Positions 1-64,000 of a stretch of DNA of 64,000 nucleotides are shown piece after piece. A program made the position numbers and the translations under genes. The stretch comes from Mesomycoplasma ovipneumoniae (GTDB lineage: Bacteria > Bacillota_I > Bacilli_A > Mycoplasmatales > Metamycoplasmataceae): contig NZ_CP124621.1 of NCBI RefSeq assembly GCF_030012565.1, forward strand, positions 868,001-932,000, read 5' to 3'. Below the pieces are notes generated by a model. It had not been told where the DNA came from. It worked only from the letters and a program-made list of their open reading frames with translations, and ran no database searches. Numbering within the stretch: position 1 is the first letter of the stretch; each line of letters begins with the position of its first letter.

Positions 1-314
1 CTTTAAAATTGCAGATTGTTGAATTGTTTTTTGCTCCTATTTTAATGGCATGCCTTGCTTTATCTTACTATTTTATGATGACAGCACTTATTTCAACAAA
101 AGATAATAATTTATCTGTTATTCCTAACTTTACATATTCGCTGATAACTGGTATTATACTTTTTGTTATTACTAGTGTTGCCTCAGCGTTATTGAATCAA
201 TCACTAATCAAATTAATACAAGTTTTTAAAAATCTTTTGACTGTTTCTGTTGAAGAATCTAAAAAAGACTTTAAAAGTATTTTTATCAGATTTTATCTTC
301 CTAAAGAAAATTAA
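1..314 (+). CDS. paralogous membrane protein, 3' part (5' end outside window)
   Basis: The reading frame is open from the window edge and stops with TAA at 312-314. The visible part has two membrane-spanning segments, with PNFTYSLITG between them, and a short basic C-terminal tail ending FYLPKEN. It aligns along its whole visible length with the C-terminal half of the 830-1570 product: IVELFFAP versus IVESFFVP, NLSVIPNFTYS versus NLSVIPDVIYS, and FRFYLPK at the end. It is therefore the last part of a tandem paralogue whose start lies upstream of the window. I recognise no known domain. It is probably an integral membrane protein of a lineage-specific family, and the function is unknown. Confidence 0.75.
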   Translation, partial: LKLQIVELFFAPILMACLALSYYFMMTALISTKDNNLSVIPNFTYSLITGIILFVITSVASALLNQSLIKLIQVFKNLLTVSVEESKKDFKSIFIRFYLPKEN

Positions 315-316
315 GA

Positions 317-545
317 TTGCATAAATTTTTTAGAAAATCAAAGCACAAATAAATTTATCCTTTCAAAAAATAACCACCACAAACTAACCAATGATTTTTT
401 ATGTTGTTTTGTAGCGACAATTAATTTTGAATTTCAAAATTTTGAAAATATGACCCTTGCTTATCAACAAATAAGTTGATTTATTGACTAGTATAACAAT
501 TCAAAACTTGAAGGAAACTCCCGCCAAAGTGGCGGGAGTTTTAGT
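317..545 (+). repeat. downstream untranslated region repeat, copy 1
   Basis: This non-coding stretch follows the first paralogue and is repeated, with scattered differences, after the second paralogue at 1571-1797. Shared strings include AAAATCAAAGCACAAATAAA, AACCACCACAAACTAACCAA and CAATTAATTTTGAATTTCAA. Copy 1 ends in a strong terminator hairpin. The gene and its trailer were therefore duplicated as one unit with a period of about 1.26 kb. Confidence 0.8.
515..541 (+). terminator. intrinsic terminator of the first paralogue
   Basis: A perfect 11-bp stem (AAACTCCCGCC, loop AAAGT, GGCGGGAGTTT) is followed by a short T run. It is the most GC-rich hairpin in this block and should end transcription from the gene stopping at 314. 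The matching place in copy 2 (about 1772-1797) has a mismatch in the stem and no T run. Confidence 0.8.
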
Positions 546-781
546 ATTCTACTAAAACAAGTCTTATTTTTGACCGTGAATTTCTTATTATAATAAAGGC
601 ACAAGTTAATTGTACATAAATAATTTAAACTAAAATTTAGAATTTTAGGAAGTGTTCGTAATTTTCTGTTTTAAATTTTTATAGGTTTTTCAAATAGAAA
701 TCTAATTTAATTTCACATTATTTAGCCAATTAGGGAAAATAATTTCTAATTTTTTTAGGTTATATGATGCCTAAATTAGTA

Positions 782-787
782 TATAAT
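782..787 (+). promoter_or_regulatory. candidate -10 box for the 830 gene
   Basis: TATAAT lies 43 bases before the ATG of the second paralogue. There is no convincing -35 box. The rest of 546-829 shows no gene or clear structure. Confidence 0.4.
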
Positions 788-829
788 TTAGATTTGATTT
801 AGACAAAAATATCGCAGGTGGTTATTAAA

Positions 830-1570
830 ATGAAATCAATTTTAGTACTTCATAAACTATTATTTTTTAAACCCCTTTATGTTGCTTTAAACTTTTTTTT
901 ATACCTTATTTTTATATCAAGCACACTTTTTCAATTATTTTTTCCTGACCATATACTTATTATAAGAATATTTGTTTTTGGTTCGATTTTTTTGCTTGTT
1001 TTTGTTAACCTTTCAAGATACATTTGATTTATTTCCAAATACAAAAAAGAAGCTTTGAATTTATCAAATGATAAACTTAAAGAAAAGTATCCTCAACTTT
1101 TGAGAATTGAAAAAAATGTACCTCAAGTTAGAAGTGGTATTTTCACTTATGGTATTTGGTTAAGAAGTCAAATGCCTTTAACTGCTTCAAAATTTAATGA
1201 ACAAGATCCCGACTATGAAGAAAAACGAAAATTTTTATACAAGATTTATTTAAGATATTATATTGTTGAATCATTTTTTGTGCCTTTTTTAATTGCATGC
1301 TTTACTTTATTTTACTATTTTATGTTTACAACAACATATTCAGTAGCTGCAACAAGGGGTACTAATTTATCTGTTATTCCTGATGTTATATATTCAGTGA
1401 TGACTGGTTTTATATTTTGTGTTATTGGTGTTATTGCCACAGTATGAATAGGTCAATCACAACTCAAATTATTTCAAATTTCTAATAATCTTTTGACTAT
1501 TTCTGTTGAAGAATGTAAAACAACCTATAAAAGTACTATTTTTAGATTTTATCTTCCTAAAAAAATTTAA
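830..1570 (+). CDS. paralogous membrane protein (246 aa)
   Basis: The ATG at 830 is preceded at about 8 bases by the AGGTGG ribosome-binding site and is preferred over the in-frame GTG at 818. TGA codons (1025-1027 and near 1446) are read as Trp, and the stop is TAA at 1568. The product has two N-terminal membrane segments (residues about 10-62), a charged middle region of about 80 residues (containing RSGIFTYGIW and EEKRKFLYKIYLRYY), two further membrane segments, and a cytoplasmic-looking tail ending RFYLPKKI. It is a tandem paralogue of the gene cut by the window start. No catalytic motif is visible and the function is unknown. The hydrophobic-loop-hydrophobic layout fits an integral membrane protein with a central cytoplasmic domain. 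Confidence 0.75.
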
Positions 1571-1797
1571 AAATAGATAAATTTTTAGAAAATCAAAGCA
1601 CAAATAAATTAATACTTTCAAAAATAACCACCACAAACTAACCAATGAATTTTTATGCTATTTTGTAGCCACAATTAATTTTGAATTTCAAAATTTTGAA
1701 AATGTGACCGTTGCTTATCAAAAAATAAGTTGATTTATTGATTGGCATAACATTTAAAAACTTGAAAGAAAATCCCGTCAAAGTGGCAGGATCCTAA
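1571..1797 (+). repeat. downstream untranslated region repeat, copy 2
   Basis: Second copy of the trailer at 317-545. Its terminal hairpin has decayed: the TCCCGTC and GGCAGGA arms now contain a mismatch, and no T run follows. The remaining intergenic bases to 1858 show no gene. Transcription may read through into the next membrane-protein gene. Confidence 0.75.
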
Positions 1798-1858
1798 ATT
1801 TAAAATGTTTGTGTGTTACATTTATATTTTTAATATGGGATGGAATTTATACCTTAAA

Positions 1859-2788
1859 ATGAATTTTTGATTAACAGTTGAAAAATTTATAAACCTTCAA
1901 ATACCGAAAAAATTTTTAAAAATTCCTATTTTAGGCAATACTTTGTATTTTAAACTATTTTCATTTTTAGTTTTTAAATTTAATCCCGATAAAAAAACAA
2001 TAAAACATTACTTTTTATTTGTAGTACTTTCTTTGATAAGCTATCCAGTCCCTCTTTTTTTAGTTATAATAACATTGTTAATTACCGGTAATGCTGATTT
2101 TCTAAGGAATTTAGATTTAAAATTTTTTAATAATTATTTTATTCGTCATTTGATTGAGATAATTGTCTACTCGCTTTTAATTGTGCCTTATTCCTATTTT
2201 TCGGGTTTTCTTCAAAAAATTTTTCATTTATATTTGGTAAAACAAGTTAAAAAAAATCTTGGCAAATTAGACACAAATAATAAATTCCCATTTTTAAACA
2301 ATTTTAATTATACTAAACATTATGAATTTCTATGTCAACGAAAATTTTATGCGGGTGTTGAAAAAAAACATTGGTATAACCCAGAAAAAATAATTGAAAA
2401 TATTTTTATTATTATCCAAAGTTGATGGCTAAAAGTTAATTGAAATTTGCCAAAATATTTTGCACATATAATTTTGGAAGTTTTTTTGTTCAACGCTACT
2501 GAATTTACAAATTCAAATATTTCTAAAAAAAACTGAAAAATCTTTTTATACATTTATTTTACTTTTGTTTTTATACAGCTTATATTAACTTGATATCCAT
2601 TTTGAATAATATATTATTTTATAATGGGACATGTATCTGAAATAAATGGCAATTTAAATGATACTAATGACAAAGCAATCCGATTATTACTGTCTGGTTT
2701 TTTTACTATAATTTTTGGTTTTCTCATGCTACCCACGGCGGCTTATTATCCTAAATTATGAATAACTTTTTGACTATTTGAGAAATAA
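1859..2788 (+). CDS. membrane protein of a second paralogous family (309 aa)
   Basis: Starts at ATG 1859 and ends at TAA 2786, with several in-frame TGA codons read as Trp. The start is fixed by the N-terminal match to the 2889-3788 product: NFWLTVEKFINL here versus HFWLTVEKFINL there. Conserved features are FKFNPDKKTIKH near residue 42, two membrane segments (VVLSLISYPVPLFLVIITLL and YSLLIVPYSYF regions), a basic linker containing KKNLGKLDTNN, the signature YNPEKIIENIF, and two or three C-terminal membrane segments. No known domain is recognised. It is likely an integral membrane protein of unknown function. It sits between two other paralogue types and upstream of a restriction-modification unit. 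Confidence 0.75.
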
Positions 2789-2888
2789 ATTTTTATTTTT
2801 TGATAGTATTATTAAAAGCAAAATGATTGATTCTTAGGCTAGTTTAACTAGTTTATTAATTTAATTTAAGGAAATTTGTTTTGTAAAA

Positions 2889-3788
2889 ATGCATTTCTGA
2901 TTAACTGTTGAAAAATTTATTAATTTGAAAATTCCTAGAGAATTTTCAAAAGTACCTATTTTAGGTAATATTTTGTATTTTAGGTTGTTCTTCTTTCTTG
3001 TATTCAAATTTAATCCTGATAAAAAAACAATCAAACACTTTGTTTTGCTATTTACACTGTTTTTAATAAGTTATCCAGTACCACTTTTTTTAGTTATTTT
3101 AGTACTAATTTTTACGCTTAAATTTGATTTTTTAATTCATTTTAATACAAAAGTTTTTGATAATTACTTTTTTCGCCATTTTATCGAAGCAATTTTTTAC
3201 TCGCTTTTGTTGTTGCCTTATTCATATTTGTGTAGTTTTTTCCAAAAAATTTTTAATTTTTACCTAATGAAGAAATGTAAAAAAAATTTAGGTAAAATAG
3301 ATACAAATAACCAATTTGATTTCTTAGCTAATTTTGATTTTGAAAAAAATTATAATCTTATAAAGAAAAAAAGCGCTTATATTTGAATCAACGTAAGAAA
3401 AAAAGATAGATATAACCCTGATAAAATCATTGAAAATATTTTTGTTATGATTGATGGTTTGTGATTAACTACTAGAGTATATTTGCCTTCCTATTATTTT
3501 AAAATATTTTTGCACGTCTTCTCATTTAATACAAAAAGCGCTGATTTAAATCCTATTATTAAAAAAAGGCAAGTTCGTTTCTTAATTATTTATCTATTTT
3601 CAGTTTTTATAAATTTTATTATGTTTTGATACTCGTTTTGAGTATTAACTTATTCTTTTAGTGTTACAATTTCAGCATTTGATGATTCTCGCTTAATCCT
3701 CAACCATATTGTTCTAGTTTTCGTTGCTATTTTTTTAGTGCCACTTATTCTAGATTGGCTAATTAAATTTTTTGTATTTAAAATTTAA
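2889..3788 (+). CDS. membrane protein of a second paralogous family (299 aa)
   Basis: Paralogue of the 1859-2788 gene. It starts at ATG 2889, with TAAGGAAA about 15-20 bases upstream, and stops at TAA 3786. It shares NPDKKTIKH, ISYPVPLFLV, the KKNLGKIDTNN linker and YNPDKIIENIF. The C-terminal third has diverged most but keeps the membrane-segment pattern. Both copies are full length, so the family appears to be maintained. The 100-bp gap between the two genes suggests a tandem duplication followed by divergence. Function unknown. Confidence 0.75.
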
Positions 3789-3846
3789 TTTTTGTAAAGT
3801 TTTAAGAGGTTTTAAACACTCAAAAATTTTATAGATTACAATTTTA

Positions 3847-3874
3847 TTGGGTTATTTACTTGTTTTGGTATAAT
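3847..3874 (+). promoter_or_regulatory. candidate promoter of the restriction-modification unit
   Basis: TTGGGT (3847-3852), a 16-base spacer and TATAAT (3869-3874) lie about 50 bases before the methyltransferase ATG at 3923. Confidence 0.5.
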
Positions 3875-3922
3875 TTTAAATTAACATAGTAATTTAAAAT
3901 AAAGTAAGAAAAAAAGTTTATT

Positions 3923-5344
3923 ATGCATGAGAATGTTAGTCAAAAATTAAATGGGCAAGTTTTTACACCAGATTTATTGGTTGACCTTATTTTAGACCAA
4001 GCTGGTTACAAAGAAAACATACTTAAAAAACATATTATTGATAACAGTTGCGGTAATGGCCAATTTTTAGTTAAAATTATTGAACGTTATTGCAAAGCTT
4101 TTTTTAGGGAAAATTCGAATTTAAAATCGCTTAAGCATCAATTAGAAACTTATATTCATGGGGTTGATATTGACGAAAAACATGTAAAAAATGCCATTTT
4201 TCGTGCAAATTTAGTTGTTCAAAATTATAAAATTGAAGGGGTAAACTGAGATTTTAAAGCTAAAAATACCCTTGAAATTGACCATTTTAACGGAAAAATG
4301 GATTTTGTTGTCGGAAATCCTCCTTATATTCGCATTCATAATTTAAATAATAATAAATCGTTGAAAAATTTTAATTTTTCAACGATTGGCATGACAGATA
4401 TTTACCTTGCTTTTTATGAAATTGGTATTAAAATGTTAAGTAAAAATGGAATTTTATCTTATGTTAGTCCATCTTCATTTTTTACATCTAAAGCAGGCTC
4501 AATTTTTCGAGAATTTTTATACAAAAATAAAATCATAAAATCAGTTGTTGACCACAAACATCATCAATTTTTTAAAGCAACAACTTATACAACGATTTTC
4601 ACAATTGACAAATCGGTCAGAAATCAAACGGTCGATTATTTTAATTTTGACAATAAAACAAATTCAATTTTTCTTGTTTCTAAATTAGAGTATGAGCAAT
4701 TTTATTTAGATGATAAGTTTTATTTTTCCACTCCAGAAAAACTAACTTTTCTAAAGGAAATTATTTACAACAAGAAAAAAAGTGATATTAGTATCAAAAA
4801 TGGTTTAGCAACTTTGGCTGATTCAGTTTTTATTGGTGATTTTGAATTTAATTCTGAATATGTTTTGCCCGTTTTAAAAGCATCAAATGGAAAATGGGCA
4901 AAAATAATTTTTCCCTATAATACTAAAAATTTCCAAATTATTTCAGATTCTGAATTAAAACAGCAACTAGAAATTTTTGAACACCTTAGTTTTTTTAAGG
5001 AAAAACTTCAAAAGCGTAGCTTTGACCATTCAAATAAGAATTTTTGATATAGTTTTGGTCGAAGACAAGCTATTTCAGACACTGATAAGGAAAGGTTAGT
5101 TTTAAATTCATTAGTCAAAGAAAATAAACCTTTAAAAATAAGTTTAATTCAAAAAAACACCTGTATTTATAGTGGTTTTTACATTATAAGCGAGAAAATT
5201 GACTATAAGTCAATTGCCGAAAAATTGCAAAGTGAAGTTTTTCTTAACTTTGTTAAATTATTAGGAAAGTACAAAAATGGTGGTTATTATACTTTTTCAA
5301 CAAAAGATGTTAAAAAATATTTAGACTTTATGTTCGGGACGTAA
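3923..5344 (+). CDS. type II DNA adenine-N6 methyltransferase (473 aa)
   Basis: Transfers a methyl group from S-adenosylmethionine to adenine in a target site, protecting the host from its partner nuclease. Motif order is typical of the gamma class (M.TaqI-like). Motif X (GQVFTPDLLVDLIL, from about residue 10) comes first. The AdoMet-binding motif I (DNSCGNGQFL, about 42-51) follows. The catalytic NPPY motif IV is inside DFVVGNPPYIRIHNL, at about residue 132. The C-terminal half should hold the target-recognition domain. TGA codons at 4247 and 5045 are read as Trp, and the gene ends at TAA 5342, directly against the ATG of the next gene. The recognition sequence cannot be deduced. Confidence 0.9.
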
Positions 5345-6133
5345 ATGAAAAAATTAAATAATGATTTTTTAGAAATAATTAAAGAAAGTTTTATAACTTA
5401 TCTTCATAAAGGTTCGTCAAGATCAACTGAAAAAATAAAGATAATTCATAGTTTTGTTGCTAATTCAATGTTGCAAAACTTAGGTCAAGATTTTAAAATA
5501 TATTCATTAGGTTTTGATAGCGGAAATCAATTTCAAAAAGAAACTAAAATGATTGGCCGGTATTATGATAAAAAAGTAGATATCGGAATTGAATATAAAA
5601 ACGAAATAATTGCTGGTATAGGTCTTAAGTTTGTTGTGCAAAATTATTTACAAAATTCAATAAATTATTTTGAAAATATGCTTGGAGAAACTGCAAATAT
5701 TCGTAGTCAAAATGATAAATTATATTTTCAGATCTTAATTATTTTTGAACAGATTCCTTATTTTTCTAAAAATAGAATTAACAAAAAATGGGAAAAATTA
5801 AATTATAAGAACTTTCTTAAATATGCAAAACTTTCAACTGAAAATCAATCAGATTTTAGACATATACCTAATAAAGTTTTAATTGTAATTATCAATTTTG
5901 TTTGCTTAAATTTAGAAAATAAATCTGAACACAATAATATGTATGAAATTGAAAATTTTGAAGATTATAAAACGGTCGCTAATTTTCACCTTGACAATTG
6001 TTCGAATGCTTTTGAATTTTCAAATATACTAAAACCAATAGAAACTCAAATTCAAAATTCCGTAATAATAAATGATTATGATGATTTTATTAATAGAATC
6101 AGTTATTTAATTAAAGGTCATGTAAAAAATTAA
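5345..6133 (+). CDS. putative type II restriction endonuclease (262 aa)
   Basis: The ATG begins immediately after the methyltransferase stop codon, so the two genes are translationally coupled and form a unit. The 262-residue length suits a type II endonuclease. The segment KVDIGIEYKNEIIAGIGLKF (about residues 77-96) resembles a PD-(D/E)XK core strand pair: Asp, spacer, then a beta strand ending in Lys. The usual Glu/Asp two residues before Lys is Gly here. The following VVQNYLQNSINYFENMLGETANIR is a striking conserved-looking helix of the kind seen in some restriction enzymes. The nuclease call rests mainly on context. It could be an inactive or unrelated partner. Confidence 0.65.
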   Translation: MKKLNNDFLEIIKESFITYLHKGSSRSTEKIKIIHSFVANSMLQNLGQDFKIYSLGFDSGNQFQKETKMIGRYYDKKVDIGIEYKNEIIAGIGLKFVVQNYLQNSINYFENMLGETANIRSQNDKLYFQILIIFEQIPYFSKNRINKKWEKLNYKNFLKYAKLSTENQSDFRHIPNKVLIVIINFVCLNLENKSEHNNMYEIENFEDYKTVANFHLDNCSNAFEFSNILKPIETQIQNSVIINDYDDFINRISYLIKGHVKN

Positions 6134-6223
6134 ATTTTTGAATATCTTAAAATTAAGAATTTTTCTGTTAGATGAAGGTAAAAACACAACTATTTTATAT
6201 AAAGTATTAAATAGAAATTCTTG

Positions 6224-6263
6224 AAAATTAGTAGAAAAATTCAAACAACTAGTTTTTATACTA
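6224..6263 (+). repeat. direct repeat left of the 94-residue ORF
   Basis: About 40 bases containing CAAACAACTAGTTTTTATAC recur at 6574-6615 with small indels. The pair brackets the minus-strand ORF at 6266-6550. Bases 6134-6223 show no gene. Confidence 0.75.
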
Positions 6264-6265
6264 GC

Positions 6266-6550
6266 CTAATTTTCGATTTTTTCTTGTTCTTTATCTTTTT
6301 CTTGTTGTTGTTCTAGTTCTTGTTTTCGTTTTTGTTCTTGTTTTCGTTTTTGTTCTTGTTCTAGCTCTTGTTTTCGTTTTTTAAGCTCCTCAAAAATAAT
6401 TGCGGGGTCAATTCCGGACCTTCTAAGAACAGTCTCCATTATGTCTTGATAAACTCCACGATCATTTTCAGAAAGATCGTTAATTGTATATTTTCTTTTT
6501 AGTTTACGTGGAGATTTGTCTTTCCCACGAGCGTTTATTGGACTTTTCAT
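6266..6550 (-). CDS. small charged protein with hexapeptide repeats (94 aa)
   Basis: Starts at ATG 6550 and stops at TAG 6266. The N-terminal half (KRKYTINDLSENDRGVYQDI, METVLRRSGIDPAIIFEELK) looks like a compact helical domain, possibly nucleic-acid binding. From about residue 58 it becomes a low-complexity coiled coil built from repeats of the type QEQKRK, encoded by an 18-bp tandem repeat at about 6310-6380, so its length may vary between strains. No known family is recognised. It is bracketed by direct repeats at 6224-6263 and 6574-6615, which suggests a small cassette or a remnant of a mobile element. Translation is plausible but not proven. Confidence 0.5.
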   Translation of the reverse strand: MKSPINARGKDKSPRKLKRKYTINDLSENDRGVYQDIMETVLRRSGIDPAIIFEELKKRKQELEQEQKRKQEQKRKQELEQQQEKDKEQEKIEN

Positions 6551-6573
6551 ACCATTATTATAATACTTTTTTT

Positions 6574-6615
6574 AAAATTAGTAGAAAAAAATTCAAACAA
6601 CTAGTTTTTATACTA
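6574..6615 (+). repeat. direct repeat right of the 94-residue ORF
   Basis: Second copy of the 6224-6263 sequence in the same orientation. It lies just upstream of the minus-strand ORF start and could contribute promoter sequence. The 350-bp unit between the repeats carries only that ORF. Confidence 0.75.
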
Positions 6616-6677
6616 ACTTATAATTTAAGTTTTCTACTTTTTTGTCTTTTTACAAGAGGTTAAATTTAAAATAATAA

Positions 6678-6770
6678 AATTAAGATTTTAGGCAAAAAAC
6701 CCGTATTTACGGCTATTTTGCATATTTACATTCACTAAAAAGTGAATTTTTGCATCAAACTATCAAACTC
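6678..6770 (-). repeat. S element (copy f), portable two-hairpin repeat
   Basis: Read on the minus strand it contains the ACTTTTTAGTG-type hairpin (ATTCACT/AGTGAAT arms), then CCGTAAATACGG followed by a T run, then CTAAAATCTTAATTTTA. The same order of motifs occurs at 17590, 17915, 18017 and, inverted, 56281. It lies downstream of the minus-strand gene ending at 6830, in the orientation of a terminator. Confidence 0.7.
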
Positions 6771-6785
6771 GGGAGTTTAAATAAA

Positions 6786-6810
6786 AAAACATCCTAAAAA
6801 TGGATGTTTT
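6786..6810 (-). terminator. intrinsic terminator after the 6830-7786 gene
   Basis: The 9-bp stem AAAACATCC/GGATGTTTT has a 7-base loop, with a T run following on the minus strand. It is 20 bases beyond the stop codon of the minus-strand gene. The flanking A and T runs could let it work in both directions. Confidence 0.75.
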
Positions 6811-6829
6811 TGAATTTTGACTTTATTAA

Positions 6830-7786
6830 TTAAGTAATTATTTTTTTACGTTTGGCAATTTTTCTTAAAATTAGGAAAATAACTATTGTAAAAATTGCTC
6901 AAAGCATGTGACGACGAAAACGGATTGATTCAATATTAATATTTTTACGGTAAACATGACCAAAAATTGCTTCAATGTTTGATAAACGCCGACGAAGTGT
7001 TAAGTCATAAACGAGCATTAAAATAAAAAATCCGCCAGTTGAGACCATACTTATAATAAATTCGGTTGAAAATTGAATATTTTTTTCTGGATAATATTTT
7101 AAAGTAATTCAGTAAACTAAACCTAAAATTGCTGTTCCAAGCAAACTAAAAGCAGCCAGTCAAATTGCATTTACCTCTTTTTGATTCAATTTTTTAACTA
7201 ATCAAGGAATCATTGGCGGCATTTCAAGTCTGTGAGAATTGTTTCTAAGCTGTGAGCGGAAATATTCAACAGATTTTTTAATTGCCCGGTAGTCTAACAT
7301 GGTTTTTACAAATAAAAATATTACAATTGCACCGATGATTCCGGGAATTATCAAAAGTGGTAAATATTTTTGCTCATAATTTCAACTTGGAATATACTCA
7401 TAAACTCAAAGCAGTGAAACAGTTAGTATTGCTAAAAAAGCTAGGAGTCAAAAAAGTGCCTTTAGTGGTAAAAAAATTAACTCAAGCCCAAAAATTTTTC
7501 TCACTTCTTTTGAAATAAAAGCATTTGCCTCTTGTTGAAGAGTTTTTTGTTCCATTGCCTGATAATAATTTTCTTCCATTAAATGGTTTGAATAATTTTG
7601 CGGACTTTTATATTCTGGACGGTAATGATTTTTTTGGGCAAAATATTCATCTGAATCATCAAAATCTTCTTGACTATTAGGATGATTTTGAGCGTTTTTA
7701 TAGTACCTAGGCTCACGGTAGGCTGAATTTGTAAAACTAGGTCGTTTATGGTAGTTGTTGTTATTAAAGTTCTGTCTTTTTTTCAT
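6830..7786 (-). CDS. membrane protein with disordered N-terminus (318 aa)
   Basis: Starts at ATG 7786 and ends at TAA 6830, with several TGA codons read as Trp. The first 100 residues are rich in Asn, Tyr, Gln and charged residues (MKKRQNFNNNNYHKR, YFAQKNHYRPEYKS) and look disordered. The rest has about four membrane segments: around LFWLLAFLAILTVSLLW, LLIIPGIIGAIVIFLFV, NAIWLAAFSLLGTAILGLVYW and FIISMVSTGGFFILMLVYDL, plus a further hydrophobic stretch before a basic C-terminus (RKIAKRKKIIT). No enzymatic motif is seen. It lies 67 bp downstream of lepA on the same strand and may be the last gene of that transcript. Function unknown. Confidence 0.75.
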
Positions 7787-7853
7787 AATTTCACAAAAGT
7801 AGAAAAAACAAATATATTTTTCCTAAATTTTTCCCCTTTTGTAAAATTATACA

Positions 7854-9650
7854 CTATTTTTCGTTAATGTTAGTTTTTAAAATTGCTAAAAATGCTTCTT
7901 GAGGAACATCAACAACCCCGAATGATTTCATTCGTTTTTTTCCGGCTTTTTGTTTTTCTAAAAGTTTTTTTCTTCTTGTAACATCACCACCATATAATTT
8001 GGCAGTAACATCTTTACGATAAGCCTTAATTGTCTCACGAGCAATAACTTTTGAGCCAATAACGGCCTGAACTGGCACCTCAAATGAATGTCTTGGAATT
8101 ATTTCTTTTAATTTTTGCGTTAAATCACGTGCTTTTGGATAAGAAAAATCTTTATGAACTATCATTGAAAGGGCATCAATTTTTTGACCATTAAGCAAAA
8201 TATCTAACTTAACTAATTTTGAAGGTTGCAATCCAATTAGCTCATATTCAAAAGAAGCATATCCTTTTGAAAGTGATTTTAGACGATCAAAAAAGTCAAA
8301 AATCACTTCAACTAAAGGTAATTTATAAATTAAACGGCGACGAAAATCATCAATATATTCAAGATCAACGTAAATTCCACGGCGATCTTGACAAAGTCCC
8401 ATAATTGCACCTAAAAATTCATCAGGAAGAAAAATTTTCGCTAAAATAAAAGGTTCCCTAATTTCACTAATAAAATTAGGTTCAGGAAACAAACTTGGAT
8501 TGGAAATTTTTTGAATTTCACCGTTAGTGCGAGTTATTTCAAATTCTACAGAAGGTGCGGTGGCAATAATTCCGACATTAAATTCTCTTTCAAGCCGTTC
8601 TTGCAATATTTCCATATGTAAAAGGCCTAAAAACCCGATGCGAAAACCAAAACCAAGCGCTTTTGATGACTCTGGCTCATAAATTATTGACGAATCTGAA
8701 AGCGAAATTTTTTCAAGCGAGTCTTTTAAAAGGTTATATTGCTGTGAATCAATCGGATAAAATCCTGTATACATCACCGGCACCATTTTTTTATAACCAG
8801 GAAGCGGTGAGTCGGCCGGATTTTCAACCAAAGTTATTGTATCGCCGACATTTACATCTTTTGCATTACGGATTGAGGCGGCAATTCAACCAACTTCGCC
8901 GGCAACTAGTTCATTTTTTTTGACCTGATTTGGATTAGAAATTCCTAGCTCAATTACGGAAAATTTTAAATTATTAGCCATAAATTTAAAAGTATTTCCG
9001 ACACTAATTTTTCCAGTTACAACACGAACAAAAATTACAACACCACGATAAATATCAAAATAAGAATCAAAAACCAAAGCTTTTAAAGGATCTTTTTCGC
9101 TTGAATATTTAGGAGGCGGGATATATTTTACAATTGCCTCAAGAACATTTTCAATCCCAATGCCGTTTTTTGCCGAAATGAGAATTGCATTTTGAGCTGA
9201 AATTCCAATTGTTGATTCAATTTCTTGCTTAACTTTTTCAACATTTGCCGAAGGCAAGTCAATTTTATTAATAATTGGAATTATTTCTAAATTATTTTCA
9301 AGTGCCAAATAAACGTTTGCTAAAGTTTGGGCTTGAATTCCTTGACTTGCATCAACTAAAAGCAGTGCCCCTTCGGTTGCAGCAAGAGATCGGGAAACCT
9401 CATAAGTAAAATCGACATGTCCTGGGGTGTCAATTAGGTGAAAAATATAAGAATTATAACGTATTTGAACAGCATTTAGTTTGATTGTGATCCCTCGTTC
9501 TTTTTCAAGGTCCATCGAATCAAGATGCTGATCTTTTAATTCGCGCTTTGAAACTGTGTTTGTAAACTCAAGAATTCGGTCGGCTAGAGTGGATTTTCCG
9601 TGATCAATATGAGCAATTATTGCAAAATTGCGAATTTTTGTATTTTCCAT
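7854..9650 (-). CDS. lepA: elongation factor 4 (LepA), 598 aa
   Basis: Ribosome-associated translational GTPase that back-translocates stalled ribosomes. It has the G1 loop [14 protein letters not shown] near residue 15, the switch [10 protein letters not shown], the G4 motif NKIDLP and the LepA-specific C-terminal domain ([27 protein letters not shown], in two pieces: [16 protein letters not shown] then [18 protein letters not shown]). In-frame TGA is read as Trp between 8832 and 8885, joining two frame segments. The length is normal for the family. Its ATG directly follows the stop codon of the small membrane-protein gene upstream, so the two are probably translationally coupled in the cmk-der-hup-lepA run. 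Confidence 0.96.
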
Positions 9651-9881
9651 TTAGTTTCGCGAAACGACTTCCTGGATATTATTTCCGCTTCCAGCAAAAT
9701 GAAAAACAATAAAAATAATTATTAAAGCTAGAACAGCAACCAAGCTAAAAAGAAGCAAAAATAGGGCTATTTTTTTACCGTACTTAATTTCTTTCAGTTT
9801 TTGTAAAACAACATTGCCATATATTACTTGATTTGCAGTTTTGTACTTAAAATTACCTTTTTTTTGTTTTTTTCTGAACAT
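9651..9881 (-). CDS. small single-span membrane protein (76 aa), SecE-like layout
   Basis: The product has a basic N-terminus (MFRKKQKKGNFKYK), an amphipathic stretch (VVLQKLKEIKYGKK) and one long hydrophobic segment (IALFLLLFSLVAVLALIIIF), with a short C-terminal tail. This order resembles SecE, the small subunit of the protein translocase. However, the usual conserved Trp-Pro motif before the membrane segment is absent, and SecE normally sits beside nusG. I therefore leave it unnamed. It lies between hup and lepA, with its TAA touching the lepA ATG. Function uncertain. Confidence 0.65.
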   Translation of the reverse strand: MFRKKQKKGNFKYKTANQVIYGNVVLQKLKEIKYGKKIALFLLLFSLVAVLALIIIFIVFHFAGSGNNIQEVVSRN

Positions 9882-9892
9882 TTACAACCTTT

Positions 9893-10165
9893 TTAGGCAA
9901 TATAATCTTTTAGAACTTTTGAAGGTTTAAATCTTATTGTTGTTTTAGCTTCGACTGTAATCTGACTTTTGGTGAGCGGATTAAAAGATGAAGAGGCAGG
10001 TTTAAAAACTCCTTGGAATGTTCCAAAAGAATTTATAACCAATTTGCCTTGTTTTTTTACAACATCAGCTGTTATTCCGAAAAATTGGTTTAAAACAAGC
10101 TCAACATTTTTCACAGGCAAATTTGTTTCGTTAGCAATTTGTTCGATTAGTTCTTTTTTGTTCAT
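9893..10165 (-). CDS. hup: HU-family DNA-binding protein (90 aa)
   Basis: Histone-like protein that bends DNA and compacts the nucleoid. The N-terminal helices (MNKKELIEQIANETNLPVKN, VELVLNQFF), the beta region (LVINSFGTFQ) and the C-terminal TTIRFKPSKVLKDYI match the HU fold at its full length of 90 residues. The DNA-binding arm reads ASSSFNPLTKSQITVEAKTT, where the usual GRNP-type tip is replaced by SFNP. The Pro that intercalates into DNA is kept. It lies 35 bp downstream of der and 11 bp upstream of the small membrane protein. Confidence 0.95.
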   Translation of the reverse strand: MNKKELIEQIANETNLPVKNVELVLNQFFGITADVVKKQGKLVINSFGTFQGVFKPASSSFNPLTKSQITVEAKTTIRFKPSKVLKDYIA

Positions 10166-10200
10166 TTTTTGTGCTCCATTCTTATTAAATCGCTTTAATT

Positions 10201-11514
10201 TTAACTTATTTTACCACTTTTTTTTATATTTTTATAAATAATTTTTATTGGACAGCCAAAAAAATCAAAATATTTTCGAATTTGGTTATCAATATAGCGC
10301 TGATATGAAAAATGAACCAAATTTTTGTCAGTTACAAAAAAAACAAAACTTGGAATTTTAGCACTAATTTGGCTAATAAAATTAAAAAATACCTTTTTTC
10401 CATTGACATTTGGGTGTGGTTGAATTAGTTGAATTTCCATTAAAAACTGATTTAAGTGGTTTGTTGGTATTTTTTTTGACAAATTTTTTTTAGTTTCTAA
10501 AATTTGTTCAGCAAGTTTGTGAATTTTTTCACCGGTTTTTGCTGAAATAAAAACTATTGGGGCTCAATCGAGAAATTTAAATTTTTCACGCACTTTTTTA
10601 ACAAATTGCTGTTGAGTTAAGGTATTTTTCTCGATCAAGTCTCATTTATTAATAACAATTATAATCGGTTTGTTTCTTTCTCAGGCATATCCAGCAATTC
10701 TAAGGTCGAAATGATGAATATCTTGGGTAGCATCGATTAAAATCAAACTAAGATCAGCATCATCCAGAGACCGAAATGCTCGTATAAGTGCGTAAAAATC
10801 GACAGATTCTACTAGTTTAGATTTTTTTTTGATGCCAGCAGTGTCAATTATTTCAAAAGTCTGGCCTTCTATTTTTCAGAGTCCCGAAATTGAATCACGC
10901 GTAGTTCCGGGAATGTCAGAAATTATTGAACGATTTTGACCTAAAATTCGATTTAAAAGGCTAGATTTTCCAGCATTAGGTCGACCGATAATTGCTAATT
11001 TAAAAAAAGATTGCTGGTTTTTGGCAGTTTTTTCAAAATTACTAACTAAAAAATCAAGAAGATCGCCAACACCTTGACCATGCAAGGCTGAAATTCCAAA
11101 AATTTTTTCAAATCCAAGTTCATAAATACTTGGATCAAAATTTTTGGAATTATCAAGTTTATTTGCCACTAAAATTATCTTTTTTTGCGATTTTCGCAAT
11201 AAATTCAGGACAAAATGATCCTCAGAGTCAATTCCGGCTGTTCCATCAAGCACTCAAATTAAAATTTGGGCCTCTTCGATGGCAATTTGGAGCTGAATTC
11301 TGATTAGTTCCTGAAAATTTTTGGTTTCAATTTGAATTCCGCCTGTGTCAATTAAGGTAAAATCCTTGCTATTTCAGCGCGCATTTTCGTAAATTCGGTC
11401 TCTTGTAACACCAGGGGTTGGGTCGGTAATTGAAATTTTTTTGCCAACTATTCGATTAAAAAGTGTTGATTTTCCGACATTTGCTTTGCCAACAAGGGCG
11501 ACTAAGTTTTTCAT
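10201..11514 (-). CDS. der: ribosome-biogenesis GTPase Der (437 aa)
   Basis: Double GTPase (EngA) that assembles the 50S subunit. The first G domain starts at [20 protein letters not shown] and continues with DTGGI and NKLD. The second begins at [14 protein letters not shown] and has IIDTAGI and INKWDLI. A KH-like C-terminal domain ([16 protein letters not shown] to the end) follows. TGA Trp codons break the frame under the standard code. The start is at ATG 11514, 19 bp after the cmk stop. Length is normal for the family. Confidence 0.96.
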
Positions 11515-11533
11515 AATTAAAGTAAAAAAGAAA

Positions 11534-12217
11534 TTAATTTTCCAGTTGCGAAATTTTTCTCAGGACTAATTTGGAAATTTGCTCGACAATTTCATCTTGA
11601 TTAAAATTGGTTGTGTCAATAAAAATTGAATCAATCGTTTTTTTTAGTGGATTTATTTTCCTTGACATATCAAGATAATCGCGGCGCTCGATTGATTTTA
11701 GAACTTCGGGAAAATTTGTTTCCAAATTTAAACAAGCATTTTGCTTTAAGCGCCTTTTTGCGCGCGTTTGGGCATCACCCCATAGAAAAATTTTTAAATC
11801 CGCATCTGGCATAATATTATAAGTTGTATCGCGACCTTCAACGACAATTCCTTTGTTATTTCTTTGAAAATCGTGTAAAAGCTGGGTAATATCAGCGCGA
11901 ATTTTGCCATACTGAGCGATTATTGCCGCATTTTTTGAAATTAAATCATCACGTAGCAGTTCAGTTACATTTTGATTTTCAAGCCAAACATCACCTTTTG
12001 CATCAAGTAACAAAACATTAGGATCTCATTTTTTTGTTACTTGAATCTCTTTTTCAGCATTAATTTTGTGATTTTGGCAAAATAAGGCAACTGCACGATA
12101 AAGTGCGCCTGTATTTATAAATAAATAGTTAAATTTTAGTGCTATTTGTTTGGCAATACTAGATTTTCCAACCCCTGAAGGTCCGTCAATTGCAATATTT
12201 ATTTTTTTAAAAGACAT
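11534..12217 (-). CDS. cmk: cytidylate kinase (227 aa)
   Basis: Phosphorylates CMP and dCMP to the diphosphates, using ATP. The P-loop is [18 protein letters not shown] at residues about 8-25. The NMP-binding region includes [12 protein letters not shown], and [21 protein letters not shown] carries the conserved GRD motif. One TGA Trp codon lies between 12014 and 12025. The order cmk-der is common in Firmicutes and mycoplasmas. A 10-bp hairpin (12235-12262) lies in the gap to dnaJ. Confidence 0.95.
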
Positions 12218-12234
12218 ATAAAATTGATTCCCTA

Positions 12235-12262
12235 AACAATTTATTTGAAATTATAAATTGTT
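12235..12262 (-). other. intercistronic hairpin between dnaJ and cmk
   Basis: AACAATTTAT and ATAAATTGTT form a 10-bp AT-only stem with an 8-base loop, just after the dnaJ stop and upstream of the cmk start. It could slow transcription or protect mRNA ends. It is too weak to call a terminator. Confidence 0.4.
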
Positions 12263-12269
12263 TTTTAAA

Positions 12270-13397
12270 TTATTGAAACTCTTTTAGCCATTTTGCTTTG
12301 ACTTTGTCTTTTATTTGGCTAAAAACTTGGTTGAGTTCGTTTTTTTGTCTGCTGTTAAATTCAGGAACATAAAAAACTAATTTTACCCGTAAATCACCGA
12401 TTATTCTTTGATTTTGCGGATCAGGCGCGCCCGCGCGGGCAATAATTACCGTTTGACCTGACTTATAATGACTATAAAGTTGCAGACTTTTCATTCCAGT
12501 TGGACTAGGAACTTCAACTTTATTTTCATTAATAATATCAACTATCGAAACTGGCATCTCTACATGAATATCATTTCCTGATCTTGAAAAGTATTTGTGC
12601 GGGCGAACATTAATTTCAATATTTAGATCGCCAGAAGGTCCACCTTTGTGACCAGGACCACCAAATCCTGCAACCCGAATGAACATTCCGTCTCTAATTC
12701 CGGCTGGAATTGAAATTTCAATTTCTTCTTTGGTTTCAATTATTGTTTTTCCACGGCACTTTTTGCAACTTTTTGTAACAGTTTTTCCACTTCCTGAACA
12801 CACCGAGCAAGTTGTTTGATTTTGCATACGACCAAATCCAGGAATGTTAATAATTTCATTTTGAACTCCTTGGCCATGACAGTTGGAGCAAGTTTTTATG
12901 TCTGAGTCAGAATTTGCACCTGTACCTTTACACTGATCGCACTGGGAATATTTAGTAAGTTTTTGGCTGACTTTTGTTCCTAAAATTGACTCAATAAAGC
13001 TAATATAAATTCGAGCAGTTAAATTTTCACCTTTTAAAGGTCCGCTATATTTTTGGCTTCGTCGCGATCCGCCAAAGCCAAAGCCAGAAGTAAAACTTGA
13101 AAAAATATCAGCAAAATCAAAACCGCCAAATCCAGAAAAACCACCGCCACCTTGTTGATCAAATGCTGAATGGCCATAACGGTCGTACTGACTTCTTTTT
13201 GAATCATCAGAAAGAATTTCGTATGCTTCTTGAATTTCTTTGAATTTTTCTTCGGCCTGTTTTTGTTCTTCAGCAGATTTTTTTGTGTTTTTATCAGGGT
13301 GGTAAATATTAACTAAGTTTCGATAGGCTTTTTTAATATCGGATAATGTTGCGTTTTTGTCAATTCCTAAAGTTTTATAGTAATCTTGTTTTGCCAT
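12270..13397 (-). CDS. dnaJ: chaperone protein DnaJ (375 aa)
   Basis: Hsp40 co-chaperone that stimulates the ATPase of DnaK. The N-terminal J domain (residues 1-70) has the HPD motif in NIYHPDKNTKK. A Gly/Phe-rich linker follows (QQGGGGFSGFGGFDFADIFS). Four zinc-binding CxxCxGxG-type repeats come next: CDQCKGTG, CSNCHGQG, CSVCSGSG, CKKCRGKT (the last one changed at the end). The substrate-binding beta domains complete the protein. No internal TGA is needed. It lies downstream of dnaK on the same strand with two hairpins between them, so it may be transcribed partly independently. Confidence 0.97.
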   Translation of the reverse strand: MAKQDYYKTLGIDKNATLSDIKKAYRNLVNIYHPDKNTKKSAEEQKQAEEKFKEIQEAYEILSDDSKRSQYDRYGHSAFDQQGGGGFSGFGGFDFADIFSSFTSGFGFGGSRRSQKYSGPLKGENLTARIYISFIESILGTKVSQKLTKYSQCDQCKGTGANSDSDIKTCSNCHGQGVQNEIINIPGFGRMQNQTTCSVCSGSGKTVTKSCKKCRGKTIIETKEEIEISIPAGIRDGMFIRVAGFGGPGHKGGPSGDLNIEINVRPHKYFSRSGNDIHVEMPVSIVDIINENKVEVPSPTGMKSLQLYSHYKSGQTVIIARAGAPDPQNQRIIGDLRVKLVFYVPEFNSRQKNELNQVFSQIKDKVKAKWLKEFQ

Positions 13398-13465
13398 AAA
13401 ATTGACATTTCCTTTTTTAAATTTAAAAACTTTTTTATTATTTTGGGAAAAATAATAAAAATTTA

Positions 13466-13538
13466 AGACTTTTTAAAGTAAAAGTCTTAAATATTAATAT
13501 AAAAAAGACACACCGCCAAAAAGCAAGTGTGTTTTTTA
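13466..13538 (-). terminator. hairpins between dnaK and dnaJ
   Basis: Two inverted repeats lie in this gap. One is AAGACTTTT with AAAAGTCTT (about 13466-13487). The other is an imperfect ACACAC/GTGTGT stem at about 13508-13531 flanked by A and T runs on both sides. The second is the first structure after the dnaK stop on the minus strand and is a plausible terminator or attenuator. Confidence 0.55.
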
Positions 13539-13551
13539 TAAATTTTAGGTT

Positions 13552-15366
<1,815 letters not shown>

Positions 15367-15411
15367 TTAAAAAAATAAAAAATATTTGTCTTTTTTTGTC
15401 TGACAACAAAT

Positions 15412-15417
15412 AGTATA
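15412..15417 (-). promoter_or_regulatory. candidate -10 box of dnaK
   Basis: TATACT on the minus strand lies about 65 bases before the dnaK ATG and 10 bases downstream of the CIRCE operator. HrcA bound at CIRCE would cover the -35 region. Confidence 0.55.
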
Positions 15418-15426
15418 ACATATTTT

Positions 15427-15453
15427 TTGGCACTCACAAGCAAAAAGTGCTAA
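15427..15453 (-). promoter_or_regulatory. CIRCE operator (HrcA site)
   Basis: On the plus strand it reads TTGGCACTC, nine bases, AAGTGCTAA. This is the 9-9-9 inverted repeat of the CIRCE consensus (TTAGCACTC-N9-GAGTGCTAA), with one change in each arm. It is directly upstream of the dnaK promoter. In established systems HrcA represses chaperone genes through this site. It is the only copy I found in the window, so dnaJ has none of its own. Confidence 0.92.
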
Positions 15454-15518
15454 TTTTTTTTTAAAGAAATAAAAAAGGCAATAAATTCAAGGGTTTTTTT
15501 GAACCTAAATTAAAAATT

Positions 15519-15830
15519 TTAAAGTTCTTTTAGTTGACTTTCGATGTTTTTTTCAACTTTTTTCATCGCTTTTATTTTATAAATTCCGATAAAAAAAGAA
15601 ACTAAAAAAACTATTGCAATTACAGCTGACAATAATGCTATTGCAAGTCAAGTTGCCTCAACAAATTCGGTTCGAAATCCTTCTTCGCCATTGACTTGAA
15701 GTATATAATAAGTCAACAAGCCGATAAAAACAAGTAAAAAAGTGAAAAAAAGTGCTAAAAAAATTTTGCTAACTTTTTTAATTTGTTTTATTTTAGGTTC
15801 TGCCGTTCTTTTATAGGATTCAAAATCCAT
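15519..15830 (-). CDS. small two-span membrane protein (103 aa)
   Basis: Starts at ATG 15830 behind a good GAGGAAG ribosome-binding site and stops at TAA 15519, with a TGA Trp codon at 15648. A charged N-terminus (MDFESYKRTAEPKIKQIKK) precedes two membrane segments (FLALFFTFLLVFIGLLTYYI and WLAIALLSAVIAIVFLVSFF) with a short loop, and a Lys/Glu-rich C-terminus. It lies divergently from uvrC and upstream of the CIRCE region. No family recognised. Confidence 0.7.
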
Positions 15831-15914
15831 ATTCTTCCTCCAAGTAATCCAATAGTTTAAATAATAATTATATCAAATTTTTACTAAATCATAACAGTAT
15901 TTCAAAAAATTAAT

Positions 15915-15920
15915 TATAAT
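15915..15920 (+). promoter_or_regulatory. candidate -10 box of uvrC
   Basis: TATAAT lies 20 bases before the uvrC ATG. AAAGGA (about 15930-15935) is the ribosome-binding site. Confidence 0.5.
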
Positions 15921-15940
15921 TTTATTATTAAAGGACACTT

Positions 15941-17521
15941 ATGGAAAATTTTGACCAACTAATTAAGAGTACAAATCTGCCGAAAAAAACAGGTGTTTAT
16001 CGTTTTTATGATGAAAATAGTTCACTTTTATATGTTGGCAAAGCAAAAAATTTGCACTCAAGAGTCAATCAATATGCAAAAGGGTCAACAAATTCTTATA
16101 AAACTTTTTTGCTAATACAAAAAATTAGGAAAATTGAATATGACATTGTTGCCAACGAAAAAGAAGCACTAATCCTTGAAAAAGAATATATTAGCAAATA
16201 TCAGCCAATTTATAATATTAAATTAAAAGATGACTCTGGATATCCTTATATAAAATTGGAATTAATTAAACAATTAAAAATTTCACTTGTTTACAAAGTT
16301 CCTAGAAGAAAAAATGATCCAAATGTCTTTTTTTACGGACCTTTTCCAAGTAAAAAATACGCTTTTGCCTTAAAAAAATTTCTTGAAAGCGAAACCTTAT
16401 ATGAAAAAGGTGAAAAAGCCTCTAGTCAAAATGTGGAATTTTTTCGACAAAAGTTCCTTTTTTGCAAAAATTTGCTGCAAAAAAGGAACGAAATCGCACT
16501 TCTTGAGGAAAAATTAGAAGCTGCTAAACAAAATTTTCATTTTGAATTGGCCCAAGAATATTTTGATGCTATTAGTGGTCTTAAAAATGCAAGAAGTCAA
16601 GAGCAAAACATTGACCTAAATAACGCAGAAAATCTTGATTTTCTTTGGTTTTCTAGTCTTGATTCTGACTCTTTAGTTGTCAGTTTTGCCTTTTACCGAA
16701 ACGGTATTTTTTTGTCAAACAAGCATTTTCATCTTGAAATTGTTCTAAATACTTATGAGACTTTAGTTAATTTTTTAAATTCGTACTATAAAAATCATAT
16801 TTCTCCTGACAAATTGATAGTTGATTTTAGCTTTGATAAATATTTTGATTTTTTTGACAGCAAAATTAAGCTAAAAATTGCAAAAAGTAAACAATATAGG
16901 CAAATCTTGGACAATTTAAAGGAAAATCACTTTGATTTTATCGCTAGTCAAGTTAAAAATCAAAATAAAGTCCAAAATTTTGAAATTTTGGAATTAATTA
17001 AGCAAAACCTAAAAATAAAAAGTGCCAACAAAATAATGGCAATAGACAATTCTTTTTTAACATTTGTGCAAAATGTTGAAAAAACCCCACAAAAAACAGG
17101 AAAACAATTCCCAACAACAGGAATTATTTTCTACATCGATGGATCATATGAGCCTAGTTATAGTCGTTTTTTTAATTTTTCTGGGTCTAAAAAGGGCGAC
17201 ACGAACTATATGAGGCAAGGGTTTGAAAAATACTTTAAAATTAAAAACTCCCTTAAACCCGATGTAATTTTGGTTGACGGCGCAAGTAATCAAGTCAATG
17301 TGATTGCAAGTGTTTTAGAAAACATCGGAATTCAGGCACCTATTTTTGGACTTGTTAAAAATAAAAAGCACAAAACTAGCCATGTAATTGACCAAAAAGG
17401 CAATATTGTAAAAATTGATCAAAAAGTATTTAATTTTTTTCAAAATGTACAAGAAAAAGTTGATATGTTTGTAAAATCAAAAATGAAAAAAAATACACTA
17501 AAAAGTCTCTTGCATGAATAA
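15941..17521 (+). CDS. uvrC: excinuclease ABC subunit C, C-terminally shortened (526 aa)
   Basis: Makes the dual incisions of nucleotide excision repair with UvrA and UvrB. The N-terminal GIY-YIG nuclease is intact: TGVYRFYDENSSLLYVGKAK (residues about 17-36), then NEKEALILEKEYISKYQPIYN. A UvrB-binding region follows. The C-terminal RNase H-like domain keeps Asp residues in AIDNS, GDTNYM and VDGASNQVN. The conserved DEAHRFA block near the end is replaced by QEKVDMFVK, so the catalytic His is absent. The protein stops there, lacking the tandem helix-hairpin-helix domain usual in UvrC of about 590 residues. Confidence 0.92.
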   Translation: MENFDQLIKSTNLPKKTGVYRFYDENSSLLYVGKAKNLHSRVNQYAKGSTNSYKTFLLIQKIRKIEYDIVANEKEALILEKEYISKYQPIYNIKLKDDSGYPYIKLELIKQLKISLVYKVPRRKNDPNVFFYGPFPSKKYAFALKKFLESETLYEKGEKASSQNVEFFRQKFLFCKNLLQKRNEIALLEEKLEAAKQNFHFELAQEYFDAISGLKNARSQEQNIDLNNAENLDFLWFSSLDSDSLVVSFAFYRNGIFLSNKHFHLEIVLNTYETLVNFLNSYYKNHISPDKLIVDFSFDKYFDFFDSKIKLKIAKSKQYRQILDNLKENHFDFIASQVKNQNKVQNFEILELIKQNLKIKSANKIMAIDNSFLTFVQNVEKTPQKTGKQFPTTGIIFYIDGSYEPSYSRFFNFSGSKKGDTNYMRQGFEKYFKIKNSLKPDVILVDGASNQVNVIASVLENIGIQAPIFGLVKNKKHKTSHVIDQKGNIVKIDQKVFNFFQNVQEKVDMFVKSKMKKNTLKSLLHE

Positions 17522-17524
17522 AAT

Positions 17525-17561
17525 AATTTAAAATTTTTTGGAATTAAAAAAATTTTAAATT
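17525..17561 (+). terminator. AT-only hairpin after uvrC
   Basis: A 15-base arm at 17525-17539 pairs perfectly with 17547-17561, four bases after the uvrC stop. It contains no G or C in the stem, so termination efficiency is uncertain. The S elements further on have stronger stems. Confidence 0.5.
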
Positions 17562-17588
17562 TATGACTTTTTGCTTTTAAGTTTGTCC
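17561..17588 (+). repeat. copy of the 3' end of the GDSL-like gene
   Basis: Matches 18711-18738 (the stop codon and last codons of the minus-strand GDSL-like gene) at 25 of 28 positions, with the first 18 identical (TTATGACTTTTTGCTTTT). The two copies bracket the repeat island in the same orientation. Confidence 0.6.
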
Positions 17589-17589
17589 T

Positions 17590-17688
17590 GAGTTCCCAGT
17601 TTGATGCCAAAAATTCACTTTTTAGTGAATACAACTATGCAAAAATACCGGTAAATCGGTGTTTTTTGACGCTAAAACCTTAATTTTT
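17590..17688 (+). repeat. S element (copy a)
   Basis: Consists in order of GAGTTCCCAGTTTGATG, the ATTCACT/AGTGAAT hairpin, the ACCG-GTAAAT-CGGT hairpin followed by a T run, and GCTAAAACCTTAATTTTT. The second stem differs in sequence from other copies yet still pairs. It lies downstream of uvrC in terminator orientation. Confidence 0.75.
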
Positions 17689-17712
17689 ATTCTTTCAAAA
17701 TTAAGCTTTTGC

Positions 17713-17781
17713 AAAAAAAAAAAAAAAATGCTTGGTCAAAAATAAAGTTATGTTATAATTAAACTCACTTAAGAATGAATT
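17713..17781 (+). repeat. L element 5' fragment with A16 tract and promoter
   Basis: Bases 17728-17781 are identical over 54 bases to 18416-18469, then the match stops abruptly. It starts with 16 consecutive A residues (17713-17728), followed by TTGGTC (17732-17737), a 16-base spacer and TATAAT (17754-17759). A truncated S element begins at 17785. This appears to be an L element truncated just past its promoter. Confidence 0.8.
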
Positions 17782-17784
17782 TCT

Positions 17785-17840
17785 GAGTTTCCCAGTTTGA
17801 CGAGATAATTTTAAAAAAGGGTCGGGTTTTAGGGGATTTT
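17785..17840 (+). repeat. S element fragment (copy b)
   Basis: Begins with GAGTTTCCCAGTTTGACGAG and continues GATAATTTTAAAAAAG, like the fragment at 55824-55860, then diverges. It lacks the two S hairpins. Confidence 0.6.
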
Positions 17841-17914
17841 TTAATTTTTCTGGCAAAAGTTAATTACAATTTTTTACTGATTTACTAAAATATCAAAGTA
17901 AAAATCACACTCCT

Positions 17915-18013
17915 GAGTTTCCCAGTTTGATGGAAAATTCACTTTTTAGTGAATATAAAATATACAAAAATACCCGTAAATCCGGGTTTTTTGGTGCTAA
18001 AATCCTTATTTTT
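17915..18013 (+). repeat. S element (copy c)
   Basis: Full-length S element: GAGTTTCCCAGTTTGATGG, the ATTCACT/AGTGAAT hairpin, ACCCG-TAAATC-CGGGT with T6, and GCTAAAATCCTTATTTTT. The second stem is identical in sequence to the copy at 56281-56376. Confidence 0.8.
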
Positions 18014-18016
18014 CCC

Positions 18017-18114
18017 GAGTTTCCCAGTTTTAAGGCAAAAATTCACTTTTTAGTGAATCTAAACATGAAAAAACACCCATAAATCAGTGTTTTTTGAACG
18101 TAAAACCTTAATTT
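18017..18114 (+). repeat. S element (copy d)
   Basis: Directly follows copy c in tandem. The first hairpin is intact, and the second stem is reduced to CAC/GTG with mismatches, still followed by T6. Confidence 0.75.
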
Positions 18115-18147
18115 ATATTAATGTCATTTAATTGCATTTTAAGTAAT

Positions 18148-18166
18148 TTTATGGTATAATTATAAA
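18148..18166 (+). promoter_or_regulatory. candidate promoter of the 44-residue ORF
   Basis: TAATTTTATGGTATAATT is identical to the 18 bases around the -10 box of the rpsB promoter (minus strand, about 37994-38011). TATAAT lies only about 10 bases before the ATG at 18169, so a transcript would have almost no leader. Confidence 0.45.
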
Positions 18167-18168
18167 TT

Positions 18169-18303
18169 ATGAAAAAACAAAATAAAGATGGTTTTATTGA
18201 AGTAAACAAATTGTTTGGCAAAAAACCTAAATATTTTAAGGAAATTTCAAACATGAAATTTGAAACAAGTTATTTGGAAACAATCAATACTTTGATATCT
18301 TAA
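18169..18303 (+). CDS. hypothetical small protein (44 aa), possibly leaderless
   Basis: ATG 18169 to TAA 18301 encodes a basic peptide (MKKQNKDGFIEVNKLFGKKP followed by KYFKEISNMKFETSYLETIN and TLIS). There is no ribosome-binding site, and a -10-like TATAAT is just upstream, which would fit leaderless translation. It sits inside the repeat island between S elements of opposite orientation. It may be a genuine short gene or the 5' remnant of a longer gene cut by element insertion. No family recognised. Confidence 0.4.
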   Translation: MKKQNKDGFIEVNKLFGKKPKYFKEISNMKFETSYLETINTLIS

Positions 18304-18346
18304 TAAATTACTAATAAAATTGTAATTAACTTTTACCAAAAAACTT

Positions 18347-18404
18347 AAAAAATTGCCTAAAACCGGATGCTTTTTTGAAATTACCTTATCAAACTGGGAA
18401 ACTC
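18347..18404 (-). repeat. S element (copy e, inverted, degenerate)
   Basis: On the minus strand it starts GAGTTTCCCAGTTTGATAAG and ends with the CCGGTTTTAGG region and a T run. The first hairpin is missing. Its orientation suits termination of the minus-strand GDSL-like gene. Confidence 0.6.
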
Positions 18405-18407
18405 AGG

Positions 18408-18705
18408 AAAAAAAAATGCTTGGTCAAAAATAAAGTTATGTTATAATTAAACTCACTTAAGAATGAATTAATAAATTTTGATATTGAATTAAGGGGGGAA
18501 TTAGATATGTTTTTTGGCATGAAAAAAATGAAATAATGCGAATTTTCCATTATGTTTTTAAATATGATGGAATGCCTTAAATTTAACCGTTTAGAAATCT
18601 TCAAATTTATGGCTTTTAATTATTGTTCTTTCAAAACTTCATATATTTTTTTAGGTTCAATGTAAAAACGAGTTTTCTTTTTACATTGAGTTTAAATAGT
18701 AGTTG
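18408..18705 (+). ncRNA. L element, full copy 1: candidate structured RNA
   Basis: A9 tract (18408-18416), TTGGTC (18420-18425), 16-base spacer, TATAAT (18442-18447), then an approximately 250-base body. The body includes a Shine-Dalgarno-like AAGGGGGG (18491-18498) before a 9-codon ORF (18507-18536). Stem A is a 13-bp stem between 18545-18557 and 18560-18572, including wobble pairs. Stem B is a perfect 11-bp stem between 18658-18668 and 18678-18688. Copy 2, inverted, is at 55948-56236. Substitutions between copies keep both stems paired. A T7 run at 18705-18711 could end the transcript. Whether it is transcribed is not shown. Confidence 0.6.
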
Positions 18706-18710
18706 TTTTT

Positions 18711-18738
18711 TTATGACTTTTTGCTTTTGAGTTTATCT
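18711..18738 (+). repeat. 3' end of the GDSL-like gene, duplicated at 17561
   Basis: Right-hand partner of the direct repeat at 17561-17588. Here the bases encode the last residues (KLKSKKS) and stop of the minus-strand gene, so this is the original and the 17561 copy is the duplicate. Confidence 0.6.
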
Positions 18739-21566
18739 AATAAGTGATTAAAATCTAAATTATTTTCTAATTTTTTGTCTGTTTGTTCGGTAAAACCGTT
18801 GTTTTTTGTTAGCTCAATTTTGGTATTATATTCAATAGTTAATTCAGAAATAACCTCAAAAACAGAGTCAATTAACTTTTTAAAATAATTTGACTGGTCA
18901 GTTTGGTCCAATTTCTCAATAAATTCGTGTGGCAAAATTTTAGCAAAAAAAGACTTAAGTGCATCTAAAACTTTGGTATTGTTAAGGTTTTTGTCAATAA
19001 ACTTATACAAAATTGGTTTTAATTTTTGGGAATTATTAGACAATAAATTAAAAATTATGGCATATAAATCGGGACTATTTTGATATTTATAGTTATTAAC
19101 CAGGAAAACATCATCCATAATTGCACTAATTAAATCATTTAATTCTTTAAAATTATCTTGTGCCAGGAAATCTGAAAAAGACTCAAAAATTAAATTTAAA
19201 GACTGATAATTTTCAGAATTTTTGTCAAGAATAAAACTTAAATTAATTTTTGAAATAAATGGTAAAAATTTACCAAGCAGAGACTTAACAGAATCTAGTT
19301 GTTTAGCCGAAGGTGAAAAAGAGATAATATCTTGGAAAAGATTATAAATATTTCCCTTATCTTTGATAAAATCACTAACTTTATTGGTTAAATTAGAAAT
19401 AATATTAGAAAAGAAGGAAAAATCGGACTGATTATTGCTTACACCACTTTTTATTCCAAAAATAACTTCGTTAGATAACAAGTCAATTAAATTTTTGAAA
19501 GTTTTAGCATTAACTAATATGTCGCTAACGCTTGTGATCAAAGTTATAAGCGAATTTATGTCTTCTTTTTCAATATTAAAGCCAAATTGAGTTGATAAAG
19601 TCTCAAAAATAGCACTTAAAAAATTAGGTCTTTTAAGGGCTTCTATTACAAAATGTTTAATAAAAGTTACTGATTTATTGTAATTATTTGAATTTTGTAA
19701 AAATAAATACAAAACTTGACTAAAAGATTTAGCTGATACATAATCTTGGTTATTGTTTATTAATTCTGTAAAAATAAAGGTGACAAATTTTTGAACTGAA
19801 TTAAATTGAAATACTTCTTTTATTATTTGCTGAATATTTTCTTGAGTTGAAATTGAGCTAACTAATAATTTAGAAATTGCCGGTTGGTTAAATAGTAAAT
19901 TATAAAATAAATTAACTGTTTTAGTGTGGTGACTCTGAACATATTGACTAGACAAAATTTCCTTTAAAAGTCCAAGAATATTTTCCTGTGAAAGTGATTT
20001 TTCCTTCAAAAAACTCAATAAATCAGGGGATGTTTTTGTTTGGTCCGATGCGGATAAGTCAGAACTTTCTTGGTCTAAAGTCGAATCAGATTCGTTTTGT
20101 TCAACATTTTGGATAGCTGAATTTGCAATAAATTCCTGAGCATACTGTGTTAAATTTGTGAAAAAATCACTTTTTAAAATTACTTCAACAACATTATTGA
20201 ATGCCTCAAAATTTGGTTGAGATCTATTGGAAAAAGTGTTAATTAAATCTTTAAATACATTGACAATATCGCTCTGTTCTGAATCAAAAAAGCCAACAAA
20301 TTGAGTCAAAGCACTGGCATAATTTGTTGATTCTGGCTGCTGAAATGAAATTGTATGCAGATCTTTAATACTTTTTTCTTCAAAACTAGAATTTTCATTA
20401 ATAAAATTTTCAAGCGAACCATTGACAGTGATTTTTTCTAAAATTTCCTTATTGGAACCAAAATCTAATTGCTGAGACTCTAAATTATTAGACGAAAAAT
20501 TAGTTAGTAAAATTTCATCGTTTTCATCGCGTTTTTTAGATTTATTAAGACTTTTTGGGGATAAAGCTAATGAAATAATTAAATTTTGCGCTATTTGTTT
20601 GTTAGCCTTTATTTGAGGTCTGAAATCTAAATCTGTATCAAAAAATGGGTCTGATTTTCCGTCTCAAGATTTTTCAAAAAATGGATTTATGAAATTAACG
20701 CCCATTTGTTGTGAGACTTCTTTTATTTCATCGTTTAGACGACTTATTGAAAGTAAATTAGGTTCAAATTCTAGCAAATAATTTTTAAGCAAATCATTTA
20801 AAAATTTATCAATTTTTGCATGTTCATTATAATATCCGATTAAATTTATGTAAGTTTCAGGGTTAATATTTTTAATTAAAGTTATTAACCTTTTCAAATT
20901 ATGCTTAATTTTTGTAAATGCATAATTAATATTTGTTGTTATTGTCTCGTATGAATTTTGGGATCTATTACCTGAAAGAACAGTGTCAAAAAAAGTGCTA
21001 TTAAATGTATTAAGAAAGTCTTTAGAACCAATTGAAATTGTAATTAAATTAGCGTTTCGGATTTCATTTCTTAAGTTTGAAAAATCACCGCTAAAATTTT
21101 CAAATACTGAACGAATCGTGTCGGCAAAATTTGAAGAATTGTAAGTTTGAGCCCTTAAATTAACAAGATTTTCATCACTTATAATATTATTTTTTGGATC
21201 AAGAAGATAAATTCAATCTAGAATTGAGGAATTATTTAGGGCTAAATTTTTAAAAGATTTTACAGAATTAGGTTGGATACTTTGGGCAAAGTTGGCAAAA
21301 AAAGCAGGAAAAGAGATCCCGCTTATAGAACCGTTAGTCATTTTTCCGCGCCCGTCAAGATTGCTTTCTCAATCAAAACCTGAGCTAAGCGAATCGCCTA
21401 ATGCTAAATATTTTAATTCTTTTAACAACCCAGTTTCTGATTTTTTCAACAAATTTGGTGATAAATTAGTATTTTTTGCACTAAAAACAACTGCGCTTGA
21501 AATAATTCCAGCGTATAAGAGAAATGGTGTGGATGTTTGAAAGAGAATTTTTAAAGCTTTTTTCAT
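18711..21566 (-). CDS. GDSL/SGNH-hydrolase-like exported protein, giant (951 aa)
   Basis: ATG 21566 follows GAGG at about 9 bases and is preferred over TTG 21581. Many TGA codons are read as Trp. An N-terminal hydrophobic segment (residues about 8-30, FLLYAGIISSAVVFSA) is a signal anchor without a lipobox Cys. The SGNH domain follows: block I YLALGDSLSSGFD (Ser at about 59), block II-like NLALNNSS, and block III-like TISIGSKDFLNTF. At the place of the catalytic Asp-x-x-His block the sequence is DLDFRPQIKANKQIAQ, where His is Arg. Residues about 270-951 are Asn/Ser/Leu/Phe-rich predicted helices, possibly repeats. It is probably cell-surface attached. Lipase or esterase activity is uncertain. 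Confidence 0.75.
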
Positions 21567-21594
21567 TAGACCAAACCTCAATATTTAAAGATAA

Positions 21595-21600
21595 ATTATA
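21595..21600 (-). promoter_or_regulatory. candidate -10 box of the GDSL-like gene
   Basis: TATAAT on the minus strand lies about 28 bases before the ATG at 21566, within the 109-bp gap after the helicase gene. Confidence 0.45.
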
Positions 21601-21675
21601 CCACATGAGCACTAAAAACGTATGTTTTTCACTTAATAATGCAATTTTAATGATTTTTTGAAAAAAGGGGAAAAA

Positions 21676-24600
21676 TTAAGGATTTACTAAGGAAAAAGTT
21701 TCTCCTTTGTTTTCAAAAATTATTTTATCATCTAGTAATTTTTGAAAACATTGATCTAAATAGTCGCGAGTCTTTTTCTTTAGGAAAGAAAAATCCGTTA
21801 CTTCGAGAATTAATGAATATATATCCTCTTTTGAAATTGATTTAGTTTTTTGAATTATTGTTATAATCAAATCCTTAATTTCAAAATAATGTATTTCTCT
21901 TATTGGTCTTTTTGGTTCAAGGAAAAAATTATATTTTGTTACATTTTTTAAAAAATAATGGGACGGACTTTCAAAAATAACGTTGTTTTCTATAAAATTA
22001 TGTGCAATTTTCACACTTTTTGCTTTTATAGAGTTGGTAATTTTTGAATTTCCGCTTAATCAAAGGACAATTTTTTGGTGTTCTAGCTTACTGAGAATTT
22101 TAACTCTTTTAAAAATTTCCTCAAAAAAAGAATATTCGGTTTTAGTTTGATTTCATAAGTCAGTCAAATTTTCATCCGTAAATAAAAATCTTTTTTCAAA
22201 AAAGGACCTAAAATCAATTGGTTGTCTTTTTTTAACAATAGCTAATGGGGCGCTAAGTTTTTCAGCTGTTTTTGGCGATAAATCAGAAGGATTTTCTTCA
22301 ACACCCAGCGGTTTTTCTTCTTGAGATTTAAGTTTTTTTATTATTTCTTTTATTTTTTTAAGTTGACTACCCCTATTTTGGAATCAATCTAGCGATCAAA
22401 TTCTAAGGATATTTCAACCTCGAGACATTAGAACATTTTTTCACAAAATTTCGCGATCACGGGCATTTTTATGTTTTAAAAAACCAGACCCATCACATTG
22501 AATTCCGAGTAAATAACTATTTTCATTTTGCGGATTTAAAACTGCTAAATCGATTTTGTAATCTGAATATCCCACGTTTTTGACAACTTTTAGGCCCATA
22601 TTTGTTAATTCTTTGTAGACAGAATCCTCAAAACTTACTTGTGATTCTGAAGTATTATCAGGTTTATTTTCTACAAACAAATTATGTTTAGCGATTTCTA
22701 GATATTTTTTAAGAAAACTTGCCCCACGTGTACGGACTTTTTCTAAATCAATTTGCTCAGGATCAAGTGATGTAACCATTATTGTTGAATATTTTGCACG
22801 TGTAAAGGCAACATTTAGACGTCTGTAACCATTTTTTTGGTTAATGGCTCCAAAATGAAGTGAAACTCTGTTTTGCTCATTAGGACCAAAATTTAATGAA
22901 AAAATGATTATATCGCGCTCGTCACCTTGAACTGATTCAATATTTTTGACAAAAATTTCGGTAGATGATTCATCGCTAAAAAACTGGGAAAAATAAGGCT
23001 TATTTGCTTTAAATTTTTCTAATTTTGATTGAATGAGATTTCGCTGTACTGAATTAGTTGTAACAATTCCTATCGAAAATTTGTTTTGATATTTTGTAAG
23101 AATTTGGTCTAGTATTTCAATAACAGTATCTGCTTCTTTTTCATTTCTTCGCTCTTTATAAAGTGCATTTTCAACTTTTACAAGCTTAATACCTTGCAAA
23201 TCCTGAGGTTTTTGACTTGTTGGAAAAGTAACTAAATCGTTATTATAAATTTCAATGTTAGAAGGTTGAATTAATTCTTCAAACTTTGAGCGATAGTGTC
23301 ATGTTAGCCTGTAAGATTTTAAAAATGTTTGACTGACATCAAGAATTGAGAGATAATCTGAAACATTAAAGTCAGTAAAATCAGATTCTTCATCCTCGCT
23401 TTCAGGAATTGTGTCAAAAAAATTTGTTGGGGGCATTTGTTCTTTGTCACCAGCAATTATATATTGCTTTGCGCGCACAATTGCTCCAATTGCACTTTCG
23501 GGTTTTACTTGTGATGCCTCATCAAAAATAACAAGATCAAATTCCATATCACTATTTTTAATGTAGGAACTTACTGAGAGTGGCGACATCATCAAACAAG
23601 GCTTTAATTTTCTTAATAAATTCGGAATTCTGACAAAAAGTTCGTGAAACGGCATTAAACGCCGAGATTTATTAGCTTCTTGTCTTAAAATTCTAATTTC
23701 TGGAGTATATTCAGAAACTGAGTCAATTTGGGGAATTTTTTCAAGAAGAATGGCATCAACTCTTTTTGCCGACAGTAAATCTAATTTTTCTTGGGCAAGC
23801 TCAAATTTATCTTGATTTGAACTTAGTGTTTGTCAATCATAATTATGAAATTCGGTGCTAATTATTTGATCTATTAAAATTTTGTAAAATTTTTTGGCAA
23901 AAGTTTTATAAAAATCAATTTCTAAGTTTTGGTCAATTGCTTTATTTATGAAGTCATCAATTCCAAAATCTGATAAAAGGGAAATATTGGCATTAATTTG
24001 GGCAATTTCATGAATTTTGTCTATCTTATATAGTTTTGTTTGAAGATTGCTTTCGAATCTTTTCTTTTCTAAAAAGTTAAAATTAACCTCTTTTGAATCA
24101 AATTCAAGCGAAAATTCTCGCCAAATATCAACAAATTGACTAACAGGTTCAAATAATTTTTTATTCAAAAGCTCTCTTGTATATTTTGAATCAAGGAAAA
24201 AATCAACAAATTGCTTGTCTTGAACTTTTACTTTTGTTGTATCATTCAAGATTTTTAACTTTTTATAAAACTTTAATTGATAAAAATTTGCCTGGATTTG
24301 GGCGGGATTTGTTTCACCAGGTTTGAATAAAAGGGTTGAAAGCCATTTTCCAAGCGAGATTTTTTTGTTTTTTAAGGTAATAATTTCTGATGAGTTTTCA
24401 AGAAAAGTTGTGTCAGAAAAATCTTTCTTAAAATACGGAGTTAATTTTTGTTTGATTTTTTTGTATCTAAAGTCTAAAAATTTAAGTTTTTTATTGAGAT
24501 GATCTTCAATAATTTGACAACACTCTTTGACAGGAACATCTAAAGGAATTTGCTTAAAATGAACGTAAAGTTTTTTTTCTAAGTCAGAAATATCTGATTG

Positions 24601-26427
24601 AATTTGCAAAATTTGCGAATATTTTTGAATTTCTTGGGACAAATTTTGCAACTTTTCGAGCTCAGCCAAATCAATTTTTTCTAGGTTATTTAAAATTTTT
24701 AAAAAATCAAACAAGTAAAGAATATTATTTAAATGTTGATCTGGATGCATCAAGAAAAAATTAAACTCTTTGATGTTATTGAAAATAGTATGACTTAAAT
24801 TTGTCAAACTTAAAATTCAAGTTCTAAATTTGTCTTTTTTGAATTCATCAATAGTTTTTTGACTAAAACCATATCAAGGGTGTTTTTTTAAATTAAAGTT
24901 GATAGTTTTTATTTTCTGAAATAAATCACTAAGTCCTCATTCAATTTTTTGAAGGGCAAAATAGTCAATTTTTTTTAGTTTTTCTTCTGAAATTGAAAAT
25001 TCAAAATTTGGAATATCAATCAAATTTTGATATTCAGCAATTAAGTCATAAACACTTTTTTGTAACGGAGGACGAACTTGAGTCAGTTTTTCACCGTAAT
25101 TATTCAGTTTTTGACGCAATTCAATATAATTATTTTCAATTAAAGCAGACTCTGAAGCATTCAATAATATTGAATTAGCCCCTTTTTCGAGCGTGGTTAA
25201 AAGATTGTCAACTACATCTTTTTTGTTAATATTTTCGTTGTGAATAGCTATAACTGAATCAGAAAGTCCGATTTTTTTAAGGTTTGAATAAACAACATTA
25301 AGTGCGGCTAGTTTTTCTGAAACAAATAAAACTGTTTTATTTCTTGCTAAAAATTCATTAATTATATTAGTGATGGTTTGGGACTTTCCGGTTCCAGGAG
25401 GACCATCAAGAATGAAATTTTCACCACGAATTGCAGCCTGAATTGCTTTTTCCTGAGATGAATCGGCTGGCAAAATATGAAAATAATCTGATGGGGCAAG
25501 ATCATTATTAGAACTAGAACCGACGACAGTATCTTGATTATTTTCACCGATAGGGGCGACAGAATTATTTGGTTTGGGGGTAGAATTTCCAATTATTTCA
25601 TTATAAAAAGGATTATTAATTATTTTTTCTTCATTTTCAACTAAGTCAGTGTAAATTTCAATTTTACTATAATCAAAAAGGCTCAATTGAATTGAGCGAA
25701 TTATTTCTCAATTTGAATTAGTGTTATTTTTGTGAAATAATTTTTCAAAATTTAGAAAATTTTCCCTAATTGAGAGTGTTGTATCAATTTTAAACTTAGA
25801 TAACTGGCTATCTAAGTTTAAAATTTGTAATTTTTTAAGAAGAGTTAAATTTATACTTAATGATGAATTATCAAGAAATTCGAGTCAATATTTCTCTTTT
25901 CCTTGCTCTAACATTCGGCTAAGTTGGGCAGGAAATAAAAAAATAGGACTATAATAAGGGGTTTTTTCATCATCTTTTTCAAATCATTTCAAAAATCCAA
26001 TACCAAGATAAAGAATATTTATCGCTTTTTCTTCTTTAAAATTTTTGGATTTTGAGTACAAATTTTTAATAATTAAATTCTCTTGCTCAACGGGAAAGTC
26101 TGATATTATCAAATTTGAGATGTTTTTAGTGTTTATTAATTCATTTTGAATTTCTTCTAGTGTTAGTGGTGTAAAATTTTTAGGCTTTGATTTTGAAGTT
26201 GACTGCTTTTTAGCATTTTTTTCGGGGTAGCGAAAAAATATTTTTGCTTTAGTTTCTACAACATTATCAAGAAAATCATTAAAATTAGGCAATAAAATTC
26301 CAAGTTTTATTGGCCTTGTTTTTGTTGGGATGTTTAAATTAAAATTGATTAATCGATTTCTTTTGGAAACATCAAGCAATTTATTTTGTCATTTTTTTAG
26401 ATCTTCACGAACATTATCAACTTCCAT
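21676..26427 (-). CDS. DUF4011 / superfamily 1 helicase / Vsr-like nuclease protein (1583 aa)
   Basis: All segments are in one frame once TGA is Trp; I read the gaps and found no TAA or TAG. The N-terminus WQNKLLDVSKRNRLINF (residues about 13-29) is the DUF4011 signature. The helicase motifs are Walker A DGPPGTGKSQTIT (about 341-353), Walker B-like DLVIFDEASQV (about 963-973), motif V SVQGDERDIIIFSL and motif VI RRLNVAFTRAKYS (about 1204). A Vsr-like nuclease region follows: YKIDLAV, GIQCDGSGFLKH, ARDREILW, RGWNILRIWSLDWF (about 1290-1350). The domain order matches the Hhe anti-phage protein described in bacterial defence surveys. ATG 26427 is preceded by AAGGGAAA. Confidence 0.88.
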
Positions 26428-26451
26428 ATTTCCCTTATTAAATCAAGTTTT

Positions 26452-26465
26452 ATTATAATATTATA
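26452..26465 (-). promoter_or_regulatory. two overlapping -10-like boxes upstream of the helicase gene
   Basis: TATAAT occurs twice on the minus strand (26452-26457 and 26460-26465), 25-38 bases before the ATG, in the 59-bp gap after tyrS. This suggests the helicase gene has its own promoter. Confidence 0.5.
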
Positions 26466-26486
26466 AAATATTTTTTGTAATTTTAT

Positions 26487-27731
26487 TTAAATTAGCTCGA
26501 AAATAAAGAATTGTTTCTTGCCTTTTTTAATTAAAAAGAGGTTGTTTTGATCAGCTAAACTAGTATTAATTCCAGAAGAAGATTCAATTTTTATACCGTT
26601 AATTTCGAGAGCTTTATGTGAAATAAATTCATTTAATTCACGTTTTGAGCTAAAAATGCCTAATTCAATTAGACTGTTTTGGCCAAAAAAATTTGCACTA
26701 AAATAGGGCAAAATTTTTTTTAGTTCCAACTTATCATTAAAAGTTATTTCAAAATAATTTATTTTATTAAATAGAATTTGGGTTATTTTTTCTGCAATTT
26801 CAAGTCCTTTTTGGCCGTGAATGTTAAAAACAACCTCTTTTGCCAATTCTTTTTGCAAAATTCGGTCTTTTTTATTTTGATTGTGCAAAGAAATTAACTG
26901 TCTAATTGAATCTAGATCTAAAAATGACAGTCAGAGCATGATTTTTTCAGCCTGTGAATCACTTTGATTCAACAAAAATTGATATAAATTAAAAGGTGAA
27001 TACATATTTTTATCAAGCCAAATCGGTTTTCCAAGACTTTTGCCAAATTTTTCATTATTTTCATCAGTAAGTAAATTTGTTGTAAAAACAAAGGTCTTGT
27101 CCTTATTTTTTAGGTTTGATTTTTTAATAAAATCAAGGCCAGTGACCATATTGCCTCATTGATCAGATCCCCCTGATTGGGCAATTATGTCGTGATTTTG
27201 GGATAAAAATTTAAAATCTCACCCTTGAATTAGTTGATAAGAAAATTCTGTAAATGAGAGTCCAGATTCAATCCGCGAAGAAACAGAATCTTTAGCTAAC
27301 AAATAAGCAATATTAATATTTTTACCAATATCACGCAAAAAGGTTAAAATATTCATATCTTTGTAAATTTCAAAATTATCAAAAACAGGTAAATTAAACG
27401 ATTTTAATTGATTTTTTATTTTTTCAGTATTATTTTTGACACTTTCAAAGTCAAGTAATTTTCGTTCATTAGGTCTAAAAGACGGATCTCCAATCATTCC
27501 AGTTGCCCCACCGACAACCGCAAGAACCTTAATTCCAAAATTTTGAAGACGTTGTAAAAGATTTATTGAAATGTAATTGCCCAAATGAAGCGAAGGTGCC
27601 GTTGGATCAAAGCCGATATAAATTCCATTTTCAGAAGAAAGATTTAAAAATCTATCAGGATTAGTGATATCTTTTAAAATTCCTCTTTGTTTTAGCTCAT
27701 CAAGAAAATCAATTTTATTTTTGTCAGACAT
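26487..27731 (-). CDS. tyrS: tyrosyl-tRNA synthetase (414 aa)
   Basis: Charges tRNA-Tyr. Class I synthetase with the HIGH-type signature PSLHLGNYISINLLQ, the Tyr-binding SGGSDQWGNM region and the KMSKS-type KFGKSLGKPIWLD. The C-terminal S4-like domain (ELGIFSSKRELNEFISHKAL) binds tRNA. TGA Trp codons break the standard frame at three places. The start at ATG 27731 is favoured by GGAGAG about 10 bases upstream; the ORF opens earlier with TTG. Length is normal. Confidence 0.96.
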
Positions 27732-27754
27732 AGAAAAACTCTCCAAAATTAGTG

Positions 27755-28582
27755 CTATTTTTTCAATAAAAGGGCGATTTCTTGATCATAAATTGGCTTA
27801 TTATCAACATAAGGCGTTTCTAAAATTATTGGAATATTATCAAAAAGTGGGTCATGAACAATTTTTTGAAGAGTTTCAAGACCAATAAAACCTTTGTCGA
27901 TATTAGCGTGACGATCTTTTTTTGAACCCAGCGGATTTGCTGAATCATTTAGATGAATAACTTTTATGTGATTTATTATTTTAGTTTTTATTAATTCTTG
28001 TTGAAATTCAGCATAATTTTTAAGATCATAACCAGCATCTCAAACATGACAAGTATCAAGGCAAACCCCAATTCTTTCTGAATTTAGGTCTTGAATTATC
28101 TCGACTATTTCCTCAAAACTTGAGCACATTTCAGTACCTTTTCCGGCCATAGTTTCAAGTAAAATTTCAACATTTTTTGTTTTTTCAAGTATAACTTTAA
28201 GTGATTTTACAAGTTGATTTTTTGCTTCTAATCTTGTATAGGTTGTATAAAAACCTGGGTGCAAAACCAAGAATTTTGCCCCTATAAAGTTCATTTTTTC
28301 AATCTCTTTGACCAAAAAATCAATAGAAAAATTAGCTTTTAATGGATTGGCTAAATTTAAAATATAAGGAGCATGAACGACTATATCAGCAGGCGGAATT
28401 TGCTTAGAAAATTCAGCGACATACTGTTCAAATTTATAATTTTCAGGCTTGGTTCTCATTGTTGACTGAGGTGGACCTAAAAAAATCATTGCTGTATTTG
28501 CTTTATTTTTTAGAGAAATATCGATTGCACCAAAAAGGTAATCTGGTTTTTTGAAAGGTACATGTGATCCAATTTTTATCAT
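27755..28582 (-). CDS. nfo: endonuclease IV (275 aa)
   Basis: Zinc-dependent AP endonuclease of base-excision repair. Characteristic segments are [13 protein letters not shown] at the N-terminus, [61 protein letters not shown] and [20 protein letters not shown], which carry the metal-binding His, Asp and Glu residues. The ATG lies inside the end of the nif3-like gene: ATGATAA overlaps by 7 bases, so translation is probably coupled. TGA in TCHVW is Trp. Confidence 0.96.
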
Positions 28583-29349
28583 TTGATTTTAACCTCGCTT
28601 AAAATTTCAGGTAATTTAAAACTGTAAATTTCGATGTTTTTAAATTTTTCTTGCAATAATTGGGCAATTTTATCAGTAAAAACTTGCTCAATAAGATGGG
28701 GAATTTCTAAAACTTTGATTTTATGATGATTGATCGTAAGTTGATCTGATCATTTGAGATCAGAAGTTATAACAAGATTGGCTTTTTGTTTTTTTGCCAA
28801 AAGACATGCTAAAATTCCGCCTGAACCTGGAAGAATTGCCACTTTTTTTGGCAAAAAATCTTGTGAAAAATTAGCTCGAAAAGTCGCTAAATTGCTATTT
28901 AGTGAAATTCTTTTTAAAATTTCTGAGACCTTTAAATTATTTTCAATTAAAATGTTAAAATCATCGATTTTTTTAGCACTGCTTGCATCTAGATCTCACT
29001 GGTTGGCGATTGAAAATGCTGTTTGGTTATCTGTTGAGTCAAAATTCGTGTGGAGCCCGAGGACACTAATTGAGTGTTTTTTTAGAAGGCTCGAAATTTT
29101 TTTCTTGTATGGCGAATTTTGAAATTCTTCCTTTTTTGTCGGATAAAAAAAGAAAGGATGATGTGAAACTATTAAATTATAATTATTTTTAATAGCAAAA
29201 TCTAAAACACTTTGTGTAAGATCAATGCAAATAAGAACCTTAGAAATTTCAGAATCAAAAAAGAGATTTCAACCGCAATTATCTCAGACTTGACAGTTTT
29301 CTAAGGGAAATTTTTCAAGCAAAAAATCGCCAATTACTTTTGTTTTCAT
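28576..29349 (-). CDS. Nif3-like dinuclear metal-centre protein (257 aa)
   Basis: Readable only with TGA as Trp, because Trp codons come early and often. Runs from ATG 29349 to TAA 28576. It begins [20 protein letters not shown] then VWDNCGWNLF, and has the Nif3/YqfO motifs [11 protein letters not shown] (metal-binding His pair), [32 protein letters not shown] and [11 protein letters not shown] with a following HH near the C-terminus. The biochemical role of the family is unsettled; it has been linked to GTP cyclohydrolase I type 2-like folds. It ends KIKW-stop, where the TGA Trp codon and TAA overlap the nfo start. It begins 6 bp upstream of the end of rpoD's reading direction, as part of the same operon. 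Confidence 0.92.
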
Positions 29350-29355
29350 ACTTTT

Positions 29356-31353
29356 TTAGTTAAAATCACGTAGTGACCATCTTTTTTGAGGGGTTCTTAA
29401 TTTTTTAAGAATTTTACCCTCAATTTGACGAACTCGCTCCTTTGTAACGCGACGCATGGCCGCTAATTCTTCAAAACTATGAGCTTGATAAGGAACACCA
29501 TTTTCATCAACCCCAACTCCATAACGGCGTTTGATAAAATCTTTTTCATCATAGTCAAGTGTTGACTCGATTATTTCAAGTAAAACTTTAGCTTTTTCTT
29601 CGCGCTCGGCGTATTCAGCTGGCGAAATTAAATTTTCATCTTTAATAAAATCAGAAAAAGAGCTATCTTCTTCTTTTCCAATTGCCTTATCTAGCGAAAT
29701 CGGGTCAACATTTATTTTTTTAATATAACGAACTTTTTCGGCTGTAAATTCAGGTCCAAGACGCTGAGCAATTTCTTCGGCTGTTGGATTTAGCCCTTTT
29801 TCTTGCTGTAATTCTCGTTCAGCTTTGTTAATTTTATTAATAGTTTCGACCATATGAACCGGAATTCTAATTAGTCTTGCCTGATCAGCCACAGCTCTTG
29901 TGATTGCCTGACGAATTCATCAAGTTGCATAAGTTGAAAATTTAAATCCTTTAGTGTGGTCGTATTTTGAAACGGCCTTAATAATTCCTAAATTACCTTC
30001 AGAAATTAGGTCAATAAAATTTAGACCACGGTTTTTATAGCGTTTTGCACTGTTTACAACCAGTCGTAAATTACGTTTTATTAAGGTATCACGGGCTTTT
30101 TTACCGATTCGACCTTTAATTTGCATTTTACGAGCAAGTTCTTGTTCTTCTTCTTGACTTAATAATTTTCCATATTTTCCGATTCAACGCATGTATCATT
30201 TGATCATGTCATTTGTGTCTGTGAGTTTATTTCGGTAAACATCGTCACTGTAAACTTTAGGTTTGCGAAATTGGCTTGAATTTTCATCATTGATATAATC
30301 AAGATCATCAATGTCTTGGATTCTTAGTGATTCATCAACCGAGTGGCCAAATTCCATTTCGCTGCTATCATCTTGAGACAAGTCGTCAAAATCTTCTTGG
30401 TCATCCATTGTGTCTAGGCTCAAATCTTTGTCATCGTCTAGATTGTCAAGATTTTTCCTTGATTTATTTTTAGAATTTTTTTGACCAATTTGATCAGCAA
30501 AATCTGAACTTGAGACATCTTCAAGATCTTCTTTGTCCAATTCGTCGCTAATTATTTTTTTCTGCATTAAAATTTGAAAAAACTCGTCTAACTCGTCCTC
30601 TGAAACTGAAAGGTTTAAATTTTCGATATATTTATAAACATCTTCGTGACTTAAAAATACATTTTGAGCAGTTTTTTTCGAACTTTTTTTCGTTGCTTGC
30701 TTTTGTTTTTTTTCTAATTGTTCTTGTAACTTTTCAATAACAAACTGATAACGTGACTCGGGTGTGTTAGCTGATTCAGAAAGATTTTCAGAATTTTCTA
30801 GCTTTTGGTTATCTTCAAAAAGTTCTTTATTTTTGGAGGTTTTTTGCTCTTTTGCTGTTGTTTTTGCTTGTTTTGTCTTTTTTTTGGGTTTTTCTAATTT
30901 TTCTTGCTCAGACTCTAAAACCTCAATATTTGCGGTTTTAGATTTTGTGGTTGAAGAAACTTTAACTTTTGCTTTTAAAGTTTTATTGGTTGAGTTAATA
31001 TTTTTTGATAATTGATTTAAAGTTTTGGTTCGAAATGCCTCGATACTTTTTAGAAAATCAGATTGATGCTTGGTTGTTTTAATAACATTAAAAAAATTCT
31101 CAATTTGTTCATATGAGTTTTTTCTTTTTTCATTAACAATAATTTTTTTTGAATTTTTAGTGTTCAAACTGTCAGAATCAACATTCAAATTTAAATTAGA
31201 ATCTACTTGGACTTGCTCCTTTGTTTTTTTACGTGAAGTTTTTACCTTTTTTTCAACAGTTTTAGTTGCTGGCTTTGTAGATTTTTCAGAAAAACTATAA
31301 GCTTTTTGGGAATTTTTAGGTTCTTGTATTGCCAATTTATTACCAATTTTCAT
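29356..31353 (-). CDS. rpoD: RNA polymerase primary sigma factor (665 aa)
   Basis: Directs RNA polymerase to housekeeping promoters. The N-terminal half (residues about 1-400) is a lineage-specific, Lys/Ser/Asp-rich region with long acidic stretches. Region 2 follows: [60 protein letters not shown]. Then region 3, and region 4 with the helix-turn-helix [20 protein letters not shown]. The start at ATG 31353 has AAGGGGGC about 8 bases upstream. It overlaps the end of dnaG by 14 bases. dnaG-rpoD adjacency is the classical macromolecular synthesis arrangement. Confidence 0.97.
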
Positions 31354-33187
31354 TATCGGCGCCCCCTTGAATTTCGTCGTTATACAAATCAATTACAAAA
31401 TCATTTTTATTATTTTTTAAATGCTGATGTAAAATATCGTTATTTATTCTTCTTCTTCTTCTATTAATATTTTTAACATAGTATTTAACGTCATCTATTG
31501 TTTTTTCATGTACATTAAAATTTATAATGTCATGATCTGATATTTGTGAATATTCATCTAATAAATATTTTTTTAATAAAGCGCCTGCTTCATCAATTTT
31601 TTGTATAGTTTGCCTGCAAATTTCGGGATTTTTTCTATCGCTAAAATATAATTTGTCAACAAACCTATTATTAAGTGGATCTGAAAATTTAAAATTTAAC
31701 CTTTTAAACTGATTAAATTTTTCCCGATCACCCTCAAGAAAATCCTTCAAAATAATTAAAAATAATTTTAACTCACCATATTGAAGTTGATACGCCTGGT
31801 TTTCATATTTATTCCTTTTATTTAGTTGTTTATCTTCATAAAGATCTCAATCTTTTTCAACTTCCCGATCAGATTTGGATGGATACTGAATTTGTTTTAT
31901 TCAGCGAAAAGCACTTTTTTCAATACCTAAGTCCTCATTAATTTTTTTCAAAAAAACACCTAGTAATGGGCTATTTTGAGCATGCAAACTTTGTAAAAAC
32001 GGCGCAAATTTGTTGACAAATTCGGTAATTTCATCGCTAGAATTTTCTTTGATTTGATTTTTGTAAAAACTGTAGGCAAAATCAAAGCAATTTTTACGGT
32101 CTGAAAGTTTTTCTAAAAAACTCTCTGCACCAAAATTATTTAAATATTCATCAGGATCTTTTCCGTCAAAACCTGATATAATGTAAGTTTTAATTTTGTT
32201 TTGCGAAAGTATGAGTGCCGATTTTAAGGTAGCCTCAAGACCAGCCCGATCACCATCAAGGGCAATGACAACTGTAAAATTATTCAGTAATTCACAGTGT
32301 TTTTTAGTCAAAGAAGTACCCATAAGCGCAATTACATTTTTAATATTGACCTTGTAAAATGCAATGACGTCAAAAAAACCTTCAGTAATAAAAATTTCTT
32401 TGGGATTATCAGCAATTGCATTTTTATAATTGTAGAAAATTTCAGATTTAGAAAACAGCTTACTTGATGGTGAATTTAAATATTTTGGTTCACATTTAGT
32501 ATTAGGCAAGCAACGACCAGAAAATCCAACAACTTTTCCTTCTAAATTTTCAATAGGGAAAACAATTCGATTTTGAAAAAAATCAAAACCTTGTTGATTT
32601 AAAAGTGAATAATCCTTTAAAGTTTCCTCATCAAATAATTTTGAATCAACAAGTCGAGGCTTTAAAAATGAACTTGGAGCAAAGCCGATTTTAAATTTTT
32701 CAATAATTTCGCGACTTAGCCCTCGCGAATTTATAAAGTTGTAAATTTCCAATTCTTGTCGGTTTTTAGGGCTTTTTTTGGCTCTTGATATAATTGTAAG
32801 TAGCTCTAAAAGATAAAGTGAAACCGAATTTTCAAAAGCGCGCAATGCTTGAAGTTCAATTTCAGAATAAACTTTTTCAAGGGTCAAATTATTTGCTAAT
32901 TCAAGGTTTAAATTGTATTCTTTGTTGAGATATTCAACAGCTTTGAAAAAATTTAAATTTTTTCAAAGCATTACAAAGCTAACAATATTTCCGCCTTTTT
33001 GACAAGAAAAACACTTGAAAATTTGCTTAGAAATTGAAACTGATAAGGATGGATTTGTGTCCTCGTGAAATGGACAAAGTCCAACAAATGTGTTTCTTCC
33101 ATTGGGTGAAAGCTGGATTGCTTGTGAAATTAGTCCGTAAATATCGGTGTTTTTTAAAATATGAGCTAAAATTTGCTGCTTATTCAT
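31340..33187 (-). CDS. dnaG: DNA primase (615 aa)
   Basis: Synthesises RNA primers at the replication fork. The N-terminal zinc ribbon is CPFHEDTNPSLSVSISKQIF with CFSCQKGG (CHC2 type). The core Toprim domain has EIFITEGFFDVIAFY with the conserved Glu, then VIALDGDRAGLEA with the metal-binding Asp residues. The C-terminal part (KDFLEGDREKFNQFKRLNF to DNENW) is poorly conserved and should bind the helicase. Two TGA Trp codons split the standard frame and I saw no true stop between the parts. The start overlaps the glyS stop by 8 bases (ATGAATAA). Confidence 0.95.
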
Positions 33188-34547
33188 TTGAAGAATTTTC
33201 CTCTATAAATTGGATAATTTCGGTGATTTTTATTCTTTTTTGTTCACAAGTATCGCGAAATCTGATTGTTACACTTTGATTTTGAATTCCCTCTTCATCG
33301 ACTGTAATGCAAAAAAAAGTTCCAATTGAGTCTTGATAATAATATCTTTTTCCAATTGTTCCTGTGTTTGAAAAAGTAGCGGCAATTCCATGACTCACAA
33401 GCATTTTTCATATTTCTTCTGCTTGAGGTGAAAATTTCTTTAAAAGCGGTAAAACCGCAACTTTATATGGGCTTAAAATAAAAGGAAATTTAAGAAAATA
33501 ACGGTCTTTTTCGATGTCATGAACAAAATTTTGCTCTAAAATCGCTAACATAAGTCTATCTAAGCCAATTGATGGTTCGATTATGTATGGTAAAATTTTT
33601 TGACCGTTTGCTGAATCGACAAATTCAAGATTTTCGCCACTTTTAGCCATATGATTTTTAAGATCAAAATTTTCACGGTTGGAAATTCCAATTAGTTCAC
33701 CTCAGCCAAAATTGAAAAAATATTCAAAATCAGTGGTTGCTTTTGCATAATGAGCTAATTTTTCTGGCTCATGATTGCTAATTCGGATTGAATCTGGTGA
33801 AAATCCTAATTTGGATAAAAAAAGTCGAACTTTTTCAATTTCAGAGTGAAAAATTTCATTTGCTTGTTCAGGTCTGACAAAAATTTCCTGTTCTAGTTGA
33901 GTAAATTCACGGGTCCTAAAAACGAAATTTCCAGGTGAAATTTCGTTTCGGAAGGATTTTCCGACTTGAGCAATTCGAAGAGGTAAGGTGTTTTTAGTAA
34001 ATCTTAAAAGTGATTTAAAATTTATAAAAATTCCTTGAGCTGTTTCAGGTCGCAAATACAATGTTGTTTTTTCATTTTCAACAACACCTTGTTCGGTTTG
34101 GAATAAAAGATTGAAATTTTTAGGAATAGATCAGTCAGTTTTTGATCCATCGTAATTTTCAATTTTAGCCAAATATTGCTGAATTTCTTGTTGATTTAAT
34201 TTTTCAAAAATTAAATTTGGAAAATTATTTTCAAACAAATGGTCAACACGATAACGTTTTTTATTAATTTTATTTTCAACTAACAAGTCGCTAAAATTTT
34301 CAAGATGACCTGAGGCCTGTCAAACTTTTGGGTTTAGCAAAATTTTTGTGTCAATAAAAAAGGCATTAAGATCTTTGTTTATGAAAAAATCAGCCCAAAA
34401 ATTTTCAATATTTTTAGCTAAAAGAACACCAAGGTGGCCATAATCATAAGAATTTGCTAAACCTCCATAAATTTGTGAACTAGGAAAAATAAATCCTAAA
34501 TTCTTTAGATAATTAATAAAAAATTGGTAGTTTTCAAATTTGGCCAT
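33180..34547 (-). CDS. glyS: glycyl-tRNA synthetase (455 aa)
   Basis: Class II homodimeric enzyme that charges tRNA-Gly. Motif 1 region YGGLANSYDYGHLGVLLA is followed by motif 2 (GKSFRNEISPGNFVFRTREF), the LYLRPETAQGIF segment and motif 3 YIIEPSIGLDRLMLAI. A C-terminal anticodon-binding domain includes KVAVLPLLKK. Several TGA Trp codons. It precedes dnaG and rpoD in one transcript. Some databases name the single-chain form glyQS. Confidence 0.95.
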
Positions 34548-34571
34548 AATTTATCCTTTTAATTTTCATTT

Positions 34572-35894
34572 TTATTTAAAAAATGAATCAAAATTAATAT
34601 TTTTTGATGAAAATTCAGACATTTTTTTGGACATTGATTCAAACTCATTAATTAAACGGTTAAATTCAGCACCTGTTCGACCTGAACCGCGAATAATTCG
34701 ATTCCTGCGAGATGGATTTTTTAAAAGTTTTGGTTTTTTGCGTTCTTCATGAGTCATTGATGAGATTAAAATTTTATAAAGTTTCATTTTTTGCTCAACT
34801 TCATCAATCTGACTTGCGTTAATTTTGCCTGATAATCCAGGAATCATTTTTATTATTTTCGAAAATTTTCCAATTTTTTGAATTTGAGCAAGACTATTTA
34901 GAAGGTCATCTAAATTAAATTGACCTGAAAACATACGATGAGACAATTTTTTAACAGCTTGTTTGTCAATATTTTCTTCAGCCTGTTCTAAAAGTGACAT
35001 CACATCACCCATGCCTAAAATTCGGTCGGCAATTCTGTTGGGGTGAAATAGTTCTAAGGCAGAAATTTTTTCACCTGAACCGATAAATAAAATTGGAATT
35101 TTAAGCAAATGTGTAATTGAAAGGGCCGCCCCTGCACGCGCATTTGAGTCTAATTTTGTAATAATTGACCCAGTTAAATTAATTTCTTTATGAAAAGTTT
35201 CGGCAACATTTATTATATCTTGACCAGAAAGGGCATCAAGAACAAAAAGAATTTGATCAGGTTTTACAGCTTTTTTAATTTCAACTAACTCGCTCATCAG
35301 TTCAGAATTAATTGAAAGACGGCCGGCGGTATCAAAAATAACAAGGTCATAATTGTTATTTCTGCTATAAATTAGGGCATCTTTTGCAATTTCAACAGGA
35401 TTTTTTTCGATATAAAAAACATCAATTGAAACTTGTTTACCTAATTGTTTCAATTGATCAATCGCTGCAGGACGGTAAGTATCACAAGCTACTAGTAAAA
35501 TTTTTTTTGAAAAATTTTTTTGACGAGCATAAACTGCGAGTTTTGCCGTAGTTGTAGTTTTTCCTGAACCTTGAAGACCAACTAGCATTATTGTTGTTGG
35601 ATTTTTAGCAAAATTAATAGGTTTTGCACTAACTCCAAGAACTGAAACTAAATTTTGGTGTAATATTTTCAAAAATTCTTGTTGGGGATTAAGTTTGGAA
35701 GTCAGCCCGTTAGTTAAAACCTGATTTTTAACCTGAGCAATAAAATTTTTAACAACTAATAAATTAACGTCAGCCTCAAGTAAAGCAAGACGAATTTCAC
35801 GAATAATTTCTGCTAAATCTTGCTCATTAATGGTTACAGATTTCTGAATTTTTTTTAAAGATGACTGAATTCTATTGGTCAAAAAATCTAACAT
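34572..35894 (-). CDS. ffh: signal recognition particle protein Ffh (440 aa)
   Basis: GTPase that delivers nascent membrane proteins to the translocase, together with the 4.5S RNA (not in this window). The N domain is followed by the G domain with GLQGSGKTTTTAKLA, DTAGRLSIN and TKLDSNARAGAA. The Met-rich M domain has GMGDVMSLLEQAEE and SRRNRIIRGSGRTGAEFN, which binds RNA. It needs no internal TGA. A 12-bp perfect hairpin lies 12 bases before the ATG. Confidence 0.97.
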   Translation of the reverse strand: MLDFLTNRIQSSLKKIQKSVTINEQDLAEIIREIRLALLEADVNLLVVKNFIAQVKNQVLTNGLTSKLNPQQEFLKILHQNLVSVLGVSAKPINFAKNPTTIMLVGLQGSGKTTTTAKLAVYARQKNFSKKILLVACDTYRPAAIDQLKQLGKQVSIDVFYIEKNPVEIAKDALIYSRNNNYDLVIFDTAGRLSINSELMSELVEIKKAVKPDQILFVLDALSGQDIINVAETFHKEINLTGSIITKLDSNARAGAALSITHLLKIPILFIGSGEKISALELFHPNRIADRILGMGDVMSLLEQAEENIDKQAVKKLSHRMFSGQFNLDDLLNSLAQIQKIGKFSKIIKMIPGLSGKINASQIDEVEQKMKLYKILISSMTHEERKKPKLLKNPSRRNRIIRGSGRTGAEFNRLINEFESMSKKMSEFSSKNINFDSFFK

Positions 35895-35905
35895 TTTAAA
35901 AATAG

Positions 35906-35937
35906 AAAATTTTTCCTAAAAAAACAGGAAAAATTTT
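35906..35937 (-). terminator. 12-bp hairpin between tsf and ffh
   Basis: AAAATTTTTCCT (35906-35917) and AGGAAAAATTTT (35926-35937) form a perfect stem with an A7C loop. On the minus strand it is between the tsf stop (35975) and the ffh ATG (35894). It may separate the rpsB-tsf transcript from ffh, or it may bury the AGGA that could serve ffh. Confidence 0.55.
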
Positions 35938-35974
35938 ATACCTTTCTTTATATTTTTTGATTTTAAATTAATAA

Positions 35975-36877
35975 TTATTTAGCTTCTTTTATTTGTGAAT
36001 TAACTTCTGTATAAAAATCCACAGCTTGTTTTTCGATGCCTTCACCAACTTCAAAGCGAACAGCTTGGACTAATTTAGCAGAATTTTGTTCTAAATATTT
36101 ACCAACAGAAATGGCGCTATCCGTTGCTAAAGGTTGAAATTCAAGAACGAATTCTGACAATTCTTTTTCAATCTTACCACGTTTAATTTTTTGCTTGATG
36201 TCTTCAGGTTTCTTTTCAAAATTCTTATCTAAGGCAAGTGAATCTTCAACTTTTTGAGTGATTTCTGCAAGTCTTTCTTGAGGCAAATCGGACTCAAAAT
36301 TAAATTCTGGTTTTAGAGCTGAAACATGCATAGAAATATCTTTTGCAACAGTGCAATTTCCACCATCTATAACAACAACAGAAGCAATTTGTCCGTTAGA
36401 ATGTGTATAAAGTCCAACTTTTTGTCCTTCTAAAATTTTGGTTTTTAGCACCCGACGCAAAGTTATTTTTTCACCCATAGTTGCTGTAGATTCGATTAAC
36501 ATTTCTGCAATTGTACGGGAATCAGGATTTTTAATAGTCAAGGCAGTTTCTAAATTATCAAAGTCATTTTCTAGAAGTAATTTGGCAATTTCACCTTGAA
36601 GTTTTACAAAGTTTTGATTTTTAGCAACAAAGTCTGTTTCTGAATTAAGTTCAAAAATTAGGGCATGTTTTTCACATTTAGTTGCTAAAACTAAACCTTC
36701 AGCGGCAATACGGTCAGCTTTTTTTAGTGCTTTTGACTTACCATTTTCGTGAAGTCATTTAATAGCACCATTTATTTCATAGTCAGAGTTTTCAAGAGCT
36801 GTTTTGCAATCAACAAAAGGAGCATCCGTAATTTCTCTTAATTCTTTAATTTTTGCTAATTTATCTATTTTTAACAT
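35975..36877 (-). CDS. tsf: elongation factor Ts (300 aa)
   Basis: Nucleotide-exchange factor for EF-Tu. The N-terminal MLKIDKLAKIKELREITDAP and VDCKTALENSDYEINGAIKW carry the family signature (LRExTxAgxxDCKxAL), followed by FELNSETDFVAKN. The dimerisation and C-terminal modules complete a full-length protein. One TGA Trp codon explains why only the C-terminal two thirds is open under the standard code. AAGGAG lies about 6 bases before ATG 36877. It follows rpsB by 21 bp. Confidence 0.96.
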
Positions 36878-36898
36878 TTTTTACTCCTTTTTTATTAA

Positions 36899-37876
36899 TT
36901 ATGCAATTTTAGATTCGCTAGACTGGCTAGGATTTTGTACTTTTTTATCGCCTGGTTTGCTTTTTGATTTATCAAACTTTTCAAATTTATCGAATGAATT
37001 ACGGCGAAATCTTAGCTGTTTTTGCTCTTTTTCAGGATCTTCTGGCAAAATAATTTGCTCATCAGGCTGATATGCAAAAAGTTTTTTACCACCTTTTGCT
37101 GATGAAATTGCATCAGCTAAAATAGTAAAAATTAATGTGATTGATTTAGTTGAATCATCATTAGCCGGAATTCCAAAGTCAACCAAAGATGGATCAACAT
37201 TTGAATCTGTTATTCCGATAATTTTAATCCCTTTTTTACGGGCTTCCTTAACTGCGATTATATCTTTTAAAGGATCGGCAACTAACATTATTAATGAAAA
37301 AAGTGGAACGTCTTTTAACCCTTTAATTCCGTTAAGATTTTTTTGTAATTTAGCTAATTGTTTTTGTTTTGAAAGTATTTCTTTTTTTGTATAACCTTCA
37401 AAATTTTCTGCTGTTTGTTGTTCAAGTTCTTCCATTGCTTTAAGTCTTGACAAAATTGTACGACTGTTTGTTAAAGTTCCGCCTAATCAACGTCCAGAAA
37501 CGTATATTGAATTTGTACGGATTGCTTGTTCTTCAATGGCTTTTTTTGCTTGTTTTTTTGTACCTACAAAAATAAATTTAGCACCTTTTTGGGCAAATTT
37601 TTCAACTAATTTATAAGCAATTTCTAACATTTTTTGAGTTTTTAAAACGTCAATAATGTGAGTTTCATTACGCTTTCTTTTTAGTAAAAATTGTGCCATT
37701 TTAGGGTGTCACTGTGATGATTTATGACCAAAATAGACACCGGCTTCTAATAGTTTTTGCTTTGAAACGATAGGAATTTCCGCTGAGTTTTCAGTAGAAA
37801 TTTCACCAATGTTCAACATTTGGCTATCTTTTTGTTCGATATTTTGGTTTTGTTTAGCTGTTGTTGCCTTATCCAT
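36899..37876 (-). CDS. rpsB: 30S ribosomal protein S2 (325 aa)
   Basis: S2 core motifs are [64 protein letters not shown] and [14 protein letters not shown]. There are extensions at both ends: about 38 residues rich in Gln/Glu/Ser at the N-terminus, and a Lys/Ser/Gln-rich tail of about 50 residues ([20 protein letters not shown]). The start at ATG 37876 has AAAGGAAA upstream. The upstream region contains a clear promoter. Forms a unit with tsf. Confidence 0.97.
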
Positions 37877-37994
37877 GAATATTTCCTTTTGTTTGTTGTT
37901 TCTACTTAAAATTTCTAACAGATAGAACTTAAAAAAGCACATCTATCTGAATCCATTTTAATGATATTTTGAGCTAATATAAATTAAAAATTAA

Positions 37995-38022
37995 ATTATA
38001 CCATAAAATTAAAAATAAACAA
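37995..38022 (-). promoter_or_regulatory. promoter of rpsB-tsf
   Basis: On the minus strand TTGTTT (38017-38022), a 16-base spacer and TATAAT (37995-38000) lie about 120 bases before the rpsB ATG. The ATGGTATAAT context is repeated before the small ORF at 18169. Confidence 0.6.
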
Positions 38023-38026
38023 TAAT

Positions 38027-38512
38027 TTAAATCATTTGATCAATATATGCAATAAAATCTATGATTCCAGGGTATGTAAGTGCAATTTCTATGCCTTCTT
38101 TTTCTAAAAAATGGGCAGAAATTGACTTTTTTGAAAAATCGATTTTGTCCACACTTAAAATGTAAAATTTTTCAAGCTGTTTAAAAAAAATGATGAAAAA
38201 TGCACAACCAAAATGTTTTCTAATTTTATGTAGATAATTGATTTGATGCTCTGGAATTTGCTTTAAATTTAAGACGTTTTCGTTGGTACTTTTGGCTTCA
38301 AAGGCAACAAAAATTCCTTTATAAATTCCATAATAATCAACGGTTGACTTTTTTAATACAAAAGCATCATTTAAGGTCAAATCTTTTTGAACTGCTTTAA
38401 AACCGATATCTAGATTTTTCTTGTGAAAAATCGCAATGTCATTTTGGTAATAAAATTCAATTGTGTTATTAATAATTTTTTCAAGAAACATTCCGCGGTT
38501 TTTATGATTCAT
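38027..38512 (-). CDS. recU: Holliday junction resolvase RecU (161 aa)
   Basis: Cuts four-way junctions formed in recombination. The N-terminal MNHKNRGMFLEKIINNTIEF is the RecU signature. The catalytic core reads STVDYYGIYKGIFVAFEAKS, with Asp and ExK of the restriction-endonuclease fold, followed by HQINYLHKIRKHFGCAFFII. The start is placed at ATG 38512 because of that signature; the frame stays open upstream, to a TTG at 38572, without a better start. No strong ribosome-binding site is visible. Confidence 0.92.
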   Translation of the reverse strand: MNHKNRGMFLEKIINNTIEFYYQNDIAIFHKKNLDIGFKAVQKDLTLNDAFVLKKSTVDYYGIYKGIFVAFEAKSTNENVLNLKQIPEHQINYLHKIRKHFGCAFFIIFFKQLEKFYILSVDKIDFSKKSISAHFLEKEGIEIALTYPGIIDFIAYIDQMI

Positions 38513-38617
38513 ATTTTTAATTAAATTTTTAAGCCTTTTTTGACCAAAAAAGGAAAAAAATGGGAAAAACAAGCAATTTTTCTCATTTTTAGCATAAAAT
38601 TTAAAAATTTATTAATA

Positions 38618-38878
38618 TTAAGCGGGATGCAGCTCCCCCTGGGTAAAAATTAAAACCTCAGATTTAGAAGCATATATAACACCGTCGGTAATTCTAAATT
38701 TGAGTTCTTCTTTTTCGTTTAAAACATACAAAACCGATGGTGAAATTATTCCGCAAAAAGGCGTGATTCCGTATTGGGCAACACGGTATCCTAGTTGTGT
38801 TTTTGCAGTAACCGAAACTGGTTGGGATTCTAAAATGATTCCTTTTTGACTAAAGATTTTAAGATTAATTGTTTTCAC
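38618..38878 (-). CDS. atpC: ATP synthase epsilon subunit, short form (86 aa)
   Basis: Rotor-stalk subunit of F1. It contains only the N-terminal beta-sandwich domain: NLKIFSQKGIILESQPVSVT, QYGITPFCGIISPSVLYVLN, FRITDGVIYASKSEVLIFTQ. It stops at residue 86, so the C-terminal two-helix domain found in typical subunits of about 130-140 residues is missing. The start is 1 base after the atpD stop. Bases 38513-38617 between recU and atpC hold no gene. Confidence 0.9.
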   Translation of the reverse strand: MKTINLKIFSQKGIILESQPVSVTAKTQLGYRVAQYGITPFCGIISPSVLYVLNEKEELKFRITDGVIYASKSEVLIFTQGELHPA

Positions 38879-38879
38879 T

Positions 38880-41128
<2,249 letters not shown>

Positions 41129-41154
41129 TTTTGCTCTCTTTTATAAAAAATCAA

Positions 41155-42678
41155 TTAAAAACTTCGACCTGAATTAAAATTTTCAATCAATTTTGTTACT
41201 GAATTTAAAATTAAATTTAAATCGTCAGTTTTTAAATTAACATTATGATCAATTTTTTCTAAAATTGACTTAATTTCAGAATCTGTATCTAAATATTTAA
41301 GAAAAACTGACTTAAAAGATTGCATAGATTCAAGTTGCAACTGATCAATTAGATGTTCTCTAATTAAAATTAACAGCATTACTTGCTGAATTTGAGAAAA
41401 ATGTTGCTGATTTTCTTGTTTTAAAAGTTCATAAATTTTATTCCCACGATCAAGAATTAATTGCGAACTTGGTCCTAAATCAGATCCAAATTGTGCAAAA
41501 GCTTTGAGTTCATTATATTGTGCCAATTCTAATTTTAATGATGAGGAAGCTCATTTCATTAATTTAGATTGAGCCGCCGAACCTACCCGCGAAACTGAAA
41601 GACCTATATCAATTGCCGGTTTTTGTCCTGAATTAAAAAGATTATCACGAACAAAAATTTGACCGTCGGTGATAGATATCACATTCGTAGGAATATAAGC
41701 TGAAATATCGCCAGCTTGAGTTTCAATTATTGGCAAAGCGGTGATTGAACCGCCACCTGTTTCATCAGATAACTGTGATGAGCGCTCTAAAAGGTATGAG
41801 TGCTGGTAAAAAATATCCCCAGGAAAAGCTTCTCTTCCAGGTGGTCTTCTTAATAAAAGTGACAGCGTTCTGTATGCAATAGCATGTTTTGATAAGTCAT
41901 CATAAATTATCAAAACATCTTTTCCTTTATGCATTCAATATTCGGCAATTGAAGTTCCAGAATATGGGGCTAAATATTGTAAAGGTGACAGTTCACTAGC
42001 TCCTGAGACAACAACTGTTGTATAATCAAGGGCACCTTTTTTTTCAAGAAGGGCAACAATTTGGGCTACACTTGAATTTTTTTGGCCAATTGCAACATAA
42101 ACACAGTAAACATTTTTGCCTTTTTGGTTTAAAATTGTGTCAATAGCGATTGTTGTTTTTCCAGTTTGACGGTCTCCAATTATTAACTCACGCTGTCCTT
42201 TTCCAATCGGAACTAGTGAGTCAATTGCTAAAATTCCAGTCTGAAGTCCACGGTCAACACTTTTTCTGTCCATTATTGAAGGTGCATTTGTAAAAATTTC
42301 AGATTTTATGCTATTGTCAAATTCACCTTTTCCATCAATTGGTTGGCCAAGGGCATTAACAACACGGCCTAAAAGTTGATCGCCAACTGTAATTGAAATG
42401 ACAGACTTTGTTCTTTTGACAGTTGAGCCTTGAAAAACAGAGTTTTCATTTCCCATAATAACAGCACCAATTAAATCTTGCTCAAGATTCAGTGCAATTC
42501 CAAAAACACCATTTTCAAATTGAACAAGCTCACCAAATTTTACTTTTTCAATCCCAGAAACAAGTGCAACTCCATCTCCAACAACAATAACTTTTCCAAT
42601 ATCATCATGTTGAATTTTGGATTCGAAATTTTTAATTTCATTTTTAATTATTGCGGTTAAATTTATATCTTTATTCAT
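41155..42678 (-). CDS. atpA: ATP synthase alpha subunit (507 aa)
   Basis: Non-catalytic nucleotide-binding F1 subunit. P-loop [37 protein letters not shown], then [29 protein letters not shown]-type segment and [10 protein letters not shown], and [11 protein letters not shown]. Three open segments join across TGA Trp codons at the boundaries 41935 and about 41550. A full-length, apparently functional protein. Confidence 0.97.
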
Positions 42679-42695
42679 GTTAAAAACCTTTAAAT

Positions 42696-43241
42696 TTATA
42701 TATTTTTTATGAGTTTTTGCTTGAGTGAGCGCAACTGTGATGAGAGTGAGTGTTCAAAAATGTGGTTATCAATGCTTATTTTGATACCAGAAATTAATTT
42801 TGGATTTACTTTTGGGCGTAAAACTATTTTTTTATTTAATTTTTGGGAAATTAAGTCTTCAAATTTAGCAATTTCTGATGGTGACAATGGAAATGCACTT
42901 TGAATTTGACCTCAACTTTGGCCTAAATAAGCATTTGCAAGCTTTATAAATTTAATTAAAATTTGATTATAATGTGAAAAAAGATTGTTTTTGCATATTA
43001 CTTTAAGAAAATTTATCATGTAAGTGTCAATTTTTGAGTCAAAAATTTTCTCTATCAAAGTATATTTTTCACTTTTTGAAATAAAATATGACGTAAAAAT
43101 CGAAATTAAAGAAGAATTGGCGCTAACTAAATCAATTATATAAAAACTATCATTTATAAATTGATCTACTTTTTTTTCAGATATTGAGATTTCTAAGAGC
43201 GACTCAGAATATCCGTAAATATTTTTTACCTGTGGGTGCAT
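42696..43241 (-). CDS. atpH: ATP synthase delta subunit (181 aa)
   Basis: Peripheral stalk subunit linking F1 to subunit b. Sequence similarity within the family is low, but the all-helical N-terminus (NIYGYSESLLEISISEKKVD), the C-terminal strand LISGIKISIDNHIFEHSLSS and its exact position between atpF and atpA identify it. One TGA Trp codon in QSWGQIQ joins the two parts. The start is 2 bp after atpF ends. Confidence 0.92.
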
Positions 43242-43243
43242 TT

Positions 43244-43792
43244 TTATTCTCTAATATTTTTCTCAGATTTTAGCAAATTTTCTAGATCTAAAACCAATTT
43301 TTCGTGTAAGTCTTTGTTGTTTTGCTCTTGATTTATCAAGAATTTTTTACTTATATCAGCAGCAACATTAATAATATTTTCCTGATGTTTTTTTACAATT
43401 TCTTTTTCATATTCGGTTAAAACTTTTTGACCTTCAGAAATAAGGCGACGAGCTTCTTCGGTGGCTTGTTTTTTTGAGTCTTCGATAAGCTTATTTGCCT
43501 CAAGTTGAGATTCATGTTTTAAATCAATGCAATATTGCTTTGTTTCTTCTAAATGATTTTGCGATTGTTTTGCTAATTCTTTAGCTTCATTATTTGATTG
43601 AATTGTTGAGTCGATGTGATTTTGGAGAAAATCCTTACGATCTTTGATATATTTTTTAAGTGGACGATAGACAAAATAAGTCAAAACTAAAAATAAAACT
43701 AAAAAACTAGCAAGTGTTGCAGCAACTACATAAACATTAGGGATTATCCCTTTAAACAATTCGCTTAATGATTGATTGATACTTGGTTGCAT
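43244..43792 (-). CDS. atpF: ATP synthase b subunit (182 aa)
   Basis: Membrane-anchored stator. One N-terminal membrane segment ([22 protein letters not shown]) is followed by a long charged amphipathic helix ([59 protein letters not shown]) that forms the right-handed coiled coil. No lipobox Cys is seen, unlike some mycoplasma AtpF lipoproteins. Confidence 0.95.
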
Positions 43793-43809
43793 TTTTTACA
43801 AATTTAGGA

Positions 43810-44118
43810 TTAACCTTGTACGAAAATTAGGATAAAGGCAATTAAAAGCGCGTAAATTGATGATGTTTCTGCAATAGCTGTTCCAATTATTAGAACACGA
43901 AAAACTTTTTTTTGTGCTTCAGGATTTCTTGCAATAGCATCACAAGCTTTTCCAACAGCATAACCTTGACCGGCACCAACACCGATAACTCCGATCATGG
44001 CGAGTCCGGCACCTAAATATGCAAATGCAGTTGCATTTAGTCCTGAATCAGCGGTCTTAGTAGCAGTTTCTTGAAAATTTTGAACAACTTTTTGCGAGAA
44101 ATTTATAACAGATTCCAT
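43810..44118 (-). CDS. atpE: ATP synthase c subunit (102 aa)
   Basis: Forms the proton-driven rotor ring. An N-terminal extension of about 30 residues precedes two membrane helices. The first is Gly-rich (AYLGAGLAMIGVIGVGAGQG) and the second carries the essential proton-binding Glu in IIGTAIAETSSIYALLIAFI. The polar loop is KACDAIARNPEAQ. The protein is about 25 residues longer than the usual c subunit. Confidence 0.96.
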   Translation of the reverse strand: MESVINFSQKVVQNFQETATKTADSGLNATAFAYLGAGLAMIGVIGVGAGQGYAVGKACDAIARNPEAQKKVFRVLIIGTAIAETSSIYALLIAFILIFVQG

Positions 44119-44178
44119 TTTTTTTCCTTTTTTTTATAGTAAATTTATAATAACTTAATTATTTTGTTTCCAAAATAA

Positions 44179-44907
44179 TTAAGTTTGAACAATGTTCAAT
44201 GTTTTTTGTTCAGTTTTTTGCTTTTCTGGTGGGTGAATTACTTCCATTCCTCAATATGAAACAGTTAGAATTACAAAAATAAATGACTGTATCAACGAGC
44301 CGATAATATCAAAATAGATAAGAAACGGTGGGAAAATTAATACAACCGGTAAATTAAAATTACCAAAAGCACCTAGCGGGATTTTTTGGTAAAGTCAAAG
44401 AACACCTGAATAAATAATCAAGAAAAAAACGGAACCTGAAATTATGTTCCCATACATCCTGAAAGAAAGTGAAATTAATGGAGCGGGTGCCCCTATTATT
44501 TTAAGTGGATTTTTTGCAAATTCAAGTATATAATATCTTTTTGCAAAAATTGATCCAACAACAAAAATCCCTAGTCAACTAATCATCGCCAAACTTAGGG
44601 TTACCGAAATTGAAGTAGAAATTGGCTCAAGACCTGCCAGTGATAATAAATTACCTAATAAAAAGAAGGTAAAAAGTGAAAAAATGTAAGGTTTTACTTT
44701 GTTTACATAACCTTCACCGGAGGACTCAACAAGATCATCAATAAATAAAAAGTATGATTCTGCAAATAAAACTATTGCTGAAGGAGCTTTATCAACTTTT
44801 GCTTTTTTTATGTGGAAAAAGATAATAATTGATAAAATTATTACAAAAACTACTAAAATAAAAAGAGTAAATAATTGCGGTTGATTTCAGTGTGAAAAAA
44901 AATTCAT
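44179..44907 (-). CDS. atpB: ATP synthase a subunit (242 aa)
   Basis: Proton channel of Fo. Visible only with TGA as Trp. Starts MNFFSHWNQPQLFTLFILVV at ATG 44907 and stops at TAA 44179. It has about five membrane helices. The key segment PLISLSFRMYGNIISGSVFF contains the essential Arg that faces the c-ring Glu, and the last helix (LIQSFIFVILTVSYWGMEVI) is typical. The start is 2 bp after the atpI-like gene ends. Confidence 0.95.
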
Positions 44908-44909
44908 TT

Positions 44910-45329
44910 TTATTCCTGCATGTTTTTGCGCTTTGATAATAAAAAATAAATTATAGCACTAATTGGAAAAATTGTATAACCAAAAATAAAAGAAATTATA
45001 TTTATTGGTTTAAGTAAAAAATCTAAGCTATTTTCAGCAGCTGTTTGAAATGATTTATTAATAAAAAAAATAGCTATCAAAATTGCAGCTTGAAACAAAA
45101 TTAATATAATATAAACAAAAAAAGCAAAAAATGAAGAGGTTTTTTCTTTATTTTTTGCTTTTTTTGTTATGGTGCTAAAAAATAAGTGTTTTGAAAGCAA
45201 AAAGGAGGCAACACTAAAAAAAGAGAAAAATCATCCTAAAATTAGTGTGTAATTTCAAATTGCAACCAAAGATAAAATCAGTGCAATTGCTAAAAAAATC
45301 TTAAAATAGAAGTAATAAAAATATTTCAT
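44910..45329 (-). CDS. atpI: AtpI-like ATP synthase operon membrane protein (139 aa)
   Basis: First gene of the ATP synthase operon. It has four hydrophobic segments (starting FKIFLAIALILSLVAIW and including FFAFFVYIILILFQAAILIA, INIISFIFGYTIFPISAIIY). Its topology and its position before atpB match AtpI, proposed to help assemble the c-ring, but primary-sequence similarity is weak. Starts at ATG 45329 (MKYFYYFYFKIF), 14 bp after dinB, with TGA Trp codons. Confidence 0.75.
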
Positions 45330-45343
45330 TGCTTAAAAATGGC

Positions 45344-46498
45344 CTAATTTTTAAATGATTTTAGCACAACTAATTTTTTCAAACCCATTTTTTTATTTAC
45401 ACTTGCGATAATATTCTTAACTTTTGGACTTGTATTTAACATACTTATATCATAATCAGAAATTTTTGACAAACAAATTCCAAACCCTGATAATAAAGAA
45501 AAATCTTCGATTTTATTTGCAAGCGCAACTAAATTATTGTACAACAAATCATAATTATTTGAAGGTTGAGATAAATCTGTAAAAAAACGGTTTTGTTCTT
45601 TGTTTTTTAACTTAAAATATACTTCAACACGGTTTGCCCCTTTATTAAACTGGTCTAGTTTGGCAACTAAACTTGGCAAAAATTCTGAAATTAAAAGTAG
45701 TGTTTCTGTCTTTGTTGGAGTAGCATAAGGAGAAAAAGTGCGAAAATGTGAGACACTTTTAAAATTTTCGGACTTGTTTGCAACAATGTTGTCGCCTTTT
45801 GAAGTCAAAGATTGAAATAATCCATAACGCTGAACGCCTAAAACTTGAATAATTTTTTCATTATCAACTCCAGCTTTTACTAGATCATTGATGGTAAAAA
45901 TTCCAATGTTTTTTAGTTTTTGAGCCGTGGAAATTCCTATTCCAAAAAGTTTTTCGATTTTTTGGGAATAAATAAGCGGTATGATTTTGTCCCTTGAAAT
46001 AACAGCGATTTTTTCTCGTGTGTGTTTGGCTAAATTTGTGGCCATTTTTGCTAATAATTTATTATGAGAAACGCCAATTGAAATTGGTAATTTAAGTTCT
46101 TGTTGCACTTTTTTCTTAATATAGTACAACATTTGGTAAATTGTCTTAAATTTTCGAAAATAATCAGTCAAATCCAAAAAACACTCGTCAATTGAGTAAA
46201 TTTCAATTTTTTTTGTAAAATTTTTAGTGATAAAATCAAAAAATTGCCTTGATAAAAAGCGATAATAAGCCAAATTTGGTTCAATTACGACCAAATTTGG
46301 GATCTTTTTTTTAATATATACGGTTTTATCTGTAATTTTGAACCCTTTTTCTTTAACCTCTTTAGAAATAGAAACAGCCATTGCAAAATCCTCTTTTCGA
46401 GAAATAGCAATTGGCTGGCCTTGTAATGTTGGATCAAGTCTAATTTCTGATGAGACAAAAAAAGTATCAATATCAATGTGGGCAATTATTTTTGGCAT
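45344..46498 (-). CDS. dinB: Y-family DNA polymerase IV (384 aa)
   Basis: Translesion polymerase. The palm carries HIDIDTFFVSSEIRLDP near residue 7 with the first catalytic Asp, and EIYSIDECFLDLTDYF with the Asp-Glu pair. The thumb includes helix-hairpin-helix-like LFGIGISTAQKLKNIGIFTI. The little-finger domain is at the C-terminus. The usual beta-clamp motif at the extreme C-terminus is not obvious. Same strand as the ATP synthase operon and immediately upstream of it. Confidence 0.93.
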   Translation of the reverse strand: MPKIIAHIDIDTFFVSSEIRLDPTLQGQPIAISRKEDFAMAVSISKEVKEKGFKITDKTVYIKKKIPNLVVIEPNLAYYRFLSRQFFDFITKNFTKKIEIYSIDECFLDLTDYFRKFKTIYQMLYYIKKKVQQELKLPISIGVSHNKLLAKMATNLAKHTREKIAVISRDKIIPLIYSQKIEKLFGIGISTAQKLKNIGIFTINDLVKAGVDNEKIIQVLGVQRYGLFQSLTSKGDNIVANKSENFKSVSHFRTFSPYATPTKTETLLLISEFLPSLVAKLDQFNKGANRVEVYFKLKNKEQNRFFTDLSQPSNNYDLLYNNLVALANKIEDFSLLSGFGICLSKISDYDISMLNTSPKVKNIIASVNKKMGLKKLVVLKSFKN

Positions 46499-46545
46499 GT
46501 GACAAAAATAATTATACTATTATTTTATTTTTTTACAATTTAGCA

Positions 46546-46971
46546 CTAAATATCTTGATACAGGCTAATTTTATAATTTCTATTTAATTTATTCTTTTTA
46601 TATTTTCAGAGAATTTCTATATAAATTGTTTGCTGATTTTCATCAATTTTGTACCGAAAATTCAAAGATCCAAATGATACTTTAACTTTTGAAATAATTT
46701 CTTTAATAACATTTTCAACTAATCACTCATCAATATAAACTTTTCCTTGTTTTACTTTTATTGTATCGTAAAAATCATTAGCATAAATATTGGGAAAAAC
46801 ATCATTTTCTTTGTATTCTGATTCATTTTTGACTTCAAAATCTAGTTGTTTTTTTAAAGGTGATAGTGATTTTTCAACTCTAGAATTATACAAATACCAA
46901 CCTAGAATTCCGCCGCCGACAATAATTCCTGTTGCAAAAAGGCCTGATAAAATTTTAGCAGTGATTTGCAT
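46546..46971 (-). CDS. conserved mycoplasma membrane-anchored protein (141 aa)
   Basis: Starts at ATG 46971 directly against the TAG of the preceding gene, so the pair is coupled. One N-terminal membrane anchor (ILSGLFATGIIVGGGILGWYLY) precedes a mixed alpha/beta domain (QLDFEVKNESEYKENDVFPN, YDTIKVKQGKVYIDEWLVEN, NQQTIYIEILWKYKKNK). TGA Trp codons are used. The gene pair resembles the adjacent MHO_1580/MHO_1590-type families named after M. hominis. I am only moderately sure of that link, and the function is unknown. Confidence 0.7.
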
Positions 46972-48177
46972 CTATTCTTCTAACTGATTTTCTTCATCTT
47001 CTTTAAAATTAGTAAAAGAAAGATCTCTAAGCTGCTCGATTGTTAAAAAATTAGTTGCAACATATTTAAAATCTTGATTAGAAATTTTAATTTCATCAGA
47101 TTTTATAAAAGGAGTTGGATAATTTGTGATTTTCAGACGGTAAATTCCTTTTTTCTTTTCGTAGTCAATCAATTTTTTGTGTATTTGTTGCGAAAAACCA
47201 ACACTTATTTTCTCAAAATCAGAATTAATTGACATTTCAACTTTTGGATTTAGGTATCCTGAAAAATTATAAGGAATAATGAATCCTTGTTGGGAAATTT
47301 GTGAATTTCCACTAAAAACAACCCGTTCTTTTGAATCATAAAAGGTGGTTGAAGTTATAAAAATGTCCCCAATTATGTATTTTCCCTCAACAATTTCAGG
47401 TTTTGTGTTTTTATTATAGATATCTGGGCGAAACTGGAAGGATAAATTTAAAAAATTTTTTGCTGCTGTGGGTGATTTTATTGGCAGATTTGTCAGTTTT
47501 AAGTCAGAAATATTGATCTGGCGATCGATATTTCCGGCATGAAAAGTCTCAGGATCAACCCCAACTTTGAAAATATTTATATTGTGTTTTTCTTGAATAA
47601 ATTTAACAGGGAAAAAATAAACTGTTTGTTCGTCAATTTTTTCATAAGTTTTAGAAAATTCACGCGAGGCATCAGCTCCTAAATTTGCCATTTTTATTGA
47701 TTTTAGGAGTTTAAAGCCAATTCCTTGATTTTGGATAGAATATTCTTTGCGTACATCTGAAAAGTTGCGGATTTTTACCACATTGTCAAGCATCATTTGT
47801 TGCTCGTTATGTTTTGTCAGATACACTAAAATATTATCTATTTTTTGAAATTTGTCAGCATTATCTTTACTTTTTTCGCCATCAAGACCTCCAAAAGTAA
47901 AAATTGCTTGATTAAATCGCTCGGGCAGTAATTCTAAAACTTTTGGACCTGCAGGAATTGAATTATTTACTTGGACATAAACATCCACTTTTCCCGGTAT
48001 TTTTGAAAAAACAGTAACAATTACTGTATATCTGTTTGAAACAATGTCGCGCTCGATTTTTACAAATTGTCTAATTCCATTAGGTGATGAATTTGATGCA
48101 TAATTAAAAGAAATTTGGCCATAGCTTCTTGCAATTTGAATTTCAGGGCTTTGGCTTGGAATAAGATCTAAATTCAT
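46972..48177 (-). CDS. conserved mycoplasma protein, beta-rich (401 aa)
   Basis: No signal peptide or membrane segment. The sequence alternates short hydrophobic strands with charged turns (RYTVIVTVFSKIPGKVDVYV, AIFTFGGLDGE, GDIFITSTTFYDSKERVVFS), suggesting a beta-rich structure. It ends acidic (FKEDEENQLEE). It begins 3 bp downstream of the 48181-48543 gene and its TAG abuts the next ATG. No enzyme motif is seen. It may belong to the MHO_1580-like family, but that is uncertain. Confidence 0.7.
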   Translation of the reverse strand: MNLDLIPSQSPEIQIARSYGQISFNYASNSSPNGIRQFVKIERDIVSNRYTVIVTVFSKIPGKVDVYVQVNNSIPAGPKVLELLPERFNQAIFTFGGLDGEKSKDNADKFQKIDNILVYLTKHNEQQMMLDNVVKIRNFSDVRKEYSIQNQGIGFKLLKSIKMANLGADASREFSKTYEKIDEQTVYFFPVKFIQEKHNINIFKVGVDPETFHAGNIDRQINISDLKLTNLPIKSPTAAKNFLNLSFQFRPDIYNKNTKPEIVEGKYIIGDIFITSTTFYDSKERVVFSGNSQISQQGFIIPYNFSGYLNPKVEMSINSDFEKISVGFSQQIHKKLIDYEKKKGIYRLKITNYPTPFIKSDEIKISNQDFKYVATNFLTIEQLRDLSFTNFKEDEENQLEE

Positions 48178-48180
48178 AAA

Positions 48181-48543
48181 CTAAAGATTTAAAATTATAA
48201 TAAATTGGTCGATTGCTTTGTGCATATTTTTATAATATGTTGATTTTGACCAGTATTTTTTAATTCAATTACGGTCATTATCGATAAATTCTTTGATTAA
48301 AAGCTTGGTATATCTAGGTTCTAAGAGTGAAAGAGCTCTATCAATCGCTGAAATTGGTAAATCATCATTTTTATTTGTAATTCCTAAAGTTTCATAAACT
48401 TTTTCTTTTTGTGAGTGGAGTTTATTAGTTTTATGGTATAGGAATAAGAAAGCAACTAGTGATTTTTTTTGAACAAATGTCCATTCTGATGGATCTTTTA
48501 ATTTTTTTCGCAATGATCTTGCAGGTTTACGGAAATCATCCAT
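48181..48543 (-). CDS. small conserved mycoplasma protein (120 aa)
   Basis: Basic, helical, soluble protein: DDFRKPARSLRKKLKDPSEW, TFVQKKSLVAFLFLYHKTNK, then SAIDRALSLLEPRYTKLLIK. TGA codons in the last quarter are Trp (RNWIKKYWSKSTYYKNMHKA), extending it to TAG 48181. It resembles the MG284/MPN403 family of uncharacterised proteins in length and style, which is an inference from memory. It starts 67 bp after obg ends. Confidence 0.7.
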
Positions 48544-48610
48544 TTTTATATCTCCTGTTAGAAAAATTAAATTAAATTAGCTCAAAAAAATTAATAAAGG
48601 TCAAAATATT

Positions 48611-49876
48611 TTAACTTCATTGAAATTCAAAATTATAAATTTTAACAGTGTCCCCTGATTTTATTCCTAGTTTTAAAAGTTCGTTTCACAAGCCGATATT
48701 TTTAATTTTTGAGTTAAATCTAAAAATATTTTCCTGGGAATTTAATGGTATTTTATTAACTATTTTTTTAATTAACTCACCACTAACCTCGTAAAATCCT
48801 GGAAATTTATTAGTAATTAAAAATGGCACCTCAAGATTATATTCAACAAAATCTTCCTTTTCTTCTGTTTGTTCAATACTTTCGGTTTGATTTGCTTGCA
48901 AAATAAGTTCAAACATTTTTCTCTTAATATTTTGAATTTCAGCACTGTTATTTGAAATCAAACTGGCTTGAATTACAGGAATTTCGGGAAATTCTTGCTG
49001 AAAAAGCTCAAAATTTTTTTTAAAACTGGGTAAATCAGATTTATTTGCTATTATTATTTGGTTTAGTTTTAGTAATTTTTGACTAAAATTAGCTAGCTCG
49101 GCGTTAATACTTTTAAAATCATCAATCGGGTTTTTTTCTTGGCTACCAAAGTCAATCACATGAGCAATTGCACGGCAACGTTCGATATGCTTTAAAAAAA
49201 CAATTCCCATTCCTTTTCCCAAACTTGCTCCTGAAATTAAACCAGGTAAATCTGCGACAACAAATGAATCATTGTAAGATTTGACCATGCCCAGTTGCGG
49301 AACAATAGTTGTAAATTCATAGTTAGCAATTTTGGGTTTAGAGTTAGAAATTAATGATAAAAGTGTCGATTTTCCGGCATTTGGTTTCCCAACTAGACCA
49401 ATATCAGCCATGACTTTGAGTTCAAGTTGAAGAATTAATTTTTGACCTTCTTCACCGTTTTCAGATATTCGGGGCGCTTTATTTCTTGAATTCTTAAAAC
49501 GGGTGTTGCCCTGACCGCCTTTGCCGCCACGGGCAATCAAATATTTTTTTTGAGTTACTACATCACAAATCAAAGTGTTATTTGAAAACACTTGTGTTCC
49601 AAGGGGAACTTTTACAAAAATATCCTTGCCATTAGCCCCCGTCCTATTTTTTGATCTACCGTTTTCACCGTTATTTCCGAAAATTTTTTTAGTTTGATAA
49701 AACGGAAATAACGAATTTAGACCAGAATCTCCAATAAAATAAATAGAACCTCCATTACCACCATCGCCTCCATCTGGTCCACCTTTATCAACATGAGCTT
49801 CTCTGCGAAATGATATTACCCCATCGCCACCCCTACCTGCTTGAATTTCTATCGAAACTTGATCAATAAATCTCAT
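48611..49876 (-). CDS. obg: Obg family GTPase (421 aa)
   Basis: Ribosome-assembly and stress-response GTPase (ObgE/CgtA). The glycine-rich Obg domain (FIDQVSIEIQAGRGGDGVIS, KGGPDGGDGGNGGSIYFIG) fills residues 1-158. The G domain has VGKPNAGKSTLLSLIS, DLPGLISGASLGKGMG and IIANKSDLP. The C-terminal OCT domain (FYEVSGELIKKIVNKIPLN to the end) requires reading TGA as Trp beyond 48686. The ribosome-binding AAGGAA lies inside the end of the kinase gene, 1 base upstream. Confidence 0.96.
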
Positions 49877-49877
49877 T

Positions 49878-50600
49878 TTATTCCTTTCATAATTTATATT
49901 GTTCGTATAAATTATCTAATTTTTCCATGTAAGGGGTGTCGTCAAAGTATTTAGTTTCTTGAGCATTGACTCATAAAATTATAAGGTAAAGGACGAAAAT
50001 TCTATGTAATAATATTAGTTTATAATTTAGTTTTCCATAGAAATTAAGAAAAATTTTTTCCTGTTCATCATTTAACCTTGCAGATTCTATAAAATATGCA
50101 AGGTCAAAATGTATGTCGCCTTTTGATGCATATTCCCAATCTAAAAAATAAATTTTTTTGTCTTTTTCAACCATATTCATTAATCACAAGTCATTATGAA
50201 GTGGTTTGGTTTTGTCCATATTTACCAAAATTTCATTGATAAATGGGTTATATTTTTCAATTGTAGGGTTTTTTATCCCTTTTTCAGCCAGAATTTTTAA
50301 ATATTGTTCTACCCGAAATGCATGGTTAGATGGTGGAAAAACTAAATTTGAATTATGAATTTCCCTTAACTGATAAGCGATTTTTTCAAGCGATTCAGTG
50401 GTAATTTCAACATCAGATCCTTCAATTCATTCTCAAATAATTTTTTCTTTTGAATCAGATATTAGTTTTGGAACAAAATCAAAATTTGATAAAATTGAAT
50501 AATCAATTTGATGATTCATTCCATTATAAACTTTTTCTTGAATAAATTGTAAATCCTTGCGAAAAGATTTATTAGTAAAACCAATTGAAATTTTTTTCAT
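49878..50600 (-). CDS. choline/ethanolamine kinase-like phosphotransferase (240 aa)
   Basis: Starts MKKISIGFTNKSFRKDLQFI at ATG 50600 and ends at TAA 49878. The kinase-like catalytic loop is PLHNDLWLMNMV (HxDxxxxN, Asp at about 142), followed by the metal-binding FLDWEYASKGDIHFDLAYF, as in LicA, choline kinase and aminoglycoside phosphotransferases. TGA Trp codons occur throughout. At 240 residues it lacks part of the N-terminal lobe compared with typical members. It may phosphorylate choline for phospholipid headgroups, and cls is nearby. The substrate is inferred only. Confidence 0.8.
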
Positions 50601-50691
50601 ACTATAAATTTTATTAGATTTTTAGGATTTTAAGCTAATAATTCTTGCTAGGACAAAAATAAATGTTTGTTTATTCCGCCCTAGCGTAATA

Positions 50692-50748
50692 TTTTAAGAA
50701 AAACTGCTATTTTTTTCTTAAAATAGGAAAATTGGTCGATTTTTCCTA
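50692..50748 (+). other. two adjacent hairpins in the divergent region before recA
   Basis: Hairpin 1 pairs TTTTAAGAAAAA (50692-50703) with TTTTTCTTAAAA. Hairpin 2 pairs TAGGAAAA (50724-50731) with TTTTCCTA (50741-50748). They lie between divergently transcribed genes, where terminators are not expected. Other bases of 50601-50836 show no gene. Confidence 0.5.
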
Positions 50749-50836
50749 CTTTTGAGATTTTTTTACAAAAAAAATTAAATTAAAATAAGAAAAAACAAGA
50801 AAATTATTTATAACCCAATATTTAAAAAGGACAAAA

Positions 50837-51850
50837 ATGACTGAAATTAACGACAAATCACTATTAAAACAAGCTTTAAGTGATATTAAGAAAAAATTTG
50901 GAAATGAATCTATCATGGTTTTAGGTGAAAAACCACCGATTGACACTGAAGTTTTTTCCTCTGGAAGTATGGCCATTGATATGGCTCTGGGAATTGGCGG
51001 ATTCCCAAAAGGTAGAATTATTGAAATTTATGGCCCTGAATCATCAGGAAAAACAACTATTACTTTGCACGCGATTGCCGAAGTTCAAAAACGCGGCGGA
51101 ATTGCGGCATTTATTGACGCTGAGCACTCGATTGATTCTCAATATGCAAAAAATTTAGGAATTGATATTGATAATTTAATTCTTTCTCAGCCAGATTCAG
51201 GTGAACAAGCTCTTGATATTGTCGACACATTAGCAAAAACAAAAGCTATTGACTTGATTGTTGTAGATTCGGTTGCCGCTTTAGTGCCAATGGCTGAACT
51301 CCAAGGCGAAATGAAAGATCAAGTAATTGGGGCTCAAGCACGACTTATGTCAAAAGCACTTCGAAAAATAACCGCATCATTAAATAAAAACGGAACAACA
51401 GTTATTTTTATCAATCAAATTCGTGAAAAAGTAGGGGTAATTTTTGGAAATCCAGAAACAACCCCGGGTGGAAGAGGACTAAAATTCTACGCTTCAATTC
51501 GGCTTGATGTTAGAAAAGTTCAACAAATTTCGACCGGAAATGATATAACAGGGCATAGCGTAAAAATAAAAGTTGTTAAAAATAAGCTTGCAATCCCATT
51601 TAAAACAGCATTAGTTGAAATTGTTTTTGCAAAAGGTATTTCAAAATCTGCTGAACTTATTCATTTAGGGGAAGAATTAGGAATCCTTACTAGAAAAGGA
51701 TCATGATTTGCATACAATGGCGAAAATATTGCTCAAGGAAAAATGAACTTGAAGCTATTACTTGAAAATAATGAGAAATTATTTAATGAAATAAAGGAGC
51801 AAATTACTGAAAAACTTAACGAAAATCAAAAGGAAAGTTCAGAAATATAG
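50837..51850 (+). CDS. recA: recombinase RecA (337 aa)
   Basis: Strand-exchange ATPase. P-loop [20 protein letters not shown] (residues about 57-76), [42 protein letters not shown], then loop 2 [20 protein letters not shown]. The C-terminal part beyond TGA 51707 (Trp) reaches TAG 51848. AAAGGAC lies just before the ATG. It is followed by cls after 15 bp, on the same strand. Confidence 0.98.
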
Positions 51851-51865
51851 TAAAATTATACCATA

Positions 51866-53398
51866 ATGTTCAAAAGAGCAAAATGGATTTTTTACTATTT
51901 TTTTTTATTAATTTTCCTTGCGGGTTTTAGCGGAACTATTTACATAATTTATGTTTTTCTGTCTAGAAATCTTGATTGAATCGCGATTTTAACACTTGTT
52001 TCAGTTTATAGTTCTACCTCACTTTTTAATTTATTTATTTTGCTACAAAGAAGAAGACATGAAGCAAAAATTTCATGGCTGATCGCTTGTTCTATTTTGC
52101 CAATAATCGGACCAATTGCTTATATTTTTTTAGGGCGAAAATACTCAAATCACCAAAATGTTAAGCATTATTTTTCACAATATCAATATTTTATTGGCTC
52201 AAGTAAAACTAATGAAAAGTTGTTAGAAAAAATTCCTAAAACTGACCGAGATTTATTGGTTTATTCAAGTAAATATTTTTTATCTCCTGTTCAAAAATTT
52301 ACCGGCGATTTAATTGTTGATGGTCATAGTTTTTTTGAAAAACTTTTTAACGACATTCAAAAGGCAAAAAAATTCATTTTTATTGATATTTATATTGTAA
52401 AAAATGACTTTATTTGAAAAAAATTAAAAAGATTGTTAATTAATAAGCGCAAACAAGGTGTAAAAATTAAGATTATCGTCGATTCTTTTGGGACTTACTA
52501 CATAAAAACACGGCAATGACTTGAATTAAGAAGTCAAAAAATTGAAGTTCTTTTGTTTAATGCCTTCAAAGTACCTTTTATCTCAGGGCAAAGTTTTTAT
52601 AGAAATCATCGAAAAGTTTTTCTAATTGATGGAAAAATTGTATATACTGGTGGAAATAATATTGCTGAAGAATACTCAGGTTTTGACAAAAATTATGGCT
52701 ATTGAATGGATTTAAATCTTCGACTTGAAGGCGAAATTGTCGAAGCTTATTGCCGAAATTTCCTATTTCATTGGTCAAAGTGGGGTAAAAAAAATATTTC
52801 TAAATCTGAAATTAATAATTTTTGCAAACTTGAAGAAAACAGCAACCAATCTACTAAAATAAAAAATTTAGGGGTTGTTATTCAAAATGGGCCAAATTTG
52901 CCCGACTCTTTGATTGAAGGCTTTATTTTAAAAAGTATTTATTCGGCCAAAAAAAATATTAAGCTTTTTTCGCCATATTTTGTGCCAACACAAAAAATTA
53001 TCGACGCACTTAAGGACATTTTACTTGCAAAAATAGAGGTAGAAATTTTTATACCAGGTAGAAATGACATTTTATTGATTAAAACTTTTAATCAATACTT
53101 TGCCTACAAACTGTTAAAAAAAGGTGCTAAAATTTACTTTTTTAAAGAAATCTTTTTTCACGGAAAAGCAATAATTATCGATGATAATATTGGAATGATC
53201 GGCACATCGAATTTAGATGCTAGATCTTTATTTTTCCAATATGAAACCAATTTATTTTTTAAAGGTAAAATTTTAAACAAGCTTTTGAATCACATCGACT
53301 TGCTTAAAAAACAAAATATTATTGTTGAAGTAAAAGAATTTAATAAAATTTCTAACTTTTTTAAGTTTTTAATTTTCTTTTTGAAAACTTTGGCTTAG
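51866..53398 (+). CDS. cls: cardiolipin synthase, phospholipase D type (510 aa)
   Basis: Joins two phosphatidylglycerol molecules to give cardiolipin. Two N-terminal membrane segments (YYFFLLIFLAGFSGTIYIIY and the following hydrophobic stretch) precede two HKD motifs: YRNHRKVFLIDGKIVYTGGN and FFHGKAIIIDDNIGMIGTSN, each with HxKxxxxD. TGA codons at 51978, about 52415 and later are Trp. The start at ATG 51866 is the first in frame. The length matches bacterial Cls of about 480-510 residues. Confidence 0.95.
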
Positions 53399-53416
53399 AA
53401 ATTAGCTTTTTTATAG

Positions 53417-53422
53417 TATAAT
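53417..53422 (+). promoter_or_regulatory. candidate -10 box of secG-rnr
   Basis: TATAAT 25 bases before the secG ATG, in the 48-bp gap after cls. No good -35 box is seen. Confidence 0.45.
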
Positions 53423-53446
53423 TTAATTTATTTTTGGTTATTAGTC

Positions 53447-53680
53447 ATGTTAAAAACAGTTTTAGTTATTTTTATTGCGATTTTTGGTTTCCTGATTGTT
53501 TTAGTTTCGCTAATTATGTCACCACATTCAAACTCATTCTCAGGAGCGCTAATCGGATCGAGTGATTTGGATTTATTCCAAGTATCAAAAGAACGTGGTA
53601 TCAAAAAGTTCACAAAATGAGCAATGTTTATATTAGGCTTTATTTTTTTAGCTCTATCGTTAGTAATTAGGTTGTTGTAA
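53447..53680 (+). CDS. secG: preprotein translocase subunit SecG (77 aa)
   Basis: Small two-span subunit of the Sec translocase. MLKTVLVIFIAIFGFLIVLV, a polar loop (SPHSNSFSGALIGSSDLDLF) and WAMFILGFIFLALSLVIRLL fit SecG. The position directly before rnr is the conserved secG-rnr pairing of low-GC Gram-positive bacteria. TGA at the WAMF position is Trp. The rnr ATG comes 5 bases after its stop. Confidence 0.88.
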
Positions 53681-53685
53681 GATTC

Positions 53686-55776
53686 ATGGAAATTATATCT
53701 CAAGAAAAACTCAAAAATTTTCTTAAAAACGAAAAGACTTTTATTGAAATTGTTAGAAAATTTAACGTGCCTTTTGACTTAAATCAACATTTGACACACC
53801 AAATAAGCACTTTAATTGAAAATTTCCAGGTTTTCAAAACTCTGGAAGGCAAATATTATTGACCTAAATTTATAGAAACTCGGGTTGGTATTTTCCGCGC
53901 TACCCAATCATCGTTTGGTTTTGTTGAAGATAAGCAAAATCCAGCCCAAAAAAATAATATTTTTATACCCGGAAGATTTACTGCAAATGCTCTTGAGGGC
54001 GATGAAGTCAAAATCAATATTTATGTTGACAGATTCAAAAGTGATCAATTTTTCGGTGTTGTTACTAAAATTATTCAGCGAAACACTAAGTTTTTAATTG
54101 GAAAAGTTGTTAAAGACGATAAATTTTGAGATTTTGAGCCTATTAATTTTAAGGGGAATTTTTTCTTTCGCTGAAATTCAACTCAAGATCTAGAAATCAA
54201 TAATTTTTATAAAGTAAAAATTATTGATTATCAAAAAAATGTCCTTAAACTAGATGTTATTCAAAAAATTGGACACAAATCAGAGCCTTTTTTACATGTA
54301 AAAATTCCTATAATTGAATCAGAAATCACTGACACATTTAGCGCAGAAGTTCTGGCTGAATCATCAAAAATTGAACAAGAAATAAAAAATATCGAGAAAA
54401 ACAGAGTAGATTTACGAAATGAACTTGTGGTAACAATTGATGGCGATGATACAAAAGATTTTGATGACGCCATTTCTATTGAACAAACAAAAGAGGGAAA
54501 TTTTCTCTTAAAAGTTCATATTGCAGACGTAGCACATTATGTAAAACAGGATTCAGCAATTGATATTGAAGCACAAAAAAGGGGAACTTCAATTTATTTG
54601 CCTCACATGGTAATTCCAATGCTACCTGAAGAATTATCAAACGGAATTTGCTCTTTGATGCCTAATGTCGACAGATTTACTATCACAATGGAATCTCTTA
54701 TAAACAAAAAAGGTGAAAATTTATACATTAAAATTTACCCTTCTGTAATTAATTCAAAATGGCGTCTAACTTATGAAAAAGTAAATAATTTTTTTGCTGG
54801 TTCATTTTCATTTGGCGATACAGATCTAGAAAATATGTTAAAAAAGTGTTTAAATTTAAACACTATTTTGTCAAATTTCAAGAAAAAGCAAGGGTATATT
54901 GACCTTGCGCTTGATGAAGTTAAAATTATTTTAGACCAAGAAGGATATACACAATCCCTAAAACTAAAAAGAAGAGGAACTTCTGAAGAATTAATTGAAA
55001 ATTTTATGATTAGGGCAAATGAAAATGTTTCAGAATTTTTAACTAAGAAAAAAATTCCGATTTTATACCGGATTCATGCAACCCCTGATCCTGAAAAAAT
55101 AACAATTTTTAATCAAGTTATTAAATCTTTAGGCATACAACACAGCTTAAAATTAAATCCTACTTCTAAAGAGTTTGCACATAAAATTAATCAAATAAAA
55201 CTAGAAAATAACGACAATTTTCTTAAATATTCAATTTTAAGAACGATGCAAAAAGCAATTTATAGCACTGAAAACGAAGGACATTTTGGTCTTGCAGCTA
55301 GTTTTTATAGTCATTTTACCAGCCCTATCCGTCGTTATCCTGATTTATTATTGCATAGAATTATTCGCAACTTTTTGTTCCAAAAAAATGATGACATTGA
55401 AACTTATAAGGAAATTTTGGAAAAAAATTCCTATACCACAACCGAGTTAGAACAAAAAGCATTTAATTTAGAGAGAAAAATTGTAAATATAAAAAAAGCT
55501 GAGTATGTCCAAAATTTGATTGGAAAATCCTTTAGAGCACAAATAACTTCTATTATTAAATCCGGATTTTTCGTTGAAATTGATGGAATGTTTGATGCCT
55601 TAATAGTAAATAAAACTCTTCCTGATAGCGAAAATGATCCTTATGTATTAGCAGAGGATAATTTTTGTTTATATAATAAAAAACATAGATTTAAATTAGG
55701 CGAATTTATCGATGTTAAAATTGAAAGCGCCAATATTTGAGACGGAAAAATTAGTGCTGTTTTAACAAACTATTAG
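53686..55776 (+). CDS. rnr: ribonuclease R (696 aa)
   Basis: 3'-5' exoribonuclease for mRNA and rRNA decay. After N-terminal cold-shock-like domains (GIFRATQSSFGFVEDKQNP, NIFIPGRFTANALEGDEVKI), the RNB catalytic domain has VVTIDGDDTKDFDDAISIEQ with the four metal-binding Asp residues, HIADVAHYVKQDSAID, GTSIYLPHMVIPMLPEELSN and AASFYSHFTSPIRRYPDLLLH. An S1 domain (FRAQITSIIKSGFFVEIDGM) ends it. TGA codons before 54427 and after 55740 are Trp, giving WDGKISAVLTNY at the end. The last 19 coding bases are duplicated downstream. Confidence 0.97.
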
Positions 55777-55815
55777 TCTTATTTGTAAAAAATGCTATAA
55801 ATTACAGCGTTTTTT
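55758..55815 (+). repeat. direct repeat, original: end of rnr with terminator
   Basis: Starts in the last codons of rnr (TGTTTTAACAAACTATTAG...), includes the stop codon and runs through the TGCTATAAATTACAGCG hairpin into T6. A near copy lies at 56380-56438 in the same orientation, bracketing the S/L island. Confidence 0.85.
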
Positions 55816-55816
55816 G
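55790..55816 (+). terminator. rnr terminator, proximal copy
   Basis: GCTATAA/TTACAGC stem with one mismatch (A opposite C), followed by T6. The distal copy at 56417-56438 has a perfect GCTGTAA/TTACAGC stem. Confidence 0.6.
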
Positions 55817-55823
55817 ATTTCAC

Positions 55824-55860
55824 GAGTTTCCAAGTTTGATGAGTTAATTTTAAAAAAGTA
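55824..55860 (+). repeat. S element fragment (copy g)
   Basis: GAGTTTCCAAGTTTGATGAG continuing into TTAATTTTAAAAAAG, matching the truncated copy at 17785. No hairpins remain. Bases 55861-55947 show no gene or repeat. Confidence 0.6.
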
Positions 55861-55947
55861 AAATTACTAAATATTTAAACTACATCTTTAGCTAAAACAC
55901 TCACAAAAATCATTTATGGATAAAATAACAAAAATATAAAAAAAATA

Positions 55948-56252
55948 CAACTACTATTTAAACTCAATGCAAATAGAAAACTCGTTTTTATTTGCAGCGA
56001 GCCTAAAAAAACATATGAAGTTTTGAAAGAACAATAACCAAAAGCCCTAAATTTATAGATTTCTAAACGGTTAAATTTATGGCATTCCATCATATTTAAA
56101 AATATGACGGAAAATTCGCATTTTCTGATTTTTTAGACAAAAAACATAATTAATTCCCCCTTAATTCAATATAAAAATTTATTAATTATTCTCATGTGAT
56201 TAATATTATAACATAATTTTTTTCTTAGACCAAGCATTTTTTTTTTTTTTTT
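55948..56252 (-). ncRNA. L element, full copy 2 (inverted): candidate structured RNA
   Basis: On the minus strand: A16 tract (56237-56252), TTGGTC (56228-56233), 17-base spacer, TATAAT (56205-56210), AAGGGGG, a 4-codon ORF (MFFV), then the body colinear with 18481-18705. Stem A pairs TTCCGTCATATTT with AAATATGATGGAA. Stem B pairs TGCAAATA (minus strand) with TATTTGCA (plus-strand arms 55968-55975 and 55989-55996), where copy 1 has TGTAAAAA with TTTTTACA. These differences are compensatory. Transcription is inferred from the promoter only. Confidence 0.6.
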
Positions 56253-56280
56253 GAAAAAGGTTGATTTCAAAACTATAAAA

Positions 56281-56376
56281 ATTAAGGTTTTAGCATCAAA
56301 AAACCCGGATTTACGGGTATTTTTGCATATTTATATTCACTAAAAAGTGAATTTTTACCACCTAACTGTCAAACTC
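56281..56376 (-). repeat. S element (copy h, inverted)
   Basis: Full S element on the minus strand: GAGTTTGACAGTTAGGTGG start, ATTCACT/AGTGAAT hairpin, ACCCG-TAAATC-CGGGT followed by T6, and GCTAAAACCTTAATTTTT end. It is downstream of lspA (minus strand) in terminator orientation. Confidence 0.8.
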
Positions 56377-56379
56377 AGG

Positions 56380-56438
56380 TGTTTTAACAAATTATTAGTC
56401 TTATTTGCAAAAAAATGCTGTAAATTACAGCGTTTTTT
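56380..56438 (+). repeat. direct repeat, duplicate of the rnr 3' end and terminator
   Basis: Near copy of 55758-55815: TGTTTTAACAAATTATTAG, CTTATTTGCAAAAAAATGCT and GTAAATTACAGCGTTTTTTT. It contains a perfect GCTGTAA/TTACAGC stem (56417-56430) with T7 and now serves as the boundary between rnr and lspA, whose stop codon begins at 56440. Confidence 0.85.
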
Positions 56439-57040
56439 TAATTTTTATTTCTTTTCTTAAAGATTTTATTTTTAAGTTTTTTTGAAATTCAAGGTTGAGC
56501 ATGATCATAAAGAGAGACAATAAAAATTCCAATAGGTCCAACAAAAATAAAAATATCTGCAAAATTAAATGTCCCACTTGACCTTACAAATGGCAAAAAA
56601 AGTAAATCTTTTACTTGATTATCATCCAAAATTCGGTCAATTTCGTTACCTCAATTCCCACCTAATAATATGGCCATAAAAACTGTAAGCGAATATTTTT
56701 TTGAAAAAGGAATCAAAATCAAAAGTATCAAACTTAATAAAAAGGCAAAAATATGAATGCCTGTAAAACCAATAAATTTATTAATTCCCGAAGTTACACC
56801 TTGATGCAAAAGTGGACGAAAACCAATAAAACCTCATGAAATAATTTTGACAAAGCCTTTATCGGTTGATTCCCTATACTCTTCTGGGGTAAAAATTAAA
56901 TTTTTTGTTAGTTGATCGATTAATAAAGCAACTAAAATAACCAAAAAAGCAATCAAAATGTTTATTAATAAGCGTTTTTTGCCGATTTTAGTATATTTTG
57001 AATTAATATATTTAATAATAGGGTTAATTTTTGTTTTCAT
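56438..57040 (-). CDS. lspA: lipoprotein signal peptidase II (200 aa)
   Basis: Membrane aspartyl protease that cleaves prolipoprotein signal peptides. Four membrane helices; the catalytic Asp residues are in GGNWGNEIDRILDD and FNFADIFIFVG, and FRPLLHQGVTSGI is the conserved periplasmic-side segment. TGA Trp codons are used (SWGFIG, GNWGNE). The N-terminus carries an approximately 25-residue Lys-rich extension. It overlaps the end of ileS by 17 bases. The C-terminal stop lies in the T run of the duplicated rnr terminator, so the two genes share a convergent terminator. Confidence 0.94.
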
Positions 57041-59672
57041 TCAAAACCTCAAAACAACGACCACAAACATCCTGAATTTTTTCAAAATGGTTTCAACATC
57101 TTGGACATTTAGGTCAATTAAGATTATAAATGCTTATTTCATCCTTAAATTCGACTTTTGCAACCATTAATAATTTCACAAGATCAAGTGATTTTAGAAA
57201 ATTTGAGGAATTAGAATCTAAAACAACCGCAATTTCATTTGAACGATTTATTTCTTTTGATTGAATTTTTTGCTCAATTAGTTGATAAACTGAATCTTTA
57301 ACATCGAAAAATTCAGTTCATTTTTCGTCTAATTTTGGATCAAAATTAGACTTTTTAAAGAAATTTTCCAAGTGTATTGATGTTTGTTTTTCACTTTTTT
57401 GAACAAATTGGTAAATTTCTTCGGCTGTTGTTGGCATAATTGGCGCAATTGCAATATTTAAAACTAATAAAAGTTCATAAAAAACGTATTGAATTGAGCG
57501 TCTTTTTACTGAATTTTTTGAATCAGCATACAAAATATCCTTAACAATTGACAGATAAAAATTAGAAAATTCAATTATAAAATTATTAATTATTTTTACA
57601 ACACGAACAAAGCGATATTCATCATAATACTGAATTATTTCGTTTTTTAGCTTTTGAATTTTATTATATATAAACAGGTCAACTTCTTGTAATTCATATT
57701 GTTTTGGTTCAAAATCTGCTAAATTTGTGATTAAAAATCGAACTGTGTTGCGAATTTTACGATAAATTTCAACATTTTGCTCAAAAATTGACTCTGAATA
57801 AACAATGTCATTATAATATTCACTATTTGCAACTCAAAGTCGAAAAATATCACAACCGTACTTATTCAAAATTACAAGCGGATCAACTCCATTTCCTCTT
57901 GATTTTGACATTTTGTTACCTTTTGAATCAACAACAAAACCATGAGACAGTAATTTTTTATAAGGTGAAAAACCAAAATATATCACCGAATTTATTAATG
58001 ATGAATTAAATCAACCGCGATATTGGTCAGATCCTTCTAAATAAATATCAAAAGGAGGTTTTTCGTTGTTAATATTTGCGGCCAAAAAACTAACACCTGA
58101 ATCAAATCAGACATCCAAAATATCGTTTTCTTTCGTTCAACCTAAATTTTGGTATTTAGGAGGCAAAAGTTCGTCAGCTGTTTTTTGATATCAGATTGAA
58201 GAGCCAAATTCTTGAACTTGTGAAATTATATGGTCAAAAATTTCTGGCTTATCTAAAACAGGATTTTTATTTTTGTCATAAAAAATAATTAACGGAATTC
58301 CTCAACTTCTCTGGCGCGAAATTAGTCAGTCTTTTCTGTCAATTATCATTTTTGTTAAGCGGTTTTTGAGTCATTTTTCAGGAAATTCAATTTGATTTAT
58401 TGCTGTTTCAAGTTCTTTTTTAATTTTCTCAACAGAAACAAATCACTGCGGTGTGCCGCGATAAATTACGGGTTTTAATGTTCGCCAATCATGCGGGAAT
58501 GAGTGGGTGATAAAATTTAATTTTAAAAGTGATTGTTTTTCCTTGAGATATTCGCTTATTGATTTATTTGCTGAATCATAAAATTGACCAGAAAATTGAC
58601 CTGCTTTTTCATTAAATTTTCCATCATCTTCAACGTGCATAACCATTTCAAGATCATTTTCTCGACCAATCCAGTAGTCATCTTCACCAAAAAGTGGCGC
58701 AAGATGAACAAGACCCGAACCAGCATCCAAAGTAACATGGTGACCTGAAACTATAGGGCAAACTTTGTCAAAAATAGGGTGAAAATACTCGATATTTACA
58801 AGATTTTTTCCTAAAAATGTGTCAATAATTTCATAAGAATTTCAGCCAAAACTTGAGGCTAATGTTTGTAATAATTTTTCGGCTAAAATGTAAAAATTTG
58901 ATCCAACTTTTACTCTAACATAGTCAAAATTTAGACCAACAGCTACTCCTGCATTTGCGATTAGTGTTCAAGGGGTTGTTGTTCAAATAATGATTTTATC
59001 GCCACTTTTTACAAAATTGTTGCCATTTTTAACTTCAAAAGCAACAAAAATGGAAGGAGAACGGTGATTTAGATACTCAATTTCGGCTTCGGCTAGGGCA
59101 CTTTGACTTGAAGGAGATCAATAAATTGGCTTTAAAGCACGATAAATTAGACCTTTTTCAGCGATTTTTTTAAATAATTTTAGTTGCTTTGCTTCATAAT
59201 GCGGGTCATTTGTTTGATAAATTTGGCTAAAATCTGTTAATAAATTTAATTTTTCAAACTGTTTTTTTTGAACTAAAATTTGTGAATTAGCAAAATCATT
59301 TGCTTTTTGGCGAATTTCTAATGTCGATTTTGTGTCAATTTGGTTAATAATTTTATTTTCAATTGGAAGACCGTGAGTATCTCAACCTGGCACAAAAGGT
59401 GAATAAAAACCAGACATTGATTTATATCGAACTATTATATCTTTTAAAACTTTATTAAGAGCATGACCAATATGAATGTCACCATTTGCATAAGGAGGTC
59501 CGTCATGAAGAATAAATCTTGGATTATTAATATTTTTTTTTAAAAGTTTTTGATAAATGTCTTCATTTTTTCAAAATTCAGTAAAAAATTTGTCCTTTTG
59601 AGGCAAATTAGCTTTCATTGAGAAATCTGTGGAAAATATATTGAGCGAATTTTTATAGAAATTTTTATCCAT
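57024..59672 (-). CDS. ileS: isoleucyl-tRNA synthetase (882 aa)
   Basis: Charges tRNA-Ile and edits Val. HIGH motif in [20 protein letters not shown], the editing domain with [23 protein letters not shown] in [20 protein letters not shown], and a C-terminal zinc-binding [18 protein letters not shown]. Many TGA Trp codons break the standard frame into short pieces; I followed one frame from ATG 59672 to TAA 57024. The zinc-finger type indicates a eubacterial IleRS of the mupirocin-sensitive class, which is an inference from architecture. Confidence 0.95.
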
Positions 59673-59675
59673 TGT

Positions 59676-62180
59676 TTATTCCTTTTCAATCTTTTCAAGA
59701 ATTAAATTTATGTCAATTTCACTTATTTCTTGAAGTTTAGTCTTTAAAATCTTACTAGAATTTGCTTGATTTTGTTCAATAAAATTTGGTAAATTTTCGT
59801 TATTTTTATCAGTTGTTAAAAATAATTTATAATTTTTTTTAGGATTAGGGTCAAAATTGATAAATTTTTGGACTGGAACGACTTTTAAAGTGGTGTCAAA
59901 ATCGAAAACTTGCAAATTTTCACTATAAATTTCGACACTTTTTGGAATTATAGAAAAATCAAGTTTTGAATCAAAGCTTTTAGGAGCGATTGTTCTATTA
60001 CCAAAATGAAGTTTTTCTGACGCAATTTTTTCAAAACGCGAATAATTATCAATAACCGCGATTTCCTCAGAAGAGTCAATTAAAACAGATGCAACAATTT
60101 TTTCATTTTTTTGAAGTTTTAAAATTTTTACACCTGAAGAAATACGCCCATAAATTGGAACATCTGAAGCACTTATTTTTAGTGCACGATTTTGTGACGT
60201 GATTAAAACGATGTTTTTTAATTTATTTTCTAAAAAAATGCTAATTAATTCATCACCTTCTTTGGGTTTAAAGCAATTTATCATATTATTTGGTCTAATT
60301 TTTACTATTTCTTTTAGTTGCATTCTTTTTGCATAACCAAATTTAGTTATAAAAAGCAAAAAATGATTAGAATCTAGGTCATCAACAAAAAAAGAATTAA
60401 TTAATTCGTGGTCATTTTTAAGACCAAGAGAAATTTTTAAGTTATTTGGGTTATTTTTTAGCGTTAATTCTTCGAGTTGATGAGCTAACAACATCCCAAC
60501 ATCACCTTTATTTGTTAAAAAAAGTCCTTTTTGACGTTGATTTATTTTACCTTGAAAAACAAAAAAATCTTCTGAAGGTAACTGAATTTTTTCAATTTCC
60601 TCGACTGCATGATTTTTTATGTTCATTTTTTTAAAAAGGCCACTCTTAGAAACTCAAAAATAAAACTGCTCGTCCTTAATTAAATCTTGATGGTTGATTT
60701 TTACTTGCAATTCTTTGTCAACTATTTTAGTTTTTCGTGGAGAACCATAAATCTGAGCAAAATTTTCAAGCATTGAAATTAAATGAAGATCAAATTCTTC
60801 TTTATTTTCAATAAGTTTTTGAAATTCTTCAATATTTTGGGCTAAGGTTTTTGATTCATTTAAAAATGACTGCTGTTCAATTTTAGACAATCTATACAAA
60901 CGCATCGAAGCAATTGCCTCAGCTTGAACTTCGGTAAAATTTAAATATTTAACTAAATCAGCAATTACACCCGCTTTTGAATTATCAGATTTACGAATAA
61001 TTTCAATTACTTCATTAGTTATATCGGCAACTTTTAAAAAACCTTCTATGATTTCAAGCCTTTTTTTGCTTTTAAAAAGTTCATAATTAAATTCACCTAG
61101 TTTAACTTTTCTTAAATGCTCAAGGAAATAAGCAATCATTTCTTTAATTGACAGTAATTTTGGTGAATTATTACAAATTGCTACCGAATTATAGGAATAA
61201 TAAATTTGCATATCTGTTTTTTGCAGTAAATAATTAAGAATTAACTCGGCGTTTGCATCTTTTTCAAGTTCTACAAAAATTAGCACACCATTTTGATCAG
61301 ATTGGTCAATAACCTCTTTAATTCCGCTAATTTTTTCTTCAAATCGAATTGTATCAATTTGCTGAATCAGGTTAGCTTTTGAAATTCCAAAAGGAATAGA
61401 AGAAATTTCGATCACTTTTTGCTTGTTTTTTTCAGAAATTTTGTATGATGATGAAATTTGAATTTTTCCTTTTCCGGTTTCAAAAGCATCTAAAATTCCG
61501 GCTTTTCCATAAACTATTCCGCCTGTGGGAAAATCAGGACCTAAAATAACTTTCGAAATTTGTGCGTTTGTAATTAAAGGATTTTTGATCATTAAAATTA
61601 CGGCTTGGATTACTTCAACTAAATTATGTGGAGGTATTTCGGTAGCAAAACCACTTGCAATTCCGATTGCCCCGTTAATTAACAAGTTAGGAAAAATTGC
61701 TGGTAAAACTGTGGGCTCTTTTTCGCTGTCATCAAAATTAGGATAGAAATTTACGACATTTTTTGACAATAATTCAAGCAAATGTTCACTAATTTGGGCT
61801 AGTCTAACTTCGGTATACCTCATTGCAGCAGGGGGGTCATCATCAATTGAGCCTTTATTTCCGTGCATTTCTACAAGTGGAATGTTAATTTTTCACTCTT
61901 GAGACAGCCGAACTAGTGCATCATAAATCGATAAATCTCCGTGTGGGTGAAATTTACCAATTACATCTCCGACAACTCTGGCTGATTTTTTGTAATTTTT
62001 AGTATTTTTTAGGCCTAGCTGCCACATTGAATAAAGAATTCTTCTCTGAACAGGTTTTAGTCCATCGCGAACATCAGGAATTGCTCTGTTTTGAATTATA
62101 TATTTTGAGTAGCGCGTAAATTTTTCAGCCAAAATTTGATCTAACTTGGAGTTAATGATTAAATCTAAATTTTTACTCAT
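59676..62180 (-). CDS. parC: topoisomerase IV subunit A (834 aa)
   Basis: DNA-cleaving subunit that decatenates chromosomes. [20 protein letters not shown] lies near residue 33. [20 protein letters not shown] is the resistance-determining region. The catalytic Tyr is in [14 protein letters not shown]-terminal beta-pinwheel of about 300 residues follows ([28 protein letters not shown]); the GyrA box of gyrase was not seen. TGA Trp codons join three segments. The ATG overlaps the parE stop by 8 bases, so the two subunits are coupled. Confidence 0.94.
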
Positions 62181-64000
62181 AGACTGGCTCCTTTAAATTG
62201 TCAATAAAACTATCTTCAAGTGAAAAGTCAACATTTTCTTGGATTCAATTTTTACGCAAATCGGCTCTTTCTCCCATTAAAATGCGGAAATTTTCCTCAA
62301 CTTTTTCAAGGTCTTCGATAAAAACTTTTTCTAAAGTTCGTTTTTCAGGATCCATTGTTGTCTGTCAAAGTTGGGATGCATTCATTTCACCAAGACCTTT
62401 ATAACGCTGAATTTGAGCATTAGGGTGTTTTTTTACATATTCATGGAATTCTTTTTCATCTCAAATATAAATGTCTTTCTTATTTTTTTCACTAATTCGG
62501 TACAAAGGCGGTTGGGCGATATAAACAAAACCATTTTCAATTAAAGGGCGCATATGATAAAACAAGAAAGTCAAAATTAAAATTTGAATGTGAGCGCCGT
62601 CGTTGTCAGCATCGGTCATAATGATGATTTTGCCATAATTTAAGTTTTTAAGGTTAAAATTCTGGCCAATTCCAGTACCTAAAGCACTAATAATGGCGAT
62701 AATTTCTTCATTTTTTAAAACTTCGATCAATCGAGTTTTTTGTGAATTTACAATTTTACCTTTGAGTGGTAAAATTGCTTGAAATTCTCGATTTCGCGCA
62801 AGTTTTGCTGAACCTCCAGCTGATTCACCTTCAACTAAAAAAAGCTCGCGATTCATAGCTTTTTTTGAATTAGCAGGTGTTAATTTTCCTGATAAAATCC
62901 TTTTTTCTTTGGCCACTGACTTAGAAATTTTTGTTTCTGTTAGACTTAATTTTAACTTTTCTTTTTGCTGATAAACATTTAGTAAAAAAGTAATAATTTT
63001 TTGAGCAGTTTCTTTATTTTGAATAAAAAAGGACATTAAATTTCTAAAAACGACCTCTTCAGTGACTGTTTTTGCCAAGACTGTTGCTAATTTATTTTTA
63101 GTTTGCCCGACAAATTCCAAAATTGGTTCAGGAATTCGCAGCGATAAAATTAAGGAAAGGCCAACTTTTACATCATTAAAGTCAAAAATTTGCTTATTTT
63201 TCAGCAAATTATTTTGTTGGCCATAAGTATTAATTGCTTTTACAATTCCAGCTTTTAGGCCATTTTCATGACTTCCGCCTAAATTTGTTTTTACGTTATT
63301 AACAAATGAAATAATATTTTCTTGTTGAGAATCAACATACTGAAATGCAAATTCTACTATGATTTCTTGACTTTTTTCTTTAAAAGCGATAATTTTGTCA
63401 TGAATTTTCTGGCTATCTTTGTTTAAAAATTCAACAAAATTTTCAATTCCTTTGCTAAATTGAAAAGTTTTTTCAATACCGTTTTTTAGATCAACAAACT
63501 CGATTTTTAAATTTTTAACTAAAAAGCAAGTTTCCTGCAACCTTGAAATTATCATGTCAGGATCATATTCCTTGTGAGAAAAAAATGAAAAATCAGGCAA
63601 AAATACTATTTTTGTGCCACTAATTTTGCTAGGTCCTAATTCTTGGGTTCTATTTTCAATTTTCCCACCGTTAATAAAAGATGTATAAAACAATTTATGG
63701 TTGCGAGAAACAAAAACTTCCATTTTTTTCGATAATGCATTCACGACTGATGAGCCAACTCCGTGGAGTCCGCCGGCGGTTTTATAAATTTCATCAGAAA
63801 ATTTAGCTCCTGAATGAAGTTCTGTAAAAACTAATTCAACACCAGTTTTACCGGTCTTTTTGTGAATTTCAGTTGGAATTCCGCGACCATTGTCGCTAAT
63901 TTCAACTGAATTATCAGCATTTATTACCACTTTAATTTCATTTGCAAAACCAGCAATTACTTCATCAACTGCATTGTCAAAAATTTCTCAGATTAATTGA
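62173..64000 (-). CDS. parE: topoisomerase IV subunit B, 5' end outside window
   Basis: ATPase subunit partner of ParC. The visible 608 residues begin inside the ATP-binding domain ([20 protein letters not shown], then [20 protein letters not shown] and [19 protein letters not shown]). The Toprim domain has [27 protein letters not shown] and [14 protein letters not shown]. The C-terminus has [21 protein letters not shown] stretch of about 40-50 residues at the N-terminus is missing beyond 64000. TGA codons are Trp. parE rather than gyrB is inferred from the adjacent parC and the EGESAGGSA Toprim form. Confidence 0.92.

Follow-up and report, generated by a model that had tools for sequence, protein, structure and literature searches.

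Length-variable A-tracts of Mesomycoplasma ovipneumoniae lie in a probable IS1634-derived miniature element with an internal promoter and a putative RNA unit

The long A-tracts that precede promoter-like sequences in a 64,000-bp window of the Mesomycoplasma ovipneumoniae genome (the window being the whole stretch of DNA that was analysed) belong to a repeated element; the genome has about 76 copies of it, and the three loci of the window sample only a few of them. With a probability that we put at roughly 80%, this element arose from an IS1634-family insertion sequence as a non-autonomous, MITE-like derivative, in which the tract forms an UP-like part of an internal promoter and changes in length by slippage and by exchange between copies. 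In kind it would be a MITE of the IS1634 type that carries a conserved cassette of promoter and RNA unit. No description of it was found in the literature searched (a scope outside which most subscription journals lay); its A-tract is variable, and a regulatory role of the tract is only putative. The source genome comprises 1,014,835 bp in one contig, and detailed reading of the sequence covered the surroundings of the elements, of IS copies and of further A-tracts. Table 1 lists the features of the window.

Table 1. Positions of the A-tracts, promoter-like sequences and element parts in the 64,000-bp window.
Feature	Position	Strand	Basis
A16 tract, 5' of the -35 box	17713-17728	+	read from sequence
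Promoter-like sequence: TTGGTC 17732-17737, 16-nt spacer, TATAAT 17754-17759 with TG extension	17732-17759	+	
Left part of ancestral element copy: left inverted end, IS-derived hairpins, A16, promoter, first ~20 nt of transcript	17587-17781	+	uninterrupted ortholog in G009
626-bp insertion of IS1634-family pieces: two nested left ends, transposase fragments, right end	17782-18407	+	
A9 tract, within the duplicated 62 bp	18408-18416	+	read from sequence
Duplicate promoter: TTGGTC 18420-18425, 16-nt spacer, TATAAT 18442-18447	18420-18447	+	
Predicted ~270-nt structured transcript, 3' end a long hairpin and T-run	18450-18717	+	
Micro-ORF MFFGMKKMK, with GGGGGG Shine-Dalgarno at 18493-18498	18507-18536	+	
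Target duplication, right copy	55758-55820	-	read from sequence
Complete element copy, ~560 bp, both inverted ends present	55821-56380	-	
Predicted structured transcript	55934-56203	-	
Four-codon micro-ORF MFFV	56147-56133	-	
Promoter-like sequence: TTGGTC 56233-56228, 17-nt spacer, TATAAT 56210-56205	56205-56233	-	
A16 tract (plus strand: T16)	56237-56252	-	read from sequence
Target duplication (~60 bp), left copy, holding the neighbouring gene's terminator-like hairpin	56381-56440	-	read from sequence

The initial annotation of the window had reported the two A16 tracts and the A9 tract, and its coordinates were exact. It had placed them 3-5 bases in front of TTGGTC boxes; they do lie close upstream, and the interval in the window is always three nucleotides (TGC). 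Following TTGGTC and the spacers of 16, 16 and 17 nt, TGTTATAAT forms the extended -10 box at all three loci, and the two A16 tracts are the only runs in the window longer than 9 nt. The loci had also been counted as three separate promoters. Promoter-like sequences are indeed present at each, but the first two represent one ancestral copy that was split by an insertion: a 62-bp direct duplication (17720-17781 and 18408-18469) flanks the inserted 626 bp, and the orthologous site in the related genome G009 (L162) holds a single uninterrupted copy with A15. The duplication copied the promoter together with nine of the A's, and the contrast between A16 and A9 at these two loci is its by-product.

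Several observations point to an IS1634 origin of the element. In the consensus, a left end, CCTGAGTTTgcCAGTTTGATGG, is followed by hairpin-like stretches that are also found in an IS, the A-tract, the promoter, a unit of about 270 nt and the right end; where both ends are recognised, the median length is 572 bp. The ends align to those of a resident IS (L222) over 98 bp at 84% on the left and 86 bp at 78% on the right, and the transposase of this IS scores 331 bits with NF033559 (IS1634), for which the cut-off is 100. Among the 37 copies with both ends recognised, to which this count was confined, 22 are bordered by direct repeats of 17-119 bp, compared with 2 of 300 mismatched controls. Target duplications of IS1634 and IS1549 are likewise long and variable, at 8-514 bp (PMC2266710). 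A direct view of an insertion is offered by copy L073, a 576-bp insertion relative to G009 at which 113 bp of target sequence are duplicated here and single in the empty site of G009. Taken together, the element appears to have kept the IS ends, with the transposase gene replaced by the A-tract, TTGGTC, TGTTATAAT and an RNA unit of about 270 nt with a micro-ORF and terminal hairpin. The sequences show that it reached its approximately 76 sites by transposition, with long duplications of the target left behind.

The A-tract plus TTGGTC pattern has 45 matches in the genome and a looser promoter pattern occurs at 75 places. We extracted 76 element sites, one of which (L088) is probably no member, and at least two further copies (L236, L240) were found later beside other long A-tracts. 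Six close relatives have 45-76 pattern matches per genome, two other members of the genus have one each and the rest have none; the element is also present in M. ovipneumoniae SC01. In a search at the DNA level, G011 yielded one full copy (84%) and G002 one that is degraded. The lone full-length RNA unit of G011 (L010 / L096), in a species otherwise without the family, carries an A21 tract and has an apparently shortened left end. At about 76 copies of about 570 bp, the family occupies roughly 4% of the 1-Mb genome, so that one type of element exceeds the 1.23% given for total repeats in the published genome announcement (PMC10508167). About 70% of the long A-tracts of the genome lie inside elements; hence these copies would dominate searches for phase-variable tracts in M. 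ovipneumoniae and yield many false candidates.

Tract length is clearly variable, as the initial annotation had supposed, and is not fixed between genomes: of 55 orthologous sites compared across three related genomes, 44 differ in length (A7 versus A17, for example) and 11 agree, although one-base differences may include assembly error. A long CT-dinucleotide tract in the sequence flanking L021 (at about position 2400) is another possible site of slippage. Slippage may not be the only source of change in the A-tracts, because the copies of a genome seem to evolve in concert. Orthologous copies have flanks that are 93-96% identical, and the identity of their RNA cores (0.921, 0.917 and 0.930) is about that of non-orthologous copies in the same comparisons (0.915, 0.922 and 0.920). 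Identity is approximately 0.95 outside the element, drops to about 0.83 in its left part and 0.80 in its right part, and is back at 0.94 where the RNA ends on the 3' side. Exchange between copies is the simplest reading of these values, probably by gene conversion, and if copies exchange sequence, a change of tract at a given site need not be slippage. From the orthologous comparison we infer that tract lengths change both through slippage during replication and through the exchange of sequence among copies.

The lengths themselves fall into two classes. Element tracts of the source genome measure either 14-20 nt (62 sites, mode 16) or at most 9 nt (14 sites), with none at 10-13, and some of the short ones are interrupted long ones (e.g., A6-T-A8). 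The same gap is seen outside the family, where 180 kb of sequence contain 390 A-runs of 7, 91 of 8, 4 of 9, none of 10-13 and 6 of at least 14. Genome-wide there are 89 A/T runs of at least 10 nt, 88 of which reach at least 14, leaving a single run at 10-13; composition predicts about 42 and fewer than one, respectively. Similarly lopsided counts are found in other members of the genus whether the element is present or absent (15 genus genomes), and some of the other Mollicutes have such a pattern while some lack it. Since the bimodality is genome- and genus-wide, it looks mutational rather than specific to promoters, and selection for helical phasing was rejected as the main cause of the missing lengths because the gap extends to runs outside elements and to species without them. 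We likewise rejected the idea that short tracts mark dead copies: the divergence of the RNA core does not differ between short- and long-tract copies (p=0.71), and with short-tract copies no more decayed than the others, there is no sign that function depends on tract length. This scarcity of runs at 10-13 nt is what would be seen if the tract were a neutral passenger, that is, a homopolymer that is bistable by mutation, came along with the element and has no effect of its length on promoter output, and the persistence of interrupted tracts agrees with this. The passenger reading, which is compatible with the IS1634-derived element proposed here, appears to us evenly balanced. Against it, one observation suggests a favoured position of long tracts: outside elements, 6 of 22 long A-runs (a hand count) lie 20-38 nt 5' of a -10-like box, compared with 34 of the 964 short runs (p=1.4e-4).

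In nearly all copies the tract ends a few nucleotides (about 3) 5' of the -35 box, which is the position of an UP element. Of the suggestion that these are phase-variable or rate-tuned promoters, this position and the variable length are in keeping with a tuned promoter, which is possible, and the likeness to a gene switch of the vlp type is not supported (see below). Tract length could plausibly act on promoter strength through contacts of the RNA polymerase alpha subunit or through DNA bending. A homopolymer directly 5' of the -35 box tunes the sabA promoter of Helicobacter pylori (PMC4081817), and the like position makes a length effect of the element tract plausible by analogy. By the same analogy, the tract might work as a rheostat, its length aligning upstream DNA with RNA polymerase and so grading the output of each copy. 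The placement of the tract next to the -35 box as in sabA (PMC4081817) and the presence of similarly placed tracts at other promoters of the genome argue for such a rheostat; the distribution into 7-9 and 14-20 nt, being common to runs elsewhere and to species lacking the element, and the short-tract copies without sign of decay argue against it. We consider it possible but rather doubtful, and it too would be compatible with the origin from IS1634. Any length effect, if real, would adjust how much of its own RNA the element makes rather than turn a surface gene on or off.

Promoter-like sequences outside the element family likewise have long A-tracts in front of them (L227, L228, L232, L238, L244, L246), and the genes that follow are candidates for tuning by tract length. 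At L234, an A14 tract (G000:C1:313419) lies about 45 nt 5' of a TATAAT, after which an ORF starts with MKKEIRNKVLIVLAGLSFIGITAG, resembling a signal peptide or lipoprotein. This locus is a better candidate for phase variation than the element copies.

In Mycoplasma hyorhinis, long poly-A tracts in the promoter region of the vlp genes switch these lipoprotein genes, and the tracts of the window had been compared with them. Under a contingency promoter of this type, tract length would turn a downstream surface-protein gene on or off, and both the adjoining of a long A-tract and a promoter and the differences in length between related genomes would fit. The surroundings of the elements do not: an ORF follows downstream of 73 copies; it is convergent in 54 of these and co-directional in 19 (p=5e-5 for convergence), and the co-directional ones start past the end of the element. 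Moreover, the repeat itself looks like a transcribed unit. With most elements facing convergent genes, phase control of a gene is not supported, and we regard a vlp-like switch as very improbable. Both transcript units of the window point at convergent ORFs, and gaps between convergent genes are preferred over divergent ones (32 versus 6). In the simplest account of this arrangement, the element inserts with little harm between convergent genes and would transcribe itself.

The predicted RNA unit is conserved in several respects. In three genomes, 152 of 153 copies keep the ATG of the micro-ORF, 151 of these with a recognisable Shine-Dalgarno sequence, and in 105 of the 152 the ORF has exactly four codons (e.g., MFFV, MFLP, MFLS). 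Four codons are reached through T-runs of differing length (T5 or T6), and the ORF resembles a translation minigene. The unit ends 3' in a long hairpin and a T-run. Support for an RNA structure is moderate: predicted folds are moderately better than those of shuffled sequences (z-scores of -1.5 and -2.9), RNAalifold finds changes on both sides in 1 of 34 pairs, and one pair stands out, columns 209-233 of the 3' hairpin, which covary (C-G 54, T-G 44, T-A 43, C-A 4). Rfam gave no family at gathering score, with rimP and others as sub-threshold matches far below their gathering scores. A frame of 33-37 codons within the transcript is conserved and open in many copies, and could be taken to encode a small protein; however, its variation does not cluster at third codon positions, ATA often stands in place of a start codon, the stop varies between copies and indels interrupt the frame in 58 of the 153. 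This pattern is non-coding, and we rejected the small protein of 33-37 aa as extremely improbable. An antisense RNA to the IS transposase mRNA was also rejected, the best duplex being no better than random windows in a crude test. The findings raise the question of what maintains dozens of nearly identical micro-ORF RNA units, each with a promoter, in a small genome, and whether tract length tunes them. One speculative and, in our judgement, unlikely answer would be that the approximately 76 copies act jointly as a domesticated regulator, all making the same structured RNA with a four-codon minigene behind a strong Shine-Dalgarno, with the spread of A-tract lengths among the copies setting its total dose and gene conversion holding the copies similar.

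The proposed element can be placed among known systems by what it shares with each. With the T-tract promoter of H. pylori sabA it shares a length-variable homopolymer directly 5' of the -35 box; however, sabA drives an adhesin gene and its graded output was measured (PMC4081817), whereas the element has no such gene. With the IS1634/IS1549 family it shares long and variable target duplications, and its inverted ends are those of the resident IS1634-family element, but it lacks a transposase, carries a promoter and an RNA unit, and has about 76 copies of about 570 bp. The vlp promoters of M. hyorhinis, a related mycoplasma, also have a long poly-A tract in the promoter region, yet there it switches lipoprotein genes and the elements have no such gene downstream. 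The Correia elements of Neisseria are bacterial MITEs carrying promoters and are, like the element described here, short, non-autonomous, intergenic and bounded by inverted ends. In contrast to them, the M. ovipneumoniae element has other ends and belongs with another transposase family, and its promoter seems to serve a conserved transcript inside the element and not the genes next to it.
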